NCBI GenBank assembly: GCA_947428835.1
Contig: CANENE010000012.1
Location: 1-59,250, forward strand
Length of the DNA stretch: 59,250 nt
DNA from: an uncultured bacterium
GTDB taxonomy: Bacteria > Cyanobacteriota > Vampirovibrionia > Gastranaerophilales > Gastranaerophilaceae
Direction of reading: 5' to 3'
A model generated the notes under the pieces. That model was not told the DNA's origin and ran no database searches. It was given only the letters and a program-made list of their open reading frames with translations. Shown piece after piece: positions 1 to 59,250 of the stretch. Within the stretch, counting starts at the first letter, position 1; each line of letters opens with the position of its first letter. A program made the translations under genes and the position numbers.

Positions 1-43
1 AGAATTGAAGATATAAAAACTATTGCTACAGCAAATACACCTT

Positions 44-76
44 AGACCCTGAAACGAATTCAGGGTGACGAATTAG
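44..76. repeat. Intergenic palindromic repeat, half copy
   Basis: The core CCCTGAA-(5 nt)-TTCAGGG palindrome followed by TGACGAATTA matches the right half of the composite intergenic repeat found at about 13.9, 18.1, 22.1, 31.9 and 39.8 kb. It lies just downstream of the first pilin-like gene. Bases 66-95 are nearly identical to 57169-57198, downstream of the fourth pilin-like gene. Confidence 0.75.
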
Positions 77-85
77 GAAGCTTTC

Positions 86-116
86 AAAAAAAGAGGCTTC
101 AACGTATCAAAGCCTC
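86..116 (-). terminator. Rho-independent terminator of pilin-like gene 1
   Basis: Read on the minus strand, a GAGGCTTT/AAGCCTC stem is followed by a run of seven T. The same stem-loop, preceded by GTGTTAGATT, follows all four pilin-like genes in the window. Confidence 0.8.
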
Positions 117-143
117 GAAATCTAACACAAAAAATAAACTAAC

Positions 144-1742
144 TTATTTTAAAAGCTTATCCGTCACACATCTTCCTGTAGCCGTAATCGTAGAAGTACC
201 AATGACATCCACACCTGCATGACCCCAAAAATAATTTCTACCATCTATTGGCCCTGAAAAATCATATCCATAAAACATGCCTGTTGAATATGATGCAGTC
301 AAAAACCCATGGACATTACAATTGGTATTTGAATTCAATCCCTTACACAAACCACTTCCTGCTCCTGCACAATTTGCCACCCCAATGCTGTTTGATATAG
401 ATGCGAAGTCACCATAATTGCACAACTGAAGCCCGTCTTTTCCTGCATATCTTAGAATAGGATGATAGCTTGTAGTTTCATTTTGTATTACATTTGACCA
501 ATCGGTAGCTTCTGCGTAAGTAGGTAGTCTCCAAAAACCTTTTTTGGTGCCTTTTGGCTCCCAGTTTGCACAAATTTCTGTTGAAGCTGCATGAGTGCAG
601 ACGGTTCTGCTGCACCCCGAATAAGTACTTGTACCATAGCCTGTATTATCACAAACTTCTGCCGTTTTTCCAACAAAGCAGCACTTTTCGCTGTTGCAGG
701 CACTTCCTCCTGCAATTGCAATAGTAATTCCTGCTTCATTGTAGTCATCCAAATGAGGTCCCAAGCCTTCTCCTATATTGTATTTGGTAACACATAAACC
801 CTTGCCTGTTGAAACATTAATTTCTTTCGGAATAAAAAGAGCATTATATGGGTCACAGTCGGCTTGGCTCGTTGGCTCTATTGGTTCAGGGTCAATTTCT
901 TGTGTATTTTCTACTATAGTATCAATTACGCATCTTGTAGAATAAGCTTGTATATTTGAATTAACTTCTTTTCTGCCTTCGGCATAAAACAAATAGAAAC
1001 TATTACTTTTCCCTGCTTCGCTTGAAGCATCAGCCCACATATTATTCGGTCCGCAGTGATTATTTTTCGAGCCGATACAATTGGCATTAAATGTACAATA
1101 AAATGCGCCATTTCCGGATGAACCATGATTGCATAATTGTAAACCCTGTGTACCTTTATAATTATTTAATGTATTTATATTATAAATCCAACCGGTGATT
1201 TCTTTTACTGTCGGAAGTCTCCAATTGCCTTTAAAGCTTCCTTTTGGCATATAATCCTGACAGCTTGTATTTGCAGCATACCACTGGCAGACTGTTCTAT
1301 TGCAGGCACTATAAGTACTATCTGCGTTATTTTTGTCCTCACAATCTGCTGCAGTAATCCCTTGCCAACAACAATTGCCAATGTCACTGCATGTTTGTCC
1401 GACTTTCAAAGTAATTGCTCTATCTGAAATTGGTATATTGTTGTCTCCTACATTAAATTTCGTTGCACAAATATCATTTACCCCATCATTTAAATGAGCA
1501 GGAATATATAGGGCACCAAAAGTTTCGCAATCTTTCGGGGTAATTTTTCTATTTTCAACCTGCACTATATTGGTGCTGAAACTTCCGACCGTAACATCTG
1601 TGGCTTTAAGTTTCTTTGTGATAATCGGAGCAAAAGCACCAATTAAAAGAGATATTATAATCAAGCTTACCAAAAGCTCGACTAGAGAAAAAGAGCAGTG
1701 CAAAATTAGCCTTTTAGTCGGCTTTGATTTGTATTTATCCAT
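144..1742 (-). CDS. Type IV pilin-like Cys-rich surface protein, two modules
   Basis: This 532-residue protein starts with a class III (prepilin) leader: a basic segment, then FSLVELL with the conserved Glu at +5, then a hydrophobic stretch ending in AFAPIITKKLKA. Ser, not Gly, precedes the predicted cleavage site. The exported part has two Cys-rich modules (about residues 71-285 and 293-532). Each contains a CCW..G.T motif, an NRTVC motif, GxWRLPT, GLQLC, and a closing RCV-D motif. WRLPT plus RCV resembles FISUMP/Lcl_C (DUF1566) lectin-like domains, a motif-level inference. Many paired Cys suggest disulfides outside the cytoplasm. An AGGAAA ribosome site precedes the ATG. It is divergent from an XRE regulator that probably controls it. 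Ligand and function are unknown. Confidence 0.85.
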   Translation of the reverse strand: MDKYKSKPTKRLILHCSFSLVELLVSLIIISLLIGAFAPIITKKLKATDVTVGSFSTNIVQVENRKITPKDCETFGALYIPAHLNDGVNDICATKFNVGDNNIPISDRAITLKVGQTCSDIGNCCWQGITAADCEDKNNADSTYSACNRTVCQWYAANTSCQDYMPKGSFKGNWRLPTVKEITGWIYNINTLNNYKGTQGLQLCNHGSSGNGAFYCTFNANCIGSKNNHCGPNNMWADASSEAGKSNSFYLFYAEGRKEVNSNIQAYSTRCVIDTIVENTQEIDPEPIEPTSQADCDPYNALFIPKEINVSTGKGLCVTKYNIGEGLGPHLDDYNEAGITIAIAGGSACNSEKCCFVGKTAEVCDNTGYGTSTYSGCSRTVCTHAASTEICANWEPKGTKKGFWRLPTYAEATDWSNVIQNETTSYHPILRYAGKDGLQLCNYGDFASISNSIGVANCAGAGSGLCKGLNSNTNCNVHGFLTASYSTGMFYGYDFSGPIDGRNYFWGHAGVDVIGTSTITATGRCVTDKLLK

Positions 1743-1805
1743 GTTATTTTCCTATTAGATAATAAAGAGATTGTTCGCGCATATTAAAACAATGTTAAAA
1801 GCAGT

Positions 1806-1846
1806 GCACAAAAGACAGCACACTTTGTTATTTTAAATCTTTGTGC
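1806..1846. promoter_or_regulatory. Possible operator between pilin-like gene 1 and its XRE regulator
   Basis: GCACAAA (1806-1812) and TTTGTGC (1840-1846) form a 7-bp inverted repeat in the 218-bp divergent spacer. It resembles the CACAAT/ATTGTG repeat in the equivalent spacer of locus 2. The arms are short, so this is tentative. Confidence 0.3.
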
Positions 1847-1960
1847 GATAATCAGAGTAATTCAATTAGTAATGATATTATAGAATTATATTCACATTTT
1901 GTCAACTATTATTCACAAAATAAATTATATTTCTTTATATTAGAAAATAAAGAGAAGAAA

Positions 1961-2242
1961 ATGACAACATTTGGCAGCAGACTAAAAGAGATAAGAAAAC
2001 ACCTCAGTTTTTCCCAGCAAGACCTTGCAGATAAGCTCAATCTTACAAGGTCAAGCATTTCAAAATGTGAAAAAGATAAAAGCTTCGTAAGTGAAGAAAC
2101 TTTAAAAATCCTTGCCCTTACGTATAAAGTTAATTTGAATTATTTAGTTGCAGGCCTTGGAACCCCATTTCATTCTAATATGTCTGAAAAAGAAGAAATT
2201 TTAGCGGAAGTTCAAAAAATGTTTGCCCAAAGAGGGCTATAA
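1961..2242 (+). CDS. XRE-family HTH regulator next to pilin-like gene 1
   Basis: The protein has 93 residues, nearly all of it a single Cro/C1-type helix-turn-helix: 'RLKEIRKHLSFSQQDLADKL' followed by the recognition helix region TRSSISKCEKDK. The reading frame is open upstream to 1841, but the ATG at 1961 follows AGAGAAG at proper spacing and starts exactly at the HTH fold, so I chose it. It is transcribed divergently from the pilin-like gene, and the same arrangement recurs at 17.4 and 33.6 kb. I infer that it represses or activates itself and its neighbour. No sensor domain is visible, only a short C-terminal tail. Confidence 0.85.
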   Translation: MTTFGSRLKEIRKHLSFSQQDLADKLNLTRSSISKCEKDKSFVSEETLKILALTYKVNLNYLVAGLGTPFHSNMSEKEEILAEVQKMFAQRGL

Positions 2243-2264
2243 TTTTAAATTATATTAATTTATT

Positions 2265-2310
2265 AAAAAAGAGCTTTCATTAATTGAAAACAATTTTGAA
2301 AGCTCTTTTT
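2265..2310. terminator. Bidirectional terminator
   Basis: AAAAAGAGCTTTC pairs with GAAAGCTCTTTTT around an 18-20 nt loop. It sits between the XRE gene and the convergent small gene and has T-runs in both directions. Confidence 0.8.
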
Positions 2311-2332
2311 ATATATTATTATTTATTATGCT

Positions 2333-2600
2333 TTATTCAGCCTTGTCGGTTTTATCAGCTTCTTCGGCTTCTTTAGCAACTTTTTCCCATTTGCTTTCTT
2401 GTTTATTGTATGAATATTCTTTTTTAGAAGAATCTTCAAGTTTGCCATTGGTATTTTTTGTTACAGATTCTTTTGCAAGACCGTCAAACTCTCCATCATC
2501 ATAGCTAAGTACGGCTTTTGCTTTTCTTGTTATTCCGTCTTCAACTTGTTCTTCGCTAAAATTCTTCATTACCGATGCAGGAACTAATTTTTTGTATCAT
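2333..2600 (-). pseudogene. Small charged protein, apparently frameshifted at its start
   Basis: The long frame (2333-2569) encodes 78 residues, highly charged, with a Glu/Lys-rich C-terminus and no recognised domain. Its ATG at 2569 has no ribosome site. A well-placed AGGAAG precedes another ATG at 2600, but that frame stops after 14 codons. Removing one A from the run of six A at about 2586-2591 would join the two frames into one N-terminus, starting MIQKLVPASVMKNFSEEQ. So either the sequence has a homopolymer error, or the gene is mutated, or expression needs frameshifting. Function unknown. Confidence 0.5.
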
Positions 2601-2699
2601 TTTATCTTCCTTTTTTAATAATAAAAACTCTTTTCTTTATTATATTAAAACATGTGATGGAATAATTTTACGCCTTTATAACGAATTGTAATACCTAAT

Positions 2700-3482
2700 T
2701 TAAAGCTCAACAAGCTCAACTTTTTCTACATCAAAAAACATTTTTGCACTCAATATAAAATCCTTTGGCGATTTTGTTGCAAAAAATTGAATAGAGCCCG
2801 TTTTAGAAGTATTTTTCATAGAATTTTTAACAACATCAGCTAAAGCAGAGGCAGGGTTAAAATATTCAACATCATAGATTTTTTTAAAAATATCGACTAG
2901 ATAAGGATAATGAGTGCAGCCAAGTATTATTCTTTTTGCACAGTTTTCTTTTGCGATTTTTAATTTTTCTTTGATTAAATCTATTGAAGAAGGGTCATTG
3001 TAGAGCCTTTTTTCAACGATTTCTACAAAACCTGTACAATCAACATTAAGAACATTAATTTTATCGTTTATTTTTGCAATTTCAGTAAAATATTTATTAG
3101 AATTTACTGTCGCGCGTGTTGCAAAAACGCAAATAGTATCATCATCTTTTAAGCCTTCTATAGCGCTTTTTGCGGCAGATTGAATCAAAGGAAAGATTTT
3201 GATTTTTGAACCGTATTCAAAATTTAACTTATCATAAACCACAGCCGACGTTGTATTACAGGCAAAAACAACATTTTTAACATCTTTTGAAATAAAGAAA
3301 TCAAGAATTTTTTTTGTAAAAGAATATAATTGTTCAGGTGTTTTTGTGCCATAGGGCATGTTTTTGGTATCGCCCAAAAAAAGATAGTCTTTATCGGGCA
3401 TAAGCTTGATTAATTCTTTTAAAACGCTTAAGCCTCCGACTCCGCTATCTAAAACCCCAATTTTTTCATTATCTAAAGTCAT
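2700..3482 (-). CDS. murI: Glutamate racemase
   Basis: MurI interconverts L- and D-glutamate in the cytoplasm to supply D-Glu for peptidoglycan. At 260 residues it is normal for the family. Visible motifs are GVLDSGVGGLSVL near the N-terminus, FLGDTKNMPYG, the first catalytic Cys in ACNTTSA (Cys75) and the second in GCTHYP (Cys189, with His191). Its ATG overlaps the TGA of the upstream amidase gene by four bases (ATGA), so the two are probably translationally coupled in a cell-wall operon. Confidence 0.96.
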   Translation of the reverse strand: MTLDNEKIGVLDSGVGGLSVLKELIKLMPDKDYLFLGDTKNMPYGTKTPEQLYSFTKKILDFFISKDVKNVVFACNTTSAVVYDKLNFEYGSKIKIFPLIQSAAKSAIEGLKDDDTICVFATRATVNSNKYFTEIAKINDKINVLNVDCTGFVEIVEKRLYNDPSSIDLIKEKLKIAKENCAKRIILGCTHYPYLVDIFKKIYDVEYFNPASALADVVKNSMKNTSKTGSIQFFATKSPKDFILSAKMFFDVEKVELVEL

Positions 3483-5428
3483 TTAACTTTCAAATACTCC
3501 AAAATTCCCTTTGTGATTGAATTGGCAATTTCCTGCTGTCTTTTTTTGGTATTTAATTTGCTTCTTTCCGTGAGATTTGAAATAAAGCCCATTTCAATTA
3601 AAACACTAGGTGCTTCTGTATGATTTATAACATAAAAACGAGATTTAAGCACGCCTCTGTCTTTTGTTGCCCAATTTTTTATATTATCTTCACTTGCAAA
3701 GTGGCTGTGTATGGTTTTAGCTAAATCAAGACTGTCATCTTTAAAATAATGTGTTTCAAGCCCAAATGAGCTTTCCTGGACGGTTGAATTTGTGTGGATG
3801 CTGACAAATATATCAGGACTTGTTTCATTAGAATATGTGGTTCTTTCTTCAAGAGTGAGATAATTATCTTTTGTTCTTGTCATATAAACGTGGATATTTT
3901 TCTTTTCCAGGTTTTCTTTTACAAGCAGGGCGACCGTTAAATTAAGATTTTTTTCCTGCACGCCTGCTGAAATTGCACCGCAGTCGTTTCCGCCGTGTCC
4001 GGGGTCTAAGACTACTTTTTTCATTGAGCTTATGGAAGTTTTTTTCATTTTTTTGTCAATTTTTGTTATAACTTCTGCTTCGCCTTTTTTTGGAACTTTT
4101 TGTTCTATTTTAATTTCGGGTATTGGCGCATGAGGTTCTGCTTTTGTTGGAATTATGACAGTTAAGGTTTCTTTTGTCGGACTTGGATTTTCAAGAACAA
4201 TATCAGGCTCGGATTTTGGTTTTTGAATTATTGATTTTTGCCTGAAACATAATTTAATTGATTTTGCATTGCTTTCGACATTTGCATAGGCAAAATTAAG
4301 ATTTTCCATAGGAATTACATATCTTGTTTTATCGGATGAAATTTTAAGTGCTGTTATTGCAACATCTGTTTTTGCTGCCATTTGGGCAAACATTGGCTGC
4401 TTATAATCATCCAGGTTATTAATATCAAGATAGAAATTGCCGCCTTGTTCAAAAACATTATATGAAACAGGGCTTGTAAAATTAAAATCAAAGATATAAT
4501 AGTTGGCCGAATTTTTTTGGGCATTGTATGAGGCAATTTGCGCCTTGTGCATCGAAAATTCCGTATTAATTACAAAAGACCTGTGACAGATAAAAAGATT
4601 TTGCCCGTCAGGAGAAATGACAAATCTATAGTCTTTAAGGTTTTCGCCTTTTAAGATGAGTTTTGCTTTTTTATCGCCTAATTTTTCAATAGTCAAAGTA
4701 GCGCTGCTTTGCGGAATTGTGTATGTTTTATCAGCAAGTTTTGTAGAAATCAAGGTGCTATCCATTATAACGCTTGCTTCATTTTCTTTGTATATTGTTT
4801 GCTGCAGCGAGATTGAACCTATTCCTTTTAAAATAATTCCTGATGAATTTTGGTTTACTTTATTCAAGAAAAATTTGGTTTGAATTTTTGGCGTAAGGTC
4901 AAATTTGTCGCCGCCTTGCGGATATTCAACCGTAGCTTTTGTGTTATGAAGCTTATTTGATTTATCCTGATCGCCATTTATTGTATAAAATTTGTATTGG
5001 ATTGAATTATCTATGATTTTATTTTGATATTTTATTGCGATGTTGTTTTTATTATCCGTCATTACCTTAAAATTATTTAAAGGCGCACCTTCCTTTAAAT
5101 TAAAGACAATTCTTACGGTATTCGGGTCATTGCTGAATTGGGCAAGAGAAATATTATCTATATAATCGGAATTTTGAACTTTATAGTTTTTTTTGCTTCC
5201 AATGAGACCGGCATCTTCAATATCAACTACAAACCTATTAGGTGGAGTAATTGTAAAAGCTTTGACTTTTTTGGTCAGATTTCCTTTTGCTTTTACAAAA
5301 ACGACTTTATCTGAATTATCTATTATTAAATCTTCAACTTTGTATGAAAAATTAGAGCCTGCAAATGAATTTGCTGCAAACTGAAAAAATAGGATAAAAA
5401 TTGCTATAAACTTCATAAAATTTTTCAT
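3479..5428 (-). CDS. N-acetylmuramoyl-L-alanine amidase with AMIN domain (AmiC-like)
   Basis: This exported amidase (649 residues) cleaves the amide between MurNAc and the stem peptide. It has a signal peptide ending near NSFAGS, an AMIN-type beta-rich region at about residues 25-130, a long central region, a Pro/Lys-rich linker at about 400-460, and a C-terminal Amidase_3 domain. Zn ligands and catalytic residues are visible: His in LDPGHGG, Glu in QEKNLNL, His in SIHTNS and Glu in IEMGFISN. Three ATGs cluster at the start; 5428 is chosen because a TATAAT box at 5438-5443 leaves only a few bases before it. The gene overlaps murI by 4 bp. AMIN amidases usually act at the division site. Confidence 0.92.
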   Translation of the reverse strand: MKNFMKFIAIFILFFQFAANSFAGSNFSYKVEDLIIDNSDKVVFVKAKGNLTKKVKAFTITPPNRFVVDIEDAGLIGSKKNYKVQNSDYIDNISLAQFSNDPNTVRIVFNLKEGAPLNNFKVMTDNKNNIAIKYQNKIIDNSIQYKFYTINGDQDKSNKLHNTKATVEYPQGGDKFDLTPKIQTKFFLNKVNQNSSGIILKGIGSISLQQTIYKENEASVIMDSTLISTKLADKTYTIPQSSATLTIEKLGDKKAKLILKGENLKDYRFVISPDGQNLFICHRSFVINTEFSMHKAQIASYNAQKNSANYYIFDFNFTSPVSYNVFEQGGNFYLDINNLDDYKQPMFAQMAAKTDVAITALKISSDKTRYVIPMENLNFAYANVESNAKSIKLCFRQKSIIQKPKSEPDIVLENPSPTKETLTVIIPTKAEPHAPIPEIKIEQKVPKKGEAEVITKIDKKMKKTSISSMKKVVLDPGHGGNDCGAISAGVQEKNLNLTVALLVKENLEKKNIHVYMTRTKDNYLTLEERTTYSNETSPDIFVSIHTNSTVQESSFGLETHYFKDDSLDLAKTIHSHFASEDNIKNWATKDRGVLKSRFYVINHTEAPSVLIEMGFISNLTERSKLNTKKRQQEIANSITKGILEYLKVK

Positions 5429-5496
5429 ATACATTTTATTATAACAATAAGCAAAGAATTATTAACTAAGTCAGATTGTTGAATTTTTCCAAGAAA

Positions 5497-5502
5497 TATA
5501 AT
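5497..5502 (+). promoter_or_regulatory. -10 box just before the permease ATG
   Basis: TATAAT lies 11 nt before the ATG at 5514, and no Shine-Dalgarno site is visible. The expected start point would give a leader of only about 5 nt. No good -35 box at 17 nt. Confidence 0.4.
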
Positions 5503-5513
5503 AGTATTGTTCT

Positions 5514-6383
5514 ATGGAAACGAAGAAAAACCTCACTGCATATTTGTTTTTGATACCTGCTTTTACAGTACTTTTTGTATTTTTCTTTATTCCTTTTTTT
5601 GATACTATCAAAATAAGTTTTTTTGATTATTCAAAAGATGTCTATGAGCCTGTTTTTGTGGGACTTCAAAATTACATTGAGCTTATTAAATCGCCTGCAT
5701 TTTTAAAAACAATAGTAAATACATTTTATTTTATGATTTTGTGTACTCCTTTTTTGGTAATTTTCCCTTTGTTTCTTGCAATTTTGATTAACCAAAAAAT
5801 ATTATTCAAAAATCCTTATAAAATAATTATTTATCTTCCTGTTATTATTTCAATTGTTGTTGTTGCAATTGCCTTCAAGTGGCTTTATGCACCCTCTGGA
5901 CTTTTAAATTATTTTATGGAAAAAATTAATCTTCCCGCTGTCGGATGGCTTTCTGACCCCAACGTTGCAATGATATCGGTTGCGCTTGTAACTATTTTTA
6001 AAGGGATTGGCTATTATATGATGATTTATCTAAGCGCGCTTTTAGCCGTTCCAAAAGAGCTTTATGAAGCAGCCGAAGTCGATGGAGCAGTAGGCTTTAG
6101 AAAACACATGTTAGTTACTATCCCTCATATAATGCCATCTATTGTGCTTGTTATAATAATGAGCTCTATTTCAGCTTTAAAGGTTTTTGTTGAAATATAT
6201 GTTATGACAAGAGGAGGCCCTCTTAATTCTACGAAAACAATTGTTTATTATATCTATGAAAAAGCATTTGAAAATTTGGATTTGGGGCTAGCCAGTGCCG
6301 GAGCCGTCATTTTGCTTTTGATTGTTATGGTATTTTCGATTTTGAATATTTTTGTGTTTGAAAAGGATAAATATAAAATTTAG
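5514..6383 (+). CDS. ABC sugar transporter permease (MalF/UgpA type)
   Basis: An inner-membrane permease of 289 residues with six predicted transmembrane segments. It belongs to the binding-protein-dependent CUT1 sugar transport family. The cytoplasmic EAA loop, which contacts the ATPase, is clear: 'EAAEVDGAVGFRKHMLVTIP'. The protein ends 2 bp before the partner permease. No solute-binding protein or ATPase gene is adjacent, so the substrate cannot be inferred; a shared MsmX-like ATPase elsewhere is plausible. Confidence 0.9.
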   Translation: METKKNLTAYLFLIPAFTVLFVFFFIPFFDTIKISFFDYSKDVYEPVFVGLQNYIELIKSPAFLKTIVNTFYFMILCTPFLVIFPLFLAILINQKILFKNPYKIIIYLPVIISIVVVAIAFKWLYAPSGLLNYFMEKINLPAVGWLSDPNVAMISVALVTIFKGIGYYMMIYLSALLAVPKELYEAAEVDGAVGFRKHMLVTIPHIMPSIVLVIIMSSISALKVFVEIYVMTRGGPLNSTKTIVYYIYEKAFENLDLGLASAGAVILLLIVMVFSILNIFVFEKDKYKI

Positions 6384-6384
6384 C

Positions 6385-7230
6385 ATGCTAAAAAATATTA
6401 TAAAAAAAGTTTCGACTCATACGATTTTGATTTTGGTTTGTTTGTTGTCCCTTATTCCTTTTTTGTGGCTATTATCAACCGCTCTTAAAGGAAGAAGCGA
6501 AAATATCTTTGCTTATCCTCCTGTTTTTATTCCAAAGGATTTTACGCTTGATAATTTTAAGGAAGTCTTAAAGCTTGTTCCTATTTTAAGGTATGTTGTA
6601 AATAGCTTTATAGTAGCAGGTTCTACCGTTATTTTAAATGTGATATTGTCGGCACTGGCTGCGTATCCTTTAGCCAGAATGGAATTTGACGGCAAAAAAA
6701 CCGCATTTTTTTCAATACTTGCTACCATTATGGTGCCTTTTCAAACTATAATGCTTCCAATTTATATAATTACATTAAAATTAAATTTGATTGATGGTTA
6801 TTCAAGTTTTATGGGATATTTGGGCTTAATTTTGCCTTTTGCGGTAAATGCTTTTGGAATTTTCCTTTTGAGGCAGGCATTTTTAACCATTCCAAAAGAA
6901 ATTGAAGAAAGTGCTGTAGTCGATGGCTGTAACAGCCTGCAGATATTTTTTAAGTTGCTTTTGCCGATGGTAAAACCATCTGTTGCGCTTCTTGCAATAT
7001 TTACATTTATCGGCTGCTGGGGCGAATTTCTGTGGCCAAGTATTGTATTAACGGATGAAAGACTATTTACTTTGCCTGTTGGAATAAATAACCTTTCAAG
7101 TGCTTTTAGCTCAGATTACAGGCTTGTTGCAGCAGGTTCGATGATTTCAATTGTGCCTATAATTGTGTTCTTCCTCATTTTTCAAAAATACTTTGTTGAA
7201 GGCGGCAGCGAAGGAGCTGTTAAGGGGTAG
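6385..7230 (+). CDS. ABC sugar transporter permease (MalG/UgpE type)
   Basis: Second permease subunit, 281 residues from the ATG at 6385, one base after the stop of the first permease. An alternative ATG at 6352 would overlap that gene by 32 bp and adds residues unlike the family. It has the usual hydrophobic N-terminal helix, a periplasmic loop and an EAA motif (EESAVVDGCNSLQIFFKLLLP). With the preceding gene it should form the heterodimeric channel of a CUT1 importer. The missing ATPase and binding-protein genes are the odd feature. Confidence 0.88.
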   Translation: MLKNIIKKVSTHTILILVCLLSLIPFLWLLSTALKGRSENIFAYPPVFIPKDFTLDNFKEVLKLVPILRYVVNSFIVAGSTVILNVILSALAAYPLARMEFDGKKTAFFSILATIMVPFQTIMLPIYIITLKLNLIDGYSSFMGYLGLILPFAVNAFGIFLLRQAFLTIPKEIEESAVVDGCNSLQIFFKLLLPMVKPSVALLAIFTFIGCWGEFLWPSIVLTDERLFTLPVGINNLSSAFSSDYRLVAAGSMISIVPIIVFFLIFQKYFVEGGSEGAVKG

Positions 7231-7240
7231 ATTTGAATTT

Positions 7241-7284
7241 TGATGGATTACCGAGGGCTTAAAAAAGCCTCGCAATGACGAAAT
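7241..7284. repeat. Hairpin and 'cctcgcaatgacg' dispersed repeat
   Basis: CGAGGGCTT (7252-7260) pairs with AAGCCTCG (7265-7272) and is followed by CAATGACG. It matches the repeat type at 13938-13990 and 57088-57180. It follows the permease operon but has no T-run, so it is not a classical terminator. Confidence 0.5.
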
Positions 7285-7357
7285 CAATATAATTTTTCTT
7301 CAAAAAGGCAATTTTTGCTTCAAAAAAAACTTTATATATTTAAGAGAGATTTTTTGG

Positions 7358-7363
7358 TATAAT
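7358..7363 (+). promoter_or_regulatory. Extended -10 box, leaderless-type promoter
   Basis: TGGTATAAT (extended -10) ends 7 nt before the ATG at 7371. This should put the start point at about the A of the ATG. No Shine-Dalgarno site is present. Confidence 0.5.
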
Positions 7364-7370
7364 TATAGTA

Positions 7371-7544
7371 ATGAAAAAAGACAAGATAACATATCTCAAA
7401 GCTAAGCAGATTCAAAAAAAAGCTAATGAAAATTTAGAATTTTTTGAAAACCGATATGTTCAAAACCCGATTGCTGCAAAACTTCTTGCCTTTAAAAAAA
7501 CAAAAGAAGAAACAAAAAATTCAATTGAAAACCTCTTTGATTAA
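7371..7544 (+). CDS. Small basic protein, first gene of the prmC operon
   Basis: A 57-residue ORF (MKKDKITYLKAKQIQKKANE at the start, ending ENLFD). It is Lys/Gln/Asn-rich and probably helical, with no recognised domain. Its TAA overlaps the next ATG by one base (TAATG), which supports real translation and coupling. An extended -10 box directly upstream suggests a leaderless transcript. Unknown function; co-transcribed with a conserved-looking helical protein and prmC. Confidence 0.6.
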   Translation: MKKDKITYLKAKQIQKKANENLEFFENRYVQNPIAAKLLAFKKTKEETKNSIENLFD

Positions 7545-8041
7545 TGCAAAACATTAAAACCTCTCTTTTTCTATATTTGACTCCTCGTCAAAAATCCCAG
7601 CTTTTTGGCACCCTAAAGGCTTATTTTAAAAAGCATCAATTATCTTCAAATGATTTAGCAGACAAATTTCTTGAAGATGAAAAATATTATATTGATATGG
7701 AAAATCCCCATTTCGAATTTGTCAAAGACTACTTAAATGATGACATTTTTTATAATGAAATCAAAAAGTTTTTTGACTATTTAGCATTTGAAAAATCCCA
7801 AAAAGAAAAGATGGAACCATATATTCAAAAGCAAAAAGAATTTGCTAAAATCCAAAGAAAAAAAGTGCAGGAATTTAAAATGTCCAAGCTAAAGCCCACA
7901 AAAAAACAGCTCTTTTTTTATGATAAACTGACTAAATCACATAATCTTGAAAAAAAACCCAAAGAAATTCTTGAAAATGCAAGCAGATTAGACCTTCGTA
8001 ATTGGATTATGGAAATAATAGACGGTAAAGACGATGAATAA
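7544..8041 (+). CDS. Hypothetical protein, prmC operon
   Basis: A 165-residue, soluble, charged, largely helical protein. Its C-terminal half is very Lys-rich (KMSKLKPTKKQLFFYDKLTK). I do not recognise a family. It starts on the TAATG overlap with the 57-residue gene and its end overlaps prmC by 8 bp, so it belongs to a three-gene operon. Linkage to prmC hints at a translation-related role, but this is weak inference. Confidence 0.7.
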   Translation: MQNIKTSLFLYLTPRQKSQLFGTLKAYFKKHQLSSNDLADKFLEDEKYYIDMENPHFEFVKDYLNDDIFYNEIKKFFDYLAFEKSQKEKMEPYIQKQKEFAKIQRKKVQEFKMSKLKPTKKQLFFYDKLTKSHNLEKKPKEILENASRLDLRNWIMEIIDGKDDE

Positions 8042-8876
8042 TATTTTTAAAAAAGTAGAAGATATACTATCTCAAGCAGGGATTGAAGAATACAAAGCGG
8101 AAGCTAAATATATTATTTTAAATGCCTCTAATCAAACTTTAGAAGATATAATTTTATCTAATTCTATTCAAAATGAAGAAAAAATTCTTAAAATTGCGCA
8201 AAAAAGAGCCGCCACAAAAGCCCCTATACAGCATATTTTAGGCTATAGTATTTTTATGGATGATAAATATATTACAGATAAAAATGTCCTTATCCCAAGA
8301 GACGAAACGCAGATTTTAATTGAACAATCAATTGGTTTAATCAAAGAAAAAGATAACATAAATATTCTTGAAATCGGAGTTGGAAGCGCAATAATAAGTA
8401 CTCAGATTGCTAAATATTTAAAAAACAACAACAAAACTTTTGAAATTCTGGCTGTAGATATAAGTCTTGAAGCTTTAAAAATAGCGCTGCAAAATATATT
8501 AAATCTTGATTTAGAAAAAAAGGTTTTAGTTAGAAAATCTGATATATATTCAAAAATAAGACCTTTTGAGAAATTTGACCTTATCGTATCAAATCCTCCT
8601 TATATCCCATACAACGAAAAAAATAATCTTGATGATATCGTTAAAAACTATGACCCTGAAATTGCTTTATTTGCAGCAAATAACGGCCTTGAATTCTATG
8701 AAAAAATCATCTCTGATGCTCCAAAATACCTTAAAAAAAGTGGCTTTATTGCTTTTGAACTTGGTATAAATCAATCAAAGCGTGTTCAAAAGCTTCTTGA
8801 AAAAGATTTTAAAGATATCAAAATAACAGCTGATTTAGCAGGAATTGAAAGAACAATTACAGCCAAACTTATCTAG
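8034..8876 (+). CDS. prmC: Release factor glutamine methyltransferase
   Basis: PrmC methylates the Gln of the GGQ motif in release factors RF1/RF2 using S-adenosylmethionine. The 280-residue protein has a helical N-terminal domain, then a Rossmann methyltransferase fold: PRDETQILIE, the SAM-binding ILEIGVGSAIIS (degenerate Gly-rich loop), AVDISLEAL, and the substrate motif SNPPYIP. Length is normal. It overlaps the preceding gene by 8 bp. Two hairpins at 8908-8946 and 8981-9010 close the operon. Confidence 0.93.
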   Translation: MNNIFKKVEDILSQAGIEEYKAEAKYIILNASNQTLEDIILSNSIQNEEKILKIAQKRAATKAPIQHILGYSIFMDDKYITDKNVLIPRDETQILIEQSIGLIKEKDNINILEIGVGSAIISTQIAKYLKNNNKTFEILAVDISLEALKIALQNILNLDLEKKVLVRKSDIYSKIRPFEKFDLIVSNPPYIPYNEKNNLDDIVKNYDPEIALFAANNGLEFYEKIISDAPKYLKKSGFIAFELGINQSKRVQKLLEKDFKDIKITADLAGIERTITAKLI

Positions 8877-8907
8877 TTATATCAAATAACCTGCGTGGCT
8901 AATTTAA

Positions 8908-8946
8908 AAAAAGATTATCTATATGTAATATATAAATAATCTTTTT
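8908..8946. terminator. Bidirectional terminator
   Basis: AAAAAGATTAT and ATAATCTTTTT form an 11-bp stem between convergent prmC and the second amidase, with A/T runs on both sides. Confidence 0.7.
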
Positions 8947-8980
8947 CATACTTCCAGCTATTCTTAATTCCAGACAGTAC

Positions 8981-9010
8981 CCCGAAAAGTTTTCTTTTCG
9001 GGCTTTTTTT
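8981..9010 (+). terminator. Rho-independent terminator
   Basis: CCCGAAAA pairs with TTTTCGGG around a 6-nt loop, followed by CTTTTTTT. T-run only on the plus strand, so it serves prmC. Confidence 0.85.
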
Positions 9011-9020
9011 ATTTTTTAAT

Positions 9021-10265
9021 CTATTTTTTGCCAAAAGCCTCTCTTAGATAGTTTTCAGCACCTTCTACTATTGATTTTGCAATAACTTTTTGAAATTTTT
9101 TATCTGCAAGTTTTTCTGCTTCATCGGCTTTGATTATATATCCGCATTCAACAAGAATTGATATAAAATCTGTCGGGCGAATAACTGCAAAAGAAGCGTT
9201 ATTCACTCCATCAAACCTGAAACCTGTGTTTTGTACAAGACTGTTTTCAACATTTTGTGCCATTAATTTAGACTGATTATTATAGTAATAAGTTCCAACT
9301 CCGTGTTTTTTGGCTAAATATTTTGTATTTGGAAGAGAATTTTGATGAATGCTTATAAAAATATCGGCATTTTTTTCTTTTGCAAAATCAATTCTTTCAT
9401 ACAAGCCTATTTTTTCATCATTTTTCCTTGTCAAAAATACCTTTGCCCCTCTTTTTCTAAGCTCATGTGCAAGTTTTTTAGAAATTTGAAGATTCAGAGT
9501 TTTTTCTTCAAGATGAAAAGCGCAGGCTCCTTTTTCAATTCCGCCGTGGCCCGGATCAACTACAACAATCAAATTTTTTAAAGGGCGTCTGTTTGAAATA
9601 CTTGGAGGCTTTTTAATTGTGTAAATGTAGCCATCTTCATAATTTTGAACTTTGTAACCAAACAATGGTTTTTTTGTTGAATATTTAATTTCAAGCTTGT
9701 TTTCAATTTTATCCGATAAGCTGAATTGCGATTTTTTGCCGATTATTTTTGTTCCTGTCGGGTCAAAGTGATTATCATACAATGTAAAATCAAGCCCTGT
9801 AGGTTTATCTTCTATAATAAAAGCCCCTTTGGTATTTGTTTTAATATAGATATCGTATCTGTTGGTTTCATTTTTAAATGTGATTTTTTCAATATCTTCA
9901 AATCTCTTTTCAGGAATCACTCCCTGAACTTCGACAAATTTCTTGCTTATCCAATAATAATCAGGTTTTCCTTTCGTTTTTTCAAGCTCAATTCTATAGT
10001 ATTCTTTAATTTGAGAATCGCTGAATAAAACGGCACCTTTAAAAAGATGCGTTATTCTTTTGGAGTTTTCATCAGGTTTTAATCTTATTGGAGCCCAGTC
10101 TTCAATAATTTCCAAAACTGCATATTTAGCAATACCGACTGATTTTGTGGTTTGAGCATCATAGGGACTGCTTCCAACAACTTCATTAATTGCAAAAGCC
10201 CCTTTAGTTGAAATGCTTCCAAGTAAAATCAAAGTAAAAAATGCTGTTAATAACTTCCTTTTCAT
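9021..10265 (-). CDS. N-acetylmuramoyl-L-alanine amidase with SH3-like N-terminus
   Basis: A second exported amidase of 414 residues. It has a signal peptide (cleavage near GAFA), an SH3-like region at about residues 45-115 (APIRLKPDENSKRITHLFKG, typical of bacterial SH3 wall-binding domains), a beta-rich middle, and a C-terminal Amidase_3 domain from about residue 230. Zn and catalytic residues are visible: His in VDPGHGG, Glu in LEEKTLNL, His in SIHQNS and Glu in VECGYI. It differs from the AMIN-type amidase at 3.5-5.4 kb in its targeting domain, so the two probably act at different wall sites. Upstream lies kdsA, in the same direction with a short gap. Confidence 0.9.
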   Translation of the reverse strand: MKRKLLTAFFTLILLGSISTKGAFAINEVVGSSPYDAQTTKSVGIAKYAVLEIIEDWAPIRLKPDENSKRITHLFKGAVLFSDSQIKEYYRIELEKTKGKPDYYWISKKFVEVQGVIPEKRFEDIEKITFKNETNRYDIYIKTNTKGAFIIEDKPTGLDFTLYDNHFDPTGTKIIGKKSQFSLSDKIENKLEIKYSTKKPLFGYKVQNYEDGYIYTIKKPPSISNRRPLKNLIVVVDPGHGGIEKGACAFHLEEKTLNLQISKKLAHELRKRGAKVFLTRKNDEKIGLYERIDFAKEKNADIFISIHQNSLPNTKYLAKKHGVGTYYYNNQSKLMAQNVENSLVQNTGFRFDGVNNASFAVIRPTDFISILVECGYIIKADEAEKLADKKFQKVIAKSIVEGAENYLREAFGKK

Positions 10266-10281
10266 TTCCTGATAAATTCTT

Positions 10282-11097
10282 TTAATTCACCACATTAAAT
10301 ATTTTACTACATGTTTCAAAAACTTCTTCGACATCATCAAGTTTTAGCATGTTATCGCCATCACAAAGAGCACTTTCAGGATCAGGATGTATCTCAAAGA
10401 AAAGTCCTTTAGCTCCTGCTGCAATAGCAGATTTTGCAAGCAACGGCACAAATCTTCTTTCTCCTGATGAGCTTTCTCCGTGACCGCCCGGAATTTGGAC
10501 ACTATGGGTCGCATCAAATATCATCGGATAACCAAGGTCTTTTTGGATAATTTCAACCCCTCTCATATCAACAACAAGATTGTTATAGCCAAAGCTTGTA
10601 CCTCTATCCGTTATAATTACCTTATCATTTCCGCTATCTGTAACTTTTTTTGCAATAGATTTCATTTGATAGGGAGATAAAAACTGGCCTTTTTTGATAT
10701 TTACGATTTTATCGGTCTTTGCTGCTGCTACAAGTAAATCCGTTTGCCTGCACAAAAATGCAGGAATTTGAATGATGTCAGCAACTTCTTTTACAATTTC
10801 TGCTTGAAAGGGTTCGTGGATATCAGTTACAATCGGGACATCAAGTTCTTTTTTGATGCTTTCTAAAATCTCTAAGCCTTTTTTAAGCCCCAAGCCTCTA
10901 TAAGAAGCTAAAGAAGAGCGGTTTGCTTTATCAAAAGAAGTTTTAAAAACGAAATTTATATTAAGTTTTTTTGTAATTTCTTTAAGCTTTTTTGCTGTTT
11001 CATAGCATATTTCATAGCTTTCCATAGCACAGGGGCCCGCTAAAATCGTAAGCTTATCATTTCCTATTTCAAAATCATTTAATTTAATTATTTTCAT
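10282..11097 (-). CDS. kdsA: 3-deoxy-8-phosphooctulonate synthase (Kdo-8-P synthase)
   Basis: KdsA condenses phosphoenolpyruvate with arabinose-5-phosphate to Kdo-8-phosphate, the first step towards the Kdo of lipopolysaccharide. This implies an outer membrane. The start at 11097 (271 residues) follows AGGAAG; the longer open frame to 11172 adds residues unlike the family. Motifs: LAGPCAMES, FKTSFDKANRSS, VTDIHEP, 'QIPAFLCRQTDLL' and FDATHSVQ. The Cys in GPC matches the metal-dependent class II enzymes; class I enzymes have Asn there. Confidence 0.94.
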   Translation of the reverse strand: MKIIKLNDFEIGNDKLTILAGPCAMESYEICYETAKKLKEITKKLNINFVFKTSFDKANRSSLASYRGLGLKKGLEILESIKKELDVPIVTDIHEPFQAEIVKEVADIIQIPAFLCRQTDLLVAAAKTDKIVNIKKGQFLSPYQMKSIAKKVTDSGNDKVIITDRGTSFGYNNLVVDMRGVEIIQKDLGYPMIFDATHSVQIPGGHGESSSGERRFVPLLAKSAIAAGAKGLFFEIHPDPESALCDGDNMLKLDDVEEVFETCSKIFNVVN

Positions 11098-11269
11098 CAA
11101 TTTTCTTCCTGCTTTTAGCAAAATAAAACTATAAATCTTTTCATACCAAATTCTTTTTAAAGTTATTAGCAATTATACCACAGCAAGAGAAATTTTACAT
11201 AAGTTTATTATTGGGCATTTTTAAAAATTTATTATATAATGTTAGAAATATTTGGGAAGTGAGGAATTT

Positions 11270-12370
11270 ATGCCGGCAGCCGCAGAAGATAAAAAATCAA
11301 AAAAAGAATTAAGCGAAAAAGAAAAAGAATTGCAAGCCATTCAAGAAGGCAAAAATAAAGCTCTTAAAATGGCATTAGATAAAATTGAAAAAGACTTTGG
11401 AAAAGGCTCTATTATGCGCCTTGGAGATAAAACAAGCGTGGATGTTGAATGCATTCCAACAGGCTCATTGGCTCTTGATATTGCTCTTGGTATAGGAGGA
11501 GTCCCCAGAGGAAGAATTATTGAAATCTATGGCCCTGAATCATCAGGTAAAACGACTCTTGCCCAACATATCGTTGCAAATTGCCAAAAAATGGGCGGAA
11601 TTGCAGCATTTATTGATGCAGAACACGCACTTGACCCTGAATATGCTAAAAACCTTGGTGTAAATATAGATGAACTTTTAATTTCGCAGCCTGATACAGG
11701 AGAACAAGCTCTTGAAATCACAGAAGAACTTGTCCGCTCGGGCGCTATTGATATTGTTGTAATAGATTCAGTCGCTGCTCTTGTTCCAAAAGCAGAAATT
11801 GAAAAAGCAATGGATGAGCAGCAAATGGGCCTGCAGGCAAGATTGATGTCAAAGGGCTTGAGAAAACTTACCGCAATTGTTGCAAAAACCAATACAACAG
11901 TTATTTTCATTAACCAATTAAGACAGAAAATCGGTATTATGTTTGGAAACCCTGAAACCACAACAGGCGGTCAGGCGCTAAAATACTATTCAACAGTCCG
12001 TCTTGATATAAGAAGATGTGATAGCGTTAAAAATAAAGATAACGAAGATATCGGAAACAGAGTGAGAGTCAAAGTCGTTAAAAACAAAGTAGCACCTCCT
12101 TTTAAAGTTGCTGAATTTGATATTATCTATGGCCAGGGTATAAGTGCTCTTGGAAATATAATTGATGTAGCAGTTAATTTTGATATCATCAAAAAAGCAG
12201 GTGCCTGGTTTAGCTATAACGATGAAAAACTCGGCCAAGGCAGAGAAAAAGCAAAAGAATTTTTAGAACAAAATCCTGATATTTTAAAAGAAATTGAAGA
12301 AAAAGTCCGCACAAAAGTTGCAAACAGAAATAACCCTGAAGCAAATACTGAAAACGCTGGGGAAAAATAG
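11270..12370 (+). CDS. recA: Recombinase RecA
   Basis: RecA forms filaments on single-stranded DNA for homologous recombination and the SOS response. The start at 11270 (366 residues) is set by GTGAGG at correct spacing; a TTG at 11252 is also in frame. A Lys/Glu-rich N-terminal extension of about 30 residues precedes the core. Walker A is GPESSGKTT (88-96). Also visible are [37 protein letters not shown] and the loop L2 region [29 protein letters not shown] lies at about 11234-11239. The gene ends immediately before an RfbA-like gene with no gap. Confidence 0.98.
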
Positions 12371-13240
12371 ATGAAAGGGATTATTCTTGCTGCAGGAATG
12401 GGCTCAAGGCTTTATCCTGCAAGCCTTCCGATTTCTAAAATACTTTTGCCTGTGTATGATAAACCGATGATTTATTATCCGATTACAACCTTGCTTTTAG
12501 CAGGGATAAGGGATATTTTAATCATCACAAATCCAAAAGATATAGATAATTTTAAAAAAGTCTTAGGAGACGGAAGCCAGATAGGCGTTAATTTTTCCTA
12601 TGAAATTCAATATGAACCGAAAGGTATCGCAGATAGCTTTTTAATAGCTGAAGATTTTATCCAAAATTCGCCTGTAGCGCTTGTTTTGGGAGATAATATT
12701 TTTCATGGCTTTGGATTCTCTTCTATGCTTAAAGAAGTCAGCAAAAGAGACAATGGCGCAACTGTTTTCGGTTATCAAGTTATGGATCCTGAAAGATTTG
12801 GTGTTGTTGAATTTGATAAATCAGGCAACGCAGTTTCTATAGAAGAAAAACCCAAAAATCCAAAATCAAATTATGCCGTAACGGGCTTATATTTTTATGA
12901 TAATCACGTTGTAGAATATGCAAAATCTCTAAAACCTTCTAAAAGAGGGGAATTAGAGATAACAGATTTAAATAAAATTTATCTTGAAAAAAATAAATTA
13001 AAGGTTGAAATACTGGGCCGCGGCTTTGCCTGGCTTGATACAGGGACATTTGAAAGCCTGCTTCAAGCAGCAAATTTTGTTCATTCTATGGAAATTAATA
13101 CAGGGATGAAAATTTCAGCCATTGAAGAAGTTGCATATCGTATGGGATATATTTCAAAAGAACGTCTTTTGACACTTTCCGATAAATATGCACAAAACGG
13201 ATATGGCAAATATTTAAAGCGTATTGCAAATCAGGTATAG
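12371..13240 (+). CDS. rfbA: Glucose-1-phosphate thymidylyltransferase-like nucleotidyltransferase
   Basis: The protein (289 residues) belongs to the RfbA/RmlA family, which makes dTDP-glucose from dTTP and glucose-1-phosphate for surface sugars. Motifs: [75 protein letters not shown], and [12 protein letters not shown]. The usual GGSGTRL loop reads AAGMGSRL here. The ATG abuts the recA stop codon, so the two share a transcript. No other rml genes are nearby. Confidence 0.9.
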
Positions 13241-13355
13241 CAAAAATTAGTTAATATTTCTTAACATAATTATTAAATCTTAACAATTGGAAATCACGGT
13301 AATCGTCTGATAGCTGGGTTTATTAGTTTTGGTGTATAATTTTACAAAAAAATGC

Positions 13356-13383
13356 TTACACGAATAGTTTTTTGTGCTATAAT
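13356..13383 (+). promoter_or_regulatory. Promoter of the 53-residue small gene
   Basis: TTACAC, a 16-bp spacer and an extended -10 TGCTATAAT. The predicted start point at about 13390 leaves a leader of about 45 nt. Confidence 0.65.
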
Positions 13384-13435
13384 GCATACAAAGTTCAAGT
13401 TGTTAGTTGTAATTTCGTTCGAAGGAGGTTCGGCC

Positions 13436-13597
13436 ATGTCAATTTCCGCACAAAAAACGCAGGCTCAGGCGCCTGTTAAGTCAAAATTCAATGATGAATT
13501 TCAGCACTATCTCAAAAAACAATGCCTAAAAACCACATTTAACGGTTTAGAGCTCGAAACATTCAGTTGGTACAAGAAAGTTCTAGGTTTAGTTTAA
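13436..13597 (+). CDS. Small protein (53 residues), unknown
   Basis: The ATG at 13436 follows a near-perfect AAGGAGG, the strongest ribosome site in the window. The protein starts MSISAQKTQAQAPVKSKFND and ends YKKVLGLV. It has a flexible polar N-terminus and a basic, aromatic C-terminal half with one Cys, no signal peptide and no transmembrane segment. An upstream extended -10 promoter and a downstream 13-bp hairpin make it a self-contained, probably highly expressed unit. The open frame reaches back to 13352, but that part overlaps the promoter. Function unknown. Confidence 0.75.
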   Translation: MSISAQKTQAQAPVKSKFNDEFQHYLKKQCLKTTFNGLELETFSWYKKVLGLV

Positions 13598-13628
13598 AAA
13601 GCGCCTGCAAAATTAAAAATCAAATTTG

Positions 13629-13686
13629 CACAAAGATGCTATGAGGTTCAAGTATATCTTGGCTTCCTAGCATCTTTGTGTTTTAT
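13629..13686 (+). terminator. Long-loop hairpin after the 53-residue gene
   Basis: CACAAAGATGCTA (13629-13641) pairs perfectly with TAGCATCTTTGTG (13668-13680), then TTTTAT. The 26-nt loop is long for a terminator, so another RNA role is possible. Confidence 0.6.
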
Positions 13687-13699
13687 ATTTATGGTTGTT

Positions 13700-14060
13700 G
13701 GGTATGTATTTGCCAAAGTAAACTTATTTGCGCACCTGAAATGCGATGGTACAGTATTATCATTGCAATGACAAGTATAAACATCAATGCCCACATGCAT
13801 CATGCTGAACTTGTTTCAGCATCTGATGTGTTTATATGAAATTAATAGACTTATAAATAAGCTATATGCAGAATTACAAACTTGGTCAGACCATGAAACG
13901 AGTTCAGGGTGACGAATATAAGCATTATTGTAAATAACCGTCATTGCGAGGAAGATAAAGTCTGACGTGGCAATCCAGGCTCCTGTGGGTGTTTCGCTTC
14001 TTAATCTCGCTATACCGCTCGATAAGCTCAACATCCTACGTCGTCTATCGACAGTTTCAG
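13700..14060. repeat. Repeat-filled intergenic region (13598-14183)
   Basis: No gene is seen in this 586-bp gap. It holds a decayed repeat at about 13700-13740, a full composite repeat at 13798-13917 (two palindromes, TGAACTTGTTTCA type and TGAAACGAGTTCA type), and a second repeat family at 13938-13990 (TCATTGCGAG ... GGCAATCCA). It lies downstream of both the 53-residue gene and pilin-like gene 2. Confidence 0.75.
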
Positions 14061-14124
14061 CTAAAAATGTCAAAACTCAACGTTTTGCCATTTTTTTAAC
14101 GCCTCAACTCCGGCAGAAGCTCTC

Positions 14125-14156
14125 AAAAAAAGAGGCTTAATCAAAGAAAAAGCCTC
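14125..14156 (-). terminator. Rho-independent terminator of pilin-like gene 2
   Basis: Minus-strand stem GAGGCTTTTT/AAGCCTC followed by T7, the same element as after the other three pilin-like genes. Confidence 0.85.
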
Positions 14157-14183
14157 AATCTAACACTAAATAACATGAAAAAC

Positions 14184-17100
14184 TTAATTATACTTCTGTC
14201 CGTCATAAACGCATCTTGCACTAAATGCATGGTCGGATTGATGTCCGCCCAAAGCAACGAAGTTATCATACATTGCAGCATGCATATTCGCTGCGGTTTC
14301 AGTACCTGACCAAAAATAATTTGGATAACAAAAACCATTTCGGGCATTGCTGCAATTTTGGTATGAACTACATCTTACAAAACCCGTATTGCTTTCTCCT
14401 ATACATAATTGCAAGCCATCTTTACCTCTGTCTGTTTGTATTATATTTTTATAATTACTAAAACCTGCAAGTTCCATTTGAGTAGGCAATCTCCAATAAC
14501 CTGCTTGTGTTTTGCCTCCTGCAGTATGTGCCCTGCAGGCAGCGTTGGCTGCATACCACTGGCAAACGGTTCTGTTGCAGCCCGAATAATCTGCTCCGGC
14601 ATTACCCACTATTGTACAGGTTCCGGATGTTTTGCCTTTCCAGCAGCAATATCCCGATTTAGGACAACTTAGGCCACCGGTCATAATCAGGTTGTAATCT
14701 CCGCCTGGTATACCAGGACCTGAACCACTTGGACCTGAATCTCCAACATTATATTTGCTTACACACAAGTTTCTCATGCCGCCGGCGTACTTTTTATGAA
14801 CAAATATAGCTGTCAATTTATCACAATCAGCCTGACTTTTAGGCTCATCACTTGGAGCATTGGTGTCATCATAATCTGTTGGTATTTCTATTTTTCTCGT
14901 GGTTCCGTCATATACACACCTTGCACTAAATGCATGGTCTGATTGATGTCCGCCTACGCCAATAAAATTATCATGCATTGCATTATGTAAGTCGGTTGAA
15001 GCCTCGGTTCCCGACCAAAAATAATTTGGATAACAAAAACCATTCCTGGAGGAACAATTTTTGTAAGAATCGCACCTTGCAAAACCTGTATTGCTTCCTT
15101 CTGCACACAATTGCAGACCGTCTTTACCCCTATCTATTTGTATTATATTTTTATAATTACTAAAACTTGTAAATTCCATTTGTGTAGGTAATCTCCAACT
15201 TCCTGCCGGAGTCTTTCCTCCTGCTGTCCAAAGAAGACAAGCTTCATTTGCAGCATACCACTGGCAAACGGTTCTGTTACAGCCCGAATAATCTGCTCCG
15301 GCATTACCTCCTATTGAGCAGGTTCCGGATGTTTTGCCTTTCCAGCAGCAATAACCGGCAAGCGGACAAGATGCTCCACCTGTAGCAATAGTATAATCTG
15401 TATAGGCAGAAGGTATACTAGGGCCTGAACCGCTTGGACCTGAATCTCCAACATTATATTTGCTTACACACAAGTTTCTCATGCCGCCGGCGTACTTTTT
15501 ATGAACAAATATAGCTGTCAATTTATCACAATCAGCCTGACTTTTAGGCTCATCGGCAGGGCCATTGGTATCATCATAATCAGATAAATCATCTTCATAA
15601 TTATTTGCCTTTGTTATACCATCATAAACACACCTTGCGCTGAACGCATGTGCAGATTGATGTCCGCCTACGCCAATAAAATTATCATGCATTGCATTAT
15701 GAAAATCTGCTTTAGTTTCAGTACCTGACCAAAAATAATTTGGATAACAATAGCCATTTTGGGCATTACCACAATTTTGGTATTGATCACACCTTACAAA
15801 ACCCGTATTACTTCCTGCTGCACAAAGTTGAAGTCCATTGGCGCCTTTATTTATTTGAACTGTAGACTTATTTACACTCCAAACAGATATTTCAGAACTT
15901 TTTGGAAGCCTCCATGCACCAACTGCAGTAGCTCCAAAGGCATTATATTGTCTGCAGGCGGAATTCGCTGCATACCACTGGCAAACTGTTCTGTTACAGC
16001 CCGAATAATTAGCTCCCGCATTTCCGTCTAATCCGCAAGTTCCGGATGTTTTGCCTCTCCAGCAGCAATGGCCGTCAAGCGGACAAGTTGGACCTCCTGT
16101 TGATAGAATATCATATCCATCAGGTATAGGCGGTCCAAACCCGTCGGGACCTGCGTCTCCTACGTTGTATTTAGAAACACAGATGTTTCTATTGGCTCCT
16201 GACATTTTTTTATCTATAAATATCCCGACAATCTTATCGCAATCGGCTTGGTCTTTTGGTTCTCCATAAAAAGGGTCGGTGGTCGGATCTTTTATACCAT
16301 TACCGGGGAGCTCTGATATATCAACATTTATATGATCAAGCACGCATCTTGCTGAAAAAGCATAATTTTGATTATATTTGTTTGCATTAAAAGCACCATT
16401 TGTAAGAGTGTTTGCATAATGTGTATCACTATCATCTTCTGATGCAGTTAATGACCAAACAAGATCGGGATAACAGCCATTTTTTATTCCTTCTTCGCCA
16501 TTTGTAGGGCACCCGTTTATTTTAAAGTCACATTGATTTGAACCCAAAGCAGATGAAGATGCATCACAAAGCTGCAGCCCTTCTTTTCCTTTATTATTAT
16601 TTATATTTACCAAATTACTTGACCAATTGGCCAATTCATCTTTGTTGGGTAATCTCCAGCTTCCTTCATTTTCATCGTTTGGATCATAAGAGGCACAGCT
16701 TGCATTTGCAGCAGCAAACTGACATACGGTTCTGTTACAACCCGAGTAATCGCCGTCTCCATTTTTTCCTGTTGTGCAGGTTGTACTTGTATTTCCGCTC
16801 CAGCAGCAACTGCCTTTATCTTTATCGGTACATGTATTTCCGACAGTTAATTTCTTAACACTGCCTGCCAGTGGAAGGTCATTATCTCCCATATTGTATT
16901 TAGTAACACATAAGTTTCTTACTCCTCCGTTCATTGCAGCAGGAATAAACAGAGCATCATATTTATCGCAATCTTCTTTTGTAACTTGTCTTTCTAATGT
17001 CATATTAATGTTGCTTCCGCTTCCAAAAGAACCTATTGAAATATCTGATGCTTTAAGCTTCTTTGTTATAATCGGGGCAAATGCCGCAACTAAAAGAGAG

Positions 17101-17186
17101 ATAATAATCAAACTAATTAAAAGCTCGATTAAAGAAAATGCACCAAAACTAACCCTATTTTGGGCTTTTTTAAAAATTTCAATCAT
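14184..17186 (-). CDS. Type IV pilin-like Cys-rich surface protein, four modules
   Basis: A 1000-residue protein with a prepilin N-terminus: FGA then FSLIELL (Glu +5), hydrophobic helix, AFAPIITKKLKA. Ala, not Gly, precedes the cleavage site. Four Cys-rich modules follow at about 71-284, 311-514, 548-750 and 783-1000; modules 2-4 repeat every 235-237 residues. Each has KYNxGD, CCWxGxT, YSGCNRTVCQ, WRLP, GLQLC, CYPNYFWSGT (varied in module 1) and FSARCVYD. Linkers are acidic (DYDDTNAP). Bases 14728-14849 and 15433-15554 are identical over 122 bp, a sign of recent duplication or gene conversion. Motifs resemble FISUMP/Lcl_C lectin-like domains. AAAAGG precedes the ATG. It is divergent from a double-XRE regulator. 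Likely a surface or pilus-associated binding protein; ligand unknown. Confidence 0.88.
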   Translation of the reverse strand: MIEIFKKAQNRVSFGAFSLIELLISLIIISLLVAAFAPIITKKLKASDISIGSFGSGSNINMTLERQVTKEDCDKYDALFIPAAMNGGVRNLCVTKYNMGDNDLPLAGSVKKLTVGNTCTDKDKGSCCWSGNTSTTCTTGKNGDGDYSGCNRTVCQFAAANASCASYDPNDENEGSWRLPNKDELANWSSNLVNINNNKGKEGLQLCDASSSALGSNQCDFKINGCPTNGEEGIKNGCYPDLVWSLTASEDDSDTHYANTLTNGAFNANKYNQNYAFSARCVLDHINVDISELPGNGIKDPTTDPFYGEPKDQADCDKIVGIFIDKKMSGANRNICVSKYNVGDAGPDGFGPPIPDGYDILSTGGPTCPLDGHCCWRGKTSGTCGLDGNAGANYSGCNRTVCQWYAANSACRQYNAFGATAVGAWRLPKSSEISVWSVNKSTVQINKGANGLQLCAAGSNTGFVRCDQYQNCGNAQNGYCYPNYFWSGTETKADFHNAMHDNFIGVGGHQSAHAFSARCVYDGITKANNYEDDLSDYDDTNGPADEPKSQADCDKLTAIFVHKKYAGGMRNLCVSKYNVGDSGPSGSGPSIPSAYTDYTIATGGASCPLAGYCCWKGKTSGTCSIGGNAGADYSGCNRTVCQWYAANEACLLWTAGGKTPAGSWRLPTQMEFTSFSNYKNIIQIDRGKDGLQLCAEGSNTGFARCDSYKNCSSRNGFCYPNYFWSGTEASTDLHNAMHDNFIGVGGHQSDHAFSARCVYDGTTRKIEIPTDYDDTNAPSDEPKSQADCDKLTAIFVHKKYAGGMRNLCVSKYNVGDSGPSGSGPGIPGGDYNLIMTGGLSCPKSGYCCWKGKTSGTCTIVGNAGADYSGCNRTVCQWYAANAACRAHTAGGKTQAGYWRLPTQMELAGFSNYKNIIQTDRGKDGLQLCIGESNTGFVRCSSYQNCSNARNGFCYPNYFWSGTETAANMHAAMYDNFVALGGHQSDHAFSARCVYDGQKYN
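14728..14849. repeat. 122-bp direct repeat inside pilin-like gene 2, copy 1
   Basis: Identical to 15433-15554, offset by exactly 705 bp (235 codons, one module). It covers the module start, including the KSQADCDK and VSKYNVGDSG coding region. Confidence 0.9.
15433..15554. repeat. 122-bp direct repeat inside pilin-like gene 2, copy 2
   Basis: Exact partner of 14728-14849, marking modules 3 and 4 of the protein. Confidence 0.9.
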
Positions 17187-17326
17187 GTTTTACCTTTTTT
17201 GTGTTTAAATTGTGATAAAAATAAGATAGTTATAAAAATTTGTATAAAAAAATTAGACAAATTCTGTCAAAATAAGCGTTTATATGTTATAGTTAAATCA
17301 GTATAAAACAACTATTTTATAATAAT

Positions 17327-17373
17327 AATTATACACAATAGTGAACATAAATCAATCACAATTGTGCATAATT
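17327..17373. promoter_or_regulatory. Candidate operator of the locus 2 regulator
   Basis: AATTATACACAAT (17327-17339) and ATTGTGCATAATT (17361-17373) form an inverted repeat with 12 of 13 positions matching and a 21-nt spacer. It sits 32 bp before the regulator start in the divergent spacer. A dimeric HTH protein could bind it. Confidence 0.55.
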
Positions 17374-17404
17374 TACAAAACTTCATATATTTGGTTTATT
17401 AATT

Positions 17405-17938
17405 ATGTATGCACAAAACTTAAGAAAACTGCGCAAGCACTTAAATTTATCTTCTTCAAGGCTTTCTGAAATACTCGAAATTCCATCCAGAACGCTCCTT
17501 GCATACGAAAGAAAAGAAAGAACCCCATCAATTGAGCTTGTTGTCCAGCTTAGCGAAAAACTAAATATTAATATAAACTGGTTTTTAACAGGCGTTGGCG
17601 AAATGTTTAAAGAAAAACAACCTGATTTTAAAAATCTTACCCCTGTTGAAAACTACAAAAACTGGGGGCAGAGGCTCAAAAGTTTTTTAGCGGATAAAAA
17701 AATTTCGGAAAAAGATTTTTCAAAAGCAACAGGCATAGCTTTTTCAAGAATAGAAAAAATGCTAAATGCCTCCATTGCACCAACAATTGATGAAATTAAT
17801 TCCATTAAAACCAAAACCGATATTTCAATAGACTGGCTTTTATATGCACAGAATATATGTGATTTTAAGCCTGCAATTGTGCTTCCTTTTACAAACGACG
17901 AAATTGCCAAATTAAAAGAAATTGCAAATGTGAGATAG
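17405..17938 (+). CDS. Double XRE-domain regulator next to pilin-like gene 2
   Basis: A 177-residue protein with two Cro/C1-type helix-turn-helix regions. The first (residues 3-60) reads NLRKLRKHLNLSSSRLSEIL then SRTLLAYERKERTPS. The second (about 85-145) reads RLKSFLADKKISEKDFSKAT and is more diverged. The segment ITWFLTG-like 'INWFLTGVGEMF' between them is typical of XRE proteins of this type. It is divergent from the 1000-residue pilin-like gene, with an inverted repeat in the spacer. Its stop codon lies inside a 27-bp sequence that recurs at 39918-39944, so its end may have been modified by a repeat insertion. Confidence 0.85.
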   Translation: MYAQNLRKLRKHLNLSSSRLSEILEIPSRTLLAYERKERTPSIELVVQLSEKLNININWFLTGVGEMFKEKQPDFKNLTPVENYKNWGQRLKSFLADKKISEKDFSKATGIAFSRIEKMLNASIAPTIDEINSIKTKTDISIDWLLYAQNICDFKPAIVLPFTNDEIAKLKEIANVR

Positions 17939-17956
17939 GCTCATTAAGTGTGCGTG
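17930..17956 (+). repeat. 27-bp repeat across the regulator stop codon
   Basis: Matches the complement of 39918-39944 with one mismatch. It includes the TAG stop of the XRE gene and CTCATTAAGTGTGCGTG. Confidence 0.8.
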
Positions 17957-18017
17957 AAATTTATTTTTTAATACATCACTGCGGTAACGAAGATAGGCAT
18001 CGATGTCTGCATTCGCC

Positions 18018-18117
18018 AAAGTGAACTTGTTTCAGCATCTGAAGTGTTTAGGTGAAACGATGGACTTTATGCGTTGTCACAAACTTGGCCAGACCCTGAA
18101 ACGAGTTCAGGGTGACG
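18018..18117 (+). repeat. Composite intergenic repeat, copy 2
   Basis: Left palindrome TGAACTTGTTTCA, a middle part containing GGACTTTATGCGTTG, and the right palindrome CCCTGAAACGAGTTCAGGG followed by TGACGAG. Lies between the XRE gene and the convergent oad operon. Confidence 0.8.
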
Positions 18118-18140
18118 AGTTGTATGAAATATAAACACAA

Positions 18141-18170
18141 TAAAGCCCGGGTCAAAACACCCGGGCTTTA
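18141..18170 (-). terminator. Terminator of the oad operon
   Basis: TAAAGCCCGGGT and ACCCGGGCTTTA form a perfect 12-bp GC-rich stem with a 6-nt loop, just after oadB. The flanking T content is modest on both strands. Confidence 0.8.
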
Positions 18171-18187
18171 ATATAAACATTTAAATT

Positions 18188-19375
18188 CTAATGTACGCAA
18201 ACGGTTAAAAGAACACCTGCTGCAACTGCTGAACCAATTACACCTGCAACATTTGGACCCATCGCATGCATAAGCAGGAAGTTTTGCGGATTTTCTTCCA
18301 ATCCCACTTTATTTGCAACCCTTGCTGCCATAGGAACGGCGGAAACACCGGCAGCTCCAATCAGAGGGTTAATTTTATCTTTAGAACATAAGTTCATAAT
18401 CTTTGCCATAATAACACCTGCCGCCGTTGCCAAAGAAAACGCAACAATACCAAGAATTAAAATAAACAAAGTTTGAACTGTCAAAAATTGGTCTGCTGAA
18501 AGCTTTGAACCAACTGATAAACCTAAAAATATAGTTACAATATTAATTAGGGCATTTTGCATAGTGTCAGAAAGTCTGTTTACAACGCCGCATTCTTTGC
18601 ACAAATTACCAAATGCAAGAGCGCCGACAAGCGGGCACGCACTTGGTAAGAAAATTATACAAAGAGATAAAACAACAAGAGGGAATACAATTTTTTCTCT
18701 TTGAGAAACTTCTCTTAATTGCCTCATTTCAATTTGGCGTTCTTTTTTAGTTGTAAGTAATTTCATAATCGGAGGCTGAATTACAGGAACCAAAGCCATA
18801 TAAGAATATGCTGCAACTGCAATTGCACCTAATAGGTCGGGAGCTAATTTAGATGTTACATAAATTGATGTCGGGCCGTCAGCACCACCGATGATGCCTA
18901 TTGCACCTGCTTCGGGAAGTGTAAAACCAAACACACAAAGAGCAAGAAGCAATGCTCCAAATATACCAAATTGAGCGGCGCCGCCAAGAAGTGCCATTTT
19001 AGGATTGGCTAGCAGTGGTCCAAAATCTGTCATAGCACCTACTCCCATAAATATTATCAAAGGAAATAAACCTTGATGAATACCTGCTTCATAAATAATA
19101 TTTAAAAAGCCGCCGGGTTCTGTCATACCGGCTAACGGTATATTTGATAAGAAGCCGCCGAATGCTATAGGAATTAGAAGCAATGGTTCATATTGCTTTT
19201 TAATTCCAAGCCACATTAAAAATAAGCAAATTACAAGCATAATCGGAGAGCCGAATTGATGCAGGAATTGTTCAAAAGCACTTTCTATAGTTGGGTCAGG
19301 CGCAGCTACAAAGTTGCATATACCTGTCGTTTGCCATAATTGTTGAAAAATTTCACCTATATTCATTGCTGTCAT
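18188..19375 (-). CDS. oadB: Na+-translocating decarboxylase beta subunit
   Basis: This polytopic inner-membrane protein (395 residues) decarboxylates carboxybiotin and exports Na+. It has about nine to eleven hydrophobic segments. The hallmark region [19 protein letters not shown] contains the conserved Asp needed for Na+ transport. [16 protein letters not shown] near residue 115 and [19 protein letters not shown] near the C-terminus are also family motifs. It is the last gene of birA-oadG-oadA-oadB. The complex lets the cell build a Na+ gradient from fermentation. Confidence 0.95.
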
Positions 19376-19389
19376 TGTTTCTTACCTCG

Positions 19390-21174
19390 CTATCCCAATG
19401 TTACCAATGATTGACCGTTTTTAACCTGATCACCTTGGCCTACATTTATTGATGTCACAGTTCCTGAAGCAGGAGATTTAATTTCTGTTTCCATTTTCAT
19501 AGCTTCAACAACTAAAAGCACATCGCCTTCTGCTACAGTATCGCCAACTGCAACTTCTACTCTGATTACAACACCAGGCAGCGCTGCTTTAACTTCTTTG
19601 CCTTCGCCGGTTGGTGCAGGTGTTTCATCAATTCCATCTTTAACATCGAAGTCATAAGCTTTTCCATTGACTGTGGCTTTGTTGCCATCCAATTTAACGG
19701 CATATTTTTTACCGTTAACTGTAACTGTGCAGCCATCAGATGAAGCGCCTGTTGAAGCAGAAGCTGATTTTTCATTTTTTCTAACGCCAAGTGTGCCGTG
19801 GCCTTGAAGGAACATGATACCTTTTTCTTTGCAGGCTCCTGCAATGAAGATATTTTCATCTGTTACAGGCAAATTAGCATCGGTTAGCATTTTTGTTGCA
19901 GCTTTGATGCCTTTTGTTTCATCTTTGTCATTCAAATCAACAACTTTTTCTGTTGTTGGTTCTAAGCCCAATTGTTCATGGGCAATTTTAACAATTTCAG
20001 GGTCTGCTTCACAAGGAGTTTTTCCGAAATAGCCAAGAACCATTTTTCCATAACCTTCTGCAATTTTTTTCCAATTGCCAAACATCACATTATTAAATGC
20101 TTGTTGGAAATAGAATTGTGAAACAGGAGTAACGGAAGTTGCAAAACCGCCTTTTTCAACAACTTCTTTCATAGCAGCAACAATTAAAGGATATTTATCC
20201 ATCAAATTATTGTCACGAAGCATTTGAGTGTTAGCAGTTAAAGCGCCGCCAGGAAGCGGTGATTGAATAATCATAGGATTAACAGCCAATGCTTCAGGAG
20301 GCAAGAAGTAGTCTTTCATACATTCTTTGAATATTTCTTCTGTTTCAATAATTTTTTCAATATCAATTCCTAAGTCATATTCGCTGCCCTTTAGTGCATG
20401 CCACATAGAAACGATATCAGGTTGTGCAGTACCGCCTGAAACCGGTTTCATAGCAAGGTCTATACCATCTGCTCCACCATCAAGCGCAGCTAAATAAGCA
20501 GCTAAGCCTGTTCCTGCTGTTTCGTGGCTGTGGAAGCGGATGTGAGCTTCGGAACCTAATATTTCTCTTGTTCTTTTGATTGTTTCATATACTTTTCTTG
20601 GAGCAGATGTTCCTGATGCATCTTTAAAAGCTAAAGAAGTAAAAGGAATTCCGGCATCTAATATTGAACGCAATACTCTTTCATAAAAAGCAACATCATG
20701 GGCACCAACGCATCCTATGGGAAGTTCCATCATAGTAATGGTAACTTCGTGGTTTAAACCGTTATCGACAATGCATTGACCTGAATAGATTAAGTTATTA
20801 ACATCATTTAAAGCATCAAAGTTACGAACTGTTGTCACACCGTGTTTTTTAAACATTTTAGCGTGAAGATTAATCATATCTCTTGGTTGACTATCAAGAC
20901 CAACAACGTTAACGCCTCTAGCCAGCGATTGAAGGTTAATATCGGGTCCTACGGCTTCTCTAATCTTATCCATTGTTTCAAAAGCATTTTCTTTGCAATA
21001 GAAAATCGGTGATTGAAATCTTGCGCCGCCTGCAACTTCAAAATGCTTGATACCGGCATCCACTGCTGATTTAATAGCAGGAAGAAAATCATCTACAAAT
21101 ACTCTTGCTCCATAAACGGATTGAAAACCGTCACGAAAAGAAGTATCCATAACTTTAATTTGTTTTTTTGTCAT
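19390..21174 (-). CDS. oadA: Biotin-dependent decarboxylase alpha subunit (oxaloacetate-type carboxyltransferase)
   Basis: The 594-residue protein has an N-terminal HMGL-like carboxyltransferase barrel, a conserved carboxylase domain, and a C-terminal biotinyl domain with the biotin Lys in EAMKMETEI. It transfers CO2 from a 2-oxo acid, probably oxaloacetate, to biotin. The barrel is diverged: the opening reads MDTSFRDGFQS rather than the common DTxLRDAHQS, and the active-site Lys region reads AFKDASGTSAP. The metal-binding FHSHETAGTG is kept. A flexible Ser/Ala-rich region near residues 470-485 and a Pro/Gly linker near 530 precede the biotinyl domain. Substrate is inferred from family and from oadB/oadG neighbours. 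Confidence 0.9.
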   Translation of the reverse strand: MTKKQIKVMDTSFRDGFQSVYGARVFVDDFLPAIKSAVDAGIKHFEVAGGARFQSPIFYCKENAFETMDKIREAVGPDINLQSLARGVNVVGLDSQPRDMINLHAKMFKKHGVTTVRNFDALNDVNNLIYSGQCIVDNGLNHEVTITMMELPIGCVGAHDVAFYERVLRSILDAGIPFTSLAFKDASGTSAPRKVYETIKRTREILGSEAHIRFHSHETAGTGLAAYLAALDGGADGIDLAMKPVSGGTAQPDIVSMWHALKGSEYDLGIDIEKIIETEEIFKECMKDYFLPPEALAVNPMIIQSPLPGGALTANTQMLRDNNLMDKYPLIVAAMKEVVEKGGFATSVTPVSQFYFQQAFNNVMFGNWKKIAEGYGKMVLGYFGKTPCEADPEIVKIAHEQLGLEPTTEKVVDLNDKDETKGIKAATKMLTDANLPVTDENIFIAGACKEKGIMFLQGHGTLGVRKNEKSASASTGASSDGCTVTVNGKKYAVKLDGNKATVNGKAYDFDVKDGIDETPAPTGEGKEVKAALPGVVIRVEVAVGDTVAEGDVLLVVEAMKMETEIKSPASGTVTSINVGQGDQVKNGQSLVTLG

Positions 21175-21216
21175 TTTTTTATCCTCTTTTATAAATAATA
21201 TGTTCTATTTGTTATT

Positions 21217-21450
21217 CTATTTTGCTCTTGCAACTGCAATTGCAAGGGCAACTTCTGCGTCATCTGATTTTGCTGTTTTTTTGCCACCTGCAACAGGTGC
21301 CTCTTGAACAGGGCAAAGCTTGTTTATAACATTTACCGCTTTTACCATTATGTGAATTGCAAAAACCATAATTACAAGAAATGAAAATACAATTCCCATC
21401 CCTACAACCATTGTGGTTAAGCCTTGTGCCCATAATTCAGCATTTAGCAT
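21217..21450 (-). CDS. oadG: Na+-translocating decarboxylase gamma subunit
   Basis: A small membrane anchor of 77 residues. One transmembrane helix (GLTTMVVGMGIVFSFLVIMV, residues 10-29) is followed by a Lys/Ala-rich cytoplasmic tail ending AVARAK. OadG links the alpha and beta subunits. Size and position between birA and oadA fit. Its start overlaps the birA end by 7 bp. Confidence 0.9.
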   Translation of the reverse strand: MLNAELWAQGLTTMVVGMGIVFSFLVIMVFAIHIMVKAVNVINKLCPVQEAPVAGGKKTAKSDDAEVALAIAVARAK

Positions 21451-22010
21451 AATATTTCTCCTTTTAATCCTTCTATCAAAAAATCTTTGTATTCGTTTTT
21501 AAAATTATCTAAATATTTGTTTAAAAATTCTTTTTTATCAATATTTCTGCCTATTTCATTGAAAATAGAAGTTGCAGGAATATCAATATTTTTAAGCTCA
21601 TCTTGAGTTAAATTAAGGTTAATTCCAATTCCAACTACAACACCTATGCATTTTTGACCGACAAATACAGATTCTGCCAAAAACCCTGCAATTTTTTTGC
21701 CATCAATTAAGATATCGTTTGGGTATTTAAATTTCGGTTTCAGTCCATATTGTTCCAAGGTTTTTGCACCAATTAGGGAAACAAATCTCGTTAGTTCATT
21801 AAGGTGCTCAATATTATCGGGCTTTAGAACAATTGAAACATATATATTTCCGCCATTTTCGCTGCTTGAAAACCATTTTCTTTCAAATTGCCCATGGCCT
21901 GTTGTTTGAAGGTCACATGAAACAACGGAAAAATCTTTTAATTTTTCCAGATTTTCTTTTGCCCATACGCTAGTAGAATTTAGTTTGTCAAAATGTATGA
22001 TATCGCACAT
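21444..22010 (-). CDS. birA: Biotin protein ligase, short form
   Basis: The enzyme activates biotin as biotinyl-AMP and transfers it to the Lys of acceptor domains. This 188-residue form has no N-terminal HTH and appears to lack most of the C-terminal SH3-like domain, ending soon after the catalytic core. The biotin-binding loop is diverged (TTGHGQFERKWFS in place of the usual TxGRGRxGRxW), while YPNDILIDGKKIAGFLAE is typical. ATG at 22010 is chosen over an in-frame TTG at 22016. A promoter directly upstream suggests a leaderless mRNA. First in the operon, it probably serves OadA. Confidence 0.88.
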   Translation of the reverse strand: MCDIIHFDKLNSTSVWAKENLEKLKDFSVVSCDLQTTGHGQFERKWFSSSENGGNIYVSIVLKPDNIEHLNELTRFVSLIGAKTLEQYGLKPKFKYPNDILIDGKKIAGFLAESVFVGQKCIGVVVGIGINLNLTQDELKNIDIPATSIFNEIGRNIDKKEFLNKYLDNFKNEYKDFLIEGLKGEILC

Positions 22011-22016
22011 ACACAA

Positions 22017-22045
22017 ATGATAACAAAAACATAATTTTGAAACAA
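22017..22045 (-). promoter_or_regulatory. birA-oad operon promoter, leaderless type
   Basis: On the minus strand TTGTTT, a 17-bp spacer and TATCAT end 6 nt before the birA ATG. No Shine-Dalgarno site is seen. Confidence 0.55.
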
Positions 22046-22060
22046 CTAAAGTATTTTAAC

Positions 22061-22165
22061 CCGTCACCCTGAACTCGTTTCAGGGTCTGACCAAGCTTGT
22101 GGCAACATATAAAGTTCGTTATTACACCCCAACATCTTAGATGCGCAAACAAGTTCACTATGACA
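22061..22165 (-). repeat. Composite intergenic repeat, copy 3 (reverse)
   Basis: Same two-palindrome element in reverse orientation: CCCTGAACTCGTTTCAGGG first, then a middle part and CAAACAAGTTCA. It separates the birA promoter from the Trp-rich ORF unit. Confidence 0.8.
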
Positions 22166-22216
22166 TTTATTTGAATTTGCTTTTGGAAATTGCCAAGCAA
22201 TAATTCAAATGCTCAA

Positions 22217-22245
22217 TTGACAAAAAAATTTATTTACAGTATTTA
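22217..22245 (+). promoter_or_regulatory. Promoter of the Trp-rich ORF
   Basis: Consensus TTGACA (22217-22222), 17-bp spacer, TATTTA (22240-22245). Expected start point at about 22252, about 23 nt before the ATG. Confidence 0.6.
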
Positions 22246-22274
22246 TATATATGCCCCTTGAAAAAGGAATTACA

Positions 22275-22364
22275 ATGACAAACAACTTCAACAATATGAA
22301 TTTAAACTGGTGGTGGAGCCTTGATAACTTGACAGGCTTTAGTTTTGCATATTGTTGGCTTTAA
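22275..22364 (+). CDS. Trp-rich 29-residue peptide, possible attenuator leader
   Basis: A 29-codon ORF after AAAGGAA: MTNNFNNMNLNWWWSLDN then LTGFSFAYCWL. It has three consecutive Trp codons (22308-22316) plus Trp28. Downstream is a Rho-independent hairpin. AGCCT (22317-22321) can pair with AGGCT (22334-22338); TGACAGG (22330-22336) can pair with CCTGTCA (22396-22402), which is also the left arm of the terminator. This matches the alternating-stem layout of transcription attenuators. But the downstream gene is a membrane protein with no known tryptophan link, so a free-standing small peptide is an alternative. Confidence 0.55.
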   Translation: MTNNFNNMNLNWWWSLDNLTGFSFAYCWL

Positions 22365-22391
22365 AAATTCAAACAACATTTAAAATTAAAC

Positions 22392-22421
22392 AAATCCTGT
22401 CAGATATGAGCAGGATTTTTT
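22392..22421 (+). terminator. Terminator or attenuator hairpin
   Basis: AAATCCTG pairs with CAGGATTT around 11 nt, followed by T-rich sequence. It lies between the Trp-rich ORF and the 430-residue membrane protein gene. Confidence 0.75.
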
Positions 22422-22470
22422 ATTTTGTTTAAAACCATTGTTTTTATTTTTAAAGTTAAAGGAAATTAAA

Positions 22471-23763
22471 ATGCCAATAGAATCAATCAGTTCATCAAAA
22501 ATAATTCAAAATTTACCAAACCACATAAAACCCATTGCAAACTACCTTCAAAAGCAAGAAGCAAAAGGAGGCGCTTCGCTTGCAAATTCAAGATTTATTC
22601 AAGATACTGCAACAAATCTTGCGCCAAAAGCAATTTTTTCAAGATCAAAAGCAGACCTTTTTGATATGAGTTTTCTAGAAGTATCAGAAAGCCTGCTTGT
22701 ATATTATTGCCCGACTTTAATGGGTGAAAAAGTATTTAGAAAAGGCTATTCAAAAGGGCTTGATAAGGTTTTATCATCAAAAGTTTCAACACCTTTAGCT
22801 CAATTAAACCTCGACAAATCCTTATCAAAAGAAGATTTAGAAAAAATCAAACCCGTTAAAGCTGCAATAGCGCTATCTTCTATGCTTATTCCGCTAACGG
22901 AATTTACATTGAATTTCTTTAAAAATCTTTTTACTTTGAAGCTTTTTAAACAATCGGATTTCAATAATATTGCAAATCTAAATAAAACCAAAGACAAAAA
23001 AGAAGACAAAAAAGACCAAGACAAGGTAAGAAAAAATGCAATAAAAAATATCCTTGGGGCAGGGGCTGTATTTTTAGGCTGCATTGGTATGTCTCAGCTT
23101 ATTTTAAAAAAGGGAACAGATTCTAAAGCGCTTCAAAAATTTGCAGATTTTATTCTAACCCCGGGTGATGTCCTATTTAAAAACAATGAAAAAGCAAGAA
23201 ATTTCACAAATAAATATTTTTCTCTTGATTTTGCAGATAACGGAGGAAAATTGGGCTTAAGCCACGGACAATTGACTTCTTGCGTTTTAATTGGAGGTAT
23301 TGGCTATTTTAAAGCCGCAAAAGACAGAGGCAGACAAAATTTCTTAGAAACATTATTCAGATATCCGCTTGTAGGTTTTTATGTGATAACAGGAAGCGAA
23401 CTTTTTGAAAAAGGCTTTAAAAAATTCCTTCAAAACAAAAACGACTACAAAGAAATTATAGACAAGGACTTAAATGTTAAGAAATTTAGCGAACTATCCG
23501 ATATCGCTCAAAAATTGGCCAAACAAAATAAAACAACACTTGAAAAAGAATTCGGTTCGCTTGTAAATAAAAAAGCTATGATATCGGCTGTTCCGTTTGC
23601 TTTTTCTATTGGTTTCATGGGACTTTTTGTAGCAGGAATTTCAAGATTTTTCACTCAATACAGATACAATAAAGAGCAGGAAAAATTGAAAAACAATAGA
23701 TTAAATCCCTTTCAAAATTTCAATGACTTTAAAAATGAAGTTGGAAAAAACCATTTAAAGTAA
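22471..23763 (+). CDS. Multi-pass membrane protein, unknown
   Basis: The protein has 430 residues from the ATG at 22471, which follows AAAGGAAA; a TTG at 22438 is also in frame. I recognise no family. Hydrophobic segments are visible near residues 125-150, 200-220, 275-290, 305-325 and 380-400, separated by Lys-rich stretches (KDKKEDKKDQDKVRK). The N-terminus is polar and lacks a signal peptide. The gene follows the Trp-rich ORF and its hairpin, so read-through may control it. It precedes map by 25 bp. Confidence 0.75.
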   Translation: MPIESISSSKIIQNLPNHIKPIANYLQKQEAKGGASLANSRFIQDTATNLAPKAIFSRSKADLFDMSFLEVSESLLVYYCPTLMGEKVFRKGYSKGLDKVLSSKVSTPLAQLNLDKSLSKEDLEKIKPVKAAIALSSMLIPLTEFTLNFFKNLFTLKLFKQSDFNNIANLNKTKDKKEDKKDQDKVRKNAIKNILGAGAVFLGCIGMSQLILKKGTDSKALQKFADFILTPGDVLFKNNEKARNFTNKYFSLDFADNGGKLGLSHGQLTSCVLIGGIGYFKAAKDRGRQNFLETLFRYPLVGFYVITGSELFEKGFKKFLQNKNDYKEIIDKDLNVKKFSELSDIAQKLAKQNKTTLEKEFGSLVNKKAMISAVPFAFSIGFMGLFVAGISRFFTQYRYNKEQEKLKNNRLNPFQNFNDFKNEVGKNHLK

Positions 23764-23788
23764 TATAATTATTTTGAAAGGAAATCAA

Positions 23789-24535
23789 ATGCATAAAAAA
23801 TCAAGACAAGAAATAAAGCTTATGAAAATGGCGGGAAATATTGTAGCTCTTGTTCATCAGGAGATGAAAAAGGTGATAGAGCCCGGCATTTCCACTCTTG
23901 AATTAGATAAAATTGCCTATGATATCATAAAAAAGAATAAAGCGGTGCCGACTTTTCTTGGCTATGGCGGTTTTCCAAATACAATTTGCACATCTGTTAA
24001 TGAACAGGTAGTCCACGGAATTCCATCCAAAGACGTTATTTTAAAAGAAGGCGATATAGTATCTATTGACGTTGGCGCAACTTTTAGGGGATTGGTTGGA
24101 GATAGTGCCTGGAGTTATGCAGTCGGAAAAGTTTCAAAAGATATCGAACATCTTATGGAAGTAACTCAAAAAGCCCTTTTTGCAGGTATTGAGCAAATGA
24201 TACCCGATACTCCTTTAGAAAACGTTTCAGCAGCTATTGAAGATGAAGCAATTAAAGGTAAGGTTGGAATTGTGCGCGAATACGGAGGCCACGGCGTAGG
24301 CTATGAAATGCACGAAAACCCTTTTCTTTATAATTATAGGACAGGTTCAAAAACCATAATTAAAGAAAATTGCGCAATTGCAATTGAACCTATGCTAAAT
24401 CTCGGATGTGATGAAGTTCATACACTGGCTGACGGCTGGACTGTTGTAACGGATGATAAAAAACCGTCAGCGCATTTTGAACATACCGTTATTGCAACTC
24501 CGGAAGGTCCCTTGATTACCACAACCCTTCCATAG
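23789..24535 (+). CDS. map: Methionine aminopeptidase, type I
   Basis: Map removes the initiator Met from new proteins. The start at 23789 (248 residues) follows AAAGGAAA; a TTG at 23774 is in frame but lies upstream of that site. Metal ligands are visible: Asp in SIDVGATFRGLVGD (two Asp), His in GHGVGYEMHE, Glu in AIEPM, and Glu in HFEHT. TFLGYGGFPNTICTSVNEQVVHGIP is the family core. Its 3' end overlaps the convergent EF-hand gene by 20 bp. Confidence 0.95.
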   Translation: MHKKSRQEIKLMKMAGNIVALVHQEMKKVIEPGISTLELDKIAYDIIKKNKAVPTFLGYGGFPNTICTSVNEQVVHGIPSKDVILKEGDIVSIDVGATFRGLVGDSAWSYAVGKVSKDIEHLMEVTQKALFAGIEQMIPDTPLENVSAAIEDEAIKGKVGIVREYGGHGVGYEMHENPFLYNYRTGSKTIIKENCAIAIEPMLNLGCDEVHTLADGWTVVTDDKKPSAHFEHTVIATPEGPLITTTLP

Positions 24536-25388
24536 ATTCCGGTATTTCCCATTTCTTGTCATTGCAAGCACTCTGTGCCCAATTGAATAAACCGTCTATA
24601 TTGATGCTTCCGTCTTTTAAAGATTCACTTGTATTGCCTTCATCATCCGAATATATAGTATCAACGTCTGCATAAAATCTGTTTAGTTCCAATTGGCGTA
24701 CAGGATTTTCCCATTCCAGCATTTCAAATTTTCCCGTATATTGATAAAAACAGTAAGCTGTCCAATTTATTGTATCAACCGTGGCTTTTAAAAATCTGTC
24801 CAAACTGCAATCATAATCTTTATTTATTTTGTCAAATGCTGCTGCAGTTCTAACTTCAAGCTCGTCTTTACTTTTAACGTCTGTTGCATTTTCAAGCTGC
24901 CAATTTATATATTCATCTTTACTTAGTATGCCGTCTTGGTTTTTGTCTTTTAGTGCTATTTCGGCTGCAGTAAATTTATTTAGTTGTTCGCTATAAGCTT
25001 GTTCGTCTTGCGGATTTCTGCCTTCCATAAAAGAATAATCAATTCCTGCCTGCTGTCTGTTATTTGTATAAGTTTTTTCCGCATCATCAATCATAGAATC
25101 AGCTTCATCTAAAGCTTCATCAAGCTTTAGCGCATATTTTTCTTTTTTTTCGGGGCTTAAATTTGATTCAGCTATACTGTTTGAAACTTCCCCTGCTTTG
25201 TTATAAATATCCATTGCTTTTCCATATGAATCTAAAAGAGTATTCGAATTCGCTGTGTGGGTTTGAGTCCAATTGAAAAAATCTTCAAACAAAGAATTGT
25301 TTTTTTCTTTATCGTCATTTTTGTTTGGTATGCTTGGGGTATTATCAGTATTTACACTTGTTTGTACGCCAATGGAATTAATTAACAT
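24516..25388 (-). CDS. EF-hand-containing protein, unknown
   Basis: A 290-residue, acidic, soluble-looking protein with no signal peptide. Residues at about 152-165 form a canonical EF-hand calcium loop (DKNQDGILSKDE), and a second, weaker loop (NKDYDCSLDRFL) follows about 40 residues later, so a pair of EF hands is likely. The rest is helical and Asn/Asp-rich. The gene is convergent with map, and the two coding ends overlap by 20 bp. AAGAGAG precedes the ATG. A calcium-binding role is inferred from the loop only. Confidence 0.75.
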   Translation of the reverse strand: MLINSIGVQTSVNTDNTPSIPNKNDDKEKNNSLFEDFFNWTQTHTANSNTLLDSYGKAMDIYNKAGEVSNSIAESNLSPEKKEKYALKLDEALDEADSMIDDAEKTYTNNRQQAGIDYSFMEGRNPQDEQAYSEQLNKFTAAEIALKDKNQDGILSKDEYINWQLENATDVKSKDELEVRTAAAFDKINKDYDCSLDRFLKATVDTINWTAYCFYQYTGKFEMLEWENPVRQLELNRFYADVDTIYSDDEGNTSESLKDGSINIDGLFNWAQSACNDKKWEIPESMEGLW

Positions 25389-25473
25389 ATTTTTCTCTCT
25401 TGAAATATATACTATGTATATATAAAATTTTTTCAGGTTGAATAATTGCGATTTTATTAAAAAATTGTTACAA

Positions 25474-25491
25474 TTATGTTATACAACATAA
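25474..25491. promoter_or_regulatory. Inverted repeat upstream of the REC-HD-GYP gene
   Basis: TTATGTT and AACATAA around ATAC form a perfect 7-bp palindrome 64 bp before the start codon. Possible regulator site; function not shown. Confidence 0.3.
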
Positions 25492-25554
25492 AAAAAATTA
25501 AAGTTTTTTGGCTTTTAGCCGTTAATTTCTTTAGGAATATAAGAGGGCAAAATT

Positions 25555-26667
25555 TTGCAAAGTGTAAAAAATGATATATTGTTGAATTGTATCGGCGATA
25601 TTATCGCCAAAAACCCGGATAACAACGAGCATACAATTTTAATTGTCGATGACGAAATTAATAACATTCAGCTTTTAAAAAGAACTTTTAGAGGAAAATA
25701 TAAAATTTTAACGGCAACAAACGGGCTCGAAGGACTTCAAACCCTTAAAGATAATATTGAAGAAGTTTCTTTAATCGTATCTGACCATAAAATGCCTGTT
25801 ATGGAAGGAACAAAATTTCTTGAAGAAGCAAATATTATAGCACCTGATGTTGTTAAAATTCTTTTAACCGGCTTTAGTGATATTGATATAATTACTGATG
25901 CTGTTAACAAATGCAACTTATTCCAGTACGTTTTGAAACCATTTAATCCGGAAGAACTTCAAGAAGCTGTTCGAAACGGAATTGATAAATTTGATTTAGC
26001 AAGTTCTAAATCCTTAATTTTAAAAGATTTAAAAGAATTGTTCTATAAAACAATAAAATCAATAGCATCAGCACTTGATGCCAAAGACCCATATACCCAT
26101 GGACATTCTATGAGAGTAACCTTGTATTCAATTATTCTTGCCAAAGAATTGAATGTTCCTGAAGGAGAACTTGAACAAATTGAAACAGCAGGGTTGTTGC
26201 ATGATATAGGAAAGATTGCAATTCCTCAGGCAATTTTATGTAAACCCGGAAAATTGACAGATGATGAATTTGCAATTATGAAATCCCACCCGATTAATTC
26301 CGAAAAACTTATTGCAAGCATCAAAAAGCTCCATGAAATTTCCCCCGGTGTTAAACATCATCACGAAAGGTGGGATGGAAAGGGATACCCTGACAGGCTC
26401 GAAGGTGAAAACATTCCATATAGCGCAAGAATTATTGCAATAGCTGATACATATGATGCTATGACATCTACCCGCTCATACAGAAAAGCTCTTGAACATG
26501 ATATTGCAATCAGCGAAATAGACAGATGTAAAGGCGGACAATTTGATCCTGTTATGGCTCAAAAATTTGTTGAAATCCAAGATATTATAAAAGCCGCCAA
26601 AGATAATCCCGAAGAATATTATTTGAAATACTCAACACTATACAAAGAAATGCGCCTTGCAGAGTAG
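25555..26667 (+). CDS. Response regulator with HD-GYP phosphodiesterase domain
   Basis: A 370-residue two-domain protein. The N-terminal receiver (about 25-145) has ILIVDDE, the phosphoacceptor Asp in VSDHKMP, and Lys in VLKPFNPEEL. The C-terminal HD-GYP domain (about 165-355) has THGHSMRV, GLLHDIGKIAIP, KSHP, HHERWDGKGYP and IADTYDAMTS, all metal-binding positions intact. It should hydrolyse cyclic di-GMP under control of a histidine kinase, which is not in the window. Start codon is TTG, set by GAGGG at 25543-25547. Confidence 0.92.
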   Translation: MQSVKNDILLNCIGDIIAKNPDNNEHTILIVDDEINNIQLLKRTFRGKYKILTATNGLEGLQTLKDNIEEVSLIVSDHKMPVMEGTKFLEEANIIAPDVVKILLTGFSDIDIITDAVNKCNLFQYVLKPFNPEELQEAVRNGIDKFDLASSKSLILKDLKELFYKTIKSIASALDAKDPYTHGHSMRVTLYSIILAKELNVPEGELEQIETAGLLHDIGKIAIPQAILCKPGKLTDDEFAIMKSHPINSEKLIASIKKLHEISPGVKHHHERWDGKGYPDRLEGENIPYSARIIAIADTYDAMTSTRSYRKALEHDIAISEIDRCKGGQFDPVMAQKFVEIQDIIKAAKDNPEEYYLKYSTLYKEMRLAE

Positions 26668-26691
26668 ATTTTCAATAAATATAATAAAACC

Positions 26692-26765
26692 CGTCCCGGA
26701 GAGGATTCGAACCTCCGACATTCACCTTAGGAGGGTGACGTTCTATCCATCTGAACTACCGGGAC
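26692..26765 (-). tRNA. tRNA-Arg (CCU anticodon)
   Basis: On the minus strand, a 7-bp acceptor stem GTCCCGG/CCGGGAC, D-arm GTTC/GAAC, anticodon stem TCACC/GGTGA with loop CTCCTAA (anticodon CCU), and T-arm with TTCGAAT. No CCA is encoded. It reads AGG codons. Confidence 0.95.
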
Positions 26766-26817
26766 AGCTTAACTGATTTTAACACCAAAAAGCCATTTTT
26801 ACAATTATTTTACTTTC

Positions 26818-26846
26818 TTGACAGCCAACCAAATAAAAGCTATAAA
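26818..26846 (+). promoter_or_regulatory. Promoter of the CDF transporter gene
   Basis: Consensus TTGACA, 17-bp spacer, TATAAA. The start codon is 15 nt beyond the -10 box with AAAGG between. Confidence 0.75.
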
Positions 26847-26861
26847 AATAGAAAGGTTAAA

Positions 26862-27752
26862 ATGACTGTCAATGATTTAAATTTAAATGAAAACAAAATA
26901 ATTCAAAAACTTTCTTTTATCGGGATTTTTGGAAATATTGTTTTGTGTTTTTTTAAGTTTTTTGCAGGATTTTTAGGAAATTCAGCTGCGATGATATCAG
27001 ATGCCATTCATTCTTTGTCCGATGTCTTTGCAACATCTGTTGCTTATTTTGGAGCAAATCTTTCAAGGCAAAAAGCCGATAAAGAGCACCCCTATGGCCA
27101 TGAAAGGATAGAGTGCGCCGCATCTTTGATTTTAGGTTTAATTCTTTTTTTAACAGGGATTTTAATAGGTTTTGAAGGAATAAAAAAATTATTTTTTGTT
27201 TCTGAAACAACTTATCTAATCCCAACAAAAATAGCATTTATCGCTTCTATTGTTTCAATTGTTGTCAAAGAAGCAATGTTTATATATACAAGACACTGGG
27301 CTAAAATAATCAAAAGCGATGTTTTTATGGCAGATGCCTGGCATCATAGAACAGATGTTTTTTCTTCTATAATTTCTCTTGTTGCAATTGCTTCTTGCAG
27401 ATTTGGTTTTAAAAGCATGGATATCATAGGAAGTATTTTAATTTCATTTTTTATAATCAAAATTGCTTATGACATTTTAAAAGATTCTTTAAAAAAGATG
27501 CTTGATACATCCTGTGATGACTGTTATATCAAAGATTTGAATGATTTTATACTTTCTCAAAAAGGAGTCATTTGTATTGATATGCTCAATACAAGGATTT
27601 TTGGAAGTAAAGTTTATATAGATTTGGAAATCAAAGTCGACGGAGAAATTTCGCTTAAAGAAGCTCATGCAATAGCTGAAAATGTTCACTCAAATGTTGA
27701 AAATAGATTTTCTAACATTAAACACGTGATGATTCATGTAAATCCTTCTTAA
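26862..27752 (+). CDS. Cation diffusion facilitator (CDF) metal efflux protein
   Basis: An inner-membrane divalent-metal/proton antiporter of 296 residues with about six transmembrane helices. Metal-site residues are visible: SDAIHSLSD in helix 2 and ADAWHHRTD in helix 5; the HPYGHER motif follows helix 2. The C-terminal cytoplasmic domain contains HAIAENVHSNVE and ends VMIHVNPS. FieF-like; Zn, Fe or Mn cannot be separated from sequence alone. It has its own consensus promoter. Confidence 0.93.
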   Translation: MTVNDLNLNENKIIQKLSFIGIFGNIVLCFFKFFAGFLGNSAAMISDAIHSLSDVFATSVAYFGANLSRQKADKEHPYGHERIECAASLILGLILFLTGILIGFEGIKKLFFVSETTYLIPTKIAFIASIVSIVVKEAMFIYTRHWAKIIKSDVFMADAWHHRTDVFSSIISLVAIASCRFGFKSMDIIGSILISFFIIKIAYDILKDSLKKMLDTSCDDCYIKDLNDFILSQKGVICIDMLNTRIFGSKVYIDLEIKVDGEISLKEAHAIAENVHSNVENRFSNIKHVMIHVNPS

Positions 27753-27814
27753 CATCTTTACAATAGGATGACAGTATTATTGTTTTTTTATTATTTGCAT
27801 GATAATTTTAGCTT

Positions 27815-28459
27815 ATGGAAAATGGCATAATAGCATGCGATTTTGATGGTACTGTTACAAAGAAAGACTCGCTTTATTCTTTTTTTGAAGATTATGCACC
27901 TAAAAAATGGCTCGAAATAGAACAAATGTGGAAAAGTGGAAAAATAGGTTCAAAAACCTGTTTAACAGAAGAGTTTAATCTTTTCAACAATTTGAACGAA
28001 GATTTTATTAATTCCTATATTGAAACTATAGAACTTGACCCGTATTTCAAGGACTTTCAGGAATTTTTGAAATGTAAAAATCTAGATTTTATTATTGTAA
28101 GTGATGGAATCGACTATTTTATCAAAAAAATATTAAAAAAAGAAAACATTAAAGATATAAAAATCATATCTAACCAAGCGAACCTTGTTGATGGCAAAAT
28201 AAAAGTATCTTTTCCAAATATTTCAAATAACTGCAAAAATAATGCAGGCACCTGCAAATGCAAAGCTATAGAAGATTTAAGAAAAAATTATAAAAAAATA
28301 TTTTATATAGGTGACGGTTTTTCAGATTTTTGCGCAGCAAAAAATGCCGATTATATCTTTGCAAAAAACGATTTGGCAAAGTATCTGAAAGAAAATAACA
28401 TAGATTTTATAAGTTACAGCAATTTTAAAGAGGTAATGGATAATGCTTGTTTTAAATGA
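27815..28459 (+). CDS. HAD-family phosphatase, MtnX-like
   Basis: A cytoplasmic HAD hydrolase of 214 residues. Motif I is CDFDGTVTKKDS (nucleophile and acid Asp), motif II IVSDGID, and motif III/IV GDGFSDFCAA. The overall pattern resembles MtnX, the phosphatase of methionine salvage, and phosphoserine phosphatases. mtnA is present at 44.8 kb, which supports but does not prove the MtnX reading. GATAAT ends 8 nt before the ATG. The gene overlaps the aminotransferase by 17 bp and starts a four-gene operon. Confidence 0.8.
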   Translation: MENGIIACDFDGTVTKKDSLYSFFEDYAPKKWLEIEQMWKSGKIGSKTCLTEEFNLFNNLNEDFINSYIETIELDPYFKDFQEFLKCKNLDFIIVSDGIDYFIKKILKKENIKDIKIISNQANLVDGKIKVSFPNISNNCKNNAGTCKCKAIEDLRKNYKKIFYIGDGFSDFCAAKNADYIFAKNDLAKYLKENNIDFISYSNFKEVMDNACFK

Positions 28460-29834
28460 AATGATTACAGATGAAGAAATAAGAGAGCTTGATGATAAAT
28501 ACAGCTCCTGGGGCGATACTGTCCACTACAGCAAAAACCCCAAGATTTTTGCAACCTGCGAAGGCTCTTATATTTATGATTCCAATGATACGCCCTACCT
28601 CGATTTGCAGATGATGTATTCAAGCTGTAACTTTGGCTATAAAAATAAAAGAATTACAAATGCCGTAATCCATCAAATGAACACACTTCCGCAGCTCACT
28701 CCTAAATTTTTACACAGATATAAAGCACTTTTATCTAAAAAAATGGCGGATTTAATTGAAGAAAGATTTAATGAAAAAGGCAGAATGCATTTTAATGTAG
28801 GAGGCGCACAGGCTACCGAAGATGCTATAAAAATTGTTAGAAATTATACAAAAAGAAACGGGTTCTTTGCTTTTCAAGGAGGCTACCACGGAAGAACAAT
28901 AGGTGCAACAGCACTTACTTCAAGCTTCAGATACAGAGAAAGATACGGGCATTTTGCCGATAGAGCTAATTTTGTACCTTTCCCGTATTGCTTTAGATGC
29001 CCATACGGTATGAAATGTGAAAACTGCAACCATTTTTGTATCAAACAATTTGCAAGAAACTTTGAAAGCGAATACAAAGCAATTTACGATCCAAAAACCA
29101 ATGAATGCGAATTTAAAGCATTTATCGCAGAACCCATCTTAGGCACAGGAGGCTACATCGAAGCACCAAGCTGGTATTTTAAAGAACTTAAAGAAATTTT
29201 AGACGCTTATGATATTATGCTTGTGGTTGATGAAGTCCAAATGGGAATGTATAGAACAGGCAAGCTTTGGGCAATTGAAAATTATAATGTAGTTCCTGAT
29301 GTCATGACATTTGCAAAATCTATAACAAATGGAATGAACCCGTTATCGGGGCTTTGGGCAAAAGAAAAATATATAGCTCCCGATGTTTTTACGCCGGGAA
29401 GCGCACATTCAACATATTGCACAAACCCAATCGGTATAAGAGCAGCCCATGAGGTCATCTCTATTGTTGAAGAAGAACAAAACGATTTTGAAAGAGAAAT
29501 CCCGAGAAAATCCGCTAAATTTATGGAAGGATTAAATTTCTTGAAAAATAAATATGCTTGCATTGGTGATGTGGGAGGAATCGGTTTTGCTTTAAGAATA
29601 GAACTTACCCAAAACGACGGATTTACACCAAACAGAAAACTCTGTGATGCTATTCAGGAAGAAGGATTGAAGGGTGATTTAAATTACAAAGGCAAAAGAT
29701 GCGGTCTTGTACTTAATAACGGCGGTTTCTATAAAAACATCGTCACTCTTGTGCCGCAATTATATATCACAGATGAACAAATTGATATGGCAATTGAGCT
29801 TTTAGACCAATTATTCAGCAGGCTGACCAGATAA
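28443..29834 (+). CDS. Class III PLP-dependent aminotransferase
   Basis: A 463-residue enzyme of the acetylornithine/4-aminobutyrate/glutamate-semialdehyde aminotransferase superfamily. The PLP Lys is in TFAKSITNG; LVVDEVQMGMYRTG holds the Asp that contacts the pyridine N; FQGGYHGRT is the conserved substrate loop. A Cys-rich insert (FPYCFRCPYGMKCENC) occurs in some members. Substrate is uncertain. The start overlaps the HAD gene and the stop overlaps the next ATG (TAATG), so the three are coupled. Confidence 0.9.
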   Translation: MLVLNEMITDEEIRELDDKYSSWGDTVHYSKNPKIFATCEGSYIYDSNDTPYLDLQMMYSSCNFGYKNKRITNAVIHQMNTLPQLTPKFLHRYKALLSKKMADLIEERFNEKGRMHFNVGGAQATEDAIKIVRNYTKRNGFFAFQGGYHGRTIGATALTSSFRYRERYGHFADRANFVPFPYCFRCPYGMKCENCNHFCIKQFARNFESEYKAIYDPKTNECEFKAFIAEPILGTGGYIEAPSWYFKELKEILDAYDIMLVVDEVQMGMYRTGKLWAIENYNVVPDVMTFAKSITNGMNPLSGLWAKEKYIAPDVFTPGSAHSTYCTNPIGIRAAHEVISIVEEEQNDFEREIPRKSAKFMEGLNFLKNKYACIGDVGGIGFALRIELTQNDGFTPNRKLCDAIQEEGLKGDLNYKGKRCGLVLNNGGFYKNIVTLVPQLYITDEQIDMAIELLDQLFSRLTR

Positions 29835-30664
29835 TGTCACTTGATTTTTATTATACAAATAACAATAAAAGGGTGGTTTTGTTGTTCCATGGACTTACAG
29901 GAAGCCCGTATGAACTTAAGAAATATGGAATGGCTCTTTTTGAAAGAGGATTTGATGTTGTTGCAAAATCACTTCCCGGCCACGGAGATGATTTTAAAAA
30001 CATTTATACAACAACATATCTTGATTGGCTAAATTTCAGCTACGGCGAATTTGAAAAACTAAATGAAGCATATGATGAAATTTATGTTTCAGGGCTTTGC
30101 TTGGGAGCAGTTTTAGCGCTAAACCTTGCAATAAAATACCCCAAAAAAGTCAAAGGGGTTGTATCTCTTTCAACGACATTATTTTTAGATGGCTGGAGGC
30201 TCCCTTGGTATAAATTTTTGATGCCTTTGGCACTATCTACAATAATCCGCTTTTATTATAATTATCCTGAATGCGACCCCCATGGCATTAAAAATGAAAA
30301 AACAAGAGCAGTTATTAAAAAGCTTCTTGAAAAAGGCGACGTAGGTTTAAACGATTTCCCTATGACAGGAATATATGAACTTATTAAGCTATCGAAATTT
30401 GTAAGAAAAGATTTAGCCAAAATTGAAGCACCAACATTATTGATTCATTCTAAATATGATGATTTGACAAGTATTAAATCTGCAAACCTTGTCTATAACA
30501 AGATTTCATCCAAACAAAAAGAAAAAATAATTTTAGATAACAGTTATCATATGGTTTTGTATGATAATGAAAAAGGCTTTGTTTTTGATAAAGCAACTAA
30601 TTTTCTTACTTGTTTATCGAATGCTTCAAAAAAAGAAAATAAAGGAGCGCTGTTGTGTTATTAA
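29834..30664 (+). CDS. Alpha/beta hydrolase with Cys nucleophile motif
   Basis: A 276-residue hydrolase of the carboxylesterase/monoacylglycerol-lipase type. LLFHGLTGSPYELKKYG forms the oxyanion region. The nucleophile elbow reads GLCLG (residues 87-91), with Cys89 in place of the usual Ser. The acid Asp is probably in HSKYDDLTS and the catalytic His in SYHMVLYD. Cys nucleophiles are known in dienelactone hydrolase and PHA synthases. It starts on the TAATG overlap with the aminotransferase and overlaps the next gene by 10 bp. Substrate unknown. Confidence 0.85.
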   Translation: MSLDFYYTNNNKRVVLLFHGLTGSPYELKKYGMALFERGFDVVAKSLPGHGDDFKNIYTTTYLDWLNFSYGEFEKLNEAYDEIYVSGLCLGAVLALNLAIKYPKKVKGVVSLSTTLFLDGWRLPWYKFLMPLALSTIIRFYYNYPECDPHGIKNEKTRAVIKKLLEKGDVGLNDFPMTGIYELIKLSKFVRKDLAKIEAPTLLIHSKYDDLTSIKSANLVYNKISSKQKEKIILDNSYHMVLYDNEKGFVFDKATNFLTCLSNASKKENKGALLCY

Positions 30665-30990
30665 ATTTTTTAAATTATGCTTTTATAACAGTTTCTATTC
30701 TTTATATACTTTCTGTTTTAATATATAAAATTCTTATTTTTAAAAATTATACAAATATAAAAACAACAAGTTTTATCGCTTTTATTGCTTTAATGCTTAT
30801 GTTTTATGTTCTTTTTGCAATTTTAATTGCAATACTTTCGCCTTATCCGAAAGATAAAATCATAATGCTTTTATTTGCTTGCTGTCCTTTTGTAATTGGC
30901 AGATTTGCAACATATAAATATGAAAACCAATACAGTCTTACTCAAATTTTGCTTATTATAGTAAGTATAATTTATCTTTTAAAATTTTAG
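30655..30990 (+). CDS. Small membrane protein, unknown
   Basis: A 111-residue, very hydrophobic protein with about four transmembrane segments and no charged catalytic motif. GTG start, set by AAAGGAG at 30640-30646. It overlaps the hydrolase by 10 bp and is the last gene of the operon. No family recognised. Confidence 0.7.
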   Translation: MLLNFLNYAFITVSILYILSVLIYKILIFKNYTNIKTTSFIAFIALMLMFYVLFAILIAILSPYPKDKIIMLLFACCPFVIGRFATYKYENQYSLTQILLIIVSIIYLLKF

Positions 30991-31023
30991 TTCAAAATAT
31001 TTTTTTCATGTTTTATTAAAAGT

Positions 31024-31704
31024 ATGAAAATCTCATTGAATTTAAATACATATCAAAACTATAAACCTTTGACCTTCAAAGGAGCACTCAGGCAAAATTT
31101 ACATGTTGATACTTTTAAATTAAAAGAAAAATCAAAACAAGACTATGAACAAGAAGTTGAAAGAAGAAAGCAAGGCGATAAAAGAATTCTTTTTGTCGAT
31201 TCTAAAGGCGAAAGATTAAAACCGCCTCATCAAATTCAGCATGCAGAAACTTTGGATTTTTATGATGATGATTTTATAGCTTATGATGATTTCAATTTTG
31301 AAGATGACGATTTTGGTTCATTGATTGGCAAAGGCACTATCCAGATAAAAGCTTTTGGAGATGATTTTCAAGAAAGATTAAATGAATTCAGACAAAGCAA
31401 ATATTATAATATAGAGCTTGAAAATAAAGAAGCTGTGGAACAATTGTCCAACTTGAGCCCTGATGTAATTGAATCTTTGAGTGATGATTTTTTGTGTAAA
31501 ATACTCCAGTTTAACTATGCCGATTGCAATTTATTCCCTAATTTCGAAGAGTTTTTGGTGGAAGAATTTACTGTCGATGAGCTTTATATAATAACTTCCA
31601 ATCCTACATTAACAAGCATGCTTGTTCTTTGTATGACCAATGCTTTTGATAATGAAAAATTTGATGAAGTAATTGAATTTTTACATAATCAAACTCAATT
31701 GTAA
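31024..31704 (+). CDS. Hypothetical acidic protein
   Basis: A 226-residue soluble protein of unknown family. The N-terminus reads MKISLNLNTYQNYKPLTFKG, and a similar short 'aromatic-basic-Gly' motif occurs near the N-terminus of the unrelated protein at 43449. A very acidic stretch at about 75-105 (FYDDDFIAYDD, FEDDDFGS) precedes a helical C-terminal half. No signal peptide or transmembrane helix. No clear ribosome site. Ends before a strong terminator. Confidence 0.65.
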   Translation: MKISLNLNTYQNYKPLTFKGALRQNLHVDTFKLKEKSKQDYEQEVERRKQGDKRILFVDSKGERLKPPHQIQHAETLDFYDDDFIAYDDFNFEDDDFGSLIGKGTIQIKAFGDDFQERLNEFRQSKYYNIELENKEAVEQLSNLSPDVIESLSDDFLCKILQFNYADCNLFPNFEEFLVEEFTVDELYIITSNPTLTSMLVLCMTNAFDNEKFDEVIEFLHNQTQL

Positions 31705-31763
31705 TTATCTTGACAACATTATTTTAAAATGATAGAGTTTGAGATATACACTTCGTTAGTACA

Positions 31764-31790
31764 CAGCCTTGATTTTTTAAGGCTGTTTTT
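31764..31790 (+). terminator. Rho-independent terminator
   Basis: CAGCCTT pairs with AAGGCTG, followed by TTTTT. Confidence 0.85.
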
Positions 31791-31826
31791 ATTTTAATAT
31801 AATTAAAGATACATATTTATAATACA

Positions 31827-31925
31827 TTATGCCAACTCATTTCGGCATCTGAGGTGTTGGGGTATAATAATGGGCTTTATGCGTTGCCACAGACCCGGCT
31901 AGACCCTGAAACCCGGGGTGACGGG
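31827..31925 (+). repeat. Composite intergenic repeat, copy 4
   Basis: Diverged copy: left part TCATTTCGGCATCTGAGGTG, a middle GGGCTTTATGCGTTGCCACA, and a shortened right palindrome CCCTGAAACCCGGGG. Directly precedes the terminator of pilin-like gene 3. Nothing else is seen in the 285-bp gap. Confidence 0.75.
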
Positions 31926-31929
31926 CGGT

Positions 31930-31964
31930 AAAAAAAGAGGCTTAATCAACTAAGAAAAAGCCTC
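31930..31964 (-). terminator. Rho-independent terminator of pilin-like gene 3
   Basis: Minus-strand stem GAGGCTTTTT/AAGCCTC, then T7; same element as after the other pilin-like genes. Confidence 0.85.
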
Positions 31965-31989
31965 ACATCTAACACAAAAAATAACAAAC

Positions 31990-33504
31990 TTAATTCGTTG
32001 GAATTTTATCCAAAACACATCTTGCAGAGCTTCCGTATGAATCCATATGCGCGGTTTTACAATATAACGTGGTAGAAACCCCTGCGTGTATATGTCTTGA
32101 ATAATGACATTTATCATCTTCGTTATAGGTTCCTGACCATAAATGGGAGGGTCCGCAAGCTCCTTCATAATCCACATGCTTACATTTATCTGCAAGATAA
32201 TAGCAATGAACGGAACCGTGGGAAGCATCCCAATGATCACACAATTGCAGACCCGAAGTACCTTTATTCAAGGTAATTGAAGCAAAATTATTTGCCCAGC
32301 CGTTTATTTCATTTAAGCTTGGAAGTCTCCAAAGACCTTTAGTCCCTTCTATAGAATAATTTTGGCAGGAGATGTTGCTTGCAGACCATGTGCAAAGAGT
32401 TCTGTTGCAGCCGCTATAAGCTTTACTTGCATCTCCGTTGCCGATAGTGCCGCAATTGCCTGAGGTTTTTCCCATCCAACAGCAAGCATCCTGATAGCAA
32501 ACAGAATTAACATCTATAATTCTGACATTTGGGTCTATATAAATATCGCCGATATTATATTTGGTTACACAAAGATTTTTATTATCCTGACCGTTATAAG
32601 CTTTATCTATAAAAATTGCATTAAATTTATCACAATCTGCCTGATTTTGGGGTTCTTTATAATCAGGCTTTTCTTTGGGCGGCTCTCCTGTTATGGTATC
32701 AATGACACAACGTGTACTAAATGCATATGTATTCCCATGCCCTAAAGATGTAATAAAATCGTCGTACATTATTAAATGAGCACCGATGCCTTGAGCGCCT
32801 TGGATTTCTTGATCGGCGGACCACAGGTAACCGGGGAAACAGTAGTTATTTTGAGCGGCACCTTGACATCTTTGTGCATAATTACATCTAACAAGTCCTT
32901 TATCACTATTTTTAGTTGTACAAAATTGTAACCCGTCTTTTCCTTTGTTGTTATTTAAAATATCTTTGTTGATTGCCCATTGTCCAAATTCAATATATTT
33001 TGGCAGTCTCCAACTGCCTTCGGGAGTATTGCCATTTGCTGTATATGCCTTGCAGGATAAATTTGCAGCATTCCATTGGCAAACAGTTCTGTTACAACCA
33101 GAATAATCAGCATCGGCATTCCCTGTTATTCCGCATTCTGATGAGGTATTGCCTTGCCAACAACAATTGCCGCTATCTGTACATGTTTGATTGACGGAAA
33201 GTTTTAAAACATTTGATGCAATTGCAATGTCTTTATCTCCGACATTATACTTTGTAACACATATATTTTTAGCTCCGCCATTCATCTCTTTTGGAATATA
33301 TAATGCGTTCCATTTATCACAATCTTCCTTTGTAACAGGCCTTACCGACGGTTTAGCTTCTTCATTTTTTGAACTAAAGCTTCCGACTGTGATATCTGTA
33401 GCTTTAAGTTTCTTTGTAATAATCGGGGCAAAGGCTCTAATTAAAAGCGAAATTATAATCAAGCTTACTAAAAGCTCAATTAAGCTAAAAGCGTATTTTT
33501 TCAT
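31990..33504 (-). CDS. Type IV pilin-like Cys-rich surface protein, two modules
   Basis: A 504-residue member of the family. The leader is very short (MKKYA) before FSLIELL with Glu at +5; Ala precedes the cleavage site. The helix ends RAFAPIITKKLKATD. Two Cys-rich modules (about 61-270 and 288-504) carry KYNVGD, CCWQGNT or CCWMGKT, YSGCNRT, WRLP, GLQFC or GLQLC, and RCV-D. The linker is GEPPKEKPDYKEPQNQADCDK. It shares GAAAATAACATG at its start with pilin-like gene 1. Divergent from an XRE regulator. Role as for the other members: exported, disulfide-rich, probably surface binding; unproven. Confidence 0.86.
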   Translation of the reverse strand: MKKYAFSLIELLVSLIIISLLIRAFAPIITKKLKATDITVGSFSSKNEEAKPSVRPVTKEDCDKWNALYIPKEMNGGAKNICVTKYNVGDKDIAIASNVLKLSVNQTCTDSGNCCWQGNTSSECGITGNADADYSGCNRTVCQWNAANLSCKAYTANGNTPEGSWRLPKYIEFGQWAINKDILNNNKGKDGLQFCTTKNSDKGLVRCNYAQRCQGAAQNNYCFPGYLWSADQEIQGAQGIGAHLIMYDDFITSLGHGNTYAFSTRCVIDTITGEPPKEKPDYKEPQNQADCDKFNAIFIDKAYNGQDNKNLCVTKYNIGDIYIDPNVRIIDVNSVCYQDACCWMGKTSGNCGTIGNGDASKAYSGCNRTLCTWSASNISCQNYSIEGTKGLWRLPSLNEINGWANNFASITLNKGTSGLQLCDHWDASHGSVHCYYLADKCKHVDYEGACGPSHLWSGTYNEDDKCHYSRHIHAGVSTTLYCKTAHMDSYGSSARCVLDKIPTN

Positions 33505-33554
33505 GTTATTTTCTTTCTTTTAAATTATTTCTAAAAATTTATATTACACCATGC

Positions 33555-33574
33555 TATTGATTATAGTCAATAGA
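33555..33574. promoter_or_regulatory. Candidate operator of the locus 3 regulator
   Basis: CTATTGA and TCAATAG form a perfect 7-bp inverted repeat with a 6-bp spacer, and a further half-site AATCAATA follows. Located 31 bp before the regulator ATG. Confidence 0.5.
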
Positions 33575-33605
33575 TTTTAATCAATAAGTTTATAAAATAA
33601 TCTAT

Positions 33606-33890
33606 ATGGAACCTACTGACAAAGAAATTATGGACGGAAAAAAATTAACCCTGCTCAAGGCAGTAGGAAGAGCCGTTTATAAAAAACGAAGCGAAATCAA
33701 AAAAGGGATAAATAAATTTTCTTATGAATATGATATAGGAAATGGCCTTCTATCAAGGCTTGAAAACGGCAAAACCGATGTTAAAATCACAACATTATAC
33801 AAAATTGCAAATGCTTTTGAAATGAAATTTACGGATTTTGCCACCCTTATTGAAAAAGAGCTTCCTAAAGATTTTGATTTTTATTTATAA
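33606..33890 (+). CDS. XRE-like HTH regulator next to pilin-like gene 3
   Basis: A 94-residue protein with a single Cro/C1-type HTH: LLKAVGRAVYKKRSEIKKG, then YEYDIGNGLLSRLENGKTDV, then TTLYKIANAFEMKFTDFATL. It is divergent from the 504-residue pilin-like gene, with a perfect inverted repeat between them. A TAAAAT box ends 6 nt before the ATG and no Shine-Dalgarno site is present. Its coding end overlaps the convergent leuB end by 10 bp. Confidence 0.82.
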   Translation: MEPTDKEIMDGKKLTLLKAVGRAVYKKRSEIKKGINKFSYEYDIGNGLLSRLENGKTDVKITTLYKIANAFEMKFTDFATLIEKELPKDFDFYL

Positions 33891-34972
33891 ATTCTTTCAA
33901 TTATTTTATCTGTAATTTCATCTGTCGAACATAAAATATTACCGTTTGAAAAAATATCTTTTGTCCTATAGCCATCTTTTAAAACTTCTTTTACTGCTCT
34001 ATAAATAGCATCACAAGCTTCTTTTTGGCCAAATGAATATTTAAGCATCATAGCAGCAGATAATATCGTTGCAATTGGATTTACAATGTTTTTTCCTTTG
34101 ATATCAGGTGCAGAGCCGTGGATTGGTTCATACATAAAAGGAGTCTTACCATCACTCATAGAAGCAGAAGCGAGCATTCCTAATGAGCCTGCTATAGTTG
34201 AGGCTTCATCAGATAAAATATCTCCAAAGATATTGCCTGTTAAAATAACATCAAACTGTCTTGGGTTTAAAACAAGCTGCATTGCGCAATTATCAACATA
34301 CATAAAAGATAATTCAATATCAGAAAATTCTTTTGAAACTCTTGTTGTAACTTCTCTAAATAATCTTGAAACGTCAAGAACATTGGCTTTATCTACTAAA
34401 CATACTTTTTTTCTTCTTTTAGATGCAGCATCAAATGCCACACGCGCTATTCTTTCGATTTCATCTTCATCATAAATCATATTATTATAGCCGACTTTAA
34501 TTTGCCTACCATCTAGTGTTTTTTTGGTTGAAATTCCTTTTGGTTCGCCAAAATAAACATCGCCTGTAAGCTCTCTTACTATCATTATATCGGCATCTTT
34601 TGCAATTTCGTTTTTAAGAGGAGATGAATCTAATAGTTCATCAAAAACAGTTACAGGACGAAGATTTGCAAAAAGATTAAGCGCTTTTCTTATCCCAAGC
34701 AATGCTTTTTCAGGGCGCAAGGAGGGCTCTAATGTATCATATTTCCAATCACCTACTGCCCCTAATAAAACAGCATCACTATTTAAGCAAGTTTCAATTG
34801 TAGAATTTGGAAGAGGGTGTCCCTCGATACCATAGGCGCGGCCTCCAATTGGGGCGTATGAATAATTAAATTTAATATCAAACACATCTGAAACTTTATC
34901 TAATACTTTTATTGCAGAAGATAAGATTTCATCACTTACGCCATCACCTTGTAATACTGTTATTTTTTTCAT
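33881..34972 (-). CDS. leuB: 3-isopropylmalate dehydrogenase
   Basis: LeuB oxidises and decarboxylates 3-isopropylmalate with NAD+ in leucine synthesis. The 363-residue protein shows LQGDGVSDEIL, GAVGDWKYD, RPEKALLGIRKAL, the substrate-binding VRELTGDVYFGEPKG, VDKANVLDVSRLFR, DNCAMQLVLNPRQFDVILTGNIFGDILSDEAS, and the NAD-binding EPIHGSAPDIKGKNIVNP. It follows leuD by 14 bp and converges on the XRE gene with a 10-bp overlap. Confidence 0.96.
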   Translation of the reverse strand: MKKITVLQGDGVSDEILSSAIKVLDKVSDVFDIKFNYSYAPIGGRAYGIEGHPLPNSTIETCLNSDAVLLGAVGDWKYDTLEPSLRPEKALLGIRKALNLFANLRPVTVFDELLDSSPLKNEIAKDADIMIVRELTGDVYFGEPKGISTKKTLDGRQIKVGYNNMIYDEDEIERIARVAFDAASKRRKKVCLVDKANVLDVSRLFREVTTRVSKEFSDIELSFMYVDNCAMQLVLNPRQFDVILTGNIFGDILSDEASTIAGSLGMLASASMSDGKTPFMYEPIHGSAPDIKGKNIVNPIATILSAAMMLKYSFGQKEACDAIYRAVKEVLKDGYRTKDIFSNGNILCSTDEITDKIIERIYK

Positions 34973-34986
34973 AATGCCACCTTTAA

Positions 34987-35466
34987 TTAAATTTTAGTTT
35001 TTGTATAATTTACCAAACCGCCTGCTTGAATCAGGTTTTGAATTTCTTTTGGATAAGGCGGAAATGAATACTGTTTATTTTTTGTTTTATTTATTATTTT
35101 ACCTTCTTCAAGATTGATTTGAATTTCATCATTTTCTTCTGTATCATTTTGGATTTCACTGTTTTCGATGATGACAAGACCGATATTAATCGCGTTTCTA
35201 AAAAATATTCTTGCGAAACTTTTTGCGATGACTGCTTTTATTCCTGATGCTTTTATTGCAAGAGGAGCGTGCTCTCTGCTTGAGCCGCATCCAAAGTTTT
35301 CGCCTGCAATAATAAAATCTCCTTCATTAACTTCTTTTGAAAAATTTTTATCAATATCTTCCATACAATGCATTGCAAGTTCCTTGGAATCCTTAGTATT
35401 CAAGTATCTTGCAGGAATAATAACGTCGGTATCAACGTTATCTGCATAAATCCAGTTTCTGCTCAT
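34987..35466 (-). CDS. leuD: 3-isopropylmalate dehydratase small subunit
   Basis: LeuD forms, with LeuC, the isomerase that interconverts 2- and 3-isopropylmalate. The start at 35466 gives MSRNWIYADNVDTDVI, matching the usual N-terminus (159 residues); ATGs at 35481 and an in-frame start at 35496 are alternatives. GENFGCGSSREHAP is the swivelling-domain motif. Small size fits the archaeal/cyanobacterial LeuD type. leuC is not in the window, so its partner is encoded elsewhere. Confidence 0.92.
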   Translation of the reverse strand: MSRNWIYADNVDTDVIIPARYLNTKDSKELAMHCMEDIDKNFSKEVNEGDFIIAGENFGCGSSREHAPLAIKASGIKAVIAKSFARIFFRNAINIGLVIIENSEIQNDTEENDEIQINLEEGKIINKTKNKQYSFPPYPKEIQNLIQAGGLVNYTKTKI

Positions 35467-35607
35467 TTGCTTTTCATCCATATAAACTATATACAATAAC
35501 TATATTATAAATTAATATAAATATGCAAATGGGAATTATAAATTTTTTAATTAAAGATTATTTTCCCCACCAATAGGATATATTTTAGGCATAAAAAGGA
35601 GTAAAAA

Positions 35608-35805
35608 ATGCAAGAAACAATTATTGAAACTGCTGGTAAAATTTGGGAATACCTTAATGAAAATGGTGAAGTAACTACAAAAAAAATGAACAAAGATTTA
35701 GGATTAAATGAAAACTTCACAAGCCTTGGTCTTGGCTGGTTAGCTCGTGAAGATAAAGTAAATTTCTCCAAAAGAGGTTCTTATACAAAAATTAGCTTAA
35801 GATAA
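35608..35805 (+). CDS. Winged-helix protein, DUF2582 type
   Basis: A 65-residue protein: 'MQETIIETAGKIWEYLNENG', then EVTTKKMNKDLGLNENFTSLGLGWLAREDKV. This matches the small winged-helix family PF10771 (DUF2582), whose role is unknown; nucleic-acid binding is inferred from the fold. AAAAGGAG precedes the ATG, and a very strong terminator follows, so it is monocistronic. Confidence 0.85.
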   Translation: MQETIIETAGKIWEYLNENGEVTTKKMNKDLGLNENFTSLGLGWLAREDKVNFSKRGSYTKISLR

Positions 35806-35825
35806 GTATTTTTTAAGAATATGAA

Positions 35826-35866
35826 GAAGCACCTTGTCAAATATTTGACAAGGGCTTCTTTTTTTT
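35826..35866 (+). terminator. Strong Rho-independent terminator
   Basis: GAAGC..CCTTGTCAAATATTTGACAAGG..GCTTC is a nearly perfect long stem, followed by TTTTTTTT. Confidence 0.92.
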
Positions 35867-35912
35867 AGACAATAGTATTAAAACGAAATAAATTATAGAA
35901 AAGGAAATAAAA

Positions 35913-36332
35913 ATGGCTACACCAAAGAAAAGAACAGGCAAAGCAAGTCAAAATTCAAGAAGAGCAAACTGGAAAGGAACAATTCCTGCAACAACCATTT
36001 GCCCTAATTGCAAAGAAATTATCCCAACTCATACCGTTTGCCCTAATTGCGGTTGGTATAAAGATGGCATTGCTTCTCTAAAATTAAAAAACAAAGCTGA
36101 AATGAAAGTTGAAGAAGTTAAAGCTTCTAAGAAAAAAGCTGCAGCTGAAGAAACTGAACCTGCAAGTGAAGAAACCAAAGCAGAAGCTAAAGAAACTAAA
36201 ACAGCAAAAGCTAAATCTGAAACAAAAACAACAACAAAAAAAGCTTCTACTACAGCTAAAAAACCTGCAGCAAAAAAAGCAGCTTCTACAACAGCTAAAA
36301 AAACAACAAAAGCTAAAACAATTGAAGAATAG
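35913..36332 (+). CDS. rpmF: Ribosomal protein bL32 with long Lys/Ala/Thr/Glu tail
   Basis: Residues 1-56 are a normal bL32: MATPKKRTGKASQNSRRANW, then zinc-binding Cys30, Cys33, Cys43 and Cys46 in CPNC...CPNCGWYKDG. The usual protein ends about there. Here about 80 more residues follow, first acidic-basic (EVKASKKKAAAEETEPASEE), then a histone-H1-like KKAST-TAKKPAAKK-TTAKK repeat. The frame is intact and ends 27 bp before plsX, the conserved rpmF-plsX order, so the tail is not an assembly artefact by any visible sign. AAAAGGAAA precedes the ATG. Confidence 0.93.
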   Translation: MATPKKRTGKASQNSRRANWKGTIPATTICPNCKEIIPTHTVCPNCGWYKDGIASLKLKNKAEMKVEEVKASKKKAAAEETEPASEETKAEAKETKTAKAKSETKTTTKKASTTAKKPAAKKAASTTAKKTTKAKTIEE

Positions 36333-36359
36333 ACATAATAATTTTTTAAGGAAGATAGT

Positions 36360-37409
36360 ATGACAAGAATTGCAGTAGATGCAATGGGTGGAGATTACGC
36401 ACCTGGCGAGATTGTAAAAGGTGCCGTTTGGGCAGCAAAAGACTATAATGTACCAATCGAGCTAGTTGGCCAAATAGACAAAATTCAAGAAGTCTTGGAT
36501 GAAATATCTAAAAAAGGTATCAAATCAACAAGAGGCGGGTATTTTGTCAGAAACATAAAGGTTGATTTATCAAAGCTTGATATCAAATTGACCCAGGCCG
36601 ATGAAATAATTGAAATGGGCGAAGCTCCGGGTACTGCAATTCGTAAAAAGAGAAACTCTTCCATAGTTTTGGCAGTGGATGCCGTTGCTAAAAAAAGCTC
36701 CGATGCTGTTGTTGCAGCAGGCTCAACAGGAGCTGCTATGGCAAGTTCGTTATTTGGGCTTGGAAGATTAAAAGGAATTGAGCGTCCTGCAATTGCTGTT
36801 ACTCTTCCTACCATGAAAGAACCTGTTTTATTGATTGATGCCGGCGCAAACAGCTCCTGCAGCGCTGAAATGCTCATGCAATTTGCAACAATGGGCTCAA
36901 CTTTTGTTAAAAACGTATATAACAGAAAAAACCCAAAAATCGGTGTTTTAAATATAGGTGAAGAAGAAGAAAAAGGTAATCAGCTTGTAAAAGATACTTA
37001 TAAGCTTTTAAAAGAAAATACTATAGGCTTGAATTTCATAGGGAATGTTGAAGGTAAAGAGCTTTTTCAGGGAAACGTAGATATTGTTGTTTGCGAAGGA
37101 TTTGTAGGCAACGTTGCCCTAAAAACAATCGAAGGCTCCTCTATGATGCTGTTTAAACTTATTCAACAGGAATTTGGAAGAGATATTCTTTCAAAAATTG
37201 TCGGGCTTCTTGCAAAACCGTTTATGAAAAGAATTTATAAAAGAATAAACTACGAAGAATTTGGCGGTGCGCTTTTGCTTGGCGTTAAAGGAATTACCGT
37301 AATTTCTCATGGAAGAAGCTCCTGCTATGCAATTAAAAATGCTGTCCGCGTTGCAAAAGAGGCAGTTGAAGCAGAAGTTAATAAGAAAATTGCAGAAATT
37401 ATCAACTAG
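36360..37409 (+). CDS. plsX: Phosphate acyltransferase PlsX
   Basis: PlsX makes acyl-phosphate from acyl-ACP, the first step in PlsX/PlsY phospholipid synthesis. The 349-residue protein shows RIAVDAMGGDYAPGEIVKGA, AGSTGAAMA, GIERPAIA, LIDAGANSSCSAEMLMQFA and CEGFVGNVALKTIEG. Part of rpmF-plsX-fabD-fabG. Confidence 0.96.
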   Translation: MTRIAVDAMGGDYAPGEIVKGAVWAAKDYNVPIELVGQIDKIQEVLDEISKKGIKSTRGGYFVRNIKVDLSKLDIKLTQADEIIEMGEAPGTAIRKKRNSSIVLAVDAVAKKSSDAVVAAGSTGAAMASSLFGLGRLKGIERPAIAVTLPTMKEPVLLIDAGANSSCSAEMLMQFATMGSTFVKNVYNRKNPKIGVLNIGEEEEKGNQLVKDTYKLLKENTIGLNFIGNVEGKELFQGNVDIVVCEGFVGNVALKTIEGSSMMLFKLIQQEFGRDILSKIVGLLAKPFMKRIYKRINYEEFGGALLLGVKGITVISHGRSSCYAIKNAVRVAKEAVEAEVNKKIAEIIN

Positions 37410-37435
37410 CCAAATACAATAAAGGTGGAGGAAAA

Positions 37436-38383
37436 ATGACAAAATTTGCATTCATATTCCCGGGTCAAGGCTCTCAAGCTGTTGGCATGGGCGAAGATTT
37501 ATATAGTAATTTTAATGCTGCAAAAGAAATTTATGAACAGGCAAACAAAATTTTAAATAAAGATATTGCACAACTCTGCTTTAAAGGCCCTGAAGATGCC
37601 CTTAAAGAAACAATTAACGCTCAAAGCGCCATTGTTGCAACTTCAATTGCAGCATACAGCGCTTTTAAAAGTGTTTGCCCCGAAATAGAGCCTATATGCA
37701 CACTTGGTCATTCATTGGGCGAATATTGTGCAATGTATGTTTCGGGCGTTATGGATTTTGAAACAACAATGAAAGCCATTCAAGAGCGCTCCAATTTGAT
37801 GGATAAAGCAACAAAACTTTCTAAAGGTACAATGGCAGCCATTTTAGGAGCAAAAGATGAAGATATTCTATCTTCTGTTGAAGAAGCTTCGAACCTTGGA
37901 CTTGTACAAGTTGCAAACTATAATGACCCGACTCAAACAGTAATCACAGGTGAAATTGAAGCTGTTAATAAAGCAGGTGAATTAATCAAAGAAAAAGGCG
38001 CAAGAAAAGTTATTCCTCTTGCTGTTTCAGGAGGTTTTCATTCCAAACTTATGAACAGTGCCACAGATGGTTTCAAAGATTTTGTTCAAACTTTGAATTT
38101 AAATGATGCAAAAATCCCCGTTATAACTAATGTTGATGCCAAAAGTACATTAAATAAAGAAGATTTCAGACAAAAAATGCCAAATCAAATCAATTCTTCC
38201 GTTATGTGGAAGCAATCTATTCAAAACGCTTTAAATAACGGGGTTGATTGCTTTATTGAATTTGGGCAGGGAAAAGTTTTAGCAGGGTTAAACAAGAAAA
38301 TTTGTCCCGAAATTAAAACATATAATATCTTCGATATGCAAAGTTTGAATGAAGTTAAAGACGCACTTTTATTAGGAGTTTAA
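37436..38383 (+). CDS. fabD: Malonyl-CoA-ACP transacylase
   Basis: FabD loads malonyl onto ACP for fatty acid synthesis. 315 residues; FPGQGSQAVGMG at the N-terminus, the nucleophile Ser in GHSLGEYCAM, an Arg in QERSNLM, and the catalytic His in SGGFHSKLM. GGTGGAGG precedes the ATG. fabH, common between plsX and fabD in other bacteria, is absent here. Confidence 0.96.
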   Translation: MTKFAFIFPGQGSQAVGMGEDLYSNFNAAKEIYEQANKILNKDIAQLCFKGPEDALKETINAQSAIVATSIAAYSAFKSVCPEIEPICTLGHSLGEYCAMYVSGVMDFETTMKAIQERSNLMDKATKLSKGTMAAILGAKDEDILSSVEEASNLGLVQVANYNDPTQTVITGEIEAVNKAGELIKEKGARKVIPLAVSGGFHSKLMNSATDGFKDFVQTLNLNDAKIPVITNVDAKSTLNKEDFRQKMPNQINSSVMWKQSIQNALNNGVDCFIEFGQGKVLAGLNKKICPEIKTYNIFDMQSLNEVKDALLLGV

Positions 38384-38386
38384 TTT

Positions 38387-39121
38387 ATGGAAAATGATAA
38401 AAAATACGCACTTGTTACAGGCGCATCCCGCGGAATTGGTAAGGCTTGTGCTATAGAGCTTGCAAAAGCCGGTTATAACATAATTATTACTTATGCAGGA
38501 AATACTGAAGCTGCAAATCAAACTATAGCTGAACTTAAAGCCTTAAATGTTGAAGCTGAAGCATATAAATTTGATGTTTCAAATAGCCAGGAAGTTGAAC
38601 AAAATATTTCACAAATTATTGAAAAATACGGAAGAATAGATGTACTTGTTAATAACGCAGGTATTACAAGAGACGATTTATTTATCAGAATGACAGATGA
38701 TAAATGGTTGGATGTTATAAATACAAACTTAAACAGCGCATTTTATGTGACAAAACCTGTTGTTAAATTAATGATGAAACAAAGATTTGGTTCAATCGTA
38801 AATACCACAAGCGTTGTAGGTGTTTATGGAAATATTGGCCAAGCTAATTATTCTTCTGCTAAAGCAGGCTTAATCGGCTTTACAAAATCCCTTGCTAAAG
38901 AACTTGGTGCAAGAAATATCAGAGTAAATGCCGTAGCTCCAGGGTTTATTGCAACAGATATGACAAAAGACCTTAAAAATGCTGATGAATATTTAAAATT
39001 AATTTCACTGAGAAGAATGGGTGAAGCCTCTGATGTTGCAAGTGCTGTTAAATTTCTTGCAGTTGATGCCTCTTATGTTACAGGGCAAGTTCTTGAAGTT
39101 GATGGCGGCCTTGTAATATAA
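38387..39121 (+). CDS. fabG: 3-oxoacyl-ACP reductase
   Basis: NADPH-dependent short-chain dehydrogenase of 244 residues. TGASRGIGKA binds NADPH; NNAG; catalytic Ser in NTTSVVG, Tyr and Lys in YSSAKAG; ending VTGQVLEVDGGLVI. Starts 3 bp after fabD. acpP and fabF do not follow; an ankyrin-repeat gene does. Confidence 0.96.
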   Translation: MENDKKYALVTGASRGIGKACAIELAKAGYNIIITYAGNTEAANQTIAELKALNVEAEAYKFDVSNSQEVEQNISQIIEKYGRIDVLVNNAGITRDDLFIRMTDDKWLDVINTNLNSAFYVTKPVVKLMMKQRFGSIVNTTSVVGVYGNIGQANYSSAKAGLIGFTKSLAKELGARNIRVNAVAPGFIATDMTKDLKNADEYLKLISLRRMGEASDVASAVKFLAVDASYVTGQVLEVDGGLVI

Positions 39122-39128
39122 TATCAGT

Positions 39129-39767
39129 ATGATTAAAAAATTTCTGATAGTTTCAACATTATTGTTCTTGGCTGCATTTGCCCAAGATTATGACCCATTA
39201 AAGGGTTTTAATGCCGAGCTTGGCGACTTTTCATCAAGAAGCACAATAATGAATAAAATGAATGGCACAAGCCAAATTACCCAAAATCAAATAAATGCCC
39301 TAAAGGAAAGAAAGCTTGCTCCAAATGCTCAATGCCTCAATGAACAAATAAAAAAAGGTAATATTGAAAACGTTGAAATGCTTCTTCAAAGCGGGGTTAG
39401 TCCAAATTCAACTTATTTAAGCGATTATCCTTCTTATGTTGCAGCAAAATATAAACAGGCAGATATTGTAAGACTTTTGGTTGAAAATGGCGCAAAACTT
39501 GATAGGGGCTTTTTTAGCGAACTATTTGAAGCAGTTAAAAATAAAGATAACGAGCTTGCGTTTTTCCTGATAAATAATGGTGCACGGGTGAATTATCAAG
39601 ATTCTGTGACAAATAATACAATTCTGTCAATGGCGCTTAAAAATAAAATGTATGATGTTGCAAAGATTTTAATTCAAAATGGCGCAAAAGCAGATAATTT
39701 GTCTGTAAAAATCATAAAACAAAAAAAGCTCCAATGGATTGTTGAAGAGGCAAACGCTGCAAGATAG
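39129..39767 (+). CDS. Exported ankyrin-repeat protein
   Basis: A 212-residue protein with a signal peptide (LIVSTLLFLAAFAQ). Residues about 65-205 hold ankyrin-type repeats: NEQIKKGNIENVEMLLQSGV, YKQADIVRLLVENGAK, KNKDNELAFFLINNGA and LKNKMYDVAKILIQNGA. It starts 7 bp after fabG in the same direction, so it is probably read through from the fatty-acid operon. Partner unknown; periplasmic location inferred from the signal peptide. Confidence 0.85.
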   Translation: MIKKFLIVSTLLFLAAFAQDYDPLKGFNAELGDFSSRSTIMNKMNGTSQITQNQINALKERKLAPNAQCLNEQIKKGNIENVEMLLQSGVSPNSTYLSDYPSYVAAKYKQADIVRLLVENGAKLDRGFFSELFEAVKNKDNELAFFLINNGARVNYQDSVTNNTILSMALKNKMYDVAKILIQNGAKADNLSVKIIKQKKLQWIVEEANAAR

Positions 39768-39800
39768 TTTTAAGGTTGCAGCTATATTAAAATTTACGTA

Positions 39801-39907
39801 ACTTGTCACCTTCAAACTCGTTTCAGGCTCTAACAAAGTGTGGTAAAATATAAAATTTACCATTACATCCCAACACCTCAGATGCTGAAACAAGTTCAGC
39901 ATGACAA
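39801..39907 (-). repeat. Composite intergenic repeat, copy 5 (reverse)
   Basis: Reverse copy with both palindromes, the left one TGAAACAAGTTCA at the right end here. Part of the 418-bp gap 39768-40185, in which I see no gene. Confidence 0.75.
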
Positions 39908-39917
39908 ATTAGAAAAA

Positions 39918-39944
39918 CACGCACACTTAATGAGCTTATCTCAC
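39918..39944 (-). repeat. 27-bp repeat shared with the end of the XRE gene at 17.9 kb
   Basis: Complement matches 17930-17956 with one mismatch (CACGCACACTTAATGAGC). It begins a stretch to about 40020 of unusual, GC-richer composition. Confidence 0.8.
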
Positions 39945-40050
39945 GTAGTGATTGTCTGAGGCCTTAGCCGAGTTGAGCGAAGTGAGTAAGCGAATTTAGT
40001 GTGCCTCTAGTAACTCACGAAATAACCAAGCCGAAGCTTCTTTCTTTTTG

Positions 40051-40107
40051 GTTCATTTTTCTTTCTTGCCATTCCGGCGACTGAGGGAGCAAGAAAGAAA
40101 AATGAAC
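40051..40107. repeat. Perfect 19-bp inverted repeat
   Basis: GTTCATTTTTCTTTCTTGC (40051-40069) pairs with GCAAGAAAGAAAAATGAAC (40089-40107) around 19 nt. It could act as a terminator for either side or be the core of a mobile repeat. Confidence 0.85.
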
Positions 40108-40185
40108 ATAAGAAAATAGAAAGTATAAATTAAAGCAAACAGCTAAACATTTTGAAACTGGATTGCCGGCAATAAAAACCTATAA

Positions 40186-42102
40186 CTACATCTTTTCAAA
40201 TTCGTCTATCGCATAGACGAAAGCTTCAACAAGCTCTTTTGAATATTTTTTATCAGCATTTGCTTTGATTTCTTCTATTGCTTCAATTGGTGTGTAGGCT
40301 TTTCTGTATGGCCTATACGAAATCATTGCAAAGTAGCTGTCTACAATCAAAATAATCTGCGAAGTTGTAGGAATCTCCTGGCCTCTTTTTTTATTTGGAT
40401 AACCGCTTCCATCCCAATTTTCGTGATGCTGTTCAATAATTGGTATAATATCTGAAATAGAAGTAATTGGTTTTAAAATTTCCTGTGCGCCAAGGACGGG
40501 ATGTTTTTTGATTTCTGCTATTTCATCCTGGTTTAATGGTTCTGCTTTTTTAAGAATATTCTTTGGCATCATGGTGTTTCCGATGTCATACAAAAGAATT
40601 GCAACTTTTAAATTATCGACTTCTGATTTAGTCAAATTCATTTTCTTTGCAATTAAAGTTGCAAGCAGCACCTTATTTTTAGTACTTCCATCCTGATATA
40701 AAGGAAAGTATGATTTTGAAATAGCATCAACTATACCATACAATGTTTCATTTGCAGATGTTTTTGTTGCATCTTGCTCTTTGATTTGAAGTTTTTTAAT
40801 AAGGTCTGAGGCAAGCTCTTTATTAAATGGAATTCTATGTTGGGTTAAAATATCAACAAAAGCATCAATTGCAATATCCTGCCAAGAAGAAGTCTTATCA
40901 GCATTTGCAAGGGTAACTTGATTTCTGCCTTTTTGTTTTGAAGTATACATCGCTTTATCGCATATTTCAAAAAGCTCATCTATATTTGTGGTTTGTTCTA
41001 TAAATGTTGAAACTCCAAGAGAAGCAGTAATTCCGCCTTCAAGACCTTCTATAACAGAGCCTTCAATTGAGCTTCGAAGTCTTTCTGCTGCAATTAAACC
41101 GCCTTTGGCATCAATTCCAGGCAGTATTATAAAAAATTCTTCGCCGCCGTATCTTGCAGGGATATCAACACTTCTTGAATTATTAGTAATAGCGGCAGCT
41201 ACAGCTGCAATTGCTTTATCTCCCGTAGAATGACCATATGTATCATTTATTGTTTTTAGATGGTCAAGATCAAGCCCTATCAGGCAAAATGGCTGCTTTG
41301 TTCTAAGCGAGCGGGTGGCTTCTCTATGAAGCGCATCTTCAAAAAATCTCCTATTAAATAAATTTGTGAGATGGTCTGTAACAGCCTGCCTTTTAACAGT
41401 TTCAAAAAGATTTGCAATTGTTATTGCAAGCTCTATCTGTCTTGCAAAAAGATTTAAGAAATTTAATTCATCATCTTTTAAAGCTTTTCTTGGAGAAAAT
41501 ACCGAAAGAAATCCCGAAAATTGGTTTTGAACGGTGATTGGAAGAATGATAATTGTTTTTACATCACATTCTTTGACAAAAACATCTATTTCTTCTTCAT
41601 CAATGTTTCCGATATTATCTTTAATAAAATCACTCAAACTTACATAGTAGCTGATTTCTTTTTGTTTGATGGAATTTTCAATAATTCCGCCTTGTTTTGG
41701 GTACAATTTAAAATCATAAATATTATTTTGGGTTAAATTTCCCATTTTAATTGAAAAATCGTTTTCAAGATATGTTTTTAAAACATAACAGCTTTTATTT
41801 TCATCATATGCTTTTTGGGCAATAAAGCTATAAACATATCCAAATTCACCATACAAGCTTGAAACAATGGTTTCAAGTACGCTAGATAGCGGGCGGGAGC
41901 TGTTCATCATATCCCAAACTTGTTCTAAAGTTAGAAGGGTCTGATTTGCAAGACGCAATTCTTCTGTTCTTTGCGCAATTTCGCGCTCTAAAACAACATT
42001 TCTCTGATAAACCTCATAAACATCCTTGGTTTCTTCGTTTATTTGGCTTTCAACGTCTTTTAATTTCTTTGCTGATTGATGTATCCAATCTAAAATTCCC
42101 AT
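40186..42102 (-). CDS. GGDEF protein with GAF-like sensor and degenerate HD-GYP domain
   Basis: A 638-residue cytoplasmic signalling protein. An N-terminal coiled coil (about 15-60) is followed by a GAF-like region (about 75-225), a GGDEF domain (about 240-400) with intact active site RYGGEEF and the DLDHLKTINDTYGH metal motif, and a C-terminal HD-GYP region (about 420-635). It should make cyclic di-GMP. In the HD-GYP part HHENWDGSGYP and KKHP remain, but the HDIGK motif reads YDIGN, so hydrolysis is doubtful. Upstream of it, divergent, is pilT. Confidence 0.9.
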   Translation of the reverse strand: MGILDWIHQSAKKLKDVESQINEETKDVYEVYQRNVVLEREIAQRTEELRLANQTLLTLEQVWDMMNSSRPLSSVLETIVSSLYGEFGYVYSFIAQKAYDENKSCYVLKTYLENDFSIKMGNLTQNNIYDFKLYPKQGGIIENSIKQKEISYYVSLSDFIKDNIGNIDEEEIDVFVKECDVKTIIILPITVQNQFSGFLSVFSPRKALKDDELNFLNLFARQIELAITIANLFETVKRQAVTDHLTNLFNRRFFEDALHREATRSLRTKQPFCLIGLDLDHLKTINDTYGHSTGDKAIAAVAAAITNNSRSVDIPARYGGEEFFIILPGIDAKGGLIAAERLRSSIEGSVIEGLEGGITASLGVSTFIEQTTNIDELFEICDKAMYTSKQKGRNQVTLANADKTSSWQDIAIDAFVDILTQHRIPFNKELASDLIKKLQIKEQDATKTSANETLYGIVDAISKSYFPLYQDGSTKNKVLLATLIAKKMNLTKSEVDNLKVAILLYDIGNTMMPKNILKKAEPLNQDEIAEIKKHPVLGAQEILKPITSISDIIPIIEQHHENWDGSGYPNKKRGQEIPTTSQIILIVDSYFAMISYRPYRKAYTPIEAIEEIKANADKKYSKELVEAFVYAIDEFEKM

Positions 42103-42245
42103 GGCATTAATTATAACCTAATTTTTAGATATATGACAAGATTTTTAATAAAATTATGTAAAATAGTTTATATTGTTGATGAAAAAAAACCAAAAAATAG
42201 TGTATGCTATTGTTAAATTTAGTTAAATAAAAATGGAGTTAACAC

Positions 42246-43334
42246 ATGTTAATAGAAGAAGTTTTGGAATTAGCCGTCACCAAAAAAGCAAGTGACATAC
42301 ATATTTCAGCAGGCCTGCCTCCTATACTTAGAATAGATGGTAATCTTTTTAGGACAAATTTGCCTGTAATGTCAGCAGATGACGTTGAAACAATTATTTT
42401 CCCGATTTTATCCAACGAACAAAGAAGAGAATTAGAGCAAAATTGGGAACTTGATTTTGGCTACGGCCTTCACGGTCTTGGAAGATTTCGTGTAAATGTA
42501 TATAGAGACAAAGGTGCTTACGCTGCAGCATTTAGAACAATTAATTCAACACCTCCGAATTTTGATGATTTGGGGCTTCCTGAAATAATCAGAAAAGTTG
42601 CCCAGCGTCCCCGTGGTCTTATATTGGTTACAGGTCCTACAGGTTCAGGTAAGTCAACAACTCTTGCAGCTATGATAGATTATATCAATTCAACAAGGGT
42701 AGAACATATTTTAACAATCGAAGACCCTATCGAATTTATTCACCAATCAAAAAAATGTGTAATTCACCAAAGAGAACTGGGTCAGGATACAAAATCTGTT
42801 ACAAATGCCCTAAAAAGTGCTTTGCGTGAAGACCCCGATGTTATATTGGTCGGCGAAATGAGAGACCTTGAAACAATGCGTCTTGCTTTAACTGCAGCAG
42901 AAACGGGTCACCTTGTACTTGGAACCTTGCACACTTCAAGCGCTTCTCAAACAATAGACAGAATCGTTGATAGTTTCCCTGAAGTTCAGCAGCAGCAAAT
43001 AAGATTGCAGCTTTCTATAAGCCTTGTTGCGGTATTTTCACAATGTCTTCTTCCAAAGCTTCAACCCGACGGAACCAAAAAAGGAAGGGTTATGGCACAG
43101 GAAATCATGGTTGTAAATTCAGCAATTTCAAATCTTATCCGTGAGCAAAAAACAGCGCAGATTTATTCCGCTATTCAAACAGGCAGCCAAGCAGGTATGC
43201 AAACGCTTGATATGTGCCTAAAAGAACTTGTAAGGCAAAAACTTGTTGATGTAGATGATGCTATTACAAAAGCACAAAGACCGGATGATTTTAAACGTTC
43301 TCTTGGAATTATGACCCATGGAAGCGTAATTTAA
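42246..43334 (+). CDS. pilT: Twitching motility ATPase PilT
   Basis: PilT powers retraction of type IV pili at the inner membrane. The 362-residue protein has the N-terminal ASDIHISAGLPP domain, Walker A GPTGSGKST (130-138), the Asp box region EDPIEFIH, Walker B ALREDPDVILVGEMRD, and the His box GHLVLGTLHTSSA; AIRNLIRE-type motif is present as AISNLIREQKTAQI. TGGAG precedes the ATG. No pilB or pilC nearby, but pilin-like genes occur through the window. Confidence 0.96.
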   Translation: MLIEEVLELAVTKKASDIHISAGLPPILRIDGNLFRTNLPVMSADDVETIIFPILSNEQRRELEQNWELDFGYGLHGLGRFRVNVYRDKGAYAAAFRTINSTPPNFDDLGLPEIIRKVAQRPRGLILVTGPTGSGKSTTLAAMIDYINSTRVEHILTIEDPIEFIHQSKKCVIHQRELGQDTKSVTNALKSALREDPDVILVGEMRDLETMRLALTAAETGHLVLGTLHTSSASQTIDRIVDSFPEVQQQQIRLQLSISLVAVFSQCLLPKLQPDGTKKGRVMAQEIMVVNSAISNLIREQKTAQIYSAIQTGSQAGMQTLDMCLKELVRQKLVDVDDAITKAQRPDDFKRSLGIMTHGSVI

Positions 43335-43353
43335 TCAAATTACTATACAAAAT

Positions 43354-43384
43354 AAAAAACCTCCGGTTATTCGGAGGTTTTTTT
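43354..43384 (+). terminator. Rho-independent terminator after pilT
   Basis: AAAACCTCCG pairs with CGGAGGTTTT, followed by more T. Confidence 0.92.
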
Positions 43385-43448
43385 ATTGGCAAAATTTTAT
43401 ATTTACATCTTTTATATAATAAACCGGAATTAAAGGATATCAAGCTAT

Positions 43449-44183
43449 ATGAAAATATTACCTGTGAATTTAAGTAATCTAAATAATTTTAATAATTACA
43501 AAAGAAATAAAGTATCTTTTACAAATACGCCTAATTTTGAAGGCAAAATCAAAGATATCTTCAAAAGAAGAGAGACAAGCACCTTAGAAGAGCAGGAAAA
43601 AAGCAAAGAAATTGAAATTTTAACAGGTGAATTATATAGAGAATCCAAAGATACTCCTAAGATGGCAAAAGATTACTACAAAACCCTGAAAGCTTTTTAC
43701 AAACTTGGAAGTGAAAATAAATTTAGAGGATATATCCCATTGAATGAGAAAAATAAAGAATTTCTTGTATTTTCAGATTTTGATAAAGAAACAAAGCTTC
43801 CAAATAAAGTTGAGCAGATTTCTATGAAGGATGGAATTAAAGCACTACTGGCTTTTACAATTATTTCAGATGAATTTGGCTTATTTTCGGTAGAAGATTA
43901 TAGAAAAGACGATTCTATAATAACCACACAGGCAAAAAACAATAGAATAATTCATACCATGACTATGAATAAATTCACAAGACAAGCTAGTGAAATGGTA
44001 CCTTTAGCTAAAGATAAATTTTTCTATTCACAAGGTAAAATGGATGATGATAATAAAATTGAATCAGTTTTGGAACTCAATTTTGATAGCGAAGATTCTA
44101 AATGCAGCTATAGAGAACTTATTGATGGTGTTTGGCAGGAATATAAGTTCAATAGCAGCAAAGATATATGGGTGAAAGCTTAA
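43449..44183 (+). CDS. Hypothetical protein
   Basis: A 244-residue soluble protein of unknown family. The first 40 residues are Asn-rich and flexible (VNLSNLNNFNNYKRNKVSF), followed by NFEGKIKDIFKRR; this recalls the N-terminus of the protein at 31024 (YKPLTFKG). The remainder is a mixed fold with many charged residues and no transmembrane helix. AAAGGAT precedes the ATG and a TATAAT lies at 43415-43420. Monocistronic, convergent with infC. Confidence 0.65.
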   Translation: MKILPVNLSNLNNFNNYKRNKVSFTNTPNFEGKIKDIFKRRETSTLEEQEKSKEIEILTGELYRESKDTPKMAKDYYKTLKAFYKLGSENKFRGYIPLNEKNKEFLVFSDFDKETKLPNKVEQISMKDGIKALLAFTIISDEFGLFSVEDYRKDDSIITTQAKNNRIIHTMTMNKFTRQASEMVPLAKDKFFYSQGKMDDDNKIESVLELNFDSEDSKCSYRELIDGVWQEYKFNSSKDIWVKA

Positions 44184-44196
44184 AATTTGTTATTTA

Positions 44197-44727
44197 TTAT
44201 TTAGTATTGGAAGCTAAAATCATTACAACGTTTCTACCTTCAATCATAGGTTTCTTTTCAATCATGACAGGTTCGTTTTCAAATTCAGCCTGAAATTTGT
44301 TGATTAAATCCATTGCAAGGTGGCTATGCTGCATTTCGCGGCCTCTTAGCATGATTATAACTTTTACTTTATTTCCCTGAGCTAAAAATTTCTTTGCAGC
44401 TTTAAGACGCACTTCATAATCGTGAACATCTATTTTATAGCGCATTTTAACTTCTTTAATATCAACAACATGTTGTTTTTTCTTTGCTTCTTTTGCGCGT
44501 TTTTCGTTTTCATATTTGTATTTGCCCCAATTTAAAATTTTGGCAACAGGCGGGGCTTGATTAGCAGATACAACAACTAAATCTAAATCTTTTTCTTTGG
44601 CCATTTGTAAGGCTTGTTTGGTTGGCACCAATCCGTGGTTATTGCCTTCATCATCTATTAGTCTTACTTCTTTTGCCCTGATCTTCTCATTTAATAATTC
44701 ATTTTGAGAACGGTTATCTCTGTTAAT
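44197..44727 (-). CDS. infC: Translation initiation factor IF-3 with AUU start codon
   Basis: IF-3 binds the 30S subunit and checks start codons. Starting at the first ordinary codon (TTG, 44631) would remove the first 32 residues of the N-domain. The frame is open upstream and encodes a normal IF-3 N-terminus: INRDNRSQNELLNEKIRAKE, then VRLIDDEGNNHGLVPTKQAL. AGGAG (44736-44740) lies 8 nt before an ATT codon at 44727, so ATT is the start (176 residues). The C-domain has MRYKIDVHDYEVRLKAAKKFL and RGREMQH. A rare AUU start is the known basis of infC autoregulation in other bacteria. Confidence 0.93.
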   Translation of the reverse strand: MNRDNRSQNELLNEKIRAKEVRLIDDEGNNHGLVPTKQALQMAKEKDLDLVVVSANQAPPVAKILNWGKYKYENEKRAKEAKKKQHVVDIKEVKMRYKIDVHDYEVRLKAAKKFLAQGNKVKVIIMLRGREMQHSHLAMDLINKFQAEFENEPVMIEKKPMIEGRNVVMILASNTK

Positions 44728-44764
44728 TGTTATATCTCCTTTTATTTTCTACTTTCTTATTTTA

Positions 44765-44794
44765 TTTATACCACGCACAAAGGATTTTGTACAA
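44765..44794 (-). promoter_or_regulatory. infC promoter
   Basis: TTGTAC, 18-bp spacer, TATAAA on the minus strand, leaving a leader of about 30 nt with AGGAG. Confidence 0.55.
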
Positions 44795-44806
44795 CAGGCA
44801 TCAATA

Positions 44807-45847
44807 TTAATCAAACAATTTTTGTATTTCAGAGGGCTTAAAGATGCCATATTCTGTGATAATGCCTGCTATAAGCTCATTTGGTGTAACATCAAAAGAA
44901 GGATTTATAACATTTACTTTATCCGTACAAACAGGTTTATCATTTACTATTGTAACTTCTTGCTTTCCTCTAAGTTCTATTACAATTTCATCGCCTGTTT
45001 TGATATCAGGGTCAATTGTTGATTTTGGAGCTGCAATATAAAAAGGAATATTATGGTATTTGGCTGCTATTGCTACCATATATGTACCGATTTTATTTGC
45101 ACTATCCCCGTTCAGTGCGATTCTGTCTGCTCCAACTACAACTACATCAATCTTGCCTTGTTTCATAAAATAAGCCCCCATTCCATCTGTAATAAGGGTT
45201 GTATCTATATTATCAAGGGTAAGTTCATATGTTGTAAGCCTTGCCCCCTGCCCTCTGGGTCTTGTTTCATCAGCAAAAACTTTAATAGTATTATCTTTTT
45301 TATAGGCAGATCTTATAACGCCAAGTGCCGTTCCATAGCCTACTGTTGCCAATCTTCCTGCGTTACAGTGAGTCAAAATTCCTGCTCCTTTTGGAATAAT
45401 TTCACTTCCAAAATCGCCGATTTTTTTATTTATTTCAATATCTTCATTTTCAAGTTTTATAGCATTTTCAATTAAATTTGAAATGGTTTCATCAATATTA
45501 TTAAAGTTATCTAAAATTTCAAGCTGTTTATCTATTGCCCATTTTAAATTAACAGCCGTTGGGCGCGAAGATTGGATATACTGCGCTTTTTTTTGAATTG
45601 CAGCTTTAAAACTATTAAAATTAGAATTATCTTTTTCTTCAATTGCTGCAAGAACAACCCCATGGGCTCCTGCAATACCTATTGCCGGCGCTCCTCTTAC
45701 AATCATTGTTTTGATTGCATTATACATTTCATCTGTTGTTTTTATGTCGATTTTTTTATATTCATAGGGAATGACTGTTTGATCAATCATCCTTGAATGT
45801 CCGAAATTACCTTGTCTAATCCATTCTATTGTTTTATCTTCAATCAT
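44807..45847 (-). CDS. mtnA: S-methyl-5-thioribose-1-phosphate isomerase
   Basis: MtnA converts methylthioribose-1-phosphate to methylthioribulose-1-phosphate in methionine salvage. The 346-residue protein shows MIVRGAPAIGIAGAHG, the catalytic Cys in LTHCNAGRLATVGYGTALG, DETRPRGQGARLTTYEL, and the catalytic Asp in VVVGADRIALNGDSANKIGTY. It is the third gene after ruvC and a small membrane protein. An MtnX-like phosphatase lies at 27.8 kb. Confidence 0.95.
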   Translation of the reverse strand: MIEDKTIEWIRQGNFGHSRMIDQTVIPYEYKKIDIKTTDEMYNAIKTMIVRGAPAIGIAGAHGVVLAAIEEKDNSNFNSFKAAIQKKAQYIQSSRPTAVNLKWAIDKQLEILDNFNNIDETISNLIENAIKLENEDIEINKKIGDFGSEIIPKGAGILTHCNAGRLATVGYGTALGVIRSAYKKDNTIKVFADETRPRGQGARLTTYELTLDNIDTTLITDGMGAYFMKQGKIDVVVVGADRIALNGDSANKIGTYMVAIAAKYHNIPFYIAAPKSTIDPDIKTGDEIVIELRGKQEVTIVNDKPVCTDKVNVINPSFDVTPNELIAGIITEYGIFKPSEIQKLFD

Positions 45848-45849
45848 TT

Positions 45850-46311
45850 TTATTGTTCCTCTTTATTATTTTCAATCTTATCTTCCAGTCTTTCAAATAT
45901 CCAGCCTATGCCCATAGCAGAAATTGAATTAGTCAGGGCAAAAACAAAGCCTGTGACAAAAACTATTATAAAAAACAACCAAAAACCCATTGAAAGCATA
46001 TCGGGAATTCCATAAGAATAGTAGTTTTCTTTTAAAATTGCTTTTAAAATGCAAACCATCGGAGAAAAAGAAAGAAAAAACCCGATTGTAGAGATAAATC
46101 CGATTAAACTTCCATAAATTGTGCTGTCTTTTGTTGTTATTATTTTAAAATTTTCATCTTTTTTCAGGTATAAAATAACGCTTAATGATGAAAAAAACAT
46201 AAGAAAAAATAGTGAATACCCTATCATATCAGGCAAAAGTGCTACAAATCCCACAATTAAACCAAGCGCTATTGCAAGAAGGCTTATTTTTCTAATTAAA
46301 ATAATATTCAT
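45850..46311 (-). CDS. Four-helix membrane protein, unknown
   Basis: A 153-residue inner-membrane protein with four hydrophobic segments and a charged C-terminus (FERLEDKIENNKEEQ). The ATG at 46311 follows AAGGAAA and starts 10 bp after the ruvC stop; the open frame reaches back into ruvC, which is less likely. No recognised family. Two bases separate it from mtnA. Confidence 0.75.
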   Translation of the reverse strand: MNIILIRKISLLAIALGLIVGFVALLPDMIGYSLFFLMFFSSLSVILYLKKDENFKIITTKDSTIYGSLIGFISTIGFFLSFSPMVCILKAILKENYYSYGIPDMLSMGFWLFFIIVFVTGFVFALTNSISAMGIGWIFERLEDKIENNKEEQ

Positions 46312-46321
46312 TATTTTTTCC

Positions 46322-46810
46322 TTATACTCTTTGAAATCTTGTATTTTGCGCATGGCAAATTGCAAGCGCGACTGAATCTATTGTATCATCTAATTTAATA
46401 TTTTCATCAAGCTTAATATAGTTTTGAACCATCATTTTAACCTCGCTTTTATCGGCTCTTCCGTGACCTGTTATAGTTTGTTTTACAACAAGAGGAGTGT
46501 ATTCGAAAATATCAATATTATTTTGTTGAAGTGTAACTAAAATTACTCCCCTTGCCTGTGCTACAGGTATTATTGTTTTTTGGTTCTTGAAGAAAAAAAG
46601 CTGTTCTATGCTTGCGCAATCAGGTTTATATTTTTTAATTAAAACATCCATATCGTCTTTTAGTTCTAAAAGCCTTTTTGGATGAGGAGCGGATTTATCC
46701 GTTTGGATAGAGCCGCTTTTAATAAGATTAAAACTATCTTGTTTTTCTAAATATTCTACAAAGCTCCACCCTGTTATACCAATACCCGGGTCTATTCCTA
46801 AAATCAACAT
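46322..46810 (-). CDS. ruvC: Holliday junction resolvase RuvC
   Basis: RuvC cuts Holliday junctions with RuvAB. The 162-residue protein has the catalytic Asp in LGIDPG, Glu in IEQLFFFKN, and the DDTIDSVALAICH motif with further acidic residues. GHGRADKSEV is the DNA-binding loop region. Its promoter ends 9 nt before the ATG and no Shine-Dalgarno is visible. Confidence 0.95.
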   Translation of the reverse strand: MLILGIDPGIGITGWSFVEYLEKQDSFNLIKSGSIQTDKSAPHPKRLLELKDDMDVLIKKYKPDCASIEQLFFFKNQKTIIPVAQARGVILVTLQQNNIDIFEYTPLVVKQTITGHGRADKSEVKMMVQNYIKLDENIKLDDTIDSVALAICHAQNTRFQRV

Positions 46811-46819
46811 AATAATAAC

Positions 46820-46847
46820 GATATAATATTATCCTTGTATTTGTCAA
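46820..46847 (-). promoter_or_regulatory. ruvC promoter
   Basis: TTGACA, 16-bp spacer, TATATC on the minus strand; -10 box ends 9 nt before the ATG. Confidence 0.55.
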
Positions 46848-46861
46848 AGATGTTAATAAAA

Positions 46862-46890
46862 TTGCTATTATTGCATTTTTTGGATAAAAT
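46862..46890 (+). promoter_or_regulatory. yhaM-like gene promoter, leaderless type
   Basis: TTGCTA, 17-bp spacer, TAAAAT; the -10 box ends 6 nt before the ATG at 46897. Confidence 0.5.
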
Positions 46891-46896
46891 TATACT

Positions 46897-47733
46897 ATGC
46901 TAGATTTAAATGCTAAATACGAAATAACTTCTTATTGTGTCGGCGATACCAAAGCAGGCACCAAAATGGGCAAAATGCAATTAAAAAACCTTGAAAATGC
47001 CTCAACTTTAAATTGCATTTTATGGGAAGAAACTATAAATAGAATTCCTGAAATTTCTACAAGAATAGGAAACATAATTAAAATCACAACAGGAAGCTAT
47101 AATGAAAAATACAACAACTGTCTTATAACTAATTTTGATGTTCTTGAACAGGCAATTTTAGGACTTGAAGAAGATAAAAGACAGCAGTACTTCGATAAAC
47201 TTATTGAAACAGTAGAAGCTTTTAAAAATGACGAATTAAGAAATTTTGTTTTGGATATTTTAATTTCAAATAAAGATAAGCTTCTTGTGGCTCCTGCAGC
47301 TAAGCAAATGCACCACAACTACATAGGAGGCCTATTGGTTCACACTGTAGAATGTGTTGATATTTTAAAAAGTATTTTTCCAAACATCAAAAAGAATTTA
47401 AATTATGATGAAACCATGGCTGCTGCAATACTCCATGATATCGGAAAACTTTTTGAATATGATATTAATGTTGAAAGCGGAGTCATAGACTATAACGAGC
47501 AATTTTTGAAAGATTGGCTTTCTCATTCACAGTATGGCTATAGCTTGTGCATGTCAAAAGGATTTAAAAAAATTGCAAAAATGATAGCTTCTCATCACGG
47601 ACGCGCTGACTGGGGTGCTATGATTGATTTGGCAGAAAGGGATTTAGAGCCTTTTTATTATATAATTCATCATGTTGATGATTTGAGCGCAAAATTTGGA
47701 ATGACAAGCGTAAATGATTTAAAAAATATTTAA
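46897..47733 (+). CDS. OB-fold/HD-domain 3'-5' exoribonuclease, YhaM-like
   Basis: A 278-residue protein with an N-terminal OB-type nucleic-acid-binding region (about 1-95) and an HD domain (about 135-260). Metal ligands are visible: His in HHNYIGGLLVHTVE, HD in ILHDIGKLFEYD, and His residues in IASHHGRADWG and HHVDDLSAKFG. This is the YhaM/CBF1 layout, an RNA- and ssDNA-degrading enzyme. Divergent from ruvC. Confidence 0.9.
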   Translation: MLDLNAKYEITSYCVGDTKAGTKMGKMQLKNLENASTLNCILWEETINRIPEISTRIGNIIKITTGSYNEKYNNCLITNFDVLEQAILGLEEDKRQQYFDKLIETVEAFKNDELRNFVLDILISNKDKLLVAPAAKQMHHNYIGGLLVHTVECVDILKSIFPNIKKNLNYDETMAAAILHDIGKLFEYDINVESGVIDYNEQFLKDWLSHSQYGYSLCMSKGFKKIAKMIASHHGRADWGAMIDLAERDLEPFYYIIHHVDDLSAKFGMTSVNDLKNI

Positions 47734-47759
47734 TCTTGGATATAAAAGGATAGAAATGT

Positions 47760-48449
47760 ATGAAAATATTTAGAAACTTATTATTACTTTTAACTGTCTT
47801 GAGTTTTAATTTTGCATTTGGCGCATATCAATTATATGCTGATATAAATGGCATAAATATTCCCTATGGAACAAAGCTTCAACTTACAATGGCGCAAAAT
47901 GTAACAACTCTTCAGGCTGCTCAAGGTGATATGTTTAAAGCGTATTTAAGCAGGGATTTATATGTAAATAATAAGCTTGTACTTCCTAAAAACACGATTT
48001 TTAGAGGAACAGTTTCTGATATTAAATATTCAAAATCATTATCCCGCCCCGCTTCAATTACTTTGATTCCCGATCATTTGGTTGCAAAAAACGGCTCACA
48101 AGTGCCAATTAATTCAGGGATTTCAACAAATTTTCAATATATTTTAAAACCTGATGGTTCCCTAACTACAAACGGCAACTACTTTAGGGCTGTTGCAAGA
48201 GATGTTAAAAAAGCAGGTCAAATTGTCCCAAGAACAATTAAATGGGGGCAAACTTCGGATGATAATTTATTTAAAGGTGCAAAATTTGTTTTTGTTCCTC
48301 TGGCAGTAGTCGGCGGATCTGTCGCTTGTGTTGGTTCAAGCGTATATAGCACCGTTGCTGATTTATTCAAAAGAGGCGATGAAATCATAATCAAAAAAGG
48401 TGCCGTTTTTGATATTATAATTCTATCTAATCTTGAAATACCGACCTAA
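47760..48449 (+). CDS. Exported hypothetical protein
   Basis: A 229-residue protein with a signal peptide (LLLLLTVLSFNFAFGA). The mature part is beta-rich with regular strands (LPKNTIFRGTVSDI, ITLIPDHLVAKNG) and a hydrophobic segment near residue 180 (FVFVPLAVVGGSVACVGSSV). No family recognised with confidence. It follows the yhaM-like gene by 26 bp and precedes pncC by 34 bp, so the three may be co-transcribed. Confidence 0.7.
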   Translation: MKIFRNLLLLLTVLSFNFAFGAYQLYADINGINIPYGTKLQLTMAQNVTTLQAAQGDMFKAYLSRDLYVNNKLVLPKNTIFRGTVSDIKYSKSLSRPASITLIPDHLVAKNGSQVPINSGISTNFQYILKPDGSLTTNGNYFRAVARDVKKAGQIVPRTIKWGQTSDDNLFKGAKFVFVPLAVVGGSVACVGSSVYSTVADLFKRGDEIIIKKGAVFDIIILSNLEIPT

Positions 48450-48483
48450 CCATTCAAATTAGAGTTATTTAAAAGGTTTAAAA

Positions 48484-48984
48484 TTGCAAAAAGTCTTAGA
48501 CGAAATAAAACAAATTTTAATTAAAAATAATCTTTCTCTTTCAACTGCTGAAAGCTGCACAGGAGGACTTATCAGCTCTTATTTGACTGATATCGACGGG
48601 GCAAGCAATTTTATTTTTCAAAACTTGGTAACCTATTCTAATGAAGCAAAACACAGGTATTTAGGCGTTCAAAAAGAAACTCTTGAAAAATTTGGCGCAG
48701 TAAGTATTGAAACTGCCTACGAAATGTCGCAGGGACTTTTAGAATTAGCAGATACATCCATTGCAACAACAGGGATTTTAGGTCCAACCGGAGGGTCGAA
48801 AGAAAAACCTATAGGGCTTGTTTATATTTCTTTTGGTTATAAAAAAGACAACAAAAAACAAATTGAAGTTATAAAATATATTTCTCCAAAAAAAGGCCGC
48901 CATAATATCAAAGTTGATATAGTGGAGCATGGTTTAAAAGGTTATCTTAAATACTTAAAAAATATTACAACTTTGCTCGATTGA
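48484..48984 (+). CDS. pncC: Nicotinamide-nucleotide amidase (CinA C-terminal family)
   Basis: PncC hydrolyses nicotinamide mononucleotide to nicotinate mononucleotide, recycling pyridine nucleotides. The 166-residue protein is the free-standing CinA C-terminal domain: STAESCTGGLISSYLTDIDG, FQNLVTYSNEAKHRYLGV, and TTGILGPTGGSKEKPIGLVYI. TTG start after AAAAGG. The N-terminal CinA domain is absent, as in many bacteria. Confidence 0.92.
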   Translation: MQKVLDEIKQILIKNNLSLSTAESCTGGLISSYLTDIDGASNFIFQNLVTYSNEAKHRYLGVQKETLEKFGAVSIETAYEMSQGLLELADTSIATTGILGPTGGSKEKPIGLVYISFGYKKDNKKQIEVIKYISPKKGRHNIKVDIVEHGLKGYLKYLKNITTLLD

Positions 48985-49001
48985 TAAAATAATTTTATAA
49001 T
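48973..49001 (+). promoter_or_regulatory. Promoter of the CpaE/CpaF-like pair, leaderless type
   Basis: TTGCTC, 17-bp spacer, TATAAT; -10 box ends 7 nt before the ATG at 49009 and no Shine-Dalgarno site is seen. Confidence 0.6.
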
Positions 49002-49008
49002 ATTTTTT

Positions 49009-50178
49009 ATGAATATTGCCTTATTAGATAATTCAAATTCAAAAGAGGTTATTTTGTCTATTTTAAATGAAATAGATGGAATTAACCACATAGAGCAGAT
49101 AGAAGATTTTGATAATATTAATTTCGATTTTGACATTGATATTATAATTTTTGATGTTGAAAGTAAAAATATTGAAGAAAAAATTGCAAAAATTAGAAAT
49201 TTATATTCAACAAATAAAAACATATATCTGGTAGCAGCTTCATATGAGATTAATTCAAATCTCGTTGTTCAAATTTTAAAAGAACAAAATGTTAAAGAAT
49301 TTGTCTTAAAACCTGTTGTAAAGCCAATTTTAGAAAATGCAATAAGAAAAATTGAAGGTATTAAAAATAATACTTCTTTAAAAAAAGCAAATACAATCAG
49401 CGTTTTTTCAAATAAAGGCGGGGTCGGAAAGACATCTTTAGCGATAAATACAGGATACGAGCTTAGTGTCCTTTCAAAAGGAAAAGTCTGCCTTATAGAT
49501 TTAAATTACGGACAAAGCTATTCATTTTTGAATATAAAACCAAAGTTTGACCCTGATTATATAGTTTCAAACATCGAAAAATCCGATGAGAAACTATTTT
49601 TCTCATTGATAGACAGATACAAAGATTCTTCATTTTATTTGTTTTCGCCATCGAACAGCTTAGATAAAGTATATAGTGAAGATACGCTTATCAAAACGAT
49701 TAATTACTTTAAAACATTTTTTTCTTATATCATCATAGATTTGCCTTCAAATGTTGATAAAAAGACGGCTTCTCTTATCCTAAATTCCGATATGACATTG
49801 CTTGTTTTGATTTATAGCCTTGCTTCAATTAAAAATACAAAGCAGTGTTTGGAATTTTTTGAAAATATTTCATATAACAAAAATAAAACAAATCTCATAC
49901 TAAACAGATTTAAAGAAGACAATTCTTTGACTATAAAAGAAATTGAAAAAGAACTTGGAAAAGAGATTTTTAATAAAATTCCAAATAACTATATAACTTT
50001 AAATGATGCGATAGAAAGATGTATGACACTGAATGAAACAAATCCCAATTCAAACATCTATAAAGCATATAAAAAGCTTGCATCTGATATTATGAATGTC
50101 GATTTTGAAGATTTGAGAAATGAAACAACCATAATAAACCACGGGATTTATAATTTAATTAGAAGGATGGGAGATTAA
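49009..50178 (+). CDS. CpaE-like MinD/ParA ATPase with receiver-like N-terminus
   Basis: A 389-residue protein. Residues 1-115 form a receiver-like domain (Asp49, and VLKPV with Lys101), and 125-370 a MinD/ParA ATPase with the deviant Walker A KGGVGKT (136-142), LIDLNYGQSYSFL and a Walker B YIIIDLPSNVD. This is the layout of CpaE/TadZ, which places Tad pilus machinery at the cell pole or membrane. It is immediately followed by a CpaF-like gene with a 1-bp overlap. No other tad genes are in the window. Confidence 0.88.
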   Translation: MNIALLDNSNSKEVILSILNEIDGINHIEQIEDFDNINFDFDIDIIIFDVESKNIEEKIAKIRNLYSTNKNIYLVAASYEINSNLVVQILKEQNVKEFVLKPVVKPILENAIRKIEGIKNNTSLKKANTISVFSNKGGVGKTSLAINTGYELSVLSKGKVCLIDLNYGQSYSFLNIKPKFDPDYIVSNIEKSDEKLFFSLIDRYKDSSFYLFSPSNSLDKVYSEDTLIKTINYFKTFFSYIIIDLPSNVDKKTASLILNSDMTLLVLIYSLASIKNTKQCLEFFENISYNKNKTNLILNRFKEDNSLTIKEIEKELGKEIFNKIPNNYITLNDAIERCMTLNETNPNSNIYKAYKKLASDIMNVDFEDLRNETTIINHGIYNLIRRMGD

Positions 50179-51653
50179 TGTCACTTAAAGAAAGACTTGT
50201 CGTAAAAGAGAATAAAACTGTCCGCCTGCATCCAAATGTTGTTCATAACATTGAAAAACTCAAGGAAAACGCTTCAATCAAAAATCAAAAAGATGATTTT
50301 GATATTTTAGAAGAACTTTTTCAAGACGAAGATGTAACCTATATTTATATTAATGGCGCAAAAAATATTTATATTCACAAAAAAGGAAAAACTTTTAAAT
50401 CAAACCTTGCTTTTGTTGATGACACGCGCTTGATTTCTATTATACAGGCTTCTTCAAAATTAAGAGGATTGGAATTTGATGAAAATCATCCTTATGTTGA
50501 TTTTAAAATTTCAGATGGGATTTTTCTAAATGCCACAATGCCCCCTGTTTCAAATGTTCCTGTTGTAAATATTAAATTTTATAGAGAGCATTTTGCAAAA
50601 ATTTCAAAGTTTCTATCAGATAGGGCAATTTCAAAAGAAATAGCGCTGACCCTTGGAGCAATCATATCTTTAAAAGAAAATATCTTAATAATCGGAAAGA
50701 AAAATACATTTAAAACGACTCTTTTAAGTGCTCTGGCTAAAAACCTCGGCAAAAACGCAAGAGGTATAATAGCAGATAGCAGAGATGAAATCACTTTTTC
50801 TTCTTATTTAAAGGAAAATAAAAACAGGGATTTTCCTTGTGATTTTGAAAATTTTACACACTATAATCTTGCTTTAATTAAAAAGAATTGCGATAAAGAG
50901 TTTTTGCAAGGCACCCTAAATTCAATTATAGCTTGTGATTGTGATAGAATATTTTTCAATAGTCCCGACGACGATACGATTTTTTATATTCTTCAAAAGC
51001 TCGAATACGGGCAAAAAGGTATCGTAATGACTTTAGAAGCCGATAACCTCGATGATGCCTTAGAAAGACTCACAACAATACTTTTAAAGAATTATCCTTA
51101 TCTTTCTTATAAAAAAGCAAAGCTTCTTGTAACAAAGCTTTTTGATATAGCGCTTGTCTGCGATTTTGATGAAAGCGGAAAAAGAAAGCTCACATACGTT
51201 ACCGAAATGTATAATGAACACGGAATTATGGAAGTGAATGATATTTTCTTTTCAAATCCGATGGGCGAACAACAATCAGGAGGCTTCACACCAAGATTTT
51301 ATAAAAAACTTGATATTAATTTTATTCCGATTGGTTTAAATATTTTTGATGTAAATTACAGACACACATATGATAAAAGCTTTGAAACTATTGAAGATAT
51401 TCCATATAAAGTATCTAATCTTGAAAAGAAAGAAAAAGAACTTAATGACGAAATTACAAGAATAAGAGCCCTAAAAACAAAAACAAACAGCCAAATGACA
51501 AAGCTTGTTACAAGAAATTTGGAAAAATTGAAAGAAAAAGCACAGCAAAATGCGGCAAAAAAAGCAAAAGATATAAAAATAACCGATAAAATCGAAAAAA
51601 TAAACTCCGTTGATTTAGAAAAAATTTCACTTGATAACTTTGAAGATGAATAA
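50178..51653 (+). CDS. CpaF/TadA-like secretion ATPase homologue, degenerate active site
   Basis: A 491-residue protein built like CpaF: N-terminal domain (about 40-150), RecA-like core (155-330) and an extra charged coiled-coil tail (415-491). The key motifs are lost. Walker A reads GKKNTFKT (173-180), with Phe where the invariant Gly of GKT should be; the Walker B region reads DRIFFNSPDDD where CpaF has RIIVGEVRGGE; the TVHAN His box reads TLEADN. So it probably does not hydrolyse ATP normally. It is coupled to CpaE-like upstream (TAATG) and overlaps ribD by 8 bp. Confidence 0.82.
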   Translation: MSLKERLVVKENKTVRLHPNVVHNIEKLKENASIKNQKDDFDILEELFQDEDVTYIYINGAKNIYIHKKGKTFKSNLAFVDDTRLISIIQASSKLRGLEFDENHPYVDFKISDGIFLNATMPPVSNVPVVNIKFYREHFAKISKFLSDRAISKEIALTLGAIISLKENILIIGKKNTFKTTLLSALAKNLGKNARGIIADSRDEITFSSYLKENKNRDFPCDFENFTHYNLALIKKNCDKEFLQGTLNSIIACDCDRIFFNSPDDDTIFYILQKLEYGQKGIVMTLEADNLDDALERLTTILLKNYPYLSYKKAKLLVTKLFDIALVCDFDESGKRKLTYVTEMYNEHGIMEVNDIFFSNPMGEQQSGGFTPRFYKKLDINFIPIGLNIFDVNYRHTYDKSFETIEDIPYKVSNLEKKEKELNDEITRIRALKTKTNSQMTKLVTRNLEKLKEKAQQNAAKKAKDIKITDKIEKINSVDLEKISLDNFEDE

Positions 51654-52701
51654 TCAAAAATATGAAAAATTAATGAAAAAATGTTTTGCTTTGGCTAAAA
51701 AAGGCAAAGGAAAAGTTGAACCTAATCCTTATGTGGGGGCAATTATTTATGATGAAAAAAAAGATGAAATATTATCTTTTGGTTATCATAAAAAATTTGG
51801 ATTTGCCCACGCAGAAGTTGATGCGATTAATAATTTAAAAGGTTCTTGCATAGGTAAAACAATAATTGTTAATTTAGAACCCTGTTTTCATTATGGAAAG
51901 ACGCCTCCTTGCGTAGATTTGATTATAAAAAAAGGTTTTAAAAAAGTTGTTATATCAAATATTGACCCAAATATCAAAGTCCGAAGGAAAAGCGTTGAAA
52001 AATTAAAACAAGCAGGAATTGAAGTTAAAATAGGGATTTTAGAAAAAGAAGGAGCCGAATTAAATAAGGTTTTTTTCAAAAATATGACCCGAAAAATGCC
52101 CTATGTAATGATGAAAACTGCTGTTACAATGGATTCTAAAATCGCTCTTTCAAATGGAAAATCAAAGTGGATAACAGATGATTATTCAAGAAATTTTGTT
52201 CAAAAGCTAAGAAGCAGCTATTGTGCGATAATGAGCGCATCGGGGACGATTTTAGCTGATAATCCGAGGTTGAATGTTCGATATAAAAATAAGAAGTCCC
52301 CGAAAAGAATAATTTTTGATCCTAATAACAAAATTCCTCTTGATTATAATGTTTTTAATGATGATGTTGAAGTTATTTTAATTAATAATTCAGATATAAA
52401 AGCGCCATCGCATGTTCAAAAAATCAGCTTCGATGGGGATTTTGAAGCTCTATTTAAAAAACTATATGAAATGGGCATTTATTCTGTTATGATTGAAGCA
52501 GGCAAAGGCTTAAACACTGAATTATTTAAAGCTAAAATTATAGATGAGATTAATCTTTTTATGGCGCCAAAGATTTTTGGCTCGGGGATTAGTTTTGTAG
52601 ATAATATTGAATTAAATGAAATTGAAGATTGCATTAAACTAAAAGATTTAAAAATAAAAAAACTGAAAAATGATTTATTGGTTAATGCCAAAATAGGCTA
52701 A
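51646..52701 (+). CDS. ribD: Riboflavin biosynthesis deaminase/reductase
   Basis: The bifunctional enzyme deaminates and then reduces the pyrimidine intermediate of riboflavin synthesis. The ATG at 51646 (351 residues) overlaps the previous stop by 8 bp; an in-frame TTG at 51631 is less likely. The deaminase domain has HAEVDAI and EPCFHYGKTPPC (zinc), and PNPYVGAII. The reductase domain starts at about residue 145: MPYVMMKTAVTMDSKIAL, ASGTILADNPRLNVR, MIEAGKGLNTELF. No other rib genes nearby. Confidence 0.94.
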   Translation: MNNQKYEKLMKKCFALAKKGKGKVEPNPYVGAIIYDEKKDEILSFGYHKKFGFAHAEVDAINNLKGSCIGKTIIVNLEPCFHYGKTPPCVDLIIKKGFKKVVISNIDPNIKVRRKSVEKLKQAGIEVKIGILEKEGAELNKVFFKNMTRKMPYVMMKTAVTMDSKIALSNGKSKWITDDYSRNFVQKLRSSYCAIMSASGTILADNPRLNVRYKNKKSPKRIIFDPNNKIPLDYNVFNDDVEVILINNSDIKAPSHVQKISFDGDFEALFKKLYEMGIYSVMIEAGKGLNTELFKAKIIDEINLFMAPKIFGSGISFVDNIELNEIEDCIKLKDLKIKKLKNDLLVNAKIG

Positions 52702-52726
52702 AATAGATAAGTAAAAAGGAAAAAGA

Positions 52727-53164
52727 ATGAAAATATTAGTAATAAACGGTCCAAATCTTAATATGCTGGGTACCAGAGAACCCGAAATCTATGGCACAAC
52801 AACACTTGAAGATATTAATAATTCTCTTGTTGAATTTTCAAAGACAATTTCTGATGATATTGAGCTTTCTTTTTTCCAATCTAATTTTGAAGGCGAAATT
52901 GTTGAAGCCATTCAAAAAGCAAAAGGCAATTTCGATGGCATCATAATTAACCCTGCAGCCTATACCCACACAAGCATTGCTATAGCAGATGCTATAGCTG
53001 CTGTTGATATTAAAGCAGTTGAAGTGCATTTATCGAATGTTCAGGCAAGGGACGATTTTAGAAAAATTTCTTATAGTGCGCCAAATTGCATAGGTGTTAT
53101 TCAAGGCTTTAAAACAGATAGCTATAAGCTTGCACTATTAGGGCTTTATGGCTGTTTAAAATAA
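52727..53164 (+). CDS. aroQ: 3-dehydroquinate dehydratase, type II
   Basis: AroQ converts 3-dehydroquinate to 3-dehydroshikimate in the shikimate pathway. 145 residues; NGPNLNMLGTREPEIYG with the catalytic Tyr, FFQSNFEGEIV, INPAAYTHTSIAI, VEVHLSN and the C-terminal GLYGCLK. AAAAAGGAAAAAG precedes the ATG. Type II enzymes are unrelated to the class I AroD. Confidence 0.96.
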   Translation: MKILVINGPNLNMLGTREPEIYGTTTLEDINNSLVEFSKTISDDIELSFFQSNFEGEIVEAIQKAKGNFDGIIINPAAYTHTSIAIADAIAAVDIKAVEVHLSNVQARDDFRKISYSAPNCIGVIQGFKTDSYKLALLGLYGCLK

Positions 53165-53166
53165 CT

Positions 53167-54051
53167 ATGAAAGAATTTGATTTTTTAAATATAATATCAA
53201 AGAATTTATCAGATAGCTCTTTTCTTGGAGACGATTGCGCTTGTCTAAAAGATTATAACCTTGTTCTTTCAACGGATACTTTGGTTGAAGATGTTCATTT
53301 CAGTTTTCGCTATATGACAATAGCAGACGTTGCTAAAAAAGCCCTTGCGGTCAATGTTTCTGATATTTTAGCATCAGGTGCCAAGCCTAATTATGCCCTA
53401 ATTTCACTAAGCGGCAAATTAGATAGCGAATTTATAGATGAATTTTATTTGGCACTAAATGAAGAAACTCAAAAATACAACCTTAAAATAATAGGCGGCG
53501 ATTTAACAGGCGGCAATAAAATTTCAATTACTGTTACAATACTTGGAGATACAAAAAATCGAAATATCTCAAAAAGAAGCAGCGCTAAAATAGGCTATAT
53601 TATAGGGGTAACAGGCTCTTTTGGCTATAGCAAAAAGGGGTTGGATGATATTCAAAAAGGATTGGAAAATAAATATACGAAATTTCATAAATACCCGATA
53701 TTATATCCAAAAATATCTGATTTTATCGGTTTAAATACCAAAAATCCCTATGCAATGATGGACGCTTCCGACGGACTTTTTGATTGCCTGTATCAAATTT
53801 CATCTAAAAGCAAGGTGAAAGCAAGTATAGAATATAAAAAAATTCCAACCGATATTGAAGATAAAAATACGGTTTTATTTGGAGGGGAAGATTATAGCCT
53901 TGTTTTTGCAATGGAAAAAGATGATTTTTTGAATTTGAAAGAAAATTTTAAACAAGAAGTCTTTGAAATCGGTATAATCCAAGAAGGTACAGGCGTTTTT
54001 GCGGATAATATTGAAATAAAAGAAAACAAAAGCTTCAGGCATTTTGAATAG
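53167..54051 (+). CDS. thiL: Thiamine-monophosphate kinase
   Basis: ThiL phosphorylates thiamine monophosphate to the active diphosphate cofactor. The 294-residue protein shows LGDDCACL, STDTLVEDVHFSF, ALAVNVSDILASGAKPNYALISLS, GGDLTGGNKISITVTILGD, MMDASDGL and FGGEDYSLVFA. It starts 2 bp after aroQ without a clear ribosome site of its own, suggesting coupling. Confidence 0.94.
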   Translation: MKEFDFLNIISKNLSDSSFLGDDCACLKDYNLVLSTDTLVEDVHFSFRYMTIADVAKKALAVNVSDILASGAKPNYALISLSGKLDSEFIDEFYLALNEETQKYNLKIIGGDLTGGNKISITVTILGDTKNRNISKRSSAKIGYIIGVTGSFGYSKKGLDDIQKGLENKYTKFHKYPILYPKISDFIGLNTKNPYAMMDASDGLFDCLYQISSKSKVKASIEYKKIPTDIEDKNTVLFGGEDYSLVFAMEKDDFLNLKENFKQEVFEIGIIQEGTGVFADNIEIKENKSFRHFE

Positions 54052-54259
54052 ATTTTAATTGCTATAAGGATTTTGCTGCACCACTTGGAAAGAAGCTAAA
54101 CAGCCCGGTTCCAAATTGTATACAAACCGATATTAATACATCGGATTATTTATTAGTTGTAATTAAAATTATCCCGCACAATGACACAACTTCAGTTCAT
54201 AAAATTTCCATTATTTAATAATTAATGTAAAATATAAATAATCAAACAGGAACAAATTT

Positions 54260-55120
54260 ATGATAACACCTGAACAATTGCAAATTAAAAAACCAAATAA
54301 AAAGCTTTTAGAGCAAATGAATTCGGTGGATTTAAAGGAAGAGACCATCTTTGAAAAAGAGTCCTTTTTCCATAATTTAAAAGTGGTTAAAAGTCCTGTC
54401 GGGATTTTTTTAAAATACCTTGAAACCTATCAGGCAGGCTTTATAAATACAAAATACTATAAAGGCAACCTGCCTTATATAAATTACTTTTTAATCCCTT
54501 ATTTGATGAATAAAAATATCAAAGACATTTTATTCATAGGATTTGGCTCAGGAAGAATTATCAATCAATACGAAAAAATCTTTGAAAATCTAAAAAGAAT
54601 TGATATAGTCGATCTTGAAGAAAATATCTTTGAAATAGCACACAAATATTTCGATTTCAGGCAGAGTAAAAAACAAAATTTCTTTCTTCAAGACGCTATA
54701 ATTTATCTTAAAACAACAAAGAAAAAATACGATTTAATTGTTGTTGATGTCGCCGGAAACATTGGAATTGATGAAAGATTTATAAGCGATGAATATTTTA
54801 GCCTTATTAAAGACCATCTTAAAAGCAAGGGTATTTTTGTATCTAATATGCCATCAAGCAGGAATATAAAAGAAAGCAAATTCAGCCAAGACCTGATTAA
54901 AAAATATAAAAGGCATTTTGAATTTCTTAATTTATATAATGGCGAAACCTCAAATAAAATCTTTTATAAAACGTTTTTTAATATAGATGAAATTATCCTT
55001 GATATAACAAATTTGATTATAATTGCTTCAAATAAAGCACAAAAACTATCTAAGGATTATTTAAAAATACAGGATTTAGGAATTGATATCGAAAGCTATA
55101 TTAAAGACAAAATAGATTAA
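54260..55120 (+). CDS. Spermidine synthase-like methyltransferase-fold protein
   Basis: A 286-residue protein with a Rossmann fold: YINYFLIPYLMNKNIKDILFIGFGSGRI, IDIVDLEENIFEIA, QDAIIYLKTTKKKYDLIVVDV. This is the aminopropyltransferase/SpeE layout, with an N-terminal beta region (SPVGIFLKYLETYQAG). The DVAGN region replaces the usual DSTDP catalytic Asp stretch, so true spermidine synthase activity is uncertain. AGGAAC precedes the ATG. Its end overlaps atpC by 4 bp, convergently. The 208-bp gap before it shows nothing clear. Confidence 0.75.
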   Translation: MITPEQLQIKKPNKKLLEQMNSVDLKEETIFEKESFFHNLKVVKSPVGIFLKYLETYQAGFINTKYYKGNLPYINYFLIPYLMNKNIKDILFIGFGSGRIINQYEKIFENLKRIDIVDLEENIFEIAHKYFDFRQSKKQNFFLQDAIIYLKTTKKKYDLIVVDVAGNIGIDERFISDEYFSLIKDHLKSKGIFVSNMPSSRNIKESKFSQDLIKKYKRHFEFLNLYNGETSNKIFYKTFFNIDEIILDITNLIIIASNKAQKLSKDYLKIQDLGIDIESYIKDKID

Positions 55121-55530
55121 TAGTGTTTGTTTTTAGCATGCATTCTTGCAATTGCTTTAGATAGAGAAATCTGTGCTCTAAATATATCAAGATCGTCTTC
55201 TTTAGCTTGAAGCCTTGCCTGTGCCCTTTTATAGGCCTCATTTGCTCTTGTTTCATCAATATCTGCATCTAATTCTGCAATATCAGTCAAAATCGTTGCC
55301 TGATTATTTTCAAATTGCAAAATGCCGCCCATAGCGGTAAAGCAAGTAGAAACACCATCTTTAACGAATTTTCCAACCCCTATATCAAGCGCACAGACAA
55401 TAGGCAGATGATTTTTTAAAATCCCAAGATGCCCGTCTGTTGCTTTAACATAAAGCTCATCGATATCATCTTCGACAACAATTTGTTCGTGGGTTATTAT
55501 TTTTAAATGTATTGTTGTATCTTGTGTCAT
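55117..55530 (-). CDS. atpC: ATP synthase F1 epsilon subunit
   Basis: The 137-residue protein has the beta-sandwich (HLKIITHEQIVVEDDIDELY, GHLGILKNHLPIVCALDIG) and the C-terminal two-helix region (RAQARLQAKEDD). It regulates and couples the F1 motor. It follows atpD by 10 bp. The other atp genes are absent, as in the cyanobacterial beta-epsilon operon. Confidence 0.94.
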   Translation of the reverse strand: MTQDTTIHLKIITHEQIVVEDDIDELYVKATDGHLGILKNHLPIVCALDIGVGKFVKDGVSTCFTAMGGILQFENNQATILTDIAELDADIDETRANEAYKRAQARLQAKEDDLDIFRAQISLSKAIARMHAKNKHY

Positions 55531-55540
55531 TTATCTGTCC

Positions 55541-56971
<1,431 letters not shown>

Positions 56972-57087
56972 TTATAAATACTTTCTATCTATAGATTATA
57001 ACGAAAATGAAGTTTTTACAATTAGTTTACAAAGTGGAAGAAAGGACATATCTTTAAATTGATGTATAGTTATTTCATTGTAAGGAG

Positions 57088-57180
57088 AGCTTTACCCGAC
57101 GCGGTAATCCAAGACATTGATGTGGGTTATGCAGACACCTTGGAGCTGGACTGCTTCATTCCTCGCAGTGACGAATTAGG
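57088..57180. repeat. Dispersed intergenic repeat near pilin-like gene 4
   Basis: Contains GCGGTAATCCA and, at its end, CATTCCTCGCAGTGACGA, matching the family at 13938-13990 in inverted form. It fills the 294-bp gap between atpD and the pilin-like gene; no gene seen there. Confidence 0.7.
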
Positions 57181-57188
57181 AAGCTTTT

Positions 57189-57219
57189 AAAAAAAGAGGT
57201 CTGAAAAACTTCAAACCTC
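57189..57219 (-). terminator. Rho-independent terminator of pilin-like gene 4
   Basis: Minus-strand stem GAGGTTTGAA/TTCAGACCTC (one bulge) followed by T7, the same position and context as after the other three genes. Confidence 0.85.
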
Positions 57220-57250
57220 GTAATCTAACACAAAAAATAACATGAAAACT

Positions 57251-59250
57251 TTACATACTTGAATAGTCCAATCCGTCATACACGCATCTTGCACTAAAAG
57301 CATAGGTATTTGCATGTTCACTATTTGGTATAAAATTATCGTACATTGTAAAATATTTATTGGTCCCTCCGGAAGTGCCTGTCCATAAGTAATTTGGATA
57401 ACAGTAACTGGCAGAACCCGGGCAATAACTTGCATAATAACATCTTACATATCCTGAGCGGATTTCTGCGGAGCAAAGCTGCAGTCCGTCTTTACCTCTG
57501 TTATTATTTACAATTTCCTGGTAATTTCTCATATTTGCAAGTTCGCTGTTGGTAGGAAGTCTCCAATATCCTGCTTTGGTTCCGCCTACGCTATGAGCTT
57601 TACAGGCGGCATTCGCTGCATCCCATTGACACACTGTTCTTGTACAACCTGAATAATCAGCTCCCGAATTTCCAACCATGCCGCAATAACCCGGATCAGC
57701 AGTCACTCCCGCCCAACAGCATTTTGGAGAATTACTGCAGGTTTGACCTGCCGCTATTTTACTGTAACCGCTTGGTAATTTTGGTCCCGAACCGCCTGAG
57801 CCGCCATCACCTACATTAAATTTAGTTACACATAGATTTCTCATTCCGCCTGCGTGTTTCTTATGTACAAATATTGCAACTAATTTATCACAATCCGCTT
57901 GGCTTTTGGGTTCATCTTCGGGAGCATTTTTGTCATCATAATCCGTTACTTCTTCGACTTTTCGAACAGTTCCATCATACACGCATCTTGCACTAAAAGC
58001 GTAACTACCTGCGTGATCACCTGCTCCTATAAAATTATCATATATTACGGAATATTTATTAGTTTCGCCAGAAGTTGATGACCACAAATAATTTGGATAA
58101 CAATAACTTGCCGAACCCGGACAATAACTTGCTTGATAGCATCTTACGTAACCGGAGCGAAAATCGGCTGAACAAAGCTGCAAGCCATCTTTACCTCTAT
58201 CGTTGTTTATAATTTCCTGATAATTCCCCATACTTCCAAGTTCCGCTTCAGTAGGGAGTCTCCATGCACCTGCTTGTGTTTTTCCTCCTGCAGTCCACAT
58301 TAAGCAAGCTTCGTTTGCAGGGTTCCAGTTGCAAAGCGTTCTTTTGCACCCCGAATAATCAGCTCCTGCATTGCCTGTTACACCACAAGCAGTTGTCTCT
58401 GCCGTTTGTCCTTTCCAACAGCAATAACCGGGTTGAGAACATTTTTGCCCCGAGCTCATAATATAATTATTGTAAGCAGATGGAATTGTAGGACCTGAAC
58501 CGCTTGGACCCGAGTCTCCCACATTATATTTACTTACACATAAATTTCTGCCGCTTCCTGCGTATTTTTTATGTACGAATATAGCAGTCAATTTATCACA
58601 ATCCGCCTGGCTTTTTGGTTCATCTTTAGGAGCATTACTATCGTCATAGCCACTTAAATCTTCGCTATAATTATCAGCTTTTGTGATGCCGTCATATACG
58701 CATCTTGCACTGAAAGCATAAGTTGAATCATGACCTGTTGTTATACTAAAATTATCATACATTGGTATGTGTTTACTAATATCAGTTGCGGTAGACGACC
58801 ACAAAAAATTTGGATAACAATAACTTGCCGAACCCGGACAATAACTTGCTTGATAGCATCTTACCAAGCCCGCACCTGTACTGCTTGAACACAACTGCAA
58901 ACCGTCTTTTCCTTTGTTATTATTTATTTCATTTTTATAAATAGACCAGGTGCTAAATTCAGCACTCGTTGGAAGCCTCCAGGCACCAACAGCTGTGGCA
59001 CCAAAAGCGTTATATTGCCTGCAGGCAGCATTTGCCGCATCCCAATTACAAACAGTTCTTGTGCAACCGGAGTAATTTGCTCCTGCATTTCCATCTATAC
59101 CACAAGCAGTCGTCTCTGCAGTTTGTCCTTTCCAGCAGCAAGCACCTGCCTGAGGACAACTTTCACTATTTGCACCAAGCACTTTGTATGTATTTGGTAT
59201 CGGAGGTCCAAACCCGTCAGGACCTGCGTCTCCTACATTGTATTTAGAAA
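57251..59250 (-). CDS. Type IV pilin-like Cys-rich surface protein, C-terminal part (runs off the window)
   Basis: The frame is open to the right edge (666 residues seen); no true start is present, and the GTG at 59182 is internal. Three modules are visible, each with KYNVGD, CCWxGxT, YSGC-RTxC, WRLPT, GLQLC, PGSASYCYPN and FSARCVYDG. The first lacks its first residues because of the edge. In order, they match modules 2, 3 and 4 of the 1000-residue gene: CRQYNAFGATAVGAWRLP is identical in the first pair. So a first module and prepilin N-terminus should lie beyond the edge, and probably an XRE regulator. C-terminus is YDGLDYSSM. Confidence 0.88.
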   Translation of the reverse strand, partial: SKYNVGDAGPDGFGPPIPNTYKVLGANSESCPQAGACCWKGQTAETTACGIDGNAGANYSGCTRTVCNWDAANAACRQYNAFGATAVGAWRLPTSAEFSTWSIYKNEINNNKGKDGLQLCSSSTGAGLVRCYQASYCPGSASYCYPNFLWSSTATDISKHIPMYDNFSITTGHDSTYAFSARCVYDGITKADNYSEDLSGYDDSNAPKDEPKSQADCDKLTAIFVHKKYAGSGRNLCVSKYNVGDSGPSGSGPTIPSAYNNYIMSSGQKCSQPGYCCWKGQTAETTACGVTGNAGADYSGCKRTLCNWNPANEACLMWTAGGKTQAGAWRLPTEAELGSMGNYQEIINNDRGKDGLQLCSADFRSGYVRCYQASYCPGSASYCYPNYLWSSTSGETNKYSVIYDNFIGAGDHAGSYAFSARCVYDGTVRKVEEVTDYDDKNAPEDEPKSQADCDKLVAIFVHKKHAGGMRNLCVTKFNVGDGGSGGSGPKLPSGYSKIAAGQTCSNSPKCCWAGVTADPGYCGMVGNSGADYSGCTRTVCQWDAANAACKAHSVGGTKAGYWRLPTNSELANMRNYQEIVNNNRGKDGLQLCSAEIRSGYVRCYYASYCPGSASYCYPNYLWTGTSGGTNKYFTMYDNFIPNSEHANTYAFSARCVYDGLDYSSM

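Follow-up and report, generated by a model that had tools for sequence, protein, structure and literature searches.

A tryptophan-codon leader with the arrangement of a transcription attenuator precedes an unannotated membrane protein gene in the Gastranaerophilaceae

The leader element and the gene downstream

We analysed a window of 59,250 nucleotides (positions 1 to 59,250 of contig CANENE010000012.1, assembly GCA_947428835.1) from an uncultured bacterium of the Gastranaerophilaceae (Cyanobacteriota; Vampirovibrionia; Gastranaerophilales). An initial annotation, made without database searches, had described a TTGACA promoter, an AAAGGAA motif, a Trp-rich 29-codon open reading frame (ORF), three stems and a T-run upstream of a gene for a 430-residue membrane protein, and every one of these elements was found where it had been placed. 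The features are listed below.

22217-22222, + strand: promoter -35 element TTGACA, read directly
around 22240-22251, + strand: -10-like TATTTATATATA region, read directly (promoter span 22217-22251)
22264-22270, + strand: Shine-Dalgarno-like AAAGGAA of the leader ORF, read directly, just 5′ of the ATG at 22275
22275-22364, + strand: leader ORF of 29 codons, MTNNFNNMNLNWWWSLDNLTGFSFAYCWL then stop, read directly and supported by homologues
22308-22316, + strand: regulatory codons TGG TGG TGG (TGGTGGTGG), read directly, with TGGTGG in aligned homologues
22317-22321, + strand: segment 1, AGCCT, pairing with AGGCT at 22334-22338, weak in the window
22330-22338, + strand: segment 2, TGACAGGCT, the 5′ outer arm of the antiterminator, from segment 2:segment 3 duplex energies
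22339-22391, + strand: inner part of the antiterminator hairpin, from folding segment 2 through segment 3
22396-22402, + strand: segment 3, CCTGTCA, partner of segment 2 or (with 22392-22395) of segment 4
22392-22421, + strand: intrinsic terminator AAATCCTGTCAGATATGAGCAGGATTT and T-run, -10.8 kcal/mol with a T tail
22471-23763, + strand: putatively controlled gene, 430-amino acid membrane protein, all-helical, without Trp and of unknown family

A fourth Trp codon forms the next-to-last codon of the leader ORF. Segments 2 and 3 pair through TGACAGG (22330-22336) and CCTGTCA (22396-22402), with a native duplex energy of -12.0 kcal/mol, and the antiterminator as a whole is a long imperfect hairpin (-16.9 kcal/mol) that spans the entire 3′ part of the ORF, its inner 5′ arm being the 3′ end of the ORF with the last Trp codon included. 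In the 3:4 pairing AAATCCTG (22392-22399) joins CAGGATTT (22411-22418), followed by T's to 22421, and this T-tailed hairpin lies 49 nt from the ATG of the membrane gene at 22471. Stem 1:2 is weak in the window, with a fold energy of -2.4 kcal/mol. That the element is not a product of chance follows from the stability of the leader RNA fold (z = -3.2; 0 of 200 shuffles were as stable) and from the presence of the same element before the gene in homologues.

An M24 methionine aminopeptidase-like gene (window 23789-24535) starts 25 nt 3′ of the membrane gene. Its co-control by the attenuator is uncertain because a promoter-like TTGGAA-17-TATAAT precedes it at 23741-23769. Elsewhere in the window three large paralogous proteins (14184-17186, 31990-33504 and 57251-59182) share a repeated Cys-rich unit (CDK..AIFI.KK..G..RNLCVSKYNVGD...), and two of the three have a type IV pilin-like N-terminus.

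Conservation and co-variation of the leader

Relatives of the membrane protein were found in 32 of 97 related genomes, and the family or a distant relative is carried by 213 of the 383 genomes of the order. A collection of named genomes contributed 80 loci, most of them under the label Candidatus Gastranaerophilales. Each of the 79 loci with upstream sequence has a short ORF with Trp-Trp approximately 80-220 nt 5′ of the gene, and this ORF starts with ATG in 76 and with TTG in 3. A single Trp codon is present in the leader of one order-level Trp-type locus (L017), and leader peptide residues other than the Trp codons vary widely among homologues. A search of the 97 relatives with the leader pattern found it only before the membrane gene (families f1, f6 and f7), and no conserved gene neighbour was detected, the commonest neighbour cluster occurring in only 13 loci. 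We infer that, as far as tested, the leader is a one-gene switch.

A sister paralogous subfamily carries leaders with runs of Met codons (e.g. MRKNNTMMMQMMMCGLNKGGHCCANRMC, then stop), also with terminators. Both types show an excess of exact TTGACA hexamers no more than 60 nt from the leader start: 27 of 86 Trp-type upstream regions have one (1.5 when shuffled), as do 59 of 70 Met-type regions (1.1 when shuffled).

The Trp leaders take two forms within one clade. In short leaders such as MNLHLVSKLNRSWWRL the stop codon separates segment 1 from segment 2 in the manner of classical trpL, while in long leaders such as MKNQQQNYINNLSWWWLYQNTGTFCWR, to which that of the window belongs, it falls 3′ of segment 2. 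Short leaders make up more than half of the distinct Trp leaders and have no next-to-last Trp codon; 33/33 long Trp leaders have it. The initial annotation had remarked that the window ORF runs past the first stem, unlike classical trpL, and had suggested that the mechanism might differ. The observation held, and the late stop codon is accounted for by an extended antiterminator whose 5′ arm the ORF traverses, where a moving ribosome would melt it, and by the coexistence of short, classical leaders with long ones in a single clade. As a separate observation, the regulatory codon adjoining the stop (window 22359-22364) is conserved in long Trp leaders and in most Met leaders, 61 of 71 Met leaders terminating in Met or in Met plus one residue. 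It is possible, though not shown, that a slow codon beside the stop could delay the ribosome while it covers the antiterminator arm, favouring termination under mild shortage.

Pairing between segments 2 and 3 is maintained by co-variation. Across 48 distinct segment-3 arms the mean S2:S3 energy was -15.0 kcal/mol for native pairs, -9.9 kcal/mol with the segment 3 of other species and -6.0 kcal/mol for shuffled arms. All four segments change together in co-varying sets, for example from CCTGT/ACAGG/CCTGT/ACAGG to GCTTGC/GCAAGC/GCTTGC/GCAAGC; the hexamers tabulated for these sets were chosen for maximal pairing, and the segment-swap energy test is the less biased of the two. The protective hairpin 1:2 has a mean z of -2.2 over 48 leaders. 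The initial annotation had named conservation of the Trp codons and compensatory changes in the stems as checks on its attenuator reading; both are met, since homologous loci retain the ORF with its Trp pair and the segments co-vary, although there are no expression data.

T-tailed hairpins are present in most distinct Trp-type leaders, a recognisable T-tailed terminator being missing in roughly 15. Among the leaders for which the analysis found no T-tailed 3:4 hairpin are L011, L053, L055, L067, L094, L126, L127 and L141. Control by such Trp-type leaders may be translational or follow some other route. A T-tailed hairpin was picked 3′ of 73/73 distinct Met-branch leaders. The choice of hairpin is probably wrong for L112, L183 and L208, and the Met-branch terminator results were taken from single rows, the mean being distorted by the wrong hairpin of L112.

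In the protein tree the Trp type forms one clade (100/99), the Met type adjoins it and the nearest outgroups have Met leaders, which makes it likely that the Trp type derived from a Met-type ancestor; the polarity is inferred, given the length of the deep branches. The class-level relatives L030 and L119 have Met-rich short ORFs 5′ of a terminator-like hairpin. Two loci of the Met branch depart from this pattern: in L208 the ORF picked has only two internal Met, and in L114 the leader is Ile-rich in place of Met codons. The L114 gene (G039:C33, 1504-3087, minus strand) has an Ile/Leu-rich leader (MITSLNIAIISLIIISLL...) and encodes a protein with 16 internal Met, compared with a Met-type mean of 3.2; a switch of the sensed amino acid is one possibility. 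Other Met-run leaders (ATGATGATGNNNATGATG) sought in the 97 relatives were, in the loci read, chance in-gene runs except at the membrane family, and they revealed no further regulated gene.

Amino acid composition, biosynthesis and the membrane protein

The products of these genes avoid the amino acid encoded in their leaders. The 94 distinct Trp-type proteins contain 6 Trp in 38,011 residues (0.016%) where ~327 would be expected, compared with 0.86% in neighbouring genes and 0.63% in 75 Met-type proteins. Internal Met makes up 0.72% of Met-type, 1.37% of Trp-type and 2.24% of neighbouring proteins (Met-type vs Trp-type, Mann-Whitney p 6e-15). Amino acid biosynthetic enzymes have been shown to avoid their own amino acid, a low cognate bias (PMC4209129), and the two cases are alike in that proteins needed in starvation shun the missing amino acid. 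Here, however, the bias is found in an unknown membrane family, is near-complete for Trp and matches the leader of each paralogue. By analogy, cognate avoidance is what would be expected of proteins made while that amino acid is missing. Cys is also low in Met-type proteins (0.40% vs 1.11% in Trp-type). Met-type leaders often contain Cys codons, and together with the Cys-poor products this leaves it possible that the Met type responds to sulphur amino acids in general.

The genome of the window is 97.7% complete and has no trpA above the cut-off. Across the order trpA is absent from 128 of the 138 genomes counted as Trp-type, a lower bound on their number, and from 201 of 245 others (Fisher p 0.0035, uncorrected for phylogeny); many genomes that do not carry the Trp type also lack trpA. 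Among the 97 relatives, metE or the MetH activation domain was detected in 0 of 32 carriers and in 15 of 65 non-carriers, MetH forms without the domain falling outside the count. The genome of the window likewise has no detectable metE or MetH activation domain; it contains an ORF at window 44807-45847 that, from its sequence alone, may encode a methylthioribose-1-phosphate isomerase.

An independent link to tryptophan comes from a genome of the same genus (G022), in which a leader, MTKNFKNNLFWWCLY, and a T-run precede trpEG-D-C-F-B-A. Its stems 1:2, 2:3 and 3:4 have energies of -9.9, -14.6 and -12.3 kcal/mol, and the genes were assigned by NCBIfam, except trpC, which was assigned by operon position. 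The operon (L230, G022:C73, 149-6768) is complete, with a trpEG fusion of TrpE-clade3 type, trpD, trpC, trpF, trpB and trpA. It may have been acquired, since other members of the genus are without trpA. Two other genomes with trpA showed no Trp leader at their trp operons (L228 and L229).

The 430-amino acid product has a confident, all-helical AlphaFold2 model (pLDDT 89.7, pTM 0.86), and hydropathy indicates few strongly hydrophobic stretches. It matched no family in Pfam or NCBIfam and had no sequence relative in the PDB. Fold searches gave only background (Foldseek best E 0.05; VIA Z up to 6.6), which does not prove a new fold.

Proposed mechanism, alternatives and known systems

The ORF, segments and terminator, with their conservation and co-variation, are established, as are the amino acid depletion and the lack of trpA and of both metE and the MetH activation domain. 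We consider it very probable, on comparative support, that the leader is a ribosome-mediated transcription attenuator sensing charged tRNA-Trp; stalling and in vivo read-through are inferred. With ample Trp, the leading ribosome would traverse the 29-codon ORF and melt the 5′ arm of the antiterminator, which consists of segment 2 and the last part of the ORF; segment 3 would then join segment 4 and transcription would stop at ~22421. When Trp is scarce, the ribosome would stall at WWW, covering segment 1 and leaving segment 2 free to join segment 3 in the long hairpin; no terminator would form and RNA polymerase would enter the gene. The sister paralogues would switch in the same way for Met through their Met-run leaders. 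An ORF reaching through segment 2 may also lower basal read-through.

The initial annotation had linked the membrane protein to Trp supply, and this part of its reading is strengthened by the near-Trp-free products, the attenuator at the same-genus trp operon and the absence of trpA; transport, which it gave as an example, is still only an inference. In our reading the gene yields a membrane protein free of Trp, made in Trp scarcity, that would acquire external Trp, as an importer or as part of a scavenging system. This function is inferred: acquisition would be the simplest role, in an auxotroph, for a gene predicted to be induced by shortage of one amino acid and whose product is built without that amino acid, and substrate-specific uptake would fit the existence of two paralogues with two specificities; we regard the case as evenly balanced. 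A role in the metabolism of the sensed amino acid is shown only for the genes behind the leader of the same-genus trp operon. A bolder proposal, which we hold only tentatively and think slightly more apt to fail than to stand, is that these proteins are a new family of amino acid importers in non-photosynthetic cyanobacteria, in which the attenuator of each paralogue senses its own substrate (Trp, Met and once Ile) and the protein is purged of it. If true, specificity could be read from the leader, and attenuators with Met runs would represent a type of sensor without precedent in the literature searched.

The alternative that survives best accepts the attenuator and makes the product a non-transporter, a membrane effector of starvation acting for example in growth arrest, envelope remodelling or proteolysis of scavenged protein. 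In its favour, no transporter family or fold was matched, there is no conserved operon partner and strongly hydrophobic stretches are few. Against it, the existence of distinct Trp and Met paralogues under separate sensors is easier to reconcile with substrate-specific acquisition than with a general response, and carriers are mostly without the corresponding biosynthesis. We lean slightly away from it without being able to set it aside.

A TnaC-like arrest, in which free Trp and the leader peptide would stall the ribosome and induce a Trp-handling gene when Trp is plentiful, is supported by the invariant next-to-last Trp of the 33 long Trp leaders. We judge it highly improbable, however, as that codon is missing from the short leaders, which are the majority of the distinct Trp leaders, Trp-free products make sense only if expressed without Trp, an intrinsic terminator and a co-varying antiterminator are present, Met runs occupy the same place in the Met branch and the same architecture is found at a trp biosynthetic operon. 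A reading in which the ORF is simply a small protein gene ending in its own terminator, with the membrane gene transcribed from another promoter and the stems coincidental, is plausible for a single genome, where short ORFs often have a terminator behind them, but is virtually ruled out by the co-variation of in-ORF segment 2 with segment 3 of the terminator, the linkage of the leader to one gene family throughout and the wide variation of peptide residues besides the Trp codons.

Under the attenuator reading, an unannotated and widespread membrane family of gut bacteria gains a testable function. The probable substrate can be read from the leader, with independent support from the avoidance of the same amino acid by the product. 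Ribosome-mediated attenuation would extend to Melainabacteria, with Met added as a sensed amino acid, and regulatory specificity would appear to be exchangeable between paralogues while the protein adapts accordingly. The long leaders suggest a design rule whereby an ORF running through the antiterminator lets the ribosome itself suppress basal read-through.

No precedent for leader peptides of Melainabacteria or for Met-codon attenuators was found in the open-access literature searched. Rfam describes other Trp peptide leader RNAs, Trp_leader (RF00513) and Bacteroid-trp (RF01692), and the scan gave no match to either at the gathering threshold, Bacteroid-trp scoring 20 bits on the leader against a cut-off of 49 (E 8.9). 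Membership of TnaC by sequence was rejected: TnaC has one Trp at a set distance from a C-terminal Pro-stop, and the leaders here have a Trp run and no terminal Pro before the stop. T-box-controlled Trp uptake genes of Firmicutes (e.g. trpX of Streptococcus suis, PMC9382623) are likewise probable Trp acquisition genes under RNA-level control, whereas the present system would use a leader peptide and the ribosome rather than a tRNA-binding T-box; the T-box covariance model had no match, the only hit in the window at gathering scores being a tRNA. In architecture the leader resembles the attenuator of the E. coli trp operon, trpL, and leader-peptide attenuators related to it (PMC1183508): both have consecutive Trp codons, four segments whose 1:2, 2:3 and 3:4 pairings exclude one another, a T-run and, for the present leader as a proposal, coupling to ribosome stalling. 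It differs in preceding an unknown membrane protein rather than trp enzymes and, in the long type, in having its stop codon 3′ of segment 2, inside the antiterminator loop, with another Trp codon before the stop. The His leader peptides that precede hisS paralogues of bacilli (PMC2965389) similarly represent leader-peptide attenuation outside the Proteobacteria and Actinobacteria acting on paralogous genes, but involve a single amino acid, whereas here one family has leaders for Trp, for Met and, once, for Ile.
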